Made by a program: the position numbers and the translations under genes. The notes below the pieces were generated by a model. That model saw only the letters and a list, made by a program, of their open reading frames with translations. It did not search any database and had not been told where the DNA came from. Below, one piece after another: positions 1 through 64,000 of a stretch of DNA of 64,000 bases (position 1 is its first letter; each line of letters begins with the position of its first letter). The stretch lies in the NCBI RefSeq assembly GCF_000091045.1, contig NC_006679.1, positions 1,021,721 through 1,085,720 on the forward strand, in the 5' to 3' direction. The stretch is from Cryptococcus deneoformans JEC21 (Eukaryota; Basidiomycota; Tremellomycetes; Tremellales; Cryptococcaceae).

Positions 1-3000
1 TTCCTCAACAAAGTCAGCTCGGACAAACTCGAAGCAGACATAGAGAATAGCAGCGAAAGCATCCTTGTTGCCAATAGAAACAAAGTAGCCTGCAAGCTCC
101 TCACAAACGGCAATGTCTTTGCTCGCAGCAGCAGTCTCAAGGGCGTCTCGCCATAATCTATCGGCCTTTGAGAGAGAAATAGACTCTTCCCACAAAGAGT
201 TGAGCTAGAACAAATATTAGCTAATGTCTTGGTTACCCAATCCATGGCAGGGCAACTCACTCGGTAAAGCAAAGCAGCGATTCTCCTAAACTCCAACAAC
301 TCGTGCTTCTCCAATCTCTTCGCCAACTTAATTGCATCGTACTCATCATAAGTCTCCAAACTGCTTCGCAAAGTGACATGATCCTCCTCTTCAATAAGCA
401 GGTCGTTGTAAGCCTCGTTGATGACGGCGAGATTGAGCTTTTGGGTGGCGATGAGGTAAGGTTTGGCGAGAGGGAGGTGGTCTTCGGTTTGGAGGATCTT
501 GATAACTCGACTGTGGTCAAGTCGGGGGGTAAGAGCAGCAAGAAGATCGGGGAGGAGGGTGGGCTGCAGACGTTGGATTAGCATTGATTGTAAAGTCCAA
601 TGTAAGATGACTTACTTGTCGAGCAAGGTAGAAGGACACGGCCCGGTAGGCAATTTCCATATTGGCAACCTTCACAATAACCTTCTTGAATTGATCGTGG
701 TCCCAGTCGGCGAGTCGCTCCATCATAGCCAAAGAAGCGTTGTCGGGTTCATCTACATCTGCGCATTAGGATTTCCATCCATCTTAAAAGATGTGGGAAA
801 CTTACCGTAGACAATGTAGAGGAAGACAAGCTCGGGCCAGAGGTGAGCCTGTTCTGCGGCCTTGATGACTTTGGGCTGCAACAATGTTAGTACAGGCCGC
901 CTCGTCCTTGAGACAGAAGGTACGTACAATGTTGACACGCTGCCAGAAGAGCTTCAAGTGCTCCATGACTTTGACCCAATGTTAGCTCGCATTCCCCAAT
1001 CAATAAGAATACGCACGCTTCTCGGGTCGGTACTTGGCGTACAAGACACTCAGTTCTGTGAACATGCCCTGTCACACAAGAGTCAGCATGCAAACCACCG
1101 CTAGCATGCGAATAAAAAGATCTCACCATGTGAGCCCTCTCCAAACCCAAACCGGCCTCCATCAAGGAGATAATCTCGTCAAAGTAGCCATTCCTCTCGT
1201 AAAGTGACAACAAAGCAGGAAGTTCCTCGGCGTGAACCTATATTTCATCAGCATATCACTCTTTGAATCCCTAAGAGAAAAGGAGACATACGACAAGGTT
1301 CAAACCACAAATCTGCGCCAATCGGAACTCCTTCTTATCCACACAAGCAGCGTTAACCTGCTTCCACACCTGAGTGTTACCAGCCTTCCTAGCTGCGTCA
1401 ACCGCCGCCTGGTTCTCGCCCAAGTAGATCAAAGTGGTTGCCAACCTAGCCCAGTTGGAGATGCTTGAGAATAAGAGCTTGGCAGCCTGGTAAAGCTCAT
1501 CATCGAAACATTTCTCACCAACCTGCAAGACGTCGGCAACGTTGGTCATACCGAGGAACTCTTCCATATCGTGCAATCGGTCAGTCTTGGCGTAAGCGTA
1601 AGCGAGCTCAGTGTCAATCTTGGGCTCGCGGGCAGTCTTCCTAGCCATCTGGAGGTATCGCACCAGGTCGTCATGCTTGCCAGCTCGGTTGGCAATCTCA
1701 ATAACTTCCTCAAAGTTGGATGGGTCATCAGCTTTGATGTAAGAGTCGATAGCCTCCTTGACACGCAAACCGTCAAGTTGGGCTTTACCGAGTCTGCTCC
1801 AGACAGCGGGCTCGTTGATCTTGTTGGCATAGGCGAAGCCTCGGTCAATGGAAGCCATATGTTCAACAAGGACGCTCATTGCCTCGGCGTGCATGTCGTG
1901 CTTCTGATAAATTGTGAACGCCTCCTCGTAAAGACCGGCCTCGGTAGCGACCTTGGCGATAGTCTCAACGTCATATCCTGAAAGCTTGTTGATATAACCC
2001 ATAACTTTGCCTTTGTCGTTCTTGATAGCGGTGAGGAACATCAAGCTCTGCAAAGAGCGGTTGTCGCTGAAAGGTGATGGCTCAATTATGATCTTTTCGA
2101 GCAATTCAAGTAAGGGACCGTGAAGTTCCATGTGCATGAATGCCTTAACGGTGACGGACACATCATCAGGATCGACACACTCGGGGATGGCAGTGGCAAT
2201 GATCTGGTCGATAAGGGCACGGCGGTGGATAGACTCGGGATTGAGGACTTGTGTCCAGAGGTCAACGTCGCGTCGCTTAACGAGGTATCGAGCCTGATGT
2301 TTGTACATCTGGTTCTCGTTGGTGATATTGATGAGCTCGTCGTCACAGAAGCCCTTGGCATAAGCAATATAGGCGAGATAAGGATCTCGCTTCTCGCAGT
2401 ACTTGCCGACAATAGCGGGGTCGTAAAGGTTGTTCTCCTTGAGGAATTTTTCGGGGTTGTTGTTTGAGTCGATAGAGATTTTGGCGATGGCGTTGTAAAT
2501 CGCGTGGTCGGTAGAACCCTGCTCAACCTTGTTGTTGAGCCAAGGCAAGATGAGCTTGAGCCTGTTTCGCTTCTCGACTTCATCCACCAAATCGTCAATG
2601 GGGAAGGTGCCGGTAACACTCATCAACAAGTTCTTCACGGTTGTCTCATCGCAGTCAACATCCAACAATCCGCCGATAACCTGGGGGGTTCTGGCAGAGT
2701 TGACTCGCTGGACATAAATCTCAATGAAATTGGTCAAACCGTTCTGGTAAAGGTAGAGAACCAAGTCATGTACAAAGTCAAATCGGTCGCAGACAATGAT
2801 AAGAGGGAGCTGGTCGTCGAGACGGGCTTCCTTGAGGAAGTTCTTGACCTTCTCGGGGTTGTAAAAGTTGGACTCTCGGCAGATACGCTCGACCTCGCGG
2901 ATTTGGCCGGTACGGGTAGCAGCTTGAATGTACTTGAAGTGAACCTCGGGGTCTTCGCTGAGGTTGACAATGGAACCGAGATAGTAGTACAAACCTACTC

Positions 3001-5342
3001 TGTGTCAGCTTATTATTCAAATTCCAATCTCTAGCCGGACGACTTACCGTCCGAACTCTTGAACTGCTCAAACAGTTCGATGAGCTTGACAGAACCAAGC
3101 AAGTCAGAGTACTTGGTAGCGATCTGCACGACGATCGGCAAATTTTGCCTCAAGTTCGTCCTCAACATTTCTTGCAAACAAGCAAAGCTCTGCTCGACAG
3201 TGAGTCGTCCAAAGTAGTCCACCAGCCACTCGGGCTTGAACAAGTTGGTGTGTACAACAACCCTCTTGATATCGTTGATATCCTCGTAATGCTCCAAAGC
3301 CCTCTGCACAAGACCCGCTTTCTCAGCGAGGTTGGCGATCCGAGGCCTGTCATAGTGGGTGAACATTTCGTTGCCCAAAATGGCATCCGCAACCTGAGGA
3401 GCGCTCATCAAGTTCATTTCAAGCAACCTTGTCTGGAGTGGACCTTGCTCGGGCTTGTTGTCCTTGAGAGCGTCGAGGAGAATAGAAGTAGCTTGCTGGA
3501 GCATGTTCTGAGACATGAAGATGTCGACAATTCGGTCAAGGTCAACGAGAGGGCCGTTCTCATCGTTGACGAGCTGTGTAGCAAACTCGGCACCTTTGTC
3601 GGGGTTGATACGCACAAGATGCTGAAGAAGCTGAGCATAGTCAGGAGTATAGCCGACTTTTTTGGAGTAGAGAACAATCTTGTCAAATTGCCCGAGCTCA
3701 GCGAAACAAGCAACGACCTTGTTAGGAACGTTGGCACGAAGGTAGACGGATAGAGCGAGGTTCATATCGGCCATTCGACAGAGGTCACCGAGCTCCTCAC
3801 TGCTCTCGAGCTTGTTCTCCTTGAGCCACTTCTCGAGGAGCTGCTTCTTGCCTTGCTGGACAACAGGGCGGGCAAGTTCAAGAGATTCGTACTTGTTGAG
3901 CTCTCCCTTCTCGAGCAAAATACCAAAGTACTGTAAGATGGGAGTAAGAGTACCAGGAACAGCGGGGAGATTCTTGAGCGTCTCAATTGTTTGAGGGGTT
4001 CGCAACAACCCACGGGGAGAGTTGGCGGCAATCTTGGCAGCCTCGCCGTACTGGCCGTTCTGGATGTAAACTTGATACTGCTGTTGGATCATACCGTCCG
4101 CCCCAGGGAGACCGGCACGAGTAGCAAGCTTGATAGCGAGCTCCGGGTTGTTGAGAGTTTCTGTATTGTCAATAGAGCTCTAGCAAATGATGAACTCACG
4201 TTGGATGTAGGGCACAATAGTCTGCTCATCCACGCTAACACTCAAAACTTGGCCCTTCCTGTTAACTCCGATGATACCTGACAATGTCTCATACTCGGCG
4301 GTGGTGAAAATGGTCTCGCCGGAAATCCTGTTCATGTAGATACACTGACCAGTTTCAATTTCATAAAGGTGAATGAAACCGAACTTGGTGACGAGGTAGA
4401 GAATACCATGCTTCTGGGAGACTTGCAAAGAGACGGGAAAGTCGTTCAGGGCCTCGGGAGGGAAGAACACGTCGACAGCCTTCTTCTGGAAGGGAGGGTT
4501 GGGTGCCTGGTGACCAATCTCAACGATGTGCAATTTGGCACCAGCAGCAGACCTGACTGCAAAGGCAAACAGTTTTGTAGGGTTGGGAGCACCGTCGAGC
4601 TTGATGGAAGCGAATGTAGCGGCGTGACCTTCGATGGGTTGTGAAACGCCTCTCTCGATAGAGTAGAGTTGCATGGCACCCTTGATCTTGAAACCGTTCT
4701 CACCGGGTTGGCCGGCATTGGGATTAGAAGAGATACCGACAAGAACAAGCCATTTTTCGTCGTGTGATATTCTATAGTTGATGATTTGGTTCGCAGTGAG
4801 GTTGGCGTGTCGGTCAAATACCTGTCGCTAGTTAGCGCGTAAATGTCTTAGTCTCAACTCACCTTGGTAGGAGCAGTCTGACCATCCATAACCTTCCAGT
4901 GGTACACTTCTCGTTCGGTAACGATACCCAAAGTAGTATTGTTGATCCAAGTCCAGAAAGTCACATCGTCGTTCATAAGGTGGGTACCAAGCTTGGCTTT
5001 GGCGCCGAGGTTGAACACTTGGAGCTGTCGACCGGCTGTACACGTGTCAGTCGCTTATTCTTCTTTCCTCTGGGTAGCTGACCCACCCTTGAGAGCTAAG
5101 ATCTTCTCGTTTGCTCTTGGGTTCATAATAGCCGAATCAGCCGTGATAGGCCTCCTAACGACATCACCAGCATCGTTCAAGTTGACAATGACGACCTGAG
5201 GTGTATCGCCGGTTTCTCTGACACAAATCCAGGCATCTGATTCGAGTGTTAGTGTTTGGAAGGAGATGGAGGTGGGTTGGACGCCTAGGGCTGTGAGTTG
5301 GAGGTGTTCAGTGAACACGATAGGCTTCTCTGGCGCTGCCAT
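1..5342 (-). CDS. CHC1: Clathrin heavy chain (3' end beyond window)
   Basis: Clathrin heavy chain forms the triskelion leg of the clathrin coat for endocytosis and trans-Golgi/endosome traffic. The start is the ATG at 5342, opening [16 protein letters not shown]. The N-terminal beta-propeller follows ([66 protein letters not shown]), then the long alpha-solenoid ([117 protein letters not shown]). These follow the metazoan protein along its whole length. About ten short introns interrupt it, for example near 5038-5087, 4820-4862, 4151-4199 and 2996-3048. At base 1 the reading frame is still open in the last leg repeat, so only the final few dozen residues (trimerisation end) are missing. It is divergent from SNC1, with about 580 bp between starts. 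Confidence 0.98.
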
Positions 5343-5919
5343 GATGAAGCTGATGTCTGTGTTCTTGGGGATTTTAGAGTGGTGCCGTGCCGCTGTGCTG
5401 ACTGTGGGTGGCAAAAAGAAGAAGAGGGGAAAGAGGATGAGTCAACCGGTAGTTCTAGTCTATGAAATGGTAGGGAGATGGTAGTTGGATGGGTTGGCTG
5501 GTTGCTGGCAGTGAGAGGAGGCCCGAGCGCATGAGCGCCCGACGCGGTGCGTGATGACGACGCACAGGGCCACGTGGCGGGTTTATCGGCCTTTACCCCC
5601 GAGGCACTTCTACACGCGCCTGCCTTCTCATGCATGTTGCATTCGCTGATGACCCGTCGACTATCTGTTTCTTTTTGAGTTCGATTTGCTTTCCAAACAG
5701 CAATGACCCAATCTGTATGAGTTGTCAATATGGCAAAATCCTTGCAATTTGAATAATGTCTCCTTGAGAGTGATAGAGGGATAAAGGAAGGGTTTTACAT
5801 AAAGGACCTCATCAAGCTTACATGTGCTAATTGTCGAACAAGCCTCTGGGATGTAGAAACTCTAGCCTTCTTGTTGTGCTTCTTTTGGCTGTAAGGACTA
5901 TAACATCCTATTCCGAACC
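5343..5919. promoter_or_regulatory. Divergent promoter between CHC1 and SNC1
   Basis: A 577-bp spacer separates two genes reading away from each other, both in vesicle traffic. It contains a GC-rich block near 5520-5590 with a perfect CACGTG palindrome (E-box type) around 5570 and a CRE-like TGATGACG just before it. No convincing ORF is seen. Regulation by a bHLH or bZIP factor is inference from the motifs only. Confidence 0.4.
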
Positions 5920-6770
5920 ATGTAGGTACCTCTTTACCCCAACAACCCCATATCGGAGTGGCGTTTCTTGCGATTCATCACCCTCCGTCACTGATAAATC
6001 AAAAGGGCTGAGCCATATTCGCCTTCTGTACCGCCTCCGACGTACTCATACGGCCGACCACAATCTGGTAATCTCAGCCAAGATTCCAAGGCGCGAGAAG
6101 GCATGTTTTGAACCCCTTCTTTGGTTACAATGAGGGCAGAGTTGTTGAATATGATGGCATTAACGCTTCCACCCTTGTAGAGCTGTTCGGCCAAGGTAGT
6201 CAAGGTATTCAAACCCAAGTCCAGGTCAACGACCCCAATCAACAGGGGAAACAAGGACAACTCGATCCCCAAGGTGCCAAGATCACTTCCATAAACACCC
6301 AACTCCAAGAGACTAAATCAATCCTCCAGAGGAACATCGAGTCCCTCACTGAGAGAGGGGAGAGGCTGGAACATCTTGATCAGCGGACTCGTACGTCGTT
6401 TGTTGCTTTTGAGGACGAAAAAGATAATAGTATAAGAGAGGTGGTGGAGATGGATGGGTTGAGAAAGAGTCTAGAAAGGCTGATGGCTGACGGTGTCGCT
6501 ATGCCCTCTTTTCGGACATAGATGATCTTTCGATACATGCTCAAACTTTTAAAACGCAAGCAACGATTACTCGTCGGAAATTTTGGTGGAAAAACATGAA
6601 AGTGCGTTTGCTCTTCTCCCCTTTCTTCCATCTTCCCCTGCAATATATCTTCTAATCTGATCTGACCTGTTGATTTGACAACAATCGATCAGTGGATGAT
6701 CGCGATAGGATTGTTGTTGGTCATCATTATCGCTGGGATCGTGGCTGGCGCTATCAAAGGATCACATTAG
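5920..6770 (+). CDS. SNC1: Synaptobrevin/VAMP-type R-SNARE (Snc1/Snc2-like)
   Basis: This is a vesicle R-SNARE that pairs with plasma-membrane Q-SNAREs to fuse secretory and recycling vesicles. Five exons can be followed: 5920-5921, 6006-6067, 6181-6390, 6522-6601 and 6693-6770. The product starts MAEPYSPSVPPPTYSYGRPQ, close to the Snc/VAMP head. A SNARE helix follows (TKSILQRNIESLTERGERLE, HLDQRT then HDLSIHAQTFKTQ), then the juxtamembrane RRKFWWKNMK and one C-terminal membrane anchor (WMIAIGLLLVIIIAGIVAG), ending GAIKGSH. The central zero-layer Arg is in ERGERLE. The start is inferred: exon 1 supplies only AT of the ATG and a CTGAT branch site sits just before the AAAAG acceptor. No ATG is in frame within exon 2. 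The anchor and SNARE motif are certain; the 5' end is less so. Confidence 0.87.
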
Positions 6771-7041
6771 TGACTGTTCAACCTAAAGCCCAGGGGAGGT
6801 TTTGACAAGGAGTGGAAATGGGTTGAATTAGAATGAGATGTAGGTGTTAAATGTCGAATATTCCCTCACATGCCTGCGGACTTGAGATTTTTGATACGTA
6901 AGAAAATGTAGACATCGATATGAGAATATGCAAGACCAAGAGATGTATGTACACTACTGCTACGCCATGCTTTTCCTTCTCTCTTCCACCTCCACGGGCT
7001 CCTTTACTGATCGCAAGCCACCAACCATTAATTCTTTATGC

Positions 7042-9010
7042 TTATTGCTCCTCAAGCCTCAGCACAGCTACACTTTCCACATGCGCCGTCTGCGGGAAAA
7101 GATCGAACCCCCTCAAACTCTCTACTGTATATTTCCACCCTTTCACACCTTCTTCTTTTCCTTCACTAACTTGTCCACGCTTGTTACTTTCATGGACGAG
7201 GTAACCCACATCCCTCGCTTGGGTGTGTACGTTACACGAGACATAGACAATAGTGAGAGGTCGGAAGTTGAGGAGTTGATCGAGGAAGGGGGTGTCGCAG
7301 CCTTTTCTTGGGGGCTGCATTTTCATTGGGTTAGTTTCGCTATCTTGAAAGAAGGAAGAAAAGAGAAAAAAGGAGTAAACTTACATCAACGACAACACAA
7401 GAATGTCTTCCCGCAAAACCCTGCTCGGCCAACCCTCCAAAGATATCCTCCGCTTTCCCACACAACCACGTCGTCTTATCCTTTAGCCCATTCATCTCCG
7501 CGTTCCTCTTCGCCGCTTCTATACTGAGCGAGGAAATCTCCACTCCAGCGACGGCAATGAATGACGGGGAGAGGGTGATGCCAAATAAACCGGAGCCGCA
7601 GTATGTGTCTACCAGGTGAGTTGGACGGGGGAGGTTGGGGTTGGGATTGGGGGCAAAGATGGCTTCTTGCACGTATGTAGTGAGCGGGATAAGAATTGAG
7701 TTGTTGTTCTGGAAGAAGCTCCCCGCTGTGAAGGAAAACAACCATGGCCCTACGCGTTCATACACTTGCGCCTTGTGATCCGTCACTGCTACATGTTCCT
7801 CCTCGCCCGCTTCTTGTACGTTCCATGGGTTCTCCGCTGTGGGTAAAGGTTCAGGTTCGAGAAGGGCATCACGTAAGAGGATGGTAGCGCCTTTTTTGTA
7901 GGACATGATGCTAGATTTGACTTGGGCACGAGAAAGGGTGAGTTGGGTATTGAGTACGGGCGTGGCAATGGGGCATTCTTCGATATCCATCACACCGGGT
8001 TTACCTTTACGTTCAAACCCGACTCTGCACTCCCATCCTTTCCTTGCTTCATCCTCCGCGTTGAGTGCTTCTTCCTCCCCAGGAGACGCTGCTTCCGCTT
8101 GAAGCTTGACGAGCTTTTCCTTTGCCCATTTAGGAGGGGCATCAAAATGTGGGGTGATCTTGGTACGGTACCCCCACTGTTTAGGAGAACCGATGGTGGG
8201 TAAGATGGTAGGTACTAGAGAAGACGGTAAAGTGGAGAATCGTTCATATGCAAGTTGGACAGTGCGCAGTTTATGTTGGAGTTGGAGGTGATAAGGTACA
8301 GGTTGAAGCTGACATCCGCCGCATTCTCCAAAGTACTTGCAACCCGCATCGGGGTTGACCCGTCTATCGCCCTCACCGCCTCGGTAAGTATCGCTGTACT
8401 CTAGGATTTCGACGAGGTCGGCGAGGCAATGGAGACGATCGTGCTTGTAGATTTTGGCGCGGATACGGTCGCCAGGGTGAGCAAATGGTGTGATGATGGC
8501 CCATTTCTTCTCGCCGGATTGGAATAACGACAGAGATTCGCCTATCGTAAAAGTTAGCGGGTTGATTTTATATATGAAAAAAGAGAGATAAACCCCACCC
8601 GAAACGGTAAAAGCACCGGCAGTCAATTCGATAACCACAAAACTCCCCAACTCGCTCGGTGCCTCCCATTCACTTCCATCCTTCTTAGCCAACAACTCGT
8701 CGACATACTCTGGTCCGAGGAAATCACGAACATCATGCCACATGACATCTGCCGGAGAGAATGGTTCCGGCAAGGGCTTTCTTCCCTTTCGCCTGTCTCT
8801 CTTTGTTTGTTTCTTGGGCTGCTGCTGAGGCTTTGACGGTTCCGCAAAGAGAGCATTGACGGGAGCCTCTGTGACGTGCGTAAAGTCTGCAGGTAGTTCC
8901 TGTTTGAAACGCTTTGCGGGAGGCGAGCGGATGGGGCTGGTGGTCATTGTGAATGTTCTAGTACGAGCTACTATGGATATAAGACGCCTTGGGATAAGAC
9001 TTTTCAACAT
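7042..9010 (-). CDS. TRM2: tRNA (uracil-5-)-methyltransferase, Trm2/TrmA family
   Basis: An SAM-dependent RNA methyltransferase expected to make m5U54 in the tRNA T-loop. There are three exons, with introns at 7315-7384 and 8542-8598. Features in order: a basic N-terminus (MLKSLIPRRLISIVARTRTF) that looks like a mitochondrial presequence, then MTTSPIRSPPAKRFKQ, which could be a second start for a cytosolic/nuclear form; a TRAM-like segment; a Cys cluster CKYFGECGGCQLQ that may bind an Fe-S cluster; GSFFQNNNS; the SAM-binding motif DTYCGSGLFG; VVVDPPRKGCD, formed exactly across the second intron; and VYVSCNVHTQARD with the catalytic Cys. The C-terminal HVESVAVLRL carries the general-base Glu. 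The ATG at 9010 is the first in frame. It is divergent from RPT4 and convergent with SNC1. Dual localisation is inference. Confidence 0.95.
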
Positions 9011-9255
9011 TTATCTCGTCGCAGCTTGCAACTTTTTGTAAACAAACCGGCCAATCCCCTCCAAGACGTTTGTGAATTTTTGGTGGAGGCGGAAGGTTAT
9101 TTATATCTTAATTAAATATTGATTGACCTTAATTAATGCCTTAACCAGGCCGCGTCACTCTCCGCTGCACCCAAGTCGCCATCTTCTCTTTCCACTGAGA
9201 TACACATATCTTCTTCCTCAGATTGTCAGTATATCCTCAATACTGCTCACCAACA
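9011..9255. promoter_or_regulatory. Divergent promoter TRM2/RPT4
   Basis: A 245-bp spacer between two genes reading apart. It has two TTAATTAA palindromes close together (about 9109-9140) in an AT-rich island, followed by a CT-rich leader before the RPT4 ATG. The short shared region suggests a bidirectional promoter. Confidence 0.4.
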
Positions 9256-10956
<1,701 letters not shown>

Positions 10957-11169
10957 GTTGGACCTACGGACATCCATAGAAAATTTTTGGAAATGTGGAA
11001 GGTGACCCAATGCGTGATGCATTCATACATGTAATATCGACTATCGACTATTGATATCGAAAACACTGGAGGATACTGCAACACGATACTAAGAACGACG
11101 GAGATGATGGGGTTAGCAATGTGACCAATATGGCCGTAACCATACAGAATAATAAACATCACTTCCATT

Positions 11170-13203
11170 TTACTTATACCCACACCCCATCTCCCTTTGC
11201 CTGGTACCCTCGGTACGCGTGATCAAACACTTCTTGAACGCTTCCCACCTCTCCTCCGTCCATCGCTCTTTGCCTTCTTCTTCCCAGAATGTTTCTAACG
11301 ATTGATCGAATTTGGTTCGTCTAGGCACAACGTACCTAACCATTACCCCGCCCCCGTCTTTACCGCTACCGTTCGATAGATGATAACAATTCCAAGCGAT
11401 ACAAAAATGAAGCCACATGGGTCGGATGTATTGTCTGGGGCCGACACGTCCAGAGACGTCGAGATCGTATATGATTACGAATGTGTTCGCGAACGCCAGG
11501 CCTTGATGTTTAGATGAAACAGGAGGGATCCGGGGTGAAGGTGAGGGGAAAGAAGATGAAGAAGGCAGGGAAAAGGGTTGGAAGAGGAGAGAGAGTGTGT
11601 GAGGGAAGGGGATGATCGGGATAGGCGCGAAAAGGTCGAATGACAGATGAATTTTTACTTCCATCACTTTGACCTTTGTTGCTGATACCGAGTCCATCGC
11701 TGCAGAGCACAGCATATCCACTGCACAGGAAGTTCCCGTATCCGTCCAATCGTAGGCTCCATGCCGCCGGTAGACGTCTGGTGAGTTCGTCAGATCGAAG
11801 CAGAAGGATACGTTTCCTAAGTTAGGGCCGTCTCTGGATCCGAATCTTATGTAAGTGAAAAAGGTCTTGATGAATGGTGTCCAATAGTTCTTGATTGCTT
11901 GGGCCGACGGCAACACTTTGGAGCTTGAGCTTGATTGGTTGAAGGCGATGTCATTGATCAGTTGTTTTCCGAAATGGGCAATCTTGACATTTCCGAAAAG
12001 CGGTTTCGAGTTGTTTGATGGTTGGCCAAGGTCATGACGGTCCTTCCTTTCCTTGAGGACTTGAAGCAGCTCTCTCATACCTTGCGCATCCTTTATACTG
12101 ATTTTCTCGGCCATCATCATTGCCTTCACTTTTCTCTCCCCACCCCTATCGCCAATCCCATCTTCATCCTCTGTTTTTGCCCTAGCAAACCCTTTGAGCA
12201 ACCCATCAACCAGACCTCCTTTGATTACCAAACACTGGTAAATTAGCCCAACATACCGATCATAGCACAGTTTATTGAGTCGACAAGCTAAAAGCGGCTC
12301 GAGATGGTCTGTTATGCGAAACAGGATGAGAGGGTAATCGGCAAGATTGACTCCGAAGCGAAAAGTAGCGAGATGAGGAACGCGGGCGGCGCAGGGATAG
12401 CTGCCAGGGATAAAAGGATGTTCAGCAGGCTTCTGCGCATACTCAATCCTCGTGGCCTTGGGAACCCGCGATGCCCTTCGAGCAACCACAACTTTCTGGA
12501 TCAACCTCCTTGTCACCTCCAAAGCAGATACTGACCCATCCAGAGCCCCGCCAATTAGTCTCAAAACCAGTATTACGACTTGCAAGAACCGTTCAAGGGA
12601 GCTGAAAGGTAAGTTTGAATACGGGCGAGAAGGGGTATGCAGGAGGAGAATGTGAGATTTGTGTTTCACGGTCTGGACTGGTAGCTCGTCGTCAGGAGGG
12701 GTTAGGATGATAGATGGCGATTCTGGGATACCCAGAGGGGGCCGAGGACGACGAAAAGGTGTAGTTACTACGTTAGAAATGGGGATAGAGCCTTGTGCGC
12801 TCGGGCTGGGTACGTTGTAATTGGGTGTCGAGTTTGACGCCGCATATGCAGGAGATGGGGTTACAAAGGTGTCGTAGGTCGGAGATTTGATAGGAGTCCG
12901 ACGAGTGGAGGAATAAACAATCCTCAGAGCTGCGGTTGGCATCTTTTTATAAGGGTCGTGATTATCCACGTTATATTTGCGTGGCGCAGTAAGGTCGATA
13001 GATTTCAAAACTGTAGAAAGGGATGGGTCGGCGTTATCGGATAGCTCGAGTTGCGCTATGACTTCACGTTCTGATCTGGGCACAATAGTCCAATCAGTCA
13101 AATTCTCTCCTGCTTCACTTTTTCCTCCTCCTTCCCCAGCAATGGGTTGAGAGGTAGACGATGAAGAAATGGTGTTGGAATATTGAAATTCAAGCTCCTT
13201 GCG
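11170..13203 (-). CDS. Hypothetical protein, long intronless ORF, 5' end unresolved
   Basis: I do not recognise this protein. The frame is open for 678 codons from 13203 to a TAA at 11170. The N-terminal third is Ser/Pro/Thr-rich and probably disordered (TPPDDELPVQTV, PTYDTFVTPSPAYAASNS). The middle holds hydrophobic and basic helices (RFLQVVILVLRLIGGALDGS, NLADYPLILFRITDHLEPLL, RLNKLCYDRYVGLIYQCLVI), and the C-terminal part contains WLHFCIAWNCYHLSNGSG. No in-frame ATG occurs before roughly residue 90 of this open frame, so the true start must lie in an upstream exon or the 5' part is lost. A TGA at 13204-13206 separates it from another open stretch in the same frame with ATG at 13323. Its end is convergent with RPT4. 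The lack of introns over 2 kb is unusual beside its neighbours. Confidence 0.6.
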   Translation of the reverse strand, partial: RKELEFQYSNTISSSSTSQPIAGEGGGKSEAGENLTDWTIVPRSEREVIAQLELSDNADPSLSTVLKSIDLTAPRKYNVDNHDPYKKMPTAALRIVYSSTRRTPIKSPTYDTFVTPSPAYAASNSTPNYNVPSPSAQGSIPISNVVTTPFRRPRPPLGIPESPSIILTPPDDELPVQTVKHKSHILLLHTPSRPYSNLPFSSLERFLQVVILVLRLIGGALDGSVSALEVTRRLIQKVVVARRASRVPKATRIEYAQKPAEHPFIPGSYPCAARVPHLATFRFGVNLADYPLILFRITDHLEPLLACRLNKLCYDRYVGLIYQCLVIKGGLVDGLLKGFARAKTEDEDGIGDRGGERKVKAMMMAEKISIKDAQGMRELLQVLKERKDRHDLGQPSNNSKPLFGNVKIAHFGKQLINDIAFNQSSSSSKVLPSAQAIKNYWTPFIKTFFTYIRFGSRDGPNLGNVSFCFDLTNSPDVYRRHGAYDWTDTGTSCAVDMLCSAAMDSVSATKVKVMEVKIHLSFDLFAPIPIIPFPHTLSLLFQPFSLPSSSSFPSPSPRIPPVSSKHQGLAFANTFVIIYDLDVSGRVGPRQYIRPMWLHFCIAWNCYHLSNGSGKDGGGVMVRYVVPRRTKFDQSLETFWEEEGKERWTEERWEAFKKCLITRTEGTRQREMGCGYK

Positions 13204-13206
13204 TCA

Positions 13207-14891
13207 TAAAATATGGGTGCGGGCTTTGATCTTGTTGATCAACGAGGAGGGATGGAAAGGAGAAATTGATGTCGCTGAAGGGATAGACAGGTAAAGAGGT
13301 TTGAACGACAGGCTATTGGACATGTTAGGTACAGTATCCAGGTCCTGTGGGGAATGAAGCTTACTACACAGTGTAAGGCTCACACTTGTATGTTCCGTTA
13401 CACAAGACACACAAGGGTAAACAAGGCTTACACTCGTGTTCCGTTACACAACGCAGGAAAGGAAACTCGGTAAACGAAGTTGGAGACTCAAGAGGGGAGT
13501 GAAAGAGATGTGGAATGGTGTACAAGGTATCCAGGCAAACGACAGAATCAAGAAGAGGACAAGTTGGTGGAGAAATAGAGAATCAGCGAGAGATTCTCTC
13601 AACTGTTGTACTCGTGCTAATTAATACGTATCGCTCGAACTCGGTCATCGGACCTCGCCGACGGACAACGACGGCGGGCCAACAAGAACCACTCATCAAC
13701 GTTAATTACAATTTATTAGGTGCTTTCAGCACAACGGGATACCAGCCTGCTGCCTGCTACTGTCATGTTTTCTGACTCTGTCAAAATCCACAGCATCCAA
13801 AGCACTCCGTCCCTCCACATGGTGACATGCAATGTCAAACTCTAACTTCCGTGCAACATAATTGCATGGCTTGCTGTGGCTTCTGAGTTTGAGGCTTTGC
13901 GGAGGTGACAATTGAGTGACTTGCGGTGACATACGCCAAGGTGACAGCCTGCGACACCCCTCGGATCTCGGCAGTCGGTTTTCTTCTTCACTTGCATGCC
14001 CTTGGACGTTCTTATGACTTATGATGGTTCTACACCCACAGCTTCCAACTACATTTGCTCTTCGCTTGTGCGAGTTTGCAGGTATGGCTGTAGCCGCTAG
14101 GAAAGACAGGAAAAAAATAAACACAACGACAGACTGCAACATGTCTCCAGAATTCGAACCTTGACCGGGTCCAAGGGGGCGGCAGAGGTCAACAAGCTTA
14201 TCCAAGTCATGCCCTAAAAGAATGACTAAACATGCTACCCTATTCCTGGAACCCCTGAAGCTGAAAGGGAATAAGACGGACAAAAAAAGGGATCAAATAT
14301 CCGAATCCGTAGAAGAAGCAAGAGAATTTGTAAAAGGCATCGTAATGGTGACGTAAGCCTTCTTTATCGCATGCAGCCGAAGGCAAAGAATTTGTATTTG
14401 TTATAAAGAGCAAGGTATTTGTGGAAACGTGGAGGGCATGGAAGTCATTTACATGTAGAGTCATGTCTCTTCTATATAGCTGTTACACGCGTACTTGCTA
14501 TGTTGTTGTGTGCACAAAAAGGAAACAGTAATTGATGATAGATAATAAAAAAAAAGTCAAAAAGATTGAAGATGTAATGATTAATGCGGATAGCTGGGTC
14601 CTTTTTGATATAGAGTTCCTGGAGGTGTTACAACTGAATTCGGAAACGGATTGACCAGACAGACGTATAGACAGAGCAGTAATGAACAAAGGACAAAAAA
14701 AATAATAAGCATCGGTTGCAGACCAATAGACGACTTTATGCCCTCGTTTCGGACAAAGGCGTAAGCAAAGGCCCTTCACCTGTCGTATAACACTTTGAAG
14801 GCGCCTCCGTCTTTGTTCGTTCATCAGGATCGAACTGTGAAGCAGGAAGCTGAAGGCTTTCAATAGAGTTCATAGGTACGACAGTTCTGGG
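13207..14891. other. Intergenic, 1.7 kb
   Basis: This lies between the unresolved 5' end of the hypothetical gene and the bZIP stop codon. An open stretch at 13207-13410 (minus) may be the missing first exon of the hypothetical gene. Three GGTGACA copies lie at about 13899-13945. The remaining ORFs are short and of low coding quality. I see no RNA gene. Confidence 0.4.
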
Positions 14892-16241
14892 CTATGAGGA
14901 CTGTAAAGTTAGTTTAAGATAACTTATTCGGGGGATTAAGATTAAAATGGTTGACGCTTGATGACTTACCGGCATATTTTCATCCCTCTTCCGCAATCGT
15001 TCGTTATCCCCACCCCAAAACGTCTCCCCGGCATGACTAGGCGAAACGAGGTCAGAGATCCTTATCAATCTCGGTGAAACTTTTTCTCCCTTTTCGCCTT
15101 CTTGAAATCTCTGCTGACCTTTTGCGTTTGAGGCGGAGGGTGGACGAGGAGGTTCGGCTGGGGGAGCTGTGAGGGGTTGGATAGGGGGAAGGATAGTATC
15201 TGATCGGCGGCCCGTCATGGCGGTAACGGTAGCTTGTGTAGGCGGGCGGCCAGCGATACCATACGGCTGCCACTCCTCAATCCTTCTTCTCTTCAGATCT
15301 CCTCCTTCTTGAGGTTGAAGTGCAGCTTCCGGATGGACGTAGTCGTGCATCTGCGTACTCCAAGTGACGTCAGGCGTGGGATAAGGGTTCTCGTAAGGTC
15401 TAGAGAAGGAGCTTGGTCGGGGTAATGTAGGTCGATCACCGCTCGGATTGGCAATAGGCTGGGTAGGGGGTAGTTGGGTGTTGGGATACATGTTGGATGA
15501 AGGCGTGGGAAGTTGCGATGCTGCGCGAGCAAGAGTAGAAAGAGGATCGATCGGTGCTTGTTGTTGGATCGGTGGAGGGTAGACAGGGTTCATAGGTAAA
15601 CCGCCAATAGACGGTCTGCTTCTCTTCAACTCCCTATCCGACCACATTCTCCTCAAGCCTTCGACATCATTAGCCAGTCCATTGCGGAATAAGACGCTTT
15701 CGAGATCGTGTATCCACCCCTGAAGATTGCTTTCGTGTTGTTGTGACACTGAGAGTGCATTTTGCAAAGCAGTGTTGTCAGACTTGAGGTTGGCCACGTC
15801 CCGCTCAAGGTCGGCAATGTGGTTTGCACGGCGTACTAAGAGATATTAGCATGAGATGGGACAAATAAGAGAAAGAACCTGAGTCGGGACGGAGAACGTG
15901 GGGAACCTACATCGCAAATTTCTTTGCTTGACACGATTCTTCTCTCTCCGTATCTCAAGTTTATCTCTTTCCACCTTGTCATCATCTTGCTCGCTGTCCG
16001 TTTCACTATAATGGTTGTGTGACGACTGGGCCTGACTTCCACGTCTGCTTGAGGTGGTGGAATGGGAATTGGAAGTGTTTCTCGGAGGGTGAGATTGCTG
16101 TTGTGTATGCGGCTGTGGTTGCTGCTGGGAAGATTGTTGGGAAAGGTGCATGGCGGGAGGCGGGTGGAGGTTAGGAGGTGCGAATTGAAAGGGGTCTTTG
16201 TGGCCAGGTGTAGCTGGCGTAGGGAACGGGGGGTGATACAT
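14892..16241 (-). CDS. bZIP transcription factor with Yap-like but divergent basic region
   Basis: A nuclear DNA-binding regulator of roughly 400 residues. The start is ATG 16241 (MYHPPFPTPATPGHKDPFQF); upstream in frame only a TTG is found. Exon 1 is Gln/Pro/His-rich (QQSSQQQPQPHTQQQSHP) and ends inside the basic region. Joining across the intron gives RREKNRVKQRNLRLRRANHI, then a zipper with leucines seven apart (LERDVANLKSDNTAL). The C-terminal half is Pro/Ser-rich, with possible nuclear signal LKRRRIEEW. The last exon adds only two Ser codons before TAG at 14892. Canonical bZIPs have N-x2-A-A-x2-C-R; here the signature is N-RV-K-Q-RN-L-R, nearest to the Yap/Pap1 form NRAAQRAFR. The gene sits in very wide intergenic space, suggesting complex regulation. 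Function not assigned. Confidence 0.88.
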
Positions 16242-19200
16242 TGTAGGATATTGCAATGGTGTTGTGGAAAGAAAAGTTGCGCACTTGGGAAAGATCGGGT
16301 ACTGGCTGGTTATAAACTTGGCGGCGTCTTATGGACGAAAAAGTAACTCAAGGCAATCAAAGGTCACCGAATCGAGATTCGCAGATCTTTTAAACTTGCG
16401 TGAAAGAACTGACCAAAACTGAGGACCAAAAAGATGTTCTGCCTCCGACGGATCCTGCACGTTGATCTCCGCACCAAACGTCGGCAGGATGGTTTCTTGA
16501 CAGGGTCGAAGGAGTGTGCCCAAAGGCAGGCCGTATACTTCTTGCTGCGATGCAAAGGACGCCGATGAGCTCTCGCCCGGCCGAAGCTCACGTGTGGCGC
16601 GGGGCGTAAGGACGGTGACAGTCTGAGGTGACAGCGAGGAGCGGGCACAAGCTATGACAACGATTGAAGGATGGACGTCGCCGGTCAGACTGTGGCGTAC
16701 GTCGTGTTGTAGTGTGTTGCGGGCTTGCGGCTATTGGTGGAGGAGTGGAGGATGTGGAGGCGGGAGGGTGATGTGTTCAGTTAACAGTTGGAACGTGGGG
16801 CACAACCGAACGTTTAAGGGGCTAAGCTTAAAGTACAGGAGATAGGATACGATTGAAAGAGAAAGATAGAGATATGCTGCGATAGAGACCGTGCTATTCG
16901 TCATCTAACTGTCTGGCATCTGTTTCGAATGTTGTCTGAATGATTTGTAGAACACACCTCGAGATTTGTATAAAACGTCGACAGCCGTCGTTCTCACCGG
17001 TACCAGTTCAGGGTTGTTTAAGGGATCTCTGGGACTGAACTTCACCCGGTAGCCGCGACGAGCTCGCTTTCCCTCTCGGCTTTTGTTTTTGTTTTTGTTT
17101 TTTCGGAAGCAAAATAACCGCTTCGTCCTGTGCCTTCCTGCTCCTTCGCAGGTCGTACAGATGGCCACCGTTAGTAACTGATAACGACCCTCTGGACCTC
17201 GAACTTCATCCGAATTAATGCCCTCATGGGCTAATAACAGCCAAGAGTCGTTACAGTTGCTCATGAATCTCATGTCTTCTGTGCCCTTCTTTCCGTCGGC
17301 ATAAAACTATAATGACCATTTATCCTGCCTTTTTCTAACATTGCGAATGCTGGAAGAACTCAGGGTTTTAATAATTATGTTTTGTACACGCACTGGCTTT
17401 TGACTTGCGACGTGCCAGAACCCCTGAGACTTCTCCTTCCTTCCGCAGCCCGCAAAATACACTCGCACGACCATAATAAGAATGACGGCCCGATAACCAA
17501 TTCGTCCGTTCTCAGCTGTAGTCGATGCCGTGCCATGTGTGTCACCCGTGTCAGCGTCAGTCACCAACGAAAAGAGATTAGGAACACGAAAAACTTAAAA
17601 CCATTGACCGATTTTTTTTTTGTCCTGGAGTGCTGATTGGTGGTGACTTGGTGGTGACTTTTTCGGTATTCGGCGTAGACGGTGGAAAATGGAGATGGGC
17701 TGATACATCATGCGTGGATTGCGATCGTTGATGGATGGTGTGTGCATAGAATGCTGGATAATTGATAATTGATGATGGTCGGTCTTTGTGCGGTACGCTT
17801 TCTGTCCTTCGTTTTGCACCACTGATAAATAACCTCCATTCCGTTACTCTCAGAGCTCAGAATTTGATGCAGTTGCAAGGGTGGAGTATCTTCATTAGAT
17901 TCATCTACGGGACGGATTCCAGAGTTGATAATAGCAGAATGCAGAAGAAGGGATAATCTTCTCTGATCATCTCTTCGCAAGCGTCGAGTCTACGAGTCTG
18001 CGACGAACCTCCTTTTGTTGTTCATTCTATCCATATCTGGTTCATGTGTTCATTTCTTCCTGATCACCGATGACCCCTTCTTCCTGCTCGCTGCCTACTG
18101 CAAACCATAGAGCAGGTGATTCCGGGCCGAAAGATCACTACCGCGGCTCACGCGCGGGCCGTCGGTCTTCTGGAAATAGACAAACGCCACCGACGACCGT
18201 CCACACCTTGCGATTTGAAACAACCCATTGGTACGAAATGGAGCTTGCCAAGTGCTCGGCAGTGCTTGTGCCATGCAGCAGATGGAGGTTGTAGTGTCAT
18301 AGCGTCAAATTGTTATCTCCTGGTGGTTCCCTTCTTACGATCGAATTGCGAGCTGCCGGGTCATGATGAGTTGCAAGCAGATCACAGGGTGACCTGCAAT
18401 TCATGTGCAATTGCCAGCAACTCTTCCACCGGTCCCATGGCCATCCCTGCTGAATGCGCGTTTATGTATTTCATCCCAACGCAATTGAGGCTCGAAAAAT
18501 ACTGCTATAATAGGAGGCTTACATTACGATCTGTGGTACCGGCGGCCCACCAGGAATCGTGAGCCTAACGCAGTGCCGCGAGAACCAATTGTTTGCAGCT
18601 CGGCCTTCGGTCTTTCGTCGATAAGCCGGTGCGTATAGACGCAACATGCAACAATAATGCGATGATTGTACTTCCTCTTCTCTCCCTTCCACACTTTGGA
18701 GCATTCACGACAATTACGTGGTCTGCACTCCCTAACCACCAGCCAGCAACAACTCTCTGGGATCCATTCTCATAGTTATTTAATCTGTAGCTGACGCATC
18801 AAGCATCAGAAAAGGTTCAACAGTGAGCGCCGAAGCACCGCCAAGCGAGTGGCAATCGATCATACAAGAATTCGGCATTCGACAGCAGGAAGGACGGAGG
18901 GAAAGAAAACCACGACGGACATGGCCGCTGGGCCGTTTGACTTTGATTATGTAACGTGTTTGTCCAGAGTCAAAATAAGCGCCATGGCGGCTGAAGATGT
19001 TCCGAAGTCCGAAGTCGGAGCATGATATTTTGGCCCAAAAATCTGCCATTTTTATGTGTTTTTCGCCATAAACGGGTTAGGGGACCACCGCCTGCATCTT
19101 CCATCATTTCTCTATGTGAATTGCCCACCATCAATCCTCAAAGACGATGGTGTCAGATTAGCATGTCAGAAATCTCAACTTATGTACCCTACATGATGGT

Positions 19201-19472
19201 ATGAATGCGCAAAAGCTCCTCGAAGATCTCAAATACCGAAGCCTGATATGAAGATAATATTCAATGCCCACAACTCTTTTGGGAGCTTCAGCTTATAACC
19301 TCAGAGGCTTTCTTTTCGCGCAATCTTATCTGATCGGTGACGAAGCTGTTTTCAGGTTCTTTTCAAATGATTAAAAGTAACGAAGATGGTTACCCTTATT
19401 CTCTAATCATCATTCATGCTGTTCAGCGGACTGTCCTCCCCACATATTCACGACAGAGCGCGTGGCATACTG
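16242..19472. other. Wide divergent intergenic region, 3.2 kb
   Basis: This region lies between the divergent bZIP and carboxypeptidase genes. Pairs of GGTGAC occur at about 16613-16640 (roughly 370 bp upstream of the bZIP start) and at 17640-17660, with a single one near 18388. A T-rich run lies at 17084-17102. Several ORFs up to 148 codons exist but show no domain, no splice logic and rare composition, so I do not call genes. It may hold a long 5' leader or a non-coding transcript; nothing in the sequence proves either. Confidence 0.4.
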
Positions 19473-21153
19473 ATGAGCGGTATGTACCTTTTAGCACAAA
19501 TTGCTGCATTCCTTGGTTGGTTACTGGGGTACGTCTTTTTCTCTCTTGCTTGGCGTGTCGGCGCCTAACCTCCATCTTGTCTGCAGATCCCAGACTAGCC
19601 GATCATTGCCACCGCTCTCCATTACTTCTCAATCAGAGCTCTCATGTGGCTCCATATCGCATCCCATCACGTCCGGATATGTGCATCTTGAAGGCGGGAA
19701 CTTGTTCTTCTCCCTGATTGAGGCCAAGGAATCTGCGAGAAATAACGGGCTGGTGATTTACTTTGAAGGTGGACCGGGAGGAAGTGCGATGGATTACCCT
19801 TTCCTTGGTGCCGGACCATGTCAGCTTACTCCCGAAGGAGGGACTATACTCTCGCCTGCACCGTACCCATGGACAGATCATGCCAATCTCTTGATCCTCG
19901 AATACCCGATTCCTACCGGATGGTCTTACAACACTACTTCCCATATACCACATGATTCGTCTGCTGGCGCTGCTGAAGACTTTGATGACTTTCTTCAAGC
20001 TTTGCTTCACCATTTCCCTCAGTTTGTTCATCAACCATTGATCATTAGCAGCTTGTCATATGGAGGAACAACGGCCGCTCACATGGCGTCGACTGTGCTA
20101 CGTAGGAACCAGAATGCAGGGATGTTTTCCACCAGGATCAAAAAGCATATTGATCAGTTAGTACTGGGTAATCCCTTTGGCGATGTCATGACGGTCATGT
20201 AAGTTGATCCCTTCGTAGTCTGCATTCGTAATCTAATCAAGCCAACAGATACCAAAACCTTCATCATCTTTGCTACACCCCTCCAGCAATCCTTCCTTCC
20301 TCCTCTTGTGAAACACTTGAATCCTACCTTACCCCATGCCTTGACCGTCTTGCATTCCTCACGTCTGAATCCACCTCGCATCTTTCCACTCGTGAGCTCC
20401 GACGTGAGGCTGCTAAATATTGCGCACCGCCATTCGAGTTGACTTGGAAGGACGCAAGGGTAGACAGGTATGACAGTCGCAAACCGCCTTGCTGGCCAGT
20501 AGACACTTGCTGGTGGTGGAACGATAGTTTGCGAGCTTTGATGAACAGCGATGAGATGAAGGAAATCGTAAGTGTACATTTGCATACCAACATTAGATCG
20601 CTCACTAACTCGAGCGGCAGTTTGGTGTCCCGTCTCATTTGACTTGGAGTTTCCTGGGCCTTTCTAGCTTGTATTTCTATCTTAATGCGGACAAGTAAGT
20701 TCCATTCTCGCCTCAAGGGATACGTGCTAACACGTCATCTCACAGTATGCAAGCTGCACACCACCTCCTCCCTGCCGTCATCGACGCTGGCACCCGCATT
20801 TTTGTGTACAGCGGTATGAATGACACTATCCTCCCATATGAAGGTTCACTCGCCTGGGTACGCCCAAAATGTTCTCTTGCCACCTTGCAACTAATATTTT
20901 TGTTTAGATGTCCCGTATCCCTTCTTCCCAACTTTCAGCATTCCGCCAAACCCCCATCACCATTCCCCCATCGGCGGAGCCATCAGAAACAGCATTCAGA
21001 GGTATCGTCCATAATCCCGGAGGCGCCGTAACGCTGTATGGTTTCCCAGATGCTGGGCACATGGCGCAGGTAGATCAGCCGACGGTGGTTTGGAAGATTT
21101 TGGAGAATGCTGTGAAAGGGGAGAACTGGAATCCACTTGAAGGGTGGTGGTAA
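19473..21153 (+). CDS. Secreted serine carboxypeptidase-like protein (S10 family, divergent)
   Basis: Likely a secreted or vacuolar alpha/beta-hydrolase of the S10 peptidase family. Candidate starts are ATG 19416, 19473 and 19482; I prefer 19473 because MSGMYLLAQIAAFLGWLLG then reads as a signal peptide, joined across an intron to SQTSRSLPP. Family motifs: oxyanion loop FEGGPGGSAMDYPFLGAGPC, NLLILEYPIPTGWSYNTTS, nucleophile Ser in SLSYGGTTAAHMA, catalytic Asp in YSGMNDTILPYEGSLAW, and His in YGFPDAGHMAQVDQP. The Cys pair near CETLESYLTPC and WPVDTCWWW suggests disulfides. There are six exons (introns near 19530-19586, 20200-20248, 20569-20620, 20696-20745 and 20859-20907). It is odd in that the Glu before the nucleophile in the usual GESYGG is Leu, and NGGPG is EGGPG. 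Activity and pH range may differ. Confidence 0.86.
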
Positions 21154-21339
21154 TGGGAATGTCAAATGTATGAACATGCTCGGCCCGCAACCCACTTTTG
21201 GACTGGATGGGGAGTTTTGTTTTATAGAAGCCGGATAGAATACATGTCATATGATGTGGATAAAATACGTACGATACACATCAGTCATGTTCCTTAGCAA
21301 GATAGCGAAACGCCTTCCTCCGTAAGCCCAGTAGGATTT

Positions 21340-23797
21340 TTAATCTTTTTGCACATCTTCTTTATTCCCCAGCAACCCACTCAACAATGTAATAATCACA
21401 ATAACTCCCACTCCCACGCCTACACTTACTCCCACAACCCATTTCCTGCCCCAGATCCCTCTTCGTCTCAGGCCTTGCTCAACACCAGATCCGGTGTGAA
21501 CCCCCTCCCGAACACATTCTCCCGGCGTCCCATTCCCACTGTAAGCTCGGGTTTCTTCATGGACAATAGAATCCCAAGCAAGGGTGGGAAAGTATGATGA
21601 GATGGATTGACGCGCTTGCCAGTTGGGGGATCGATGGCCTAGATGGGGGGATTGTCGAGGACGTGGCGCTGCTCTTTCTTCTCTCTCTTCTTCCCTTCCC
21701 CTTTCTTCACCTTCATCTTCATCTTTCAAATTCCTTGATTTTCTCCCTAGGCGCATAGTCCACTCGCCAGTTGCAGTTGAGAATAATTCTTTCCCAATAT
21801 TAACATCACCATCAAGACCAAAATCCAGACCAAGACCAAACCCGCGATCAACGTGATCTTCTCTCTGTTCAGATAGCGCCCCTTGCCCGAGAGAAGGAGA
21901 AGAAGCATCCGAGTGTGTACAGCCCAATATTTTTCTCAATCCCTTCCCATCCGCCTTGGACTTCGTTTTCGTGTTGCCCTCTGACATAGTCATAAACATC
22001 CTCCCTGGACCAGTTTTCCTTCCTTGAAAACCTCGATCATGACCATGTCCCTTTTTTAATGGTGTAACATGTGGGACTAATAGATCATCGATTTCCTCGG
22101 GGAATACGATTACTCCTTCTCGTTCTTCTCTTATACTTATTCCTACCCCTGACAGGTTTTCCCTCCCTCTTTTTGGTATCGATATCCCGAGCCCATTCCT
22201 CGTAGCTTCATCGCTGTTCCTACTGAAATGCGGGGTGGGGTGTGATTGTCCGTATGATCCAAAACCAGGACCAGAATTGTCCCCCTCTTCATCGCTCCCT
22301 AACTCGGTGAACACATCCTCCCGGCTTTTCATCCTTTCCAGCTTTCTTGAATATTGAAGTTGAAGACGATGTTGCTGCTTTAAACTTGAGCGAGTCGAGC
22401 TTGCAAGGGGAGGCGTGGAGAAATGTTTCCTCCTATCATCTTCCTTGCTTGTGTGATTGATCGATGGGGGGTAAGGTAATAAGGAGGAACGAGTAGAAGG
22501 GAGCTGGGACACAAGACAACGGTCCCCGGAGGGGTTGGAGAAGGATGATCGTGTAGGGCAAGTTTGGTGGTTAAGCCAGGGGACAAAAAAAGGTGGATGT
22601 GGCTTTATAGGACTATCGCCAGTGGTAGTGCAAGATGATGAAAATTGTGGTGATGGAGTGCGGGTGTGGCGGGTTGATACAGAGAATCGCGAGATTTTGT
22701 AGGTCCTCTTATTATGGGATTTAGAGTTTTTGGAGCTTTTTGTGGAGTGTTGCGATACCTATGAGATAAGACGGCGATGATTAGTTTTCAACCCAAAGAA
22801 GAGCGGAAGCAAGGGAGAGGGGGTGGGTTAGAAAAGGACCCACACGTTTACCAGATTTGAGCATCTTTTCCAGGATGACTGTCCGGCCTAAGAGCATCTC
22901 CAAATCTCCTTCATCTTCCCTTTCAGCGTCTTCACCTTTTAGGATTTTGCGGGTCGAGGCCGCATTGGTTTCTTCGTACTTTTTCATCTCCCACCGTTTG
23001 GCCAGGATGTATCCAAGGGTGATCGTTGAGCTTCGTTTTGATGATTTGGTCGAGATGTTTGACTTTGCAGATTTTGTTGACTTGGATGTGGATGAATTCA
23101 AGGAGAATCCGGAAGTAATAGACTTCTTGTCCTGCTTCTCGACATCGTTTCCATTGACAATTACGCTCTCCCCAGCGACACCTACATTGACATAGACATC
23201 GACGTCCTTGTCCGGAACATGGTCTTCCACAGTTGGTGTGGCCAGATCAGCCGTACCGCTGTACCCCGACCATGTGGACCTGGCGGAGGAACGTTTAGTA
23301 CCTTGAATTGAACTTGGATCTTGGGTAAGGAAAGGGTAGAGTTTTGTTGCTGTGGTTGCATCCGTACAGGTAGCAGTGGGAGGCGAAGGAGGTAAAGGGG
23401 AATGGAGGAATAGAGGAGAAGCGAGAGGGGAAGCCAAAGGAGATATCCGAGGAGGAGGTTCGGCCCAAGGGAGATTTGCGAGAGCATTTTCAAGACGTTT
23501 AGTCCTACTCCCACTCCCATTCTCGGGGACCTCACCGTCGACCGTTGCTCTCGCCAACGTCGAAGCAGCTACCAACCCCGCAAGGGAAGACAATGACGGT
23601 TGTCCCAAGACGTGGTGCGATGCGGCCCTTGATCTGGTGGCTCTCACTGCGGTAGTTGGGTAGCCGGTCTCGGTGGTCCCGGTTTCGGTTTCAGTGGTAA
23701 AACTTGCACTTGTGGAGGAGCAAGAGTAAGAGGAGCGCGAACGAGGGAGAGATTTGGAATCGTCATCTTTTAGTTGGGTCTTCGCAAGCGGTGCCAT
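21340..23797 (-). CDS. Hypothetical tail-anchored membrane protein
   Basis: Unrecognised protein of about 790 residues in two exons. Exon 1 starts at ATG 23797 (MAPLAKTQLKDDDSKSLPRS) and ends at LKSGKR with a GTGGGT donor; the acceptor near 22755 gives VSQHSTKSSKNSKSHNKRTY in phase 0. Almost the whole protein is Ser/Thr/Pro/Arg-rich and predicted disordered. Exon 1 contains a short conserved-looking helix (TITLGYILAKRWEMKKYEET, EMLLGRTVILEKMLKSGKR). The end carries one strongly hydrophobic segment (WVVGVSVGVGVGVIVIITLL) followed by a short charged tail (GNKEDVQKD), the layout of a tail-anchored protein with a large cytosolic region. Convergent with the carboxypeptidase. Function unknown. Confidence 0.75.
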
Positions 23798-24886
23798 GTT
23801 GGTGGGGTTCCTATGCTGGCGATATTATAAAGAGAAAAGAGATAAGACTGAAGGCATTGGCTGGGCAGTTGTATAAGGCAAGGACGTACCTGGCATGCAT
23901 GAAATGGCCGTGATGGGGTTTGTGATGGAGAGTCGTATCGAGAGGTGTATCGATGCTTCGACCTGGTTGCCTTCGTGCCTAGGCATCAATTCTTCCTAAA
24001 CCGCATCAATTGTAAAGTCGAGTAATTGGGGCTGCTAGGGTCAGAGCAAGATGAAAAGACGGAAACATGCAAAAGAGCAAAGGTTAGAGAGCGGTTGCAT
24101 AGGCCATGTGGATACGAAGATGGAGTATTTTCGAGTTGTGTGTATGTCAGCGTGATCCGGGGAGATGGGAGATGAGGAACACGGCGGGGGTGTGTGATGG
24201 GAAGGGGGTTGCGATCTGTGCGTGATTGGAGTGTGGATGTGTTACAGTGGTTTGTTCTTCGGCCACTGATCTCGACATTCTTGGGTTGGTTATGTTACTG
24301 GGAACTCCAAGATGTCAGTCTCTGATATAGCGGATATTGAAGACCGCGATGTGATAACAGTATGATGGCGCCAAAATGAGCGAGAAACTGGATGATTAAT
24401 TAAGCCCCATGCTGATCATTGAGTTTCGTTATCTCATAATGACATCATCACATCATCAAGGCACACCATCCTTGGATCCCGCTGGGCAAAAAGGCATTTC
24501 GGCCTGTCTTTGCAATCATAAACCGCCCAAATCGTGCCGGTTTGGGCCAGCAGCAAATGGAACTTCCCAGCCTTGTCTCTCATTTTGGCATGATGAATTG
24601 GGAATCGTATCTTTTCGATTATTCAGACTGGCATTATTGGCTGGAAAATGAGATTGCGTCCCGTTTGACGTTCCTGAGATCAGCTTGCCGAATTTAGAAG
24701 ATCACTTCCCACGCCAAGATATACATTTGTTTGATACAGTGAATAAATTATTAATTTCAACCCGCTTTCCTGTTCTATTGTCTCTCTAATGCGCCATAAC
24801 TATCTCACCCTCTCCAGATCTTATCTTTGTCTCTTGAACCCTGACGACAAGAGAAAAGCAAACTGCGACTCAGAACGCAAATAGCA
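23798..24886. promoter_or_regulatory. Divergent intergenic region, 1.1 kb
   Basis: The 5' flanks of the tail-anchored protein gene and the LtrA-family gene. A CT-rich leader precedes the LtrA ATG (about 24760-24840). No ORF here is convincing. Confidence 0.35.
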
Positions 24887-27178
24887 ATGACAGAACATCG
24901 CCGCCCATCACCGCCTGCAACGTCAGTTCCCCAGAGACATCACTCTGTCAAAGGTTTGCAGCGCCGAGGAACTTATGGCACAGAGAATCATTTAGTATTT
25001 CATGAAGATTTTCAAGAGGAGTGGAAGCCGCTGAGAGTCAGGGAACTCATTCGACCGCTTACAGTCAGGCAGGTGAGCCATACGTTCTGGTTTTTTGTGG
25101 TATTCAAACTCAATTGTCAACGATTACTAACCGACGTTGTACAGTGGATTGAGGGGGGCAAGATTCACCGAGAACCCATCTCTCGTGAAACGCCTCGGTT
25201 TGAACTGTTCTTTGATCTGTTGTTCGTAGCTATTATCCATCAACTGGCTGATGCGGCCATAGGTCAGTTTAGAGTCGTCGAATCGCAGGAATTGTGTTGC
25301 CTGACTGTTCACAGAGGAGCCTGGAGGTCGTTCTGTAGCTCGATTCATCCTCACCTTTTGGCCAAGGCAAGTTTTAGCTTTAATCTCACAACTGTACCCT
25401 TAGCATCATAATTGTACTCTTGCTGACCCTCGTTCAAAGTTGGAGTGTCTGGGAAGAAGCTCGAAAATTCGCAAACCAAAGCGGAACTGACGATCTTCTC
25501 CACAGACTCTGGATTCTGATCGGCATGATGACTCTTATTGGGTATACCGCCAACGCTTCTGCCATTGAGCTTGAACCTACAGGGGAGGAAGAGACGGTGG
25601 ATCATTCGGCTGTACGGGCCGCCGTGGCGTTTTGGTTGGTTATCAAACTTACTCGAGGTGAGTTTGGGTTTGGCTGTTTCTTCTTTTGTATCTCGTTCCT
25701 CGCTTTTACAAGCTGATAGTTGCACAAAAGTGATTGTTCTGCTGTATTATGCCTGGAAACTACCCAGTTTCAGAAACGCACATCTCTGGAAAGCAGTCGC
25801 CGTCCTTATCCCCATGTTTTTCCTTCTAGTGCGTCGTAATTTTTCTTTCTTCCCCATCCTTCGTTTCAAGGAATAACCCCTCTAAACATCTCAATCAGCC
25901 TCTCATCTGGGTAACATCCCGCCCCGCCCAAATCGTCCTCGCCACACTTCTTATCGTCGTCGACGTCTGCCGTATCGACCTTCTTGTGCTAGCTATCCGC
26001 GGACAGATATATGAGTTCCAGCAACGTCGGGCACAGGGGAAGAAGGGCCTGGGAGTTAAGGGGTGGCACAGGATGCCCGATTTGCCGCAGGCGTATAAGG
26101 TTCCGGTGACCAATATTGAGCATGCAGTGGAAAGGTTGGGAGCTTTCGTCGTTATTGTGGTGAGTAATCTCCTCCTCGCTTCCAGGATGATAGACTTGTT
26201 AGTGGGTAAAGCTCATTTTTTGAATGATGGATGTAGCTCGGTGAGATGGTGATGAACCTCGTTTATACGGCGGTCAAGGGTGAAATTGGAGTCTCCCGCC
26301 AGTATGGAAAAGCTGCTCTTGGTCTCATGGTCGCTTGGGCAATCAATTACCTGCAAGTCTTTTCTTCTTCTTATTGAAAATTGAATATGGTCACTGAGTA
26401 ACTGACGAGGCTTGGCGTATCCTTGCAATAGGTACATGCTCCCTAGCGAACCTAGCGCCGAATATGAGCACGCTTTGCGACACAGTTGGTTTTCCGGTAT
26501 ATGCTTCACTTTGTATGTTCCCCCCTCTCCTCCTCTCCCCTCCCTCACCTTCCCTGGATGGTTCTGGCTAATCAAACCCCGGGATTAGCTTTCACTGGCC
26601 TCTCTGCGCCGCACTTATCCTTGCATCGGCCGCTTCTGGTAAAATGGTGGCCAATGACGAAGTCGAGATCGGAGTACATTGGTACTGGGGTAGCGGTGTT
26701 GGGTTTGCAATCATCTTTATGGCGATATTGGATTTGACGCATCAGGATTTGGCCCCTGGTCAGGCGAGGATTCCTCGTGTAAGTTTTAATTTCTCCTAGA
26801 CTACACTCACTCCATCTTGGACAGAAAATCTGATAGCTTTAACAGGTAATTCGTGCTCTTCTCGCTCTTTGCGCTGGTCTGTCTCTGATTCTCTTCTCCC
26901 TCGGCACTCAGCACATGCCCTCCACAGGCGTCCTCGCTATCACAGTAGGTATCACTTGGTTCCTATTGGCGTTTAACGTTTTTGGTATGCTCCCGAAACC
27001 GGGGACGGTTCAGAAGGAAGAGCTGGAAAGAAGGGAAAGGCAGGAAGAGCAAGGTAGAGGGGTTGTGGTGCAGGATTTGGATGGGAGAGCTGAGTTGGAA
27101 AGTGGTGGTGGAGTTGGAAAGCAGAGGGAAGAGAGAGTAGAGGAAGGAAGATTAGAGGAGGGAGGAAGTAGAGGTTGA
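24887..27178 (+). CDS. Low temperature requirement A (LtrA) family multi-pass membrane protein
   Basis: A multi-spanning membrane protein of the LtrA family (Pfam PF06772), whose molecular role is poorly known. The start is ATG 24887 (MTEHRRPSPPATSVPQRHHS). About nine exons are joined by GT-AG introns (for example 25074-25142 and the one opening at 25264). The diagnostic string is ETPRFELFFDLLFVAIIHQL, matching the family's PR-x-ELFFDL start, followed by TM segments such as LLHRLWILIGMMTLIGYTAN, LWKAVAVLIPMFFLL, IVLATLLIVVDVCRIDLLVL, LGEMVMNLVYTAVKGEIGVS, FAIIFMAILDLTHQDLAPGQ, LALCAGLSLILFSLGTQ and VLAITVGITWFLLAFNVFGM. A Glu/Gly-rich cytosolic tail follows (ELERRERQEEQGRG). Fungal members are usually this size. 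Substrate and function cannot be read from the sequence. Confidence 0.85.
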
Positions 27179-28158
27179 TATATCATTGTAAGTATATTAA
27201 TTACTCTATTGGTTTTGAGCACTGCAGGTAGGAATAAAATCTTTCGATGGTATGGTCTATGTAAACTTTGCAGCAAAGCTTTCATAGAGCTTTATAGGCT
27301 TTATGGTTTGACATAGCAATTGTTCGATGACTATAGAAAAGAAGAGAAGGATATAAACTGCAGCCATTTCCAGTCTCCCATGTGTGCAGCGCCGTCGTCA
27401 TTCTTCCTCTCTATCTCGACGTATTCCCCAATTAATGTCCCATCTCTTCGCTTCTACTAGCGTTTTCATGCACCCAATTTCAAAAGCATTCAGAACGCTT
27501 GGGATAATGTTGGATGATGGGTAATGTGGGTCCCCGAGGTGATGTAAACGAAGAAAAGGGGGAAAACAAAAGGTCAGAGGCGGCGTACGAAGTTGCAAAG
27601 GTGAATGGGAAGCTTTCTCGAAGGCAAGGCTATCGTTGTTTAAGATCTGAGACAGATCCTTAAAATCAACCGATGAAGAGTGACTCGAGAAGATCTGCTC
27701 ACATCCTGACCTTTCTCTACAGCGGCGGGGTTTCTGATTATCTACGAATACATTATGTCTTCCTTATCATTTCAGATCTATCTTTCTCCTGCAGGATGAA
27801 GTACCTCACATATGTAGGCAATGTCTGCTGCAGATCTGGCCCAGGTTCCTCTCCTTTGTGCAAGTTGAGTTATATGGCCATAACTGTTCCTTGGTTGTTT
27901 CTTTCAGTACTTGCACTTTGAAAAGAAGAGTAATGAGCTGACTGTCGGGACTTTTGAAGAAAATGGTAGTGGGAAGGTCAGTCTTTTGTTCTTTGTACCG
28001 AGGACGACGATCATAACGATACCAGTACATAGAGTGGAAGAGACGAGAGATATAAAAAGATATATATATATATATACAAGACTGCATAAATCCCAGTCAG
28101 CCCGGTCCCTCGAAAACGCTTGATAGAACACGCCATATATCCTCCATTTCATTTCACG
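27179..28158. promoter_or_regulatory. Intergenic with TATA-rich promoter of small gene
   Basis: Just under 1 kb between LtrA and the small ORF at 28159. A run of TATAAAAAGATATATATATATATATA at 28049-28075, about 85 bp before the small ORF start, makes a strong TATA promoter candidate. The rest holds nothing I can name. Confidence 0.45.
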
Positions 28159-28413
28159 ATGCCCCGTTCAAAATTCGCACCTGGAGAATGGCACCCCGGT
28201 GGAGTCAGTCATCGATTTCTTAGTAAATCTTCCATCTCGGGACCAACCACTTCTCAGGTAACTCAGACGGCGACCCAAGAATCTCAAGCTTCCACCCACA
28301 ATACAAACGATGTGAACACTTCCGATTCTGAATGGCATGTCGATACTGAGGGAAGTATATTTGGATCTAGTCCTCGACAAGGACGAGAAGGATCGCAATC
28401 GACTAAAAAATAA
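28159..28413 (+). CDS. Small SQ/TQ-rich hypothetical protein, paralogue 1
   Basis: An 84-codon single-exon ORF. The product opens MPRSKFAPGEWHPGGVSHRF and continues with a Ser/Thr/Gln-rich stretch (TTSQVTQTATQESQAST) holding four SQ/TQ dipeptides within 14 residues, then an acidic patch (SDSEWHVDTEG) and a basic end (GSQSTKK). Its first 17 residues match the product at 32877-33128 (MP-x-[ST]-KF-x-PG-[EK]-W-x2-GGV), which has the same length and the same SQ/TQ-rich middle but lies on the other strand 4.5 kb away. Shared start, length and composition make chance ORFs unlikely. The start is chosen by this alignment. No signal peptide, TM segment or known domain is seen. The ATG lies about 85 bp after a long TATA run. 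Confidence 0.68.
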   Translation: MPRSKFAPGEWHPGGVSHRFLSKSSISGPTTSQVTQTATQESQASTHNTNDVNTSDSEWHVDTEGSIFGSSPRQGREGSQSTKK

Positions 28414-29138
28414 GGCTGGGGCGAGATTGTTCTTGAGGGTCCGGCCAGCGTGAGGTTGATAGGGTAGGTCTGAGGGAGGAAATTTGGATTCAAAGAGATG
28501 AGGTCTATTGATTAAGTTGAGGGGCGCGCATTGTGTAGAGTTGGATAGAAAATGCGAAGGTATCACGAGAAATGAGTAAATTTGCCCTAATCATGATGTG
28601 TCGTCTTGCTCAGCATTACATGTACTCGTTATGTTCCATCACCGAGGACGATGGAATGTAGATGTAACAGATTCAGTTTCCATTCTAAGTCGTCGAACGG
28701 CCCCGTTCTGTCCACATCTATACCTTGAACATTCGTAAATAATTCCTTTGACGTTCAATTTATCCCTGTGTACCTGAATCATCTGTCTTTCTGTTGCGTT
28801 GATTTTTTCAGGCGTCACTATTCATTGCAGCTTCATGGCCCCTTAATCCCGTAGTATTCCCCGTCCACCGTCCACAAACCTACATCTTCTCGTTGAGATA
28901 AGTCCATCAGTTCTTTAGTCTCAGTATGCCGAGGCGAGAGAAAGAAACGATCTGTAGACTCCGGAAACCCAGCAAGATTACCATGCACGTAGATAGCGAT
29001 ACCCGAGGATAAAAGGTAGAGAAATCAGAAATGAAAAGAGGGAAAAGTCCATACATGGTATATCTGGGCCAAAACACAACGATTAGACGATTTCTTCAAA
29101 GATGATAAAAGTAAATGAATGATATTGACAGGGAGGTA
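28414..29138. other. Convergent intergenic, 0.7 kb
   Basis: Between the 3' ends of the small ORF and SED5. No ORF or motif I can support; a short inverted repeat (CATCACCGAGGACGATGG) lies at about 28637-28655. Confidence 0.3.
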
Positions 29139-30549
29139 TTACGATACAAGGATAAACACCAAGAACTAAATCACCATCAGCGTCTTCCTCTTCCGAGAAC
29201 AAAGAATTCCGAGGACAAAGAATGCCAACAGCAAAAGAACAAATGGACTTACAAAGATGATCAAAACCCCAAAAATCTTCAACATCAACCACCTATTACT
29301 ACTCACGCTCGCATAATACTTTAACAGCTCCCTCTGCGCACCCGAGACGTTTGCGGCGATATCTGTCGTATCTGCGTCGATCCGCTGGACTGTCTCGCGC
29401 TGTTCGGCAACCATTGTTGCGAGTTGGGAAAAGATGTTGCCGAGTTCGGCAATGGTAGATTCGATGGATTCGATGGCGGTGGAGCGGGATTGTATGTATG
29501 TGTCCTATAAACGAGAGAGTGTAAGCGAGTGGACGAAGCAGCGATCGGGCGTGGATTTCGTAGGCGGGGTGATGGCACAGGCATGGGAAGGAGTCTCACA
29601 CGACTCAAGTGAAAACGAAAAAAAAACCCACCTGCTGCTCGACCAACTGCATCTGCTGATAGTCGCCTCCCATTCCAATCCCGCTCTCTCCTCTATCCCC
29701 ATCAATATCCAGAGCCAGGAAGTCCTGTCCTTCCTTCTCTCCCCTTTTAGAACCTAGGTTAGAGAGGGAGGAGCTGGGGTTGGGAGTAGGCGTGTTGGCG
29801 CGGGATTTTCCTTTGCGATCTCCCGGCTGGTTGAACAGAAGCGAGTCTAATAAACGATGATCAGCGGAGAGAGGGTAAGAGGGAAGAAGTGACTCACTCT
29901 CAGCAGGAGCCAGCACCGAGCTTCCCTGCGCGGTATGCATAAACTGTTCTGTTCTATCCTTACTGGCCTTCATATTCTGTGTCCTCAATTCCAACACATC
30001 TTTGAAACCCATTCCCATATTCGCCAATCTGCTCTGCAGAAGCATCACCACATTGCTGTTATGCTCCTCCTCTTGTTTCCCCCCGTTGCCCTTCCCCTTA
30101 CTTCCCGAAGCGGCGGAACCACCCTTACCCCCCTTGGAAGATTTGATGTATGCTTGGAGTTGGGCAATTTGGGAATTCAAAGAAGCAATATCTTGTCGGA
30201 TGATGTAGGTTAGTTCAGAGATTTCGACAGGACGGTCGTCGAAAAGGGTTTTGCGCTTAGCCACTGGAGGTGAATGTTAGAGTCGCGATCAATGCAAGTT
30301 CCGCTCGTACTCACATTGTGCCAGTTTTTGCAGCTTCAACGTCGTCGCATTAATGTCTTTTGCTATTCCACCCGCCATCTTCCCGAACTCGCTCTTCGCT
30401 CCAGTCTGACCTGGACCATTCGATATCAACGGCTGTTTCGCCTCTCTATCTTGCTGTTTGCCCTTTGCCCTGTTGGTGGTGAGGGCTGAGCGTGACTTGA
30501 TAGAATTGAGTGTGGAGTGAAACTCTGATGTTCTGTCTTTGGGAGCCAT
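29139..30549 (-). CDS. SED5: Golgi Q-SNARE syntaxin-5 homologue (Sed5)
   Basis: The t-SNARE of the cis-Golgi, needed for ER-to-Golgi and intra-Golgi fusion. It starts at ATG 30549 (MAPKDRTSEFHSTLNSIKSR). Order: N-terminal peptide and Habc-type helices (FGKMAGGIAKDINATTLKLQ, KRKTLFDDRPVEISELTYII), a long Gly/Ser/Lys linker (SSKGGKGGSAASGSKGKGNG), then the SNARE domain (DTYIQSRSTAIESIESTIAE, LGNIFSQLATMVAEQRETVQ, RIDADTTDIAANVSGAQREL) with the central Gln in VAEQRETVQ, and the anchor SNRWLMLKIFGVLIIF. Reading straight through gives a long unlikely tail; a GTAAGT donor inside the anchor with acceptor near 29163 instead yields FFLVFILVS and TAA at 29139, matching the short luminal end of Sed5. 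Divergent from SMX2, 210 bp between starts. Confidence 0.94.
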
Positions 30550-30759
30550 CTCCAGTGGGTATGTATATGTACAAAAATAAAAGTGTATTATGAAAGTACA
30601 AGGAACCGCCGTGGAAAGAGAGAATGGAGTGACACATCAACAAGCGTCATTACGTAATACATACTCCCATAGAAGATTCCCCTACTGCTCTTCTTATCTT
30701 CGTTTTCCAACGAAAACATCCATCTCGACATCCACAAAAAAAACAACTCACGAGTCACA
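30550..30759. promoter_or_regulatory. Divergent promoter SED5/SMX2
   Basis: A 210-bp spacer between opposed start codons; too short for separate promoters to be likely. It includes ATTACGTAAT-like sequence near 30648-30657 and an A-rich run just before the SMX2 start. Confidence 0.35.
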
Positions 30760-31274
30760 ATGTCCAGAGCATCCCAACCAGAGCTTAAAAGTGGGTCAAG
30801 CCATCCATCAGAGGGATAACGGCTGACGGCCTAATGCGCGCAGAATTCATGGACCGCCGTCTCTTCCTTCACCTCCAAGGCGGTCGTCAGATCTCCGGTG
30901 TTCTGAGAGGCTACGACATGTTCTTGAACTTGGTCGTGGACAGTGCGTTTGAGGAGCTTGGTGGAGGACAAAGGAAGCCTTGTGGCATGGTGGTGAGTAT
31001 CATTCCTGAGAACAAAGCCAGTGCGCGGATGGATGGATGGATGGTTGGATGGATGTATGAGCCAGGTTTTCAGGCCGGAGTAGTATGCTTAAGGGGGACG
31101 GCGGATTATCACAAATAATACCGCAATCCTTCGGAGTGTGAGGTTCTGAGTGATAGCTGGCGCAGAGTGACACCGTCAGGAGGGCATACGAACAGAGAGC
31201 TAACGTCTTTACGACAGGTCATCCGAGGAAACTCTGTATCCGCCATGGAACTATTAGATAATCAACGTGTCTAA
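30760..31274 (+). CDS. SMX2: snRNP Sm protein G
   Basis: Subunit of the heptameric Sm ring on U1, U2, U4 and U5 snRNAs. Three exons give a 77-78-residue protein. Exon 1 encodes MSRASQPELK; exon 2 encodes KFMDRRLFLHLQGGRQISGV, LRGYDMFLNLVVDSAFEELG and GGQRKPCGMV; exon 3 encodes VIRGNSVSAMELLDNQRV and TAA at 31274. Sm1 (FLNLVVD) and Sm2 (VVIRGNS) motifs are intact and the residue order is that of SmG, including the Sm2 start GMVVIRG. The second intron (30993-31217) is 225 nt, about four times the usual size here, and holds a GGAT repeat. Confidence 0.95.
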
Positions 31275-32876
31275 TCCTCCCTCCCATCCAATTACCTCCC
31301 TATCAGCCATACTTTTACTCTTTCTTCAGCTACTTTCGGCACGACTCGACAGACGGTCACCTAATGTTTGATTGGGGTAAGGAAGAGGGATGGATGTTGG
31401 GTTAGAGAGGAAGGATGAGGACTGGAAGAAAAGATGTAGGAGATAACAAGGAAAGGGAGATGTGTGTAGGATACTGTGACGAAACGGGTACTGCACTTGT
31501 GGATGAGGAGCAGGTAGCGTTTCTTCATTTTTTTTTGTTTACAGAAACAACTTATGATACTTTGCATATCGAGCGAAAGAGGAGAGGCGTACAGCGTACG
31601 CGCTTGGAGCTTCACCAGAAGCACCACTTTTCATTGAGAACATCTCCTGACCGGCCAGCATTAAAGTGCTCGACTTTTCTTTCTTGATAAATCTTGAGAA
31701 GGTGCACTCACTAATATCCTAGAGGAATTGCTTAGAAATTACAACAGTCAGACATAAGTGCGCGTGCCTTATATCACAGAGAAATGGGCTATTAAGAGGA
31801 CAGTCAGGAAGACAGAGAACAAGATATCCGACGTCATAAAATAGCAAATCCGAGTCAAGATATGTGCGCATCATGATATCGAAGCCTTCTGTAGATTAAA
31901 GAAGCCATTGTGGCTGACCACCGGTACATCACGTTTAGTGCGATAAATCTACATCATGTGACAATTGGACATAACCTGCCTTGTCCCTTATTCCCTCTAT
32001 CTTCATTAATCGGTCTTCCCGTTGCAATGCATGTTACGCCTTGGTCAAGGACGGAACCGAAGAGGGAGCCAGAAACGTCAATCTCGTTTCCGACTTGTAT
32101 TGGCGAGCTACCTCTGTCTTGGTATTATCACCGATCCTGGAAGTCTGGGATAGGGGGTTTTTGTCGCTTTTGATATAGTTTCAGAAGTGCAGTGGTCGTA
32201 GTGATCTTAGCAGCAGAGTCGTCCTGATTGGCTCTTCAAGCTCGCCATTTGCCTAAGGAGAACTTTCGAGTCAGCAATTTTGTCTCGTCGAGATTTGCGT
32301 GTTTGGAAATGTGAATTGTGGATCAAAAAGTTCTTTGATGTCATTGGGAAAATATGCTGATTCAGGATCTTGCAAAGAATTCTTTGTATACTTTACACCC
32401 ATTCCTACCCACCTCTTCCGTTATGCGACTGAAGCTACACTCCTGTTTCAAGTCCGCTTTTCTTGAAATTTTTAACCCTCGGAGTTAGAAAGAAGGAATG
32501 GTAGTCTACAGGATTGGTGCAAAAGGTGAGAGCAGCTCAAAGAGCATTCAATGGACAGTCTAGCGGGAGTTGGGACATCAGGAAGAGAGAGCAAAAGACA
32601 GAACGAATCAACAAATTCGCAAGGACGGCAATGGGATTTTAATCAAATCAAAGGGACAACCACAACGGTACGACAGTAGGCACATACGCTGTCGTATATC
32701 TGTATGAGGTGGGTCTGTCCTTTTCTTATCATTTCAAAGAGTAGCACCGGTTTAGCATAACAATCGAACTTAGTAGTACGACACTCGACTTCCGCTACAA
32801 ACTTTCCCTTCCCTGACGCCTCGTCTTCCCAACTACCTTTATCCTCTTTCGCACATGTTTCGTGATATCCTTTCAG
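31275..32876. other. Convergent intergenic, 1.6 kb
   Basis: Between the 3' end of SMX2 and the 3' end of the second small paralogue. ORFs present are under 95 codons with no features. I see nothing I can name. Confidence 0.35.
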
Positions 32877-33128
32877 TTACGACCCTTCATTTCCTTCCGT
32901 TATCCACTTTCTGTACGTAGAAGATCTCCCAGTTGAGCTCAGATTTAAGGAAGTTGCTCTAGGGTCGCCGTACGAAGATGAACTGTCTGTGACCTTCTGG
33001 GAACCCTGCTGTGTTTGTGTCTCGCTGGCCTGAGATGTGAAGGCTTGGGATGTGGATGATGTGGATGTTCGATCAAGAGCGACGCCTCCCCTCTGCCACT
33101 TTCCGGGTTCAAACTTGGTGCCAGGCAT
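32877..33128 (-). CDS. Small SQ/TQ-rich hypothetical protein, paralogue 2
   Basis: An 83-codon single-exon ORF on the minus strand opening MPGTKFEPGKWQRGGVALDR, followed by a Ser/Thr/Gln-rich stretch (STSQAFTSQASETQTQQGSQ) with five SQ/TQ dipeptides in about 17 residues, then SSSSYGDPRATSLNLSS and RSSTYRKWITEGNEGS. It is paralogous to the product at 28159-28413 by its N-terminal motif, length and composition. The frame stays open upstream to an earlier ATG at 33206, which would add 26 residues; I prefer the ATG at 33128 because homology begins there. A TATATATATAT run lies at about 33243-33255, roughly 115 bp upstream, mirroring the TATA-rich promoter of paralogue 1. No known domain is recognised. 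Confidence 0.66.
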   Translation of the reverse strand: MPGTKFEPGKWQRGGVALDRTSTSSTSQAFTSQASETQTQQGSQKVTDSSSSYGDPRATSLNLSSTGRSSTYRKWITEGNEGS

Positions 33129-34871
33129 GATTAATAACGTCTTCGTTTGCGAGTATCCCAATGAAATACGATCAGGTTGAATTAAATTGATTCCGAATAG
33201 GATCATGGTAAGTAAAAAGACCTTCGGCCCTCGCTAACCGCCCTCATATATATATTCACTTCATTCCCTTCACCTATCTCCATATTCTCCTTTACCCATT
33301 GTCCAACTGTCGTCAAGAAATGACGAGAACTATCTTAGGCCAAGGGTGAAAGGATAAACACACGATTAGGAAGCGGATAAAACAATTTTAGGGATTCGGC
33401 CGAACTGAAAGAAAGAGGGGTTGAACGAAGGCTGCCCAGTTGAAGTAATTTATGAAGCGCCAGAATTCGAGCCGTTCTCTAAAGGGTCTGATATGGAGAA
33501 GGGATATGAATATGAAAGCGGTAAAAGCGAATGTCAAAGGAAGGTGTTCGTAAAAGAAGGACGCTCAGATTGTAGGTAGAAGTAGAATAGTGAAGGGTGA
33601 ACACAACGAACGAGTTTGAGGCTTTGTCATTGTGGGAATGAAAGGATCTGCGAATGGAAGGATTGGATCATGAGTGGTACATCCAGGGTAGCAAGTACGC
33701 TACAGTCATGCTTTGATCAGGTCAATACGGACTAAGGGTATACAAAGGTTGACACACGGAGAAAGCTTCGAGCGTTCGCAACTGTCGCCCCATCTTCGAG
33801 GACTCAGCTGAAAGACGTCCCGCGGCCCAGCACTTATGCACAAGGAAGAAGGTCATAAAAATGGAGTAAGGCCAAGCGCAGATGCGCGATGATCATGAAG
33901 AGTACTATGATGGTATGAGGTTGGAAGAGCGGAATAGAAGAAAGCTAAAGGCATAGGCGCAAGCAGAACACGACCGATATTCGCAATTGACGTGCAGTGA
34001 CTGCTGCTCACAATGAGCTCTTCGTTTGCGTTGTGAAGAGAAGGCACTGTTTTGATATTTGAGCTTGCGTTGAGACATCAATGCCATACTGTACCCTTAA
34101 GAATTGCCCTCGAGAGGCATTGGGCGATTTGTCACATTTCATGATCACAATTTGTAGGAGTACATTATTATTATCATTATTATTCGTTGTCTTCTCCAAC
34201 GAATTCATTCTTGCCGCTAATAATTTAATTAAAGGAGGGCTAGCATTCGGCCATGACCGCCTTGGAACAGCAGCCGTTTTTAGACTTCGTTCGGGCCAAA
34301 TGTCAATATCACTCTCGGTTGTAAAGCTCGTCATCTCTTTTCTTTCGCATCTTTTTCAGTATTTTATAATAACAGCCATTTTCCTGTGTGCATCTCCATC
34401 ATCTACACCTGACCAAATTACAGATGTTTAAGATGCCTAGGTTTGTCCAAACGTCCCCGAACCGCACACACGTATCAAGTCAACACCCTTCACTTCCTTT
34501 CTCGTCTGGCCTTCAAGGAGACGTCTCGAAGAAAGGATATGGAATCAGGCCGACTCAGACATTGGCGTATAGAGTCATTGAGTAAGACAGGAATGGTAAC
34601 ATTCTGAAAGGGCGGAGTTGTTAGCAAATATCTAAGGGTTCTCGATCAAATCAGTTCATTTTCCGCCCCTCGCAATACTCGATACCATTCCTCTTACGGT
34701 CCCATTATATTTCTCGGAAAAGCTTACCAACGTAAGTCAGATATACTCAGTGGGCCAGCAATCTGTCCCCTAGGTTGTTGATCGTGGCCTGGCCAAGACC
34801 GATCGAAATAGAATTAACCGCCGGCAGCAAGTATCGCAGCTTTTAGCCGTCTTATTATTATCAACAGAAAA
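33129..34871. promoter_or_regulatory. Divergent intergenic region, 1.7 kb
   Basis: The 5' flanks of small paralogue 2 and the Zn2Cys6 gene. It holds the TATA run of the former (33243-33255). Upstream of the latter, a few short ORFs (for example MPRFVQTSPNRTHVSSQ near 34434) could act as upstream ORFs of a long leader. No larger gene is supported. Confidence 0.35.
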
Positions 34872-37173
34872 ATGCAGGCCAAACAACAAACTTTCTTTCC
34901 CCGCTACTCATCGGGGCTCAATCCCAATCGCCTATCCTTGTCCAAAGGCCCACCGCACGGTACATTCCAGCGGGGGACAGTCTCGATGCCGGCCTCTCCT
35001 TTGCTGGGGACGCAAAGTATGGGCAACTTTGGTAACATGGTCGCTACATGGGATGCTGTGAGTGCATCTACACTACTGATATTGACATTAAACGGCGACT
35101 GATGACTTTGAGATAGCCTTATTCGGCGCAAGAGATCTTCGAGTTTCCTGGCGGATTAAGTGAGAGTTTGTCTCCTCTGTTTCCACAACAAGTACGCCCG
35201 ACCGCGCTCTTCTAAGAGTCAATCGATAAAAGAATGCTGACTTCTCTTTAGAATCCCGTTTCCGATACCAACGCATCATCACAAGCCTCTCAACCATGGC
35301 TTCAGCTCTCCAAGTCGGCGTCGCCTCAACTCGATGCTTTTCATCCTCAACCACCACAAGCCTCTTCTTCATTCCTCGGTCAAAGTACATTTATGATGCC
35401 AACATTAACAACTACTATGACGGACTCCCCTTTCCACCTTCATCCCAAAGATATGACTTTGTCGAGCGCTTCTTCTCTTGGGTTAGACGGGGATATGAGG
35501 TGTATGAAGGATTCAGAAAGGTATGAGGGGTTGAGGAAAGAGACTGTAGATAACGGAACGCAAAGGAAGAAGAAGAGGGCGCAAGTGAGAGTGGCCTGTA
35601 CTCATTGTCAGAAGGCCTGCAAAAAGTGTTCGAATACTAGGTATGTTTTAACGTTCAAGCCCTTTGTACGCGCTCTGCTGACCAAGCGACGCAGGCCATG
35701 TGAGAGATGCGCTAAATATGGCTTACCAGATTGTGTCGACTCCACACGGAAGCCAAGAAAGACGGGTATTAAACGGTGCATTTAATAATTTTCGATGAAA
35801 TGGTCGTATGCTAAGATCAGTACAGGGGCCCGTATAAACGTCGTCCTTCTAAATATACCACGAACGTCGGCCCTGATACTTCTGATGCCAACTTACCGCC
35901 AACCCATTCTCAACCGCAATCTCAGTTTAAATCCAACCTCCTTCAACCGTTCCAACGCAACAATTCCCAGCTACCCAACATGCATCGTCCTGCCTGTACG
36001 GAGAACGGGATCCCATCCTATCCTCCCGGTCCGCGGCTCAACTCTATTTCAACAGTAGATTCGTCGTCGTCATCGACGTCTTTACTCACACAAGCATTGA
36101 GTGCCGCGTTGACCGGGCCGCGCTGGGTAGACGGCCGAAGAGTCTCTCTTTCTGACCCATCACTCGGCCCTCTCGGAGATGTAGGGGGAAATGGAGAGCC
36201 AAAGCTCAGTCCGATGTATCCACGCACGCCTGCAGGAACGTTCCCTATGGCGCTTGGGGTTGCTGGCGATCCATTTAGTCGGGCTGTGAGTCCGATACGG
36301 CAGTTTGGTATTGTGGGTAGTAAAGGTGAGAACGGGGGACATGAAAGGCGGAGGGGCGACAATGGTGGGAAAAGTGGGGGACCTACTGACGTCGACTTGC
36401 CGCAAGTACCGTCTCATGGCCGACCTTCGCTTTCTATAACTACCACTCCCCCCTTTGTACCGAATACTGGTACCAATACGAATATGAATGGACATCAGAA
36501 CCGCCAACGATACAACCCTAATCCTATCCACACACCTTCCACTCTACATTCTCCGTCTCCGTTATCATCTCAGCCTCAGCCACAATCCCAAGCGCATGCG
36601 CATGCTCCACCAGGTACGATGTCTTCGATGTATATCCCGAGCAAGATTAGGAAACCCAGTTTATGGACTCTGATTGCTGCGGATTCACGAAATGGTAGTC
36701 CGGCTCCTTCCCCTCCTCCTTTCGACCTCTCTCAACCGCAGCCGCAATCGCAACTTCAAGTTTTCGGTATGCGAGGGACAGGCACGGGGAAAGGCTTGAC
36801 GAATGGGAATGGGAATGATAGTCCGACATTGTTTAATCAGCCGATGGAGATGGATCAGGACTTTGAGCCTTGGGCAGGATGGGGCAGCGCTACAGTTAGG
36901 AAGGATAAAGATGGAGACGAACGTAGATCCTTTCATGGGACGAGCAGAGGTTCGAGAATATGGGGTGACAGCACGTCTTACAAAGATGCCCGTCAAGAAG
37001 GGACGATACTGAGCGGAGAAATCCATTCACATACGTCAGGACGAACACGAGATGGAGTCGAAGCCGGTACATGGGGCGCGGGAGAAAGTGTCGAAGGCGT
37101 CGGGTTGAACGGTGGGATGTCCGTTGGGTATGGTATGCCGTTAGAGGGGTTGATGGGGTTTGACTTCAAATAA
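34872..37173 (+). CDS. Zn2Cys6 fungal transcription factor
   Basis: A nuclear zinc-cluster regulator of about 650 residues. It starts at ATG 34872 (MQAKQQTFFPRYSSGLNPNR) and has five exons. The Ser/Pro-rich N-terminus joins ATWDA to PYSAQEIFEFPGGLSESLSP to NPVSDTNASSQASQ. The DNA-binding module is formed over two introns: VACTHCQKACKKCSNTR then PCERCAKYGLPDCVD, giving C-x2-C-x6-C-x5+-C-x2-C-x6-C, followed by a basic linker RKPRKTGIKR then GPYKRRPSKY. The six Cys are all present. The remainder is disordered, Ser/Pro/Gly/Gln-rich (SSQPQPQSQAHAHAPPG), ending YGMPLEGLMGFDFK. I see no fungal-specific middle-homology domain. The ACTHCQKACKKC and GIKRGPYKRR strings recur in a subgroup of fungal zinc-cluster factors, but I cannot assign a pathway. 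Confidence 0.9.
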
Positions 37174-37994
37174 GTCATCTACCCATCTACTTTTCTGACT
37201 TTACTTAGCACGGAAACACGAGATGTTTTATTAAAAATGGCTCTCCAAGCCTACAAAACTTCTATGAAATTGAACATTCATTACAAACAGAATTCCTCTC
37301 CGCTGTCGTTGGGAAACGAGAAGGGGTAATTTTGAGGTTTAATCATGTAAAGACTTGATGAAGCATGTCGTTTCGTTGGTGTTCCACGCTATGCTGCTTG
37401 TCCTTTTCTTACTGTCATGTCTTCTATCCTGCTTGTCGCCCCCTCTCTTCGAGCATCTTTTCCTCTCTTGGCCTTGCGCCGTGTGCCTTATATCTTATGT
37501 ACAGCATGGTACGCCTTGGGACTGTCAAAAGCTATACCAAGAGTTGAGGCAAAGCCGCAGGGTTCGCAAGGTTGAGACAAGGAGCAAGACCGAAGATGGA
37601 AGGATGAACACAAAAGAGCAATGATAAAGGGTAAAGGTAAGAGACAAAGGGGAGATGAGAGGGGGCGAAAGAAACTCCTTGAGAACATCTAGCGACGAGA
37701 TAATAAACACCGTTCGGTTCAACGCCCCAAGGAAACGTAAGGGAAATTAAAAGTTGGATGGTAGGGATGTTGAGATAGATCTACCTGCCGTTAGCATAAA
37801 GAGTAAGCAACATCAAGAGTTGAAAGTCCAAGGATGAAAGCTCTCAGAACGAAGGAAGAAAATGAGAAGAAATGAAGAGAATAGAACCAGCCAGAAATCA
37901 AAGACTCCAGAATCAAGAGTTCACCACAGAAAGGGAAAAGTCGAAAGGTCATAAAATGCAATACATCCCCTTGCCTAAGAATGGGCTAGACCGC
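37174..37994. other. Convergent intergenic, 0.8 kb
   Basis: The 3' flanks of the Zn2Cys6 gene and RPL11. Only low-quality ORFs are present. Confidence 0.35.
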
Positions 37995-39042
37995 TTAACG
38001 AGAGACGATACCGTCGAATCGCTGCTTGAACCAGGCAACAGTCCTATCATCTCCATCAGTCACAATTCCCGTTTCCAGAGTAACCCCGCAAGGCTTGAAG
38101 AAGGGAAAGATTTGAACTTACTGCTCAGGCCTGACCCTGTGAGAAGCACCGACCTTGCCGACAGCGTGCTTCCTGGTAGCAACTCGCATACCAGGTCGGC
38201 CCATGACGACGTAGAAGTCCATACCGAAGATACCAATTCCGGGGTCGTACTTGATACCAAGGTCAATGTGCTCCTCGATACCGAAACCGAAGTTACCGGT
38301 CTGGGAGAAGTTCCTAGAGAATGGGTTAGCACCAAGCTCTCAGCAGGGATAAAACAGGGAGAGGCAATGGGAAGGATGGGATGGATAGATGAATATTTTC
38401 ACTAACCTCCTCCTCAACTCGTACTCCTTAACCTTCAAAGCTCGCTCCAAAACCTCCTCCGCCTTGGGACCTCGGATAGTAACGTGGGCGGCAATCTTTT
38501 CGTTCCTTCGGATCTGGAAAGATCGGATGGTGTATCGAGCCTTGGAGGTGACGGGAGTTTGACCGGTGAGTTGCTCAAGGACCTTGGCGGCACGGGTAAG
38601 TCGGTCACCAGATTCACCGACGGAGATGTCTTTTGGGGGCATGAGGATGCATTGTGGATAAGGGGAGAAGTAAGAGGGAAAGGGAAGGCGGGGGTCAGTC
38701 AAGTCGCGAAGGATAGATAAAAAGAAGAGGACATACTGATGACGAGCTTCTCGATTCGGAGCTCCTTCATCGGGTTGACAGCGGCAGTCTTCTCGGCCTA
38801 ATTGAGAGTCAGTCGGTTGTTCTCCATTCCAAAGTTCCTTGTCCCAGTCCCAGTCCCATCCCATCTGATCGTATCCTGATCCCTTCCAGCATTTTGTCGC
38901 TCCCTTTCTCGCCCGACTTGACGCTCCACGCCCTTGTTCACTCGCGCTGCAAAACTTTCTCATTCTCGTTCTTCCACTGATGTTCTCGCGAAGTGGGATG
39001 GGACGAAAGAAGGGTGGACTGCGGAGCAATTTGACGTACCAT
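37995..39042 (-). CDS. RPL11: 60S ribosomal protein L11 (uL5)
   Basis: A large-subunit protein that joins the 5S RNP. Exons: 39040-39042 (only the ATG), 38737-38797, about 38407-38629, a fourth exon and a final exon ending TAA 37995. The product reads [80 protein letters not shown], then [79 protein letters not shown]. It covers the family end to end. The start codon is alone in its exon, directly followed by a 242-nt intron (38798-39039), and a further 60-nt intron (39053-39112) lies in the 5' leader. Such 5'-biased introns are common in ribosomal protein genes. Confidence 0.96.
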
Positions 39043-39563
39043 TTTGGAGGATCTACAGTGGTTGGTGTGAGTTGAGAATGCAAAGGCAAGATATGAATTA
39101 GATTTACTCACGTAGCTTGATGTGTGAAGAAGAGAGGAGAGCGTGAGAGAGAAGATTCACTTGATCCACGCACCGCACACTTTCCGCCACATCCACGGCG
39201 AGGGCGGCCCAATACGCCAAAAACACGGAAACGCCGATGGCTCGGCGCGGTAAGGCCTGGAGTGTGGCACCATTGCCATCGGAGTTAGTGATCTTTGACA
39301 ACCACGCAGGCAGTTAACGCCGACAGAATCGCGAGTGCCGCGGCCGGTATCGGATGCCTCCACTCTTTCCACGTGGGCGCAACGTGGCCGGGGCTGTCCG
39401 ACGGGTGCTGGATGCGTCATGAGATTTGTTCCTTTCGTGAGAAGTCAAAGGACGGGTAGGCTTCTATCCCAGGCTTCTATCTCGATTGAATCTTCTATCG
39501 CAGGAACCAATTCGCGGAGCTATATAACCCCTCCTCCTCCCCCCTTCACTATAACAACGCACA
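39043..39563. promoter_or_regulatory. Divergent promoter RPL11/DUF3605 gene
   Basis: Contains the RPL11 5'-leader intron (39053-39112). A TATATAA box at 39521-39527, about 40 bp before the plus-strand ATG, is followed by a CT-rich leader; a CCAAT lies near 39507. Confidence 0.5.
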
Positions 39564-41466
39564 ATGTCGCAAGTGGTATACAGCAACGAAATGTCACAGG
39601 TGATATACAGCAACGACACCCGCTACCCCGGCCCACCCATCCACCCGCCGCCCAGGGAGATTACCGGTCTGCCTACCAACGAAGAGCTCGATGCTTATCC
39701 CAGGATGTTTGAGTGGGGTGAGCTCAAGGAAATCGTTAGTGAGTACGAATCTGCTGCCAATCCATCCTCTCGGTGCACTAACTACCACACCACAAATAGA
39801 GACGGGCACGTTAGAACAGCTCATGCGGAATAAAGAGATGCAATACAAGTATGACGTGTGGAGTAAGAGTATGAAGGCAAACTTTGGTTCAACCGGTATG
39901 TTCACTGTCACTGTCTCTGCCTCTTCCAAGTAGGACTAGGATCGATCGCGGTCTAGCTCCCCTCATTTCTCTCTCTTGCCATTCACTTTCCCTTAGTTTC
40001 ACTTCCCATCTCGCCTTTGGTTTGGAACGACGAACAAGAGAGAGACAGAGAAAAGCCATGTGCTAAAACAGCCAGCTGATAGAAGCCCGGATAGAGAAAT
40101 ATCTCACTCAAACACGACTTCCGTTTCCATACACCCCTGTCAACTCGGATTCTGCTGCTGCTGCTGCTGCCGGGGGCAGTCAAGCGGCGGGCGAGGAGGA
40201 GATGAAGGGAACGTATGATTTTTCGACGAGCTTGGACCGGCCTCACGTTGACCATTCAACCTCCTCGACGCCCGGAACGGGAGCATCGACCCCAGGAAGC
40301 GGGAGCGTACCAAACTCGGGAACAACTTCTGGTGCAGGGACGCCCACTTCAGTCGGTTTTGTCTCCCTCTCGTCATTGAACCTTTTGGAAGCCAAGCTGA
40401 AGAAGAATAAATCTAAATCCAAATCCGATCGCAAACCAAAGGAAGAAGAAGAAGAAGTAGAAGAAGGGCATGAGCCAGAGTACCTCCGCTACGACCCTGC
40501 CTCTGGACTTGATGAATCGAAGTATGCAGTACTACCGAATGATTGGCCGTATTGTGTCCCGTATGGGGTGAGGCATTACTGTGTTTGGTCAAGAGTGAGT
40601 CGAGAAGAGTCTTTCTCCACCTTCTTGTCTTCCCTCGCCCACTACCTACCCGCTGTCACAGCGCCCCCACGAGATGTGGAATGAGCAAAGTTGATGACCA
40701 ACGAGTAGGTACCCATAGCCCACCCAGATTTGGTAGACTACGATCCCATCAAATGGAGTAAGATTGAACAAGAAGGCTTGGGTGGATTCACCGGTGTTTT
40801 GCCGTTTTTGCCTGGACCTCGTGTTGCCTCCAGTGATGATAACGATAAAGGTAAAAGCAAGGGTCTTCCCACACCGCCTACACCGCTTCCTTCCGCCACT
40901 CCCACCCATTTCACAGCCAGCTCCGTCGCATCCGCATTGGCAAACCAAAACCCCGTCGGTCGCAGCTCCACCCACCCGGAGCCCCACGTCCCCCCGGCTG
41001 AAGGGTGGTACCCCCTCGACCTCACCCACGCTGGTCCATCCCTCCGCCGTTGGGCGGGTGTGACGTATGAGAGCGAAGGGGGACATGAAGTGGGGCGGAT
41101 GGTGAAGGGGCTGTGGGATGAGAGGGGTTGGGAGTGTTTGTGGTTTGTTAATCCGCCTGTGAGTTGTCTTCTTTTCTCATTCTGATATGATTTCTCGTCT
41201 CTCGTGTTTTGTTGTTCATCCTTTCTCTTGCCTTATGTCACCCCATCACTCTCACCATACCCGTCACCCCATCACTCTCACCATACCCCTTTTCACCTTG
41301 GTCTTCCCTCTAATCTTTTTTTTCTAAGCTAACAAAATAACTGTAGAGACTCCAAAGTATACCCGGGTTTTCACATTTTCATGTTTTTGCAAGAAGGAAG
41401 ACGCCAGAGGAGATCGATGCGGGAGAAGCTGTATGGGGCCGCTTGAACGAAGAGCGTAATGAGTGA
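39564..41466 (+). CDS. DUF3605 protein, N-acetylglucosamine-induced protein 1 (Gig1)-like
   Basis: A cytoplasmic protein of the DUF3605/Gig1 family, first seen as GlcNAc-induced in Candida; biochemical role unclear. The start is ATG 39564 (MSQVVYSNEMSQVIYSND). Conserved parts: PPREITGLPTNEELDAYPRM, EWGELKEIV, TLEQLMRNKEMQYKYDVWSK, EKYLTQTRLPF, then YAVLPNDWPYCVPYGVRHYC, VPIAHPDLVDYDPIKWSKIE, GWECLWFVNPP, and after the last intron RLQSIPGFSHFHVFARRK with TGA at 41466. A long low-complexity insertion splits the domain: an Ala run from a GCT repeat at about 40150, a Thr/Pro/Gly stretch (TPGTGASTPGSGS) and a Lys/Glu run. A second insertion (PTPPTPLPSATPTHF) follows. The N-terminus repeats itself (MSQVVYSNE / MSQVIYSND). 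Confidence 0.85.
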
Positions 41467-42643
41467 AGGAAAGCGAGGCCAGAGAAAAGAGGGCGTGTGG
41501 AGCGAGAATAAGGAGCTCAAGTGCAAGAAGAGAACGAAACGTGAGATCGAACCTTTCATAGATGTGCCAAGAGAGTGGCCCGAGTGTTTCGACCCATTGT
41601 GATTTTTCTGTGATATAAATAACGAAATGATGAACTGTATATAGGTTAGACAATATGGATATGAATGTATTCAGGATTTAGTTCAGCAGACTTACCTTTG
41701 CCTGGGGTAAAGGATTGGACCACGCTTTTGATGGCGCAAATAGATGACTTTCGCTTGAAAACAGCACCATCGCTGTGGCTCATAGGACACATCCATTAAA
41801 GATGGATTATTTAAACCGAACCTAAATATTCATTGGAAAGTTCCGGAGATAGAAACTCTCTTACATTTCTATATACATGCTTCATTCCCTATAGAATAGC
41901 TTGGGTTGGTAAAGTGTATTTACATATATGGTCACGACTCTTTATACGAAACCGTTATGCCGATCGTACAGCTCGGCATTTCGGGATCGGCCGATTAGGA
42001 TAAGATAAGGAAATGCCGATTTGTAGAGTGACTGATAAAATCACGTAATCCTGATCATGCTTGACATTTCCAACTGCTCCATTTGAGATGATCCCAAGAG
42101 ATGAGCGAAAGACGTGAAGGAGATAAGGAAGGCAAGGAGTGGAAAATCGGAAGCTGCAGAATGAAAACAGAAAAATGCGTATGCGCACGCCTGACGTACT
42201 TGACGGGAAAAATCAGTCCACTCCCGTTTTAGAGCTTCGTTTACTGTATAGAACGATTTGAAAGTACCTTTCTATGTGCCCTTTCAATGACGCGAAGGGA
42301 TGAGGGAATTCGCCGTCATATCTCCACAGAGCATTTCCAAGCATCGGAATTTCAAACACAATGCCCTTTCACAATGATGATTGCACACTTTATTGCAAGA
42401 TGATATGCGCAGTGATTCGTTTATACAACAGAATAGAATATGCCCTTTACAATGATATCACTCTTCCTAACCTTCAAAACAACTTCCTCTTTCCTTCAGC
42501 CATCATCCCGACGTCCTTGCCCTGCTGCTCCTAGCCCCTTATTATGATAACCCAACCATCGCTCTTCCGTTCCACCTCCAGAGTGCAGACTTTCACGTTC
42601 TTCATCGTCCATTCTCAGTTCCCTGTCCTGGACTTCTGCACTA
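41467..42643. other. Convergent intergenic, 1.2 kb
   Basis: Between the stop codons of the DUF3605 gene and the DUF4048-like gene. AT-rich; the sequence ATGCCCTTT...ACAATGAT recurs at about 42361-42378 and 42440-42455. No gene supported. Confidence 0.35.
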
Positions 42644-44460
42644 TTAATCACGACGCTTGGTTTCGTTCTGGCTTGGTGATGACAAAGGTGATGAAGATGG
42701 ACAAGGAGTGCTGTGCGGTCGAGGGGATGGAAAGGATGAAGCGCTTAGATTTGGAGTCTGCGTCTGGCCCTGGCTATAGTTCTGATCCTGATTTTGACGG
42801 GGAAATTTTGGCGATTTCCAGGGTGCAACCGCTATCATATTTTGCAAGCCGGATCTAAATTGGATTAGCTAAGGCAATTCTTCAAAACACAAGACACAAT
42901 GATAAGGATAGGCAACAAGGCAAAGCCCTGGGACCAGGCGGTCTCCAGCACAGCACGAGATTACATTTTTGCGTGCGGTAGAGTTACCTTATCGCATTCT
43001 GCTCCCGCCCCGGACTGGCAAATAATAATCATGATAGACAGACAGCCGGATAGATGAACTGCATAACGAGGGACCAGATCACAAACACTCACAAATCAAA
43101 ACTTGGACCCGTCGGACTTGCAATGATCTTTCGTTTCATCCTGTTCCTCAGCTTCATTCATCAAACACTTCTCTTCTCTCCCTCGTGTATCTCCCTCCCC
43201 TTCTGCGATTGGCGGCACGGGAACAGTTCCCCCAGCAGCAGCTCCCACCGTTTTCCACAAGTTACCCAGAAACTTGATTCCCCCTTGCACGACTTCGGGG
43301 CCGAGATATTCTTCTGTATGGGTTATTATACCTGATAAGGCTTTTTCTAACCCTCCTCCACCGTTGACATTGTCGCTGGGATTGGGTTGGGTGAGCATGC
43401 GTGATGAGGAGGAAGAATGACGGTGCAAATTTGTGGAAGACCCGCCAATAGTAGCGAGAGAAGAGGAAGATGGGGTGACTGATTCAGAGGTGGAGAAGGA
43501 TGTTGAGGTCGAGGCTAGACTACCGCGCGTCCGAGGATGGCGCAGGCGGGAGGGTGATATAGGGGTTGCAGGTCGAGGTCGAGCGGCAGAGGATGGTGCA
43601 GCAAGTGAAACAAGGGAGGACCATTGGGCTTTGAGTGATTCGAGGGACGATTCTTGTTGTTGAAGTTCTGTTTAAAATAGGATCAGCAGAGCTCTCGAAT
43701 ACCACATCGTCACGCTCAACTGCTGCGTCGTTCTAGTACATCGGCGAGACAATCCCGCAAAGTATCTGCCGCCTTTTCTTTCGAGTTTCTCACCGCCGCC
43801 ACCTCCATCATATAGCGTGACATACAACGACTAAAACACTTACCGTCTCTCAGCTCGTGCACCCGACGTTCTTTCTGCGCAATAAGTCGTAAGAGATCGG
43901 CATGTCTATTAAAAGACCGGAAATCAGCATGAAGGAACCGTCAATCTAATGTGCTGGGGAACACACCTATTCATGAATGTTTGAGGGTCAAGCGTTTGTG
44001 ACTCCTCACTTTCACTGACCCTTTGACGGTCAGCTTCGACCCCCTCGTGTCTAACGTTGATCGAGCTCCCGTAGGGACTTTGGATATAGGCTCCCCTTGA
44101 ACTATGAACGCTTTCCCCATTTTTCAAACCCATGGAACTTGCACTTGGTCTTCCTGCTGTTCCGGCTGGCGAAGGCGAATATGTAATTCCAGCTGGGTTT
44201 CCGATGACAGAATGTCGGATTCGACGAGGATTGTTAGTTGGTGTAGAGGGTATCGTTGTTGGTGTCAAACTTCGCACATAAGCTGCGGATACCGGTATTT
44301 CCCTCTCAATATCAAGAGACGACGTTCTCGGTTTCGCGACTAAAGAGAGGCGCTTGAGTTTGCTGGAGGGTAAAGAGGGAGGAGATGATGCGAGAGAAGG
44401 GGAGATTGGCGAGGCGGGAGTATTTTCGAGGTCGAAGAGAGGTGAGAGTTCGTGGGACAT
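42644..44460 (-). CDS. DUF4048-like coiled-coil protein, 3' exons tentative
   Basis: The start is ATG 44460 (MSHELSPLFDLENTPASPIS). The N-terminal half is Ser/Pro-rich (STPTNNPRRIRHSVIGNPAG). Splicing then joins QTFMNR to HADLLRLIAQKERRVHELRD to ELQQQESSLESLKAQWSSLV, a charged coiled coil that resembles the core of the fungal DUF4048 family. Then comes LEKALSGIITHTEEYLGPEV, VQGGIKFLGNLWKTVGAAAG. The unspliced frame stops near 43096. A more likely path uses a frame switch by one more intron in 43110-43270, then exon ends SPTGPSFDF, a 27-nt exon near 42970-43000 (PGREQNAIR) and a last exon SGLQNMIAVAPWKSPKFPRQ down to TAA 42644. The last part is built on splice logic only. Function unknown; family call moderate. 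Confidence 0.66.
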
Positions 44461-46189
44461 CGTGTGATTTGCCTGCAACAAGGGATGGGTATGAGGAACA
44501 GAGAACAGAGAAGAATAATGAAACTCGCAAGTCAGAGATGATTCAGTGATTTGATTGCTCGTCGTTTCCACAATCCGGTACGCGACGCGTCTGTCTTTTG
44601 CAACATGTTGTTACGTAATCTTCAAGATTACTAGCCAAGTGCCAATTCTGACTTCATTTTATTTCTCGTTTTGATGTACACACACGGTGCATTTATTTAC
44701 ATTGCACCTCTTTCCACCACTGTTACTCTCTGGTGTCGCCATAGAAATGGTAAATCGAGACACCATGTTTTGTATTTCCGCTTTTCTCTCCCGCACGAGC
44801 TTTTTCGGCACCCATAATTAATCGCTATCAATGGAACAGCGGTATTTTGTTCGTCTCATCATTCGTCCTCCCATATCGACTACGGCCCCAGTTAAGTAGT
44901 TTGAGTTTATCAAGATGACTACGTTAGCCATCTCTCCAGCATATATCAGTATCAATGTTCTCTTTTCCCCGGATTATCTACCCTACGAATACACCCTTCA
45001 GTTCATGCGGACACAAGCCATATCGCCCGGTGATCAATGACTTCAGTTCTACTATGATTTATCGACAAGATGATATCAAATGCTCGAGGGAAAAGTTTCA
45101 TTGGCTGGAAATGTATGGATAAGACTGTGAGTTGTCCAGGAAAGTGTGTCTTTCGGCTGACTGGCTAGCCTTTGCGAGCATTGATCGAGAGGCCAACGCT
45201 TAGGCTTTTTTTTCAGTCCATCTGGTACTAAGCTGGGAAATGATGGCAGCAATGGTGCTGATGGCTTAGATGGCGGTATAATGGGGGAAGAGGCCTATGA
45301 CATGACGGCGCTGGAGGTTTGGGCGGGAGTTGGGCTTCACGAAGATCTGTAAGGCTAAATTCTGACACAGCTCAAACCAATTTTTCCAATAGCAGCACTA
45401 TACAGTTGACCACGACCTTCTAGTCAAACTGAATACTTGGCATGTATCATCTCATTCAAAATGATAAAACAGCTTATTTATACTGATATGTCTCGCAGAA
45501 ATGCTGAGCGCCGGCAGAAACAGGGACTCGAATATAATCTTCCTCCCTCGCGCGATCATGTTAGGTTCCTCTACCCTCTTTCGTATGTGATCAATGATCT
45601 ATCCACAGCAATGAGTGAACTTGTCGACCTCGCTCTTTCTCGTTGGGCTCCATCCTCCCGATCGGCCAATATTTTGGTTCCAAACCATGATTGTTGAACA
45701 ACCGGAACCCAGGCCCACTTTCCGGAAGAAGCTACTATCGGACCAGATGCCAACAGTCAGAGGCTTTTTTGCATTTCAATGATACTGAAGAGGACAACGA
45801 TTCGACTTTCCAAAACCCATTTAATCATTTTGAGGAAACTTCTAAGCGTCGCGGATTGAATCCCGACTCATGACCCGTGGAGAAATGGGCATAATTTTCG
45901 CCAGGGTTGCCTCCGGTTATTTTATTATGTGGCATGAAGATTGAGAGTCTTTAATGAAGTGGATAACATAATTATGGCAGACGAATCGACAAATGCTGCT
46001 CATAACCGACGTTGAGGATCAGCCATCCGTGAATGACTGCGTGGAATGAGATGATAACATAAATGCTAATGCTGCATTACCAGTATGAAGACTCTAAAAT
46101 TCTAAATTCTACCTACTTACCCAGCTTGATAAGATGCTACTATAACGGCGAAACTCGAGAACGAAGTGAAGACATAAAACAACATTTCT
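44461..46189. other. Intergenic, 1.7 kb
   Basis: Upstream of the DUF4048-like gene and downstream of the MFS gene. Scattered short ORFs only; nothing I can name. Confidence 0.35.
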
Positions 46190-48358
46190 TTAAACTTGGG
46201 AATCATTGGCCTTCTCCTGGTGCTGAATCTGGTTGGCAACCTTGTCCAAACCAATCTGGGCAGCAATACGCTCTCGTCGTGCTCGGTCCTCAGCACCAGA
46301 AGTGTCGTGGAAGAGCTGGTCGACCTCTTCGAGAGAGAGACCCTTGAGCTCGGGAAGGATGAAGATGGCGTACAAGAAGCCGACAACACAGAAGCACATG
46401 AAGACGATGTAAGTCTTGTAGCCAATGCTTTCGATCATGTGAGGGGTAACCATGGCCACGGTGAAGTTCATCTATAATGGTGATTAGCGAGGTTGACAGT
46501 GGCAACATACTGAAGAAGGCGTACAATCCAGTTCGCACCGGAAGAGACACTCATACCCTTAGCACGCATGTCGAGAGGGAAGACTTCAGCGGATACAACC
46601 CAAGCTAAGGGACCCCAGGTGCAGGCAAAGTTGGCAATGTACCAGTAGATCTGATATGTAACCGTTAGCGGCTGCTCGATTGTCTGCTAGTATCATGCGA
46701 CTTACAAAGAAGACAGCGGCGTTACCAGCCTTCTTGTTGGTATCGAATTTGTCACCGTAGACGGCAACGATAGCGGCAATAATAGCGTGAGAGATGCCCA
46801 TGTTAGCTTCGCCCCAGGCAAGGAGAGGCTTTCGACCGAACTATACCAGGCTGTCAGTTACTGCAAATGTGTTGAGAGTCATTGTAAAAAAAAGGGTACA
46901 CACGTTGTCGACGAAAAGGACGGCAGGGATAGTGAAGACAAACTGGACGATACCGACGATACCAGTGGCCAAAAGACTAATGGTACCACCAGCACCGGCA
47001 CCACTAAGACCGATCTGTTCGAAGATAGTAGGAGCGTAGTAGATGATAGCGTTGATACCAGTCCATTGTTGCAAAGTCTGGCAACCGGCACCAAGCATGA
47101 GTCGGTGAAGTAGGGGCTTGGTAGTGAACAACCTCTTGTATTCGGCCATGGTGACTCGGAAGTTGACGTCCTCCTGGCCGTATCGCTCCTTGGCGGCCTC
47201 ACGCTCGACAAGACGCTCGGCCTGAAGGGCACGGAACTCGTACTGGACTTCGGGGGCATCCTCGGTAGACTTTCGGAGCATGGCCAAGTTGGTAAGACAT
47301 TCCTCCTCACGACCTATCAGGATGATGATAAGCGATATGTCGATTGAAAGCAGGAGACAAGCACTTGCCTTTAAGCATGAGCCATCGGGGGGAGAAAGGA
47401 AGGAAGCAAGAACCGACACAGAGAACCAGAGCAGGAACGAGCTGGAGACCGAGAGGAATTCGCCAAGCGGCGGTAGTCTGGCCGGCACCGGTACCACCAA
47501 TGTCTGGTTTACCGCGTTAATTGGTACTGGCACTAGAATCCGACAAAAGTTACTCACAGTTAGTACCGTAGCCGATCCAGTAAGAAATCATGATTCCGAA
47601 AGTAATGGCCAATTGTTGAAGAGCGACCAGAGAACCCCGAATACCGGGAGGAGCCAACTCGGCATTGAACATAGGAACAAGCATAGAAAGAGCACCGATA
47701 CCCATACCTGCGAACCATCGACCAGCTGGACTTAAGTGTGAGCACTGCCGTCATCACTGGGATAACCGCGAAAAGTTTTACTCACCGTAGATGCACGCGA
47801 CGTTAGAGTTGGCACCGGTTTGAATGGCAGTACCCATCATAAAGACGATACACCAGGCGGAAATGGAGAACTGAGTGAACATGTTAGCGGTGGGAAAGGA
47901 AGGAAGGAAGGAAAGAAAAGAAAAGACGCAATCGCTCACCTTTCGGGAAAACCTGTCAGCCAGAGGACCAGCCATGAGAGCACCGAGGAAAGCACCAAGT
48001 TCGAGAATAGAGGTCAAGAGACCCTTGGTGTCAGTGTTGTCCAACTGCAGACGGAAGAATTAGGAGATGCAGTGTGAAAGAAATTGGCGAGAACTTACAG
48101 TAGCCATGTATCGCTGCTCAAAACTGTACATGACTTGGACTTGACCGAAAACACCCTGTAATGTAGAATGTGAGCAGATGGCAGGTGATCGAGGAATGGT
48201 TAACATACCTGGTTGTAACCATATAGCACACCGCCGATAGAAGCGAAACAGGCCAAACCAAGAGCTCGGCCGTTATTGAAGAGACCCCGCCAACCTCCAT
48301 TTTGGTTTTGAGTGAGGAGAGCATCAAAGTCACCACCAGCAGCAGCACCACCGCCCAT
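46190..48358 (-). CDS. MFS hexose/sugar transporter
   Basis: A 12-TM sugar porter of the major facilitator superfamily, expected in the plasma membrane. It starts at ATG 48358 (MGGGAAAGGDFDALLTQNQN); about nine exons. Motifs: first helix ALGLACFASIGGVLYGYNQG; GPLADRFSRK (the loop 2-3 signature); AGRWFAGMGIGALSMLVPMF; ELAPPGIRGSLVALQQLAIT; SPRWLMLKGR; the helix 7 sugar signature QTLQQWTGINAIIYYAPTIF; FGRKPLL; IANFACTWGPLAWVVSAEVF; and FILPELKGLSLEEVDQLF near the end, matching PETKGxSLEEVD. The cytosolic tail is short (QHQEKANDSQV), unlike the long tails of Snf3/Rgt2 sensors, so transport rather than sensing is more likely. Substrate cannot be told from sequence alone. This is the last clearly intact gene before the gene-poor subtelomere. 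Confidence 0.93.
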
Positions 48359-51300
48359 TGTTGTTGTTTTTTGTGTTGTGACTGGTGTGTGCGTATAGAA
48401 TGTATTCTCCAGCTAGATTTCTTGAGACGATGTAAATTATTGTTATGTGGTTGGAAGATTGAGTGGCAATATAATATATATATATATATAACTCGTTGAA
48501 GGAGGTCGGGAAGAGATTCGCCCTCGAGTCTTTCTTATTATCATGGAGGACAGCCGAGAGGGCCGGATGTGATTGTGTCACCCGGAGAGCATCTCGAATT
48601 GTGTTGACAGACGCCTGCTCAGGCTTCCACGTACCTTCGTCATGCCCCCATTATCCTTAGTTAATCGACCCATGGAGAGAGAGCAGTTGGTTTGTTTGGG
48701 TATTTGGTAATGACTTCGATTATATTTTGTGCGGTAATACTCCGCAATGTGGAGGCAGCTATCAGCGCCATGTGGTGCCCTATATTTATTGAAACATTAT
48801 TAGTATCCTTTTACTCATTTGGAAGGTGGGATAATTGACCACAGACTTCCCGCAGTAGAAGGCTCCTTGTTTTCCCTGAGTTTTCACTGCCCCGCCCCCT
48901 TTGCCCCTCTTTGAACTCCGCCTCGAAACACATCGAGCCCCTCATCCCTCTTCTGTCCTTACAGGCCAATGCCCTTTTTGCGCCGTGGATATTCGTGGAC
49001 TTGGCTTAGTTAGTCATTCACCGTTTAGTCAATAGCTGAAATTGATGCGGTGTTGAATTTCCGTATTTTAGGGAGGCGTGGTTACGGTGACGTAGTTTTA
49101 CAAAATCGCGCCAAAGGACAGTGTTCTAATCTTTCCATCAGGAACAGAAGCTGGTCGGCAAAGATTACAACATACAGATTATGCTTTCATTTCCATCTCC
49201 CGCGTCGGGCCCACCGATCCTTTTTCTCCTTGACACGAACAAATCGGATGCCTCTCCCTCCACATTCTTTGAATGATATACGTGTCGTTTGTAAATCATC
49301 AAAGAGCAACGTGTACATTAATAGACCGCCGGGTACACACACACAGCAGATACATACGTGTTGCAGGATGAGATAATCACATCCGACCAATATGAATAGA
49401 TCATAGTACGTAGCAAGTATCCGGAAACCAAACTGTCGAAGAATAGCATATCAAATCATGCGGAAAAAGTTCGTATCAATCAATCCTCGATCGTGGCCGT
49501 GCGTGTTGCCTTAACTGTTGCCGAGTATGTTGCCGGGTATGTTGCCGAATTTTTGCACGGTTTCCCGAAAGTTTCCCTTCAGGTATCGTCGATTGTGTGC
49601 GGCAATTGTGGACCGAGGCCGCCGGCAACTTGGCCTCCTGAACTGAGTCGAATTATAGTAGACACACCCTCTATCCTCTTATCGGCTTATTACACTTCAG
49701 GGTGAACATTGAGACCATGATGATGACAATTACAATCTTATGGCGGCCGATGCTACCGATTCTCATCCATCGTCATAAAAAGGTTACTTGTTGAGCTTTT
49801 TTGGCTGCTCACCTCTTTCTACGGTATTATTTTTACTACCGATTACAACATGGGATGAGAAAAAAAAAAACAGCAGATACGTGTATGTACGCCATATTTC
49901 ATTCAATTTTGTTTGAAAATGGTCGAAAAAGGCCAAATTCACAGCGCCCTACTCACATCCGGACCCTTGTAGGTAAGCGCGTATAGACTTCCTTTTAAGC
50001 CACACCTTGCTTGACCAGTCGAGCAATACTCCTTCCCTGCTTCGTTCCCACCTTTTCCCCCTGTGCTGATCCACCACCGTCCGGTTCAGCACCTTATCTG
50101 ACACTTTTCTTTTGGACGCAGATATTTAAAGTGAAAGGGGCAATCGGCAAGTGGAAACGAATGAGGGGAAAGGTAAGTTGCTATACCATGTCGGACGAAT
50201 GAAAGAAGCGGGTGCGCAAGTTAAAACCATCTACACCAAATTCTCACGGATGGTCCCACATCTTGTTCTACTGTTTTTGTTTTTTTGGATGGATCCATGG
50301 AAAGCGCAAGAACGACTATTGATGGGATAGGTCTTTTATTTCTCTGCCAGTATTTGCTCTCGTTGGCCGTTCCAGACTTCCAGCTCTCCTTATCAATCCT
50401 TCAGAACTGGTTTCTAACGTTGAATGTAATTGTTGGCGTCCGGATGAAAGAATTCAGGCGGGCGGAACGGAAAGCAAGACGGGATGTCAGGGTAAATGAG
50501 ACTGGCAAAACGAAAGTGGCAGGAAGGAGTGGAGAGCTGTTGATAAGTTACAAGCAATGATTAACGACGCTACAGTAGATGATAGTCGTAAAACTCACCA
50601 ACAGTACAAGATCAGGGAAAGAACGCAATCCCCGATCGACCGGTATCTCATCCCGCAAGCAATGCTGAGCTTTCAAAACCTCATCCACAGTTTCCCTCAG
50701 GGCGATCATAACACACACTTACAAAAGTGATACAGCAAAAAAGATGATTAAAATTGATGGGGTGTGCACAGCCGAAGACCTCGTCCAATGCTTCGGAGCT
50801 TCGCCCATATCCGTTTCGATTCGCTGTGAAAAAAAGGCGGCTGGGAAAAAGTAGTCGGTGACCTAAGTGGGGATACGATATCAACACGGATAGCGACTGC
50901 GTGCACGCCACTTCTACCCACTTCAATCTCTATATGCAGGAATCCGCATCCTATGTTTTTGACGTTTTTCATCAACTGCACCCATGTGTTCTCTGAGATA
51001 GTATTCGCAGTGGTACACAGTCGGATGACCAGCCAGATGGGCACGTGTCGCCCACAAGTGCGGAACAACACTCAGTTCGTCAAAGCTCACATCGAAATGT
51101 CTATGTTTAGATCCAGCTCTTCATCCCATATCCTTGACAGCACTGGATACGGAGACGTACCGTTCATCCAATGCGGGTGGTTTGTTGCCTTGAAGGGCAG
51201 AGGTAAAATCAGATGCAGACGGTACGCTGTGTTGTAGAGGAGGGGTAAAGTCGGATGCAGACCGGAGGGTCGCACGGACGTCTTGGAGGGTATTGCATGA

Positions 51301-51593
51301 CACATCTCTGCTAGTTTGGCTTGACAGGCGATAAGAAAGTGGAGTGTTTGGCGGATGGATGCGTGAGAGCGGTGAAAGCCGTTGGGAGATTGAGAACGAG
51401 AAGCGCCAGGCGGAGCATAGAAACAGCAGAACTGGGCCGACTTACTTTACTTTCGCGATTCGTCACCCAACGACTCTCTTCAACCTTTCTTTTGCCTCTT
51501 GTGTCAAACCTCTCTGTCCTTTATCCGCTTGCTCTCGTGCTCTACCAGGAATACCCTCCTTATTTGACCTTGACTCACCGCCCAGCCAACAGT
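48359..51593. other. Gene-poor region, 3.2 kb
   Basis: Upstream of the sugar transporter. It holds an (AT)n run at about 48469-48490 and a 12-bp tandem repeat built on GTTGCCG at 49515-49550. Near 51195-51270 are two imperfect copies of a 30-bp unit (GGTAAARTCRGATGCAGAC). No ORF has domain support. Confidence 0.4.
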
Positions 51594-51854
51594 ATGCCTC
51601 GTGAACCGCAAGCCACCGAACGTCAACCACCCCCTGCTCCCGAACATCGTGCTCAGCGTATCGGGGACCTGCTTGAACGCGAGTATATGCCGACGAGCGC
51701 TAGGTGGGAAAAAGGTCTTACGAGGGCCTTTTCAACGCCCTGTGCTATGATGCAACCAGAGAGGACGAATATAGAACACGGATGCTCCATTTGTTCTCCA
51801 TCGAATATTGTTGGGCACGCGAATCTGGCTTTCTTATGCCAGTATCACCCTTAA
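51594..51854 (+). CDS. Possible small hypothetical ORF
   Basis: An 86-codon ORF from ATG 51594 (MPREPQATERQPPPAPEHRA) to a stop at 51854, with charged helix QRIGDLLEREYMPTSARWEK and a Cys-containing end (HGCSICSPSNIVGHANLAF). It is preceded by a long CT-rich leader of the kind seen before real Cryptococcus genes. No homologue is recognised. It may be a gene remnant, with GT..AG options downstream that I could not resolve. Confidence 0.3.
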   Translation: MPREPQATERQPPPAPEHRAQRIGDLLEREYMPTSARWEKGLTRAFSTPCAMMQPERTNIEHGCSICSPSNIVGHANLAFLCQYHP

Positions 51855-52600
51855 GTCGGAGGACATGGGCTATTTGAAGAGCCGCGGTATGTCAATGCCA
51901 TTTTCGGACACGGACACAAGTAAGATAATAAATCAGTTGATGCCCTCCAAGGCGAGAACAGACAACGGTAGGTCCAGAATCTTTTGAAACCGGTCGTCTC
52001 TGACATACCTTTTCTAGCAACCGAGGAGAGTGAGTAGTCTTATATTCTTCCAGAATTTTGCGGCATCGTTTTTGCGCTGACTTGATTATCCTATCACCTA
52101 AAGTCCCCTTTCATAGTCGACCAAGATCGCTTACGGCCGGTATCCGAATTCCCGATATCGCGATAGTTTTCTCTTATAAACATCCGGAAGCCGATGCGGA
52201 GGGCCCGGAATCCAAATCAACAGAAGAAGAAGAAGAAGAAGAAGAAGCAATTCATTCGCAATCCATTTGGCTTGCCGCCGAATTCAAGATCTAAATTCCC
52301 GAACACCTTTCCCTTCCACTCCACTGTCCTTCCATTCCCATCCATAATCGATTCTGTTGTTGTCCTACTCTCTATCCGCTCGCCATTCGCCCGTTTCCGA
52401 GCTGATCCCTTCCCCTTCCATCCCCATCTAGCGACTTTCTCTCCTATTCTCGGAGTCTGTCTTGTAGCCTGCATGCGATAAGATACCCTTGGCTCCAAGA
52501 ACCCACCATCGAGCATGGAGCATCGAGAGGTAGGTGTTGGTGTGCAGGGTATACACTGTGAACGGAGGGGGATTTGCAGGTAAGTCCATACTTATCCTCC
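51855..52600. other. Intergenic with GAA microsatellite
   Basis: A (GAA)n run of about nine units lies at 52219-52248 between short ORFs. Nothing else can be named. Confidence 0.35.
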
Positions 52601-53040
52601 TAGCAAGATGAACGGAAGCCCTCTACGCGAAGGCTGAAGACTTCAAGAAGCTCGTCGCTAAGTATGGTATGACCCGTCTCGTTCTCCAGCCTCAACCAGT
52701 TTGACGGATATCCCCAGGGCTCTAAGTGTGCCGAGTGGGTCTGGCGAAAGGCTAAAAAGTAGTTGCTCTCTGTTCCGAGCTCGGTGTCGAGCAGCTCCAA
52801 GTACGTAATATCTTTCGGTCCGCAAGATATTGCGTGTTGACCAGTTAGTGTACTTTAGGTTGGATCTAACGATTATGCCGAGGCCAACGCGCCTGAAGAA
52901 AAGACTGCCGAGGACATACGTTGGCTCGCTGAGTTCATTGCGAAGCAGAATCCTCCTGTGAAGATTGCTTACGAGCCTTGGTGTTTCTCCAAGCGAGTCA
53001 TCGACTGGGAGCACACCTGGAAGATTGTCCAGCTCGGTGT
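52601..53040 (+). pseudogene. Remnant of TIM-barrel sugar isomerase/epimerase
   Basis: Fragments in order: EALYAKAEDFKKLVAKYGMT, RLVLQP; then in another frame LNQFDGYPQGSKCAEWVWRK, AKK and TAG; then in another frame CSELGVEQLQ; then after an intron VGSNDYAEANAPEEKTAED, IRWLAEFIAKQNPPVKIAYE and PWCFSKRVIDWEHTWKIVQLG. This is the middle of a xylose-isomerase-like TIM-barrel protein (AP endonuclease 2 family; dehydratase/isomerase relatives). At least two frame changes and one stop break it, and both ends are missing: after the last donor near 53040 no further exon is seen. Such proteins often act with Gfo/Idh oxidoreductases in polyol or inositol catabolism, and one such broken gene lies 4 kb to the right. 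Confidence 0.78.
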
Positions 53041-54074
53041 AAGTCCTGCTGTTTTTCCTCCACTTCATTTAACGCCTAAGGGAGTGGCGGAGGAAAAGTT
53101 GGAAGCAGCTTATACGTAAGTTGGACGTTTAACAAGTAAGAGCGGAGGGAAAGAACGGAAGTATTTGTACTGTACAGTACTCATAGAGTATACATCAACC
53201 TAATAAAATAGAACACGAAACTGATTTAATCACATTAACCCTACATACCGCCTCGCTACAGTTATCATAATTGCGCGAGTGCCCAAGCCTTAGACCGGAC
53301 GCCGTAGTAAATCAAGTTGTTTCCTCTCTAGACTCGAAATTGCCTTCGTCCTCACCTTTCTAGGAGTACATCTCCACGTAGCTGCCTGTCCCATACATCC
53401 TTCGTCCCATGTGTCAAGTGTCCTCACAGTTTATTATCAAATATCGAAGTATTGACATGAACTGGGCGCACCCAGGTTGTCACCGGATCCTCACAGCCAA
53501 CGGGGCCCCTCGGGGAATGACGTCACCATCATATCTCGGTCCTTTTTTACCTTCAGAACAGCCGCAAAACAAGCCGCCGCAAAGCAGCCGGACCGAAGAC
53601 ATAGGCGTCTCCGGGTTCGTGGGAGTCCAAAAATATGCACTATCTCGGTCGATGCACTATCTCGGTCCTTTTTTTATCTTCAGAACAGCAGCAAAACGAG
53701 CCGCAAACAAGCTGCCAAACAAGCGGCGCAAAACAATCCGCAAAACAGCCGACCGAAGACGTAAACTTTTGAACCGTTCGTCCGCGGGGTTCGCGGGGCC
53801 CGCAAAAAATATGCGCCATATTGATGGACAACCGTTGCGTCATCAGTGCAATCGACCAGCAACGTCCAAGATTATTGAAGATTGTCTTGTTATCTTCGGC
53901 CAGACGGTCTCATCAGAGTAAGATTCTGGTCAAGAATAGTATATAACTCAGGAAGATAGAAGAACGGAACGTTTCTGCATGCTAATAAAGAACAACTATT
54001 CGCCTCCCACTTAATAAACATTCAACTTTCGATCAACTAACTATATTCAATTAACAAGCTCCGCCTAAACGTTT
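53041..54074. other. Intergenic with duplicated repeat block
   Basis: Upstream of the inositol-type transporter. Holds the repeats at 53535-53820 described separately and a leader with several ATAACTA/TTAACAA motifs. No gene supported. Confidence 0.4.
53535..53820. repeat. Two direct repeats with short inverted ends
   Basis: Copy 1 (about 53535-53640) and copy 2 (about 53658-53820) both run TCGGTCCTTTTTTAYCTTCAG, then CCGCAAAAC-type units, then GACCGAAGAC, then GGGTTCG and AAAAATATGC. Copy 2 is longer through extra CAAAACAAGC units. Each copy starts with CGGTC and has GACCG before its tail, so the core has small inverted ends. Not a recognised element. Confidence 0.6.
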
Positions 54075-56315
54075 ATGAGCGCAACTAACATTGAGGATCG
54101 TGATAATAGCTTTCTGGAAAACAAGGCTATTGATCACATTGAGGAAATTGAAAATGTCAAAGGCTCTCAAGAACCGCCTAATCTCCCTGGCTTTGGTGGT
54201 CATTTGATAGTGAGTTTATATTTATATTTATATTTCACATGGACGTGTAAAACAGGTGTTAACACCTGTTCCCTAGGATGAAAACCTTGTGCGTGTAGAA
54301 GGTGAAGATAAAGTAACATGGTATCTTTGCTTTTTAGTTGCTGCCGTATGTGCATCATCCCGTATTTTTAGTATAAAGTGGCATTAATTGATTCCTAATA
54401 GTCGGCAATCGCTGGCTTCCTATTCGGCTATGACACTGGTGTCGTTGGTGTCGCATTGCCTTTGGTGGGAACCGACCTCGGTGGCAGCGCACTCAACTCT
54501 TCACAGCAAGAAATTATCACTGCAGGTACCACCATCGGGGCTATCTTTGGTTCTGCTATCCTTGGTGGATGGGGTGATCGCCTTGGACGAAAGATGGCAA
54601 TCTTGATTTCTGACGTCTTGTAAGTTATCTTTTCGACAGTGTTGTACACTCCCACTTACCTTCTTTATAAAGCTTTACCCTCGGTGCCGTGATCATTGCA
54701 TGCAGTTACTCTGTCCCGCAAATCATTGTCGGTCGAATTGTCCTTGGTGTTGGAGTCGGTGGCGCATCTGTCATTGCTCCTCTTTTCATCGCTGAGACAG
54801 CGCCTACCGCTGTGCGTGGTCGATGTATTGGTATCAAGTGAGCTTTATAGGTATTATATATGGGTGGACTTCAGCTGACGCTGGAGCATAGTGCCTTCTT
54901 TATTCCCTTCGGTCAGGTGGTCGCCGACGCAATCGGTGCAGGTGTACAGAACCTGCATAATGGGTGGCGATTACTTTGTAAATATGCATCATACACCTAT
55001 TTACTGGTCCGCTAACGCATCACCAGTTGCTTTGGGCGTTGTCCCTTCCGTTCTTCAACTGCTTCTCTTCCACTATCTTCCTGAGTCACCACGTATCCTT
55101 ATCCTCAGGGGGGATACCGACGGTGCTCGTACCGTCTTCCAGCATATCTACCCTACTGCTACTCCTGAAATGATCGACTACAAGTTCCGCGTCGCTCAAG
55201 AGTACGTCACTGCCACAACCGCGCTTCAGTCTGATACCACTTTCTGGGAAAGAGTGAAGAAAGTATGGAAGACTGGATCTTACCGGCGATCTATCACTTG
55301 TGTCAGTGTTATTCAAGCCGCCTGTCAACTCTCTGGTTTCAACACCCTTCTCTATTATGCAGGCACTCTCTTCGGTCTCCTTGGTCTGTCCAATCCAGCC
55401 CTGGGTGGTCTTATCCCTGCCAGTACCAACGCGGTTTTTGTATTAATTGGAATGTCTCTTGTTGACAAAGTCGGAAGACGAGGGTTAATGTTATTTGGTG
55501 TGCCAATAATGGTATATATATTTTTTTTCATCTACTCTGATGCGTGTTTTCAATGACTAACTCACATCCCTTCAGCTTCTTGGTCTTGTGTGGAACATCG
55601 TTGCTTTCTATTGTGAGTGGTACTATTTCGATTGACCTACCATCATCTCTAACCGTCATGCGAAGACATGTGCAAGCCGACAGGCGGATTCCTCGACACT
55701 TCTTACTCCTATGACACGACAAACGTCAGTGTTGTTATTGGTGGTATCGTCTTGTTCGTCCTCGGTTACGGTCTCAGCTACAGTCATATCGCTTGGTACC
55801 AGGCTGAATATTTGGCCCTCGAAGTACGGTCCATGGGTTGTGGTGTCGCCACCACTGCCAATTGGATTGCCAACCTCGTTGTCTCCGTCTCCTATCTTTC
55901 GGAGCTCGAAACGATGACACCCTCTGGTACCTACGGTTTCTATCTCGGTCTCAGTGTGATCGGCTTTGTGTTCGTCGTGTTCTGCTTCCCAGAAGCCAGT
56001 AAGTACTCTTAATATGCTAGCTTTTATCTTTTTTGGCCGAATACTGATGGCCTCACCTTCCCATCGATAGAAGAACTGTCCATCGACGAGACGTCCATTT
56101 TATTTGAGAACGACTGGGGAGTTAAGCGATCTATTCAGATGCGCAAAGAGCGACGTGAGACTCAAAAACGATTCCATGATGCCGAACTCGCCGAAGCTGC
56201 CACAGCTCACATTGAAGCTCGTCAGCAAAAGTCGACTTCGGTCAGTCCTGCCGAGCTCTCCAAGTTTATGGCGGGTTTGAAGGGTGGCAAAAGAAAACCT
56301 TCTGTCTCGGTTTAA
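54075..56315 (+). CDS. Myo-inositol-type MFS transporter (Itr family)
   Basis: A 12-TM proton-coupled sugar porter, closest in pattern to fungal myo-inositol transporters, a family expanded in Cryptococcus. It starts at ATG 54075 (MSATNIEDRDNSFLENKAID); about nine exons. Motifs: SAIAGFLFGYDTGVVGVALP; GSAILGGWGDRLGRKMAIL; IIVGRIVLGVGVGGASVIAP; ETAPTAVRGRCIGI; FHYLPESPRILILRG; CQLSGFNTLLYYAGTLFGLL; VDKVGRRGLMLFG; YSHIAWYQAEYLALEVRSMG; ATTANWIANLVVSVSYLSEL; FCFPEAKELSIDETSILFE. The tail is long and basic (VKRSIQMRKERRETQKRFHD), ending GGKRKPSVSV and TAA. No frame break is seen, although both flanking catabolic genes are broken. Inositol specificity is inference from overall pattern. Confidence 0.88.
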
Positions 56316-57122
56316 GCCGCAGCTTGAGGACGTCCAGTGTGACAAGTGAACGTGGGGTCTTGATATGTGCTAGTGTTTTGGCTCTCAAAATGTTCCTAAC
56401 TGAAGTTCTTGTATTTACATATATATGATCTGTATGCGTGTGATAGATATATATTGAATCTTCTTCTATGATATGCATCAGCAGTTTACGTACGAGCAAG
56501 TGTGGGGCTTGGATAAAGTGGTCCTACTGCGTATGTTTGAGACAACAATCATGCTTGGGCATCGGTACCATTCGATAGCTATGCAACGTAGGAGTGTGTA
56601 CATACCAACGTATGGAGTAACATGAGATGTACGTAGACGTTTCCCGTATATGGAGCGGAAGGAACAAACAAAAAAAGTGTTGGAAGTGGAGGGTATCCGC
56701 CCTACGCACCCCTAAATTCGGCGATAGCCCGGCGTGCCTGTCTTTCTCTTTTGTTCTTCGTACCTTTCTATTCTCTTGTTCTTCGGCATTATTGCCCATA
56801 TTCCTTATTGTTCTTCGGCACGATGTACGCTCAGAGCTCTTGTACTGCCTAATATATATATCAAGATCCCTACATCATACATCATGCATCATTACTTCTT
56901 TTCTTGATCATACGATCGGATTCGCTCTCATTTACAAAGATGGAGACACTGATAACGATGATATGTTACGTAAGGTTTTATAAGAAGGAGCCCTCGGCTG
57001 GAGCCGAAAGTCACCGAGGCCAGGAGATGGATATCTTCCCATCTAAATATTAAAATTATTTATCATACCACTTCCCGTTGAGAATCTTATTCTCATACGC
57101 CCATCTTATTTACACACAGACA
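56316..57122. other. Intergenic, 0.8 kb
   Basis: Between the transporter stop and the oxidoreductase pseudogene. Short ORFs only. A GC-rich inverted repeat (CCTCGGCTGGAGCCGAAAGTCACCGAGG) lies at about 56992-57019. Confidence 0.4.
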
Positions 57123-58574
57123 CGTACAACGGCACCATTCACTCTCAACTGGGGTATCATCTCTACTTGTGACATCTCCACTACCTTCGCCCACGACCTT
57201 GTCGTCGACCCGGCCTGCCATAACATTAAGAATGTCAACCACCCAAGATCGCCGCTGTCGGCTCCTGCTCCGTCTATTCCGCTCAATCGTTCCTTGACAA
57301 GCTCAATGAAAGCTGCGAGGGGAAATCATGGGCTTGGGGACTGAGGAATGGTGTTCCCGGTAGTGCCAAACCGAGGGGCACTTACGAGGAAATATACAAC
57401 GATCCTGTACGCAATCTGGGATCATCTTAAATGCTATGATAAGGCGTATTGACGTACTGCTCTCACAAGTAGGATGTTACAGCCGTCTACGTAGGCACCC
57501 CACATGTCCTCCACCACCGTAACGCAAAAGGCGTTCTGTTGGCTGGTACACACGTCCTCGAGAAGCCTGCTTATTTCGAAGTCGAAGCGTTGGACGAGTT
57601 GATCAAGATTGCTAAGGAAAACAAAATCTTTATGGAGTGAGTCATTTGTTTGTCTCCTTCTCCTTTTACTCTCTTCCATCTTTTCCTTTGTAAGCATGTA
57701 TGCTGATGAGCAACGTCGCAGAACTGTGTGGACTCGATTCCAACCCACCGCCTACGTCGTTGAAGAAGTCATCAAGTCCGGTATTCTCGGTAAACCCAAG
57801 CGTTTTTTTGCCGATTTCTCCATGGGCTGGGACATAGGCGGTACGCTCTCTTATCGCTGTCTAACAATCCATAATCATTACTAATTTGATACCATATCAG
57901 TTTCGGCCGACACCAGCCAAATGGTCAACCCAGCTCTCGGCGGTGGCTCGCTCCTTGATATGTCTGCCTACCCATCTGTCTGGACCATGCTCCTCGTCCA
58001 CGGCCACCCTCTCAACGCCGATAAACCCCAAGGTGGTCTTCACCCATCAAACTATTTACCCTCGTTCTGGAGTAGATATCAATTCGAGGTGATTGGTGGA
58101 GTGGAAGGGGCTTTGCCAGGGAATGTTGATGCCGATTTGGATAATGCCGGACAGAAGAATTTGGCCGCGGTTTTGCAGTGTGAGGAAGGAGATTTGGTTG
58201 TTGCCTGTACGTTCCATCTCTCGCTCCCTCATTTATTCCCTTTTCCCTCGCGCTGACTTAATCCTTCTCCCTCCCCTTTCTTCCCATATAGACCCCGCTT
58301 TCCAATTCGAGACATTCTAATCCATCCCCGAACCCTTCCGCTTTCCCGGCCCCAAAGGACCATCACTTCCATCATTCACCACCATCCTCTTCATGATGGG
58401 AACAATGGGATGTCATACGAAGCAGACGAGGTTGCGAGGTGTATTAGGGATGTGAAGATTGAGAGTGAGAGGATGCCATGGGAGGAGAGCAAGGTGGGGC
58501 AGGGGTGGATTGATAAGGTGAGGAAGGAATGGCCGAGCGAGACTGCCAAGTTGGCGAGGACTGCTGGGCAATAG
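57123..58574 (+). pseudogene. Broken Gfo/Idh/MocA-family oxidoreductase
   Basis: An NAD(P)-dependent sugar/polyol dehydrogenase of the dihydrodiol-dehydrogenase-like branch. Recognisable parts: APFTLNWGIISTCDISTTFA, HDLVVDPACHNIKNVNHP, then a frame change of one base to KIAAVGSCSVYSAQSFLDKL, WAWGLRNGVPG, GTYEEIYNDP; DVTAVYVGTPHVLHHRNAKG; LLAGTHVLEKPAYFEVEALD; TVWTRFQPTAYVVEEVIKSG; GGGSLLDMSAYPSVWTMLLV; YQFEVIGGVEGALPGNVDAD; then PAFQFETF and an in-frame TAA near 58318, with further C-terminal coding (SYEADEVARCIRDVKIESER) in a shifted frame to about 58574. The family's HVLCEKP has lost its Cys codon (HVLEKP). No ATG opens the frame. The splice sites remain readable, so decay looks recent. Confidence 0.85.
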
Positions 58575-59415
58575 AGTAGGAAGCGGCAAGTGACAAGTGA
58601 CGCAAGGTCCTTGTGAGATATATCAAAAGCAGAAGGCGAAAGCGAATATGCAGACATCAATGTTTACTGCCCCATCATCTAGGCTGTATATATGTTGTGA
58701 CTTCCAGCTTTCAAATCATTGATTGCTTCGGCTTGATAAATCGATTAACAAAGAATGGCTTGTAACTTGTCTCGGAAACAAGTCTGACTTGTAACTTGAA
58801 TCCAATCTTTTTTTCTACCTTCTCCTGCGCCTAATCAACATTTACAACAAGGCAGGCAAGACATGAAGTGACAAAAAGAAGATAAACAAAAGAAGGAAGG
58901 ATAACTACGAAGTAATAATGTGATGGCGCAAAACGAATAACGAGTTACGTCGTATTACCATCTTGACTCCTTGTCGCCGCGTCTTTCTACAGTACGTACG
59001 TACAATGTAGCACGCATGGAGGCGATATGTATGACTACTATTCGGCTATGATGTGAGGCCGTATCCATGCGAGACCACAATTCGGAACACGCCTTCTCTG
59101 GCTCTTCCCTTTGTCACTGTACACACTCTCCAGAATTCAGTATCCATCGTGGGGAATATGGCAACAGCCAGTGGCTGCTCTCGTGGACTGATCTGCTTGC
59201 CATTAAACATCTATAACTGTAATTGTATCTACTCTTAGGATCGTCTTGGACATGTGATTGTATGGCATACAAGTAACATATCTTTACAAGATGATGCCTA
59301 TTCCAACTCCCAATATATACAACAGAAACCATATATACAACAGAAACCAATATGTACAACAAAAACCGCTATCCCCTCCTCTTCGTCCACCCACTCAACA
59401 GCCGAAGCTGTCCCT
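58575..59415. other. Intergenic with short tandem repeat
   Basis: Between the pseudogene and the truncated minus-strand ORF. An 18-20 bp unit (ATATATACAACAGAAACC) is repeated about three times at 59308-59368, in what would be the 3' flank of that ORF. Nothing else can be named. Confidence 0.45.
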
Positions 59416-59737
59416 TCATCCCCGGGCCAACAAGACGCCCATCTGGTCCCGAGTGACCAGCTTCACCCGCACCCCGAGCATCGTTAGGCGGTCCTTAAAG
59501 GCCGCCAACGTAAGCTCGCCCGACTCTGGGTCGATATCTTCAAGGTCGATATCGACAGGGTCGGGCTTGTTGACTATTGGGGGGGGATCATCGCAGAGAT
59601 CGTCAAGGATAAGACCTGCCTTATTGGAGCCAAAGGACGTGTCAAACGACGAGTCCAACTGTCCAGAGGAGTCACTGTCGACGGAGGAGGGAGCCCTAGA
59701 GCATCTGGCACCTACAGTAGATTCGTAAGCGTAACTT
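59416..59737 (-). pseudogene. 5'-truncated ORF ending at a telomere-repeat junction
   Basis: An acidic open frame of about 105 codons reading leftwards: YAYESTVGARCSRAPSSVDS, DSSGQLDSSFDTSFGSNKAG, LILDDLCDDPPPIVNKPDPV, DIDLEDIDPESGELTLAAFK, DRLTMLGVRVKLVTRDQMG and a stop at 59416. It is open up to position 59737, where TTAGGGGG begins, so its 5' part was lost at that junction. I cannot identify it; it might be the C-terminus of a subtelomeric gene or of another mobile element. Confidence 0.55.
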
Positions 59738-59738
59738 A

Positions 59739-59958
59739 GGGGGTTATAGAGGTTGCATTTTTCGTTGTTTAATTTATTGGGTTGTCGTGTGTGTTACCCG
59801 AATGAAAGAAACTACTTAAATAAACAACATTTAAAGAAAAAAGAAAAAATAATCCAACCTCCTCTTCCTCACAAGACCAGCGTCCTCGCCCTCGCCTTTA
59901 CTAACTCGACACCGATCCTTTTCTCCATCTTCTCGAACCCCCCCACCGGCATCGCCTC
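59739..59958 (-). mobile_element. Cnl1-like non-LTR retrotransposon, copy A (5'-truncated)
   Basis: Consists of the element's 3' flank and the last 26 or so codons of its ORF (ending VKARARTLVL in the longer copies), cut after CATCGCCTC. Its inner end is TTAGGGGGTTATAGAGG. It shares sub-type features with copy B (GTGTGTGTTACCCGAATGAAAG). Confidence 0.88.
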
Positions 59959-60442
59959 TTAGGGGGTTATAGAGGTTGCATTTTTCGTTGTTTAATTTAT
60001 TGGGTTGTCGTGTGTGTTACCCGAATGAAAGAAACTACTTAAATAAACAACATTTAAAGAAAAAAGAAAAAATAATCCAACCTCCTCTTCCTCACAAGAC
60101 CAGCGTCCTCGCCCTCGCCTTTACTAACTCGACACCGATCCTTTTCTCCATCTTCTCGAACCCCCCCACCGGCATCGCCTCCCTCCAGTCCTTCCAATCG
60201 TCTGCTGTGCTCCTGCTCATCAAGCCACCAGTGGAAAGGATGATTGGTTTAAAAACCCCACCAGTGACCTTCGGAGCGTTCTTAGAGACGACCTGACCCA
60301 CCTTGTCGAGCCAGTTCACGCACCGGTCCAAGCAGAATTCGGCCAGTTTGCTGTTGGGGGTGCTGGGGGTGGCTGTGCTCCTCGCGTCTCGGTCCCCGAG
60401 GGAGTAAACCTTCAGGTCGTAGTCAGTGAAGGCCAGAGCGCT
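59959..60442 (-). mobile_element. Cnl1-like non-LTR retrotransposon, copy B (5'-truncated)
   Basis: The 3' flank plus about 115 codons of the ORF C-terminus (MDRCVNWLDKVGQVVSKNAP, KVTGGVFKPIILSTGGLMSR), cut after GGCCAGAGCGCT. The 3' flank is identical to copy A and differs from copies C and D at several bases. Confidence 0.9.
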
Positions 60443-63394
60443 AGGGTTAGGGGGTTATAGAGGTTGCATTTTTCGTTGTTTAATTTATTGGGTTGTCGTG
60501 TGGGTTGCCCGAATTAAAGAAACTACTTAAATAAACAACTTTTTAAAGAAAAGAAAAAATAATCCAACCTCCTCTTCCTCACAAGACCAGCGTCCTAGCC
60601 CTCGCCTTTACTAACTCGACACCAATCCGTTTCTCCATTTTCTCGAACCCCCCCACCGGCATCGCCTCCCTCCACTCCTTCCATTCGTCTGCTGTGCTCC
60701 TGCTCATCAGGCCACCAGTGGAAAGGATGATCGGTTTAAAGACCCCACCAGTGACTTTCGGAGCGTTCTTCGAGACGACCTGACCCACCTTGTCGAGCCA
60801 GTTCACGCACCGGTCCAAGCAGAATTCGGCCAGTTTGCTGTTGGGGGTGCTGGGGGTGGCTGTGCTCCTCGCGTCTCGGTCCCCGAGGGAGTAAACCTTC
60901 AGGTCGTAGTCAGTGAAGGCCAGCGCGCTGGAACCTCTGACCCGAAGGTCGTTTCTCCTTTGTCCCGACAGCGTGTGGGGCTCAATCTCAACCGTGGCAC
61001 CTTGGATTTGTTTGAGGTGTTGATAGATGACGCGGTTGATGGCATTGTGCCGGCGCTGGGTCCAGGGGTTGCGGGCGCGGCAAAGCTCGTCGTGACCCAA
61101 AGGTGAGTCCGACCCACAGAAGCGACAGACAGGTATCGAGGAGCCGACCAGGGTGCGGTCGTGGAGACCCGAGGCAATCTCGACGTTGGAAAGGCGCAGG
61201 GGCTGAAGGTAAGGGATGACTGATAACCAACTTCGGCCGAGTCTGGAGGCATTCTCGGTGAGTCGCTTGCGTTCAGTGTCGCCGAGATTATGTAGGATGG
61301 CTTCCTGTTGCGATTCCCAGAGTTCTGCGCATCGAGTTCGTTGGGGGACCGGAGTTGGAGGTTCCTCAGGCGAAGAAAGGAGACCTAGGTTATCGAGGAG
61401 AGTGTCGGAGGCCTCGGCTGCCGAGCGGTAAGCAAGGGGGGCTACATCTTTGAAGGAAAGTAGACCTAGTCCGCCCAGTCGCGCTGGTAGCTTCGTCAAC
61501 GATCTCCCGAGAGCCTCCTCTTCCGCTGTATCCTCTCGCTGCCTCATCCTCATCCTTTTCACCTCCTCCCATAGCATCGTGTCCAGCCTCTCCCATAGGT
61601 CTACAAGGTCGTCCGAGCGCAGGCTTCTCTGCAGGTGTCGTAGATTTTGCTGAATGCAGAAGCGTAATAGAAGGAGCGCGTGTTGATGTGGAAGATCCTT
61701 GAGCTTGCCCACCTTTGCCATTTCCTTCCGAATCCTGCCTTCCAGAAACTCCGCTCGCTTCTCCTTACCTCCTACCATCGTCCCTAGCATCTTGAAGCCA
61801 TCCTGCCTGATCTCATCGAAGCTGATTAACTTGCATTTCTTTTCGTTGAGCTTGATGATGTGCTGCTTGTCGGCGAGGAATTGGGTAGTTTTGCTGAGGA
61901 CTTGCGAGTCGTTTGAGAAGAGGTAGATGTCATCGAGATAAGCGAGCGCTTGCGTAGACGGACCTAGCGATTGACTGAGGGCATTCAAGGTTGGTCGGAG
62001 GGTGATTGAGAAGAAGAGAGGGCCAAAGGGGTCACCCTGTCGAACACCTTGAGAGGATTGAAGGATTTTGTCGCCACACACAAGGTCGGACGAGTCGCCA
62101 TAGGCCCATTTGCAAGTCCTCCAAAGCGTCGGCGCATGGGTCTTGACAGCAGCTGCCATCTCGGCCCTATCTACACGGTTGAAAGCGTTAGAAGCATCGA
62201 GCGAGGCTAAAAAGGAGAACTCAGCGCCGGCAGAACCCTCCAAGACTCTCTCTGTCAGCCTCACGATCGGCTCTACACCACCGATTGACTTGACCCCGAG
62301 CTGGAACGGGAGGAGGAAGTCGGGTTGGAAATGCGAGATGATGAGAGCTTTCGCACATAGCCGATAGATAAGTTCACCAACAGCGATAGGTCGGATAGAG
62401 CCATCGTCCTTCTTCAAGGGGATGAGACGGGATGTGCGAAGCATTGAGCGACCAGGGGCGGTGTTGTTGGCGATGGCGGCGCAGAGGAGTTGGAGAAACT
62501 GCTTGACTGGCTCCCTTTTGGCGGCCGTCTTCAAGAGAGGGACCGACCAGCCACTAACGCCAGGTGCTGTGTCGGGCTTGAAGGAGTCGAGGGCCTTTTG
62601 GATGGTGTCGATGTCGGGAGCTTTACCAGGAGTTGGACCAACTGCATTGCCGAATGGACAAGACGGCCCTTTGGGGTGCTTGGCGATGAGCTGGTCGATG
62701 ACCCCTTGATCGAGTTCGGCTACTGAAGCATCCTCCTCCAACACCCTCTCTGCCGCACCTAGGCGCCCATTCTCAATGAGTTTGATGACTTGTTTGGTGG
62801 TGTCTGGACGAATATTGCTGGGAGGACGACGAGCGGGTGGCTGTTCTGGCCAGGGGATATGCGGGAACTGCTGAAGGAAGGTTGACGGCCTGAGGGGCTG
62901 TTCTGGAGCGAGTGCCTGGGTGAGGCCGACCTTTGGAAGGGCGAGGAATGCCAGCAGTGTAGAATCCGAGGGCTGTGCAATGTAGGCAAGAGCACAACGC
63001 TCGGCGGCGTCCATGAAGTCGGTAACTAGGTTGTTGGGCAGAGGCTTGCTCCGAACAGGCAGGTGCGCAAGGAACAGGAATCTTTCGTTAGCACACTCTT
63101 GGGACGGAAGTAAGGAAGGCAACGTCCCAGGGGAAGGCCCCAGCGTTGAGCTCACCGCGTTCTCGAGCCCTGCTGGGGCAGTTGGGTTGGTATGACTACT
63201 CTCCTCCTCCCCACGATGCTCCTCCTCCGGCGCTGTCATGTTTTGCTCCCTAACTCGCGTGCTACCTTCCTCGGCAGATCTCGGAACGGATTCCGGAGTT
63301 CTCCGGGTCCCTTCCAGCGTGTCAACAGTCTCGGCAACAACCTGAGCGACCTCCAGCACCTCCTCGGCTTCAGACAATGGTTCGAGACCGGCAA
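60443..63394 (-). mobile_element. Cnl1-like telomeric non-LTR retrotransposon, copy C (near complete)
   Basis: A single frame stays open from the 5' junction (63394) to the stop at 60579 and encodes reverse transcriptase and a C-terminal endonuclease; about 135 bp of 3' flank follow, ending CCTCTATAACCCCCTAACCC. It is flanked on both sides by telomere-repeat remnants and by partial copies in the same orientation. The restriction-like endonuclease layout and telomeric position fit the CRE-like clade to which Cnl1 belongs. Confidence 0.93.
60579..63377 (-). CDS. Reverse transcriptase/restriction-like endonuclease ORF of copy C
   Basis: About 930 residues. Order: acidic, Pro-rich N-terminus; SFKPDTAPGVSGWSVPLLKT; RT core with RTSRLIPLKKDDGSIRPIAV, FLASLDASNAFNRVD, SSQGVRQGDPFGPLFFSI and catalytic LAYLDDIYLFSND; the thumb region; then a zinc-binding motif CRFCGSDSPLGHDELC, RRHNAINRV, and a PD-(D/E)xK-like endonuclease core RRNDLRVRGSSALAFTDYDL then KVYSL. 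The N-terminal codon at 63377 is TTG and the frame runs on into the junction (LAGLEPLSEAEEVLEV), with the first ATG only at 63239, so the true N-terminus has been lost. No internal stop or frameshift over 2.8 kb suggests a young insertion. Confidence 0.9.
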   Translation of the reverse strand: MSEAEEVLEVAQVVAETVDTLEGTRRTPESVPRSAEEGSTRVREQNMTAPEEEHRGEEESSHTNPTAPAGLENAVSSTLGPSPGTLPSLLPSQECANERFLFLAHLPVRSKPLPNNLVTDFMDAAERCALAYIAQPSDSTLLAFLALPKVGLTQALAPEQPLRPSTFLQQFPHIPWPEQPPARRPPSNIRPDTTKQVIKLIENGRLGAAERVLEEDASVAELDQGVIDQLIAKHPKGPSCPFGNAVGPTPGKAPDIDTIQKALDSFKPDTAPGVSGWSVPLLKTAAKREPVKQFLQLLCAAIANNTAPGRSMLRTSRLIPLKKDDGSIRPIAVGELIYRLCAKALIISHFQPDFLLPFQLGVKSIGGVEPIVRLTERVLEGSAGAEFSFLASLDASNAFNRVDRAEMAAAVKTHAPTLWRTCKWAYGDSSDLVCGDKILQSSQGVRQGDPFGPLFFSITLRPTLNALSQSLGPSTQALAYLDDIYLFSNDSQVLSKTTQFLADKQHIIKLNEKKCKLISFDEIRQDGFKMLGTMVGGKEKRAEFLEGRIRKEMAKVGKLKDLPHQHALLLLRFCIQQNLRHLQRSLRSDDLVDLWERLDTMLWEEVKRMRMRQREDTAEEEALGRSLTKLPARLGGLGLLSFKDVAPLAYRSAAEASDTLLDNLGLLSSPEEPPTPVPQRTRCAELWESQQEAILHNLGDTERKRLTENASRLGRSWLSVIPYLQPLRLSNVEIASGLHDRTLVGSSIPVCRFCGSDSPLGHDELCRARNPWTQRRHNAINRVIYQHLKQIQGATVEIEPHTLSGQRRNDLRVRGSSALAFTDYDLKVYSLGDRDARSTATPSTPNSKLAEFCLDRCVNWLDKVGQVVSKNAPKVTGGVFKPIILSTGGLMSRSTADEWKEWREAMPVGGFEKMEKRIGVELVKARARTLVL

Positions 63395-63538
63395 GGGTTA
63401 GGGGTTATAGAGGTTGCATTTTTCGTTGTTTAATTTATTGGGTTGTCGTGTGGGTTGCCCGAATTAAAGAAACTACTTAAATAAACAACTTTTTAAAGAA
63501 AAGAAAAAATAATCCAACCTCCTCTTCCTCACAAGACC
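63395..63538 (-). mobile_element. Cnl1-like element, copy D (3' flank only)
   Basis: About 140 bp matching the 3' flank of copy C base for base where I compared it (GTGTGGGTTGCCCGAATTAAAG, CAACTTTTTAAAGAAAAG), cut after CACAAGACC just before the ORF stop region, then TTAGGGTTAGGGTG. Confidence 0.88.
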
Positions 63539-63574
63539 TTAGGGTTAGGGTGTTAGGGGGTTAGGGGGTTAGGG
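63539..63574 (+). repeat. Interstitial telomere repeat tract
   Basis: Mixed TTAGGG, TTAGGGTG and TTAGGGGG units, about 36 bp, between copy D and the island. Confidence 0.93.
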
Positions 63575-63922
63575 AGCACTGCCACCGACTGTCGGGCAGC
63601 CCAACCACCGTTCACCAGCTCTGACTATGGTGCTTTCAAAAAATCGGTGGACGGTTATAATTATTAGGCTACTTACTATTATAAACCACAAAAAAGTGGA
63701 ACGCGCGATGCGAGTGGACAAGGGAAAATAAACGAGGGCCAGGCTTGTTGTTGCTGGCGTTGTGCTCGAGATAAGAAGCAAGGCCGGGACATTAGTACTT
63801 ATGGAGGGGGACTAAAAAAAGGCGGGACACGCGAAGTGTTAATTGGGTTACTAAAAGTGTCTCCATTCGTGGATGAGTACGTAGTTAAGTGACTGAATGA
63901 TTGCGATCGCTTTTTCTTTCCA
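63575..63922. other. Non-telomeric island between two telomere tracts
   Basis: 348 bp with no match to the retroelement copies in this window. It includes a GCGATCGC palindrome at about 63903-63910 and a possible short minus-strand ORF. Origin unknown; it may be a subtelomeric fragment captured at the end. Confidence 0.6.
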
Positions 63923-64000
63923 AGGGTTAGGGGGTTAGGGGGTTAGGGGGTTAGGGTTAGGGGGTTAGGGGGTTAGGGGGTTAGGGGGTTAGGGGGTTAC
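63923..64000 (+). repeat. Terminal telomere tract (TTAGGGGG)n
   Basis: Nine to ten units of TTAGGGGG with occasional TTAGGG, G-rich strand running 5'->3' to the right, which marks this as a right chromosome end. TTAGGGGG is the Cryptococcus telomere repeat. Confidence 0.97.

What the first reader, a model, noticed from the sequence alone, without database searches (positions are those of the whole stretch)
59737..63574. Ladder of truncated telomeric retroelements, each junction sealed with telomere repeat
Four Cnl1-like copies lie head to tail, all with 3' ends inward. Every boundary (59738, 59959, 60443, 63395, 63539) carries TTAGGG(GG), and each copy is cut at a different 5' point. The simplest model is repeated cycles: the end erodes or breaks inside an element, telomerase adds repeats, a new element inserts into those repeats by its 3' end. 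Alternatively each copy inserted by 5'-truncated reverse transcription into telomere DNA. The array may help maintain the end.
Basis: partly seen in the sequence, partly recalled or inferred. Interest (0 to 1): 0.75.

Follow-up and report, generated by a model that had tools for sequence, protein, structure and literature searches.

The report
Telomeric retrotransposon ladder on chromosome 10
One chromosome end of the yeast Cryptococcus deneoformans looks like a layered record of being lost and rebuilt several times, with telomere repeat, pieces of the known telomeric retrotransposon CNL1 and, last, a copied piece of another chromosome.

Summary
Window 59736-63574 lies at the right end of C. 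deneoformans JEC21 chromosome 10: four 5'-truncated CNL1-like copies, 3' ends inward, telomere repeat at all five boundaries. Genome-wide I read 32 CNL1 3' junctions; 24 of 32 (hand count) follow one, often partial, telomere repeat. Three results fit telomerase healing of broken ends followed by element entry into the first repeat: overlap with the telomere register at 16 of 19 truncation junctions (null about 10; P 0.006); the four-G form typical of a first telomerase repeat recurs at element junctions (5 of 18 like-for-like, against 8 of 129 later repeats; P 0.011); and a before/after pair (chromosome 3 and 4 left ends, 1,698 bp at 99.88%) that breaks at the same base, one continuing as telomere, the other as CNL1. 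But the ladder is not four independent insertions: copies 1 and 2 are identical, copy 3 is a mosaic, and the outermost layer is 352 bp identical to the interior of chromosome 3. Recombination therefore probably built part of it. Eight of 29 breaks genome-wide join non-telomeric DNA. All this closely matches published MoTeR dynamics in Magnaporthe: a new member of a known kind, with junction statistics on a point recorded as open for CNL1 (target-site choice).

The parts
59736..59743 (+). one telomere repeat TTAGGGGG at the subtelomere / copy 1 junction
59744..59958 (-). CNL1 copy 1, 3'-terminal ~215 nt only; identical to copy 2
59959..59966 (+). one telomere repeat TTAGGGGG at the copy 1 / copy 2 junction (no overlap)
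59967..60442 (-). CNL1 copy 2, 3'-terminal ~476 nt
60443..60454 (+). AGGGTTAGGGGG, two telomere G-runs at the copy 2 / copy 3 junction; 1-nt overlap (T)
60455..63394 (-). CNL1 copy 3, ~2.94 kb, mosaic (first 379 nt identical to the C5 copy; nt 318-1735 identical to a C8 copy)
60579..63377 (-). open frame of copy 3 (932 aa as listed), reverse transcriptase PF00078, YLDD, R2/CRE-type C-terminal motif RNDL..FTDYD (motif meaning recalled); the 5' part of the element is missing
63395..63404 (+). GGGTTAGGGG at the copy 3 / copy 4 junction; 1-nt overlap (A)
63405..63538 (-). CNL1 copy 4, 3'-terminal 134 nt; no differences from the C5 copy
63539..63574 (+). telomere tract of about five irregular repeats directly on the truncated 5' end of copy 4 (no overlap)
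63572..63923 (+). 352-bp segment 100% identical to chromosome 3 interior (C3:1218364-1218715); its first GGG can also be read as part of the inner tract
63924..63999 (+). terminal telomere repeats of the chromosome 10 right end

Best explanation
The ladder is a layered repair record of one chromosome end carrying the CRE/R2-type non-LTR retrotransposon CNL1. In each round the end is lost back to a point inside the outermost element. Telomerase restarts on the broken 3' end, often at a 1-4 nt seed, and lays down a first repeat. The end is then extended outward either by a new CNL1 copy, whose 3' end enters at a fixed place in the first or second repeat, or by copying from another array or locus (break-induced replication). 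SHOWN by sequence: identity of the parts, orientation, junction position, excess of overlap, the C3L/C4L pair, the duplication, the mosaic, the chromosome 3 segment. INFERRED: that telomerase made the tails, that target-primed reverse transcription placed the elements, the order of events in time, and break-induced replication as the copying route.
For: Element entry: in all 32 junctions read the element begins TTATAG after a G; the pattern search asked for GGTTATAG with up to 3 mismatches, so this is partly by construction, but the independent BLAST search gave the same 32 places. Tract length: 30 of 32 are 16 nt or shorter, against 23-87 nt (median 63, cut by contig ends) for 24 terminal tracts. 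Overlap: 16 of 19 distinct truncation junctions have at least 1 nt, mean 1.68 against 0.93 in the null (P 0.009 for the mean, 0.006 for >=1 nt, 0.002 for >=2 nt). Four-G repeats: 8 of 24 first full terminal repeats against 8 of 129 later ones (P 0.0007); 5 of 18 element tails that hold a full unit (P 0.011 against later, 0.75 against first). C3L and C4L share 1,698 bp with 2 mismatches, the same break and the same first four-G repeat; one goes on as telomere, the other as CNL1. In the stretches held, none of 15 direct CNL1-CNL1 junctions is a nested insertion: every outer copy begins at element position 1-5 and the cut-off part does not reappear beyond it. Recombination: copies 1/2 0 of 215 differences; copy 3 against C8int_4 9 differences in nt 1-317 and 0 in 318-1735; C5L_1 against C8int_1 49 differences up to nt 1697, then 0 to the shared break. 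Capture. De novo telomere addition after chromosome breaks is reported for Cryptococcus, mostly in msh2-mutant crosses (PMC7846113, passages).
Against: Truncation by incomplete reverse transcription gives the same 5' anatomy and is how short new CNL1 insertions are explained (180 bp to 3.5 kb; PMC12810828, passages). All four window breaks have an overlap of only 0 or 1 nt. Of 29 copies with a readable break, 8 are followed directly by non-telomeric DNA and not by a healed tract (hand classes, counted); these were not in the overlap test. One further telomere-capped break (C6R) has no overlap and was left out of the 19, making 16 of 20 (P not recomputed). C3L may have lost an element rather than show the state before one. 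Outer copies are closer to the C5 copy in 8 adjacent pairs, inner copies in 2, with 5 ties, so 'younger outward' is not clean. Copies are related, so the P values are optimistic.
Confidence: 0.66

Rival explanations
1. Serial transposition only: each copy is a 5'-truncated product of target-primed reverse transcription into telomere repeat, and no breakage inside elements is needed.
For: CNL1 insertions in FRR1 range from 180 bp to about 3.5 kb with target-site duplications of 0-13 bp, put down to premature stop of reverse transcription (PMC12810828, passages). LINE 5' junctions often use microhomology (recalled). The window's own breaks have little overlap with the telomere register.
Against: Insertion at random into a long tract would leave long inner tracts; 30 of 32 are 16 nt or shorter. 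Identical copies 1/2, mosaic copy 3 and blocks shared between ends are not simple insertions. The outermost layer is not CNL1.
Confidence: 0.3
2. Recombination only: the whole array was copied in by break-induced replication or unequal exchange from another end, as one amplified block.
For: Blocks are shared between ends with identical breaks and a switch from diverged to identical sequence (C5L/C8int, C5L/C5int), or identical throughout (C3L/C4L); copies 1/2 are a tandem duplication.
Against: 26 distinct break positions among 29 copies with a readable break; no other array held here has the window's run of breaks 221, 482, 2947, 141.
Confidence: 0.15
3. Survivorship: insertion happens anywhere in the telomere, but arrays with three or more interstitial repeats break and are lost, so only short junctions are seen.
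For: In M. oryzae stable interstitial tracts have at most two repeats and longer ones are fragile (PMC7367193, passages). Here 30 of 32 junctions have one or two G-runs.
Against: A filter that passes one and two repeats alike predicts about equal numbers; found 24 single against 6 double by hand (P 0.0007) or 21 against 9 by the script's looser rule (P 0.02). Related junctions make these P values optimistic; not decisive.
Confidence: 0.35
4. End-to-end template jumping by the CNL1 reverse transcriptase made several head-to-tail copies in one event.
For: Arrays are head to tail; some junctions hold only a G-run. R2-type enzymes jump between templates (recalled).
Against: Adjacent copies differ strongly in divergence from the C5 copy in several arrays (C10R_2 and _3: 20 against 3 differences over about 475 nt; C7R_1 and _2: 47 against 22 over about 607), so they are of different lineage; 18 of 32 junctions hold a full telomere unit.
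Confidence: 0.08

Closest known systems
[quoted passage not shown]
   Same: Present in telomeres (PMC7175516, passages); full-length copies in subtelomeric arrays flanked outward by TAACCCCC repeat, about 3.5 kb long (PMC12810828, passages). The best named protein hits are 'hypothetical proteins' of Cryptococcus, JEC21 among them.
   Different: No difference in kind. The statistics here speak to the target-site question that PMC12810828 calls undefined. Priest et al. 2022 (cited there) is not held, so what it already shows could not be checked.
MoTeR elements and MoTeR-driven telomere rearrangement, Magnaporthe oryzae
   Same: 3' end inward in telomere repeat, truncated copies healed by telomerase at short seeds, short interstitial tracts (AGGG to two repeats) at stable junctions, array change by break-induced replication, capture of internal sequence, internal relics (PMC7367193, passages and section 28).
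   Different: MoTeR 5' ends carry TTCGGG/TTTGGG variant repeats; none seen here, but only one near-full-length CNL1 copy was found among the stretches held. Repeat unit TTAGGGGG instead of TTAGGG.
FoTeR elements, Fusarium oxysporum
   Same: Telomere-associated, mostly truncated copies, placed in one clade with MoTeR1 and Cnl1 (PMC12857005, passages).
   Different: FoTeR 3' ends carry 3-7 telomere repeats; here 24 of 32 junctions have one (hand count).
Drosophila HeT-A/TART/TAHRE
   Same: Head-to-tail, 3' ends inward at chromosome ends (recalled).
   Different: They replace telomerase (PMC5537684, abstract start in the search listing); here telomere repeat was seen at 24 of 27 readable contig ends.

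Membership tests
CNL1 family | reverse transcriptase frame close to Cryptococcus CNL1-like proteins | tested here: met
   99% over 100% of the query to P0002 (unnamed); 98% over 56% to JEC21 CNG04710 (P0008, 'hypothetical protein'); RVT_1 E 4.8e-18. That these are CNL1 in the sense of Priest et al. rests on location, size and host; no reference CNL1 sequence was compared.
CNL1 family | subtelomeric, telomere repeat outward | tested here: met
   18 of 32 junctions within 6 kb of a contig end (hand count); the other 14 lie further in, 5 of them on C8, a chromosome with a described fusion history. Genome search counts are lower bounds.
R2/CRE-type non-LTR retrotransposon | single frame with RT, C-terminal zinc knuckle and restriction-like endonuclease | tested here: inconclusive
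   YLDD and RNDL..FTDYD found; the CCHC pattern I used gave no match, though C-x2-C-x7-H-x3-C is visible in the translation; weak R2 structure hits, best E 5.4e-5. Motif meanings recalled.
MoTeR-like telomeric element | 3' end joined to telomere repeat at a fixed place | tested here: met
   32 of 32 junctions read have G before TTATAG, 18 of 32 a full TTAGGG+ unit; a 33rd pattern match on C1 with 2 mismatches was not read. The pattern itself included GG.
MoTeR-like telomeric element | variant telomere repeats at the intact 5' end | tested here: inconclusive
   one near-full-length copy only; its 5' region holds TTAGGGGGTTG but no variant array
Telomerase-replacing retrotransposon (HeT-A type) | no telomerase repeat at chromosome ends | tested here: not met
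   telomere repeat at 24 of 27 readable contig ends; C1L, C2R and C14R stop without it, C9L is withheld

The most novel reading that the evidence does not exclude
CNL1 prefers freshly healed or critically short ends: its reverse transcriptase takes over from telomerase after the first repeat, so the element acts as a competing end-extender and marks past telomere failures. The junctions would then be a readable log of telomere-failure events.
Probability: 0.22. Interest if true: 0.7.

Novelty: new member of a known kind. Interest (0 to 1): 0.4.

Why it matters
PMC12810828 states that CNL1's target specificity is undefined (telomere repeat, itself, or both). The junctions here argue for telomere repeat, nearly always the first one or two, and against nested insertion into itself. 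They also offer a testable four-G signature of where telomerase restarted, and suggest that basidiomycete telomeric arrays are shaped by healing and recombination much as MoTeR arrays are in an ascomycete.

Tried and rejected
Nested self-insertion, rejected for the stretches held: no continuation of a cut copy beyond the copy next to it in any array. Chance telomere motifs, rejected: 16 TTAGGGG in the window against 6.6 expected, 14 of the 16 in the last 4.3 kb. Simple 'younger outward' layering: suggestive only (8 outer closer, 2 inner closer, 5 ties). The empty site of the window's inner junction could not be read: the subtelomere is a repeated family, but the letters of most of its members were not available. 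The 554-bp piece between C7R copies 2 and 3 and the 1.1-kb piece between the C14R copies match other subtelomeres (93% to the C5 right end, 88% to the C1 left end), so of the three intervening pieces examined only the window's comes from a chromosome interior.

Weak points of my statistics. The single-run count is 24 of 32 by hand (G-runs of three or more) and 21 of 32 by the script (any G). The 19 overlap junctions merge two duplicated pairs and leave out C6R (the script found no continuation; overlap 0) and the 8 breaks followed by non-telomeric DNA. The null uses random breaks in one copy and one repeat form. My first four-G comparison used 9 of 32 tails (P 0.0013), but that mixed partial with full units; the like-for-like figure is 5 of 18 (P 0.011). 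Terminal tract lengths are cut by contig ends. Break positions 482 (window copy 2) and 484 (C2L) are only 2 nt apart in different copies; with many breaks in the first 600 nt I take this as chance, untested.

Papers: PMC12810828, PMC7367193, PMC12857005, PMC7175516, PMC2677675 and PMC7846113 seen as passages (PMC7367193 also section 28); PMC5537684 in a search listing only. Priest et al. 2022 and PMC11588098 are not held. I make no claim that the junction pattern is unpublished.
Full report
WHERE IT IS. The window is G000:C10:1021721-1085720, the right end of contig 10 of a 19,051,922-base, 14-contig genome. The total and the contig lengths shown in passages of PMC2677675 Table 1 equal those of C. 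deneoformans JEC21, and one protein hit from a contig of the same length as C7 is named JEC21.

THE OBSERVATION. Four copies of a CNL1-like 3' end lie on one strand, each cut at a different 5' point, with telomere repeat at all five boundaries. Copy 3 (about 2.94 kb) carries a 932-aa open frame with a reverse transcriptase domain, but lacks the element's 5' part. Copies 1 and 2 are identical over 223 nt including the junction repeat. Outside copy 4 and about five repeats lies a 352-bp segment identical to C3:1218364-1218715, then the terminal telomere.

GENOME-WIDE JUNCTIONS. A pattern search found 33 copies of the 3' end, against 0 for the reversed control. 32 were read, the same 32 places that BLAST gave; one two-mismatch copy on C1 was not read. 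Search counts are lower bounds. In all 32 the element begins TTATAG after a G (one has TG in place of GG; the pattern itself included GG). Tracts inside the junction have a median of 7 nt; 30 of 32 are 16 nt or shorter, and 18 of 32 hold at least one full TTAGGG+ unit. Of 27 readable contig ends 24 have terminal tracts, of 23-87 nt, median 63, cut by the contig ends. Requiring three or more G, 24 junctions have one G-run, 6 have two, 1 has three and 1 has four (hand count; the script, counting any G, gives 21, 9, 1, 1).

WHO MADE THE TAILS. At chromosome ends the first full repeat has four G in 8 of 24 cases, later repeats in 8 of 129 (P 0.0007). Of 18 element tails with a full unit, 5 have four G: like first repeats (P 0.75), unlike later ones (P 0.011). 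Truncation points overlap the telomere register by at least 1 nt in 16 of 19 distinct junctions (null mean about 10; P 0.006); adding C6R, left out by the script, gives 16 of 20. Both fit telomerase restarting on a broken end. Against this, the four window breaks have only 0, 1, 1 and 0 nt, and of 29 readable breaks 8 run directly into non-telomeric DNA; 13 are followed by another CNL1 copy and 8 by telomere tract (hand classes).

A BEFORE/AFTER PAIR. The left ends of C3 and C4 share 1,698 bp with 2 mismatches, up to and including the break and the first repeat GTTAGGGG. C3 then continues as telomere; C4 continues as CNL1. The simplest reading is that the element entered the first repeat of a healed end. 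Loss of the element from C3 by a break in that repeat is the other reading.

RECOMBINATION. Copy 3 of the window has no differences from the C5 copy in nt 1-379, but no differences from a C8 copy in nt 318-1735 (9 differences before that). C5L copy 1 and C8 copy 1 differ at 49 alignment columns up to nt 1697 and at none from there to a shared break; the next copy differs first at nt 296. C5L copy 2 matches the C5 interior array from nt 150 on, and the copy after it has no differences over 594 nt. This is the distal-identity pattern expected of break-induced replication or exchange between arrays. Of 29 copies with a readable break, 26 positions are distinct and the 3 shared ones lie in such blocks.

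HOW IT MOST LIKELY WORKS. The end was lost back into the outermost element several times; telomerase restarted; and the end was then extended by a new CNL1 copy or by copying. For the window I infer: element into a healed subtelomere; break at nt 221 and duplication of the same element (copies 1, 2); break at nt 482, then arrival of a mosaic copy 3; break at nt 2947, then copy 4; break or early stop at nt 141, healed with about five repeats; capture of 352 bp of chromosome 3 at a possible GGG match; final healing after CCAA. The order is inferred from position only.

WHAT IS KNOWN. CNL1 in telomeres is known (PMC7175516; PMC12810828). MoTeR work describes healing of truncated elements at short seeds, short stable interstitial tracts, array change by break-induced replication, internal sequence capture and relics (PMC7367193). 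De novo telomere addition at breaks, transposons included, is reported in Cryptococcus, mostly in msh2-mutant crosses (PMC7846113). I therefore file the ladder as a new member of a known kind. What may be added is the first-repeat preference (FoTeR 3' ends carry 3-7 repeats, PMC12857005) and the before/after pair, which bear on the target question that PMC12810828 calls undefined. Survivorship of short tracts is the main rival for the first-repeat pattern (24 single against 6 double, P 0.0007, or 21 against 9, P 0.02, if both were equally likely).

NO SUPPORT for an end-maintenance role: telomere repeat is found at ends with and without CNL1.

Noticed in passing
window 63572-63923: 352-bp segment identical to C3:1218364-1218715 lies between two telomere tracts at the chromosome 10 end; its donor flanks could not be read.
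   Followed up: partly
L005, L009, L056 (G000:C8:250698-263242): Interior CNL1 array of four head-to-tail copies with an inverted relic about 4 kb on; JEC21 chromosome 8 is described as carrying a translocation from a chromosome fusion (PMC2677675, passages), so this may be a former chromosome end.
   Followed up: partly
L010 and L013 (G000:C5 right end, C4 left end): A second element family (60-64% amino-acid identity) shows a similar 3' junction on C4, TTAGGGG then TTTAAGAGGATACAT; sequence like its 3' region lies just inside the C6 right-end CNL1 copy.
   Followed up: partly
L002, C5:1461000-1461060: The only near-full-length CNL1 copy seen ends in a 10-bp tandem of its own 3' end (GGGTTATAGA twice) at the next copy, with TTAGGGGGTTG just inside its 5' end.
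   Followed up: no
window 58900-59737: Subtelomeric sequence inside the ladder belongs to a repeated family: 13 other matches, many near chromosome ends, up to 95% identity.
   Followed up: partly
G000:C4:718778-719061 and C7:961269-962096: Deep-interior CNL1 relics, one with AGGGTTAGGGGG between two fragments, resembling MoTeR relics.
   Followed up: no
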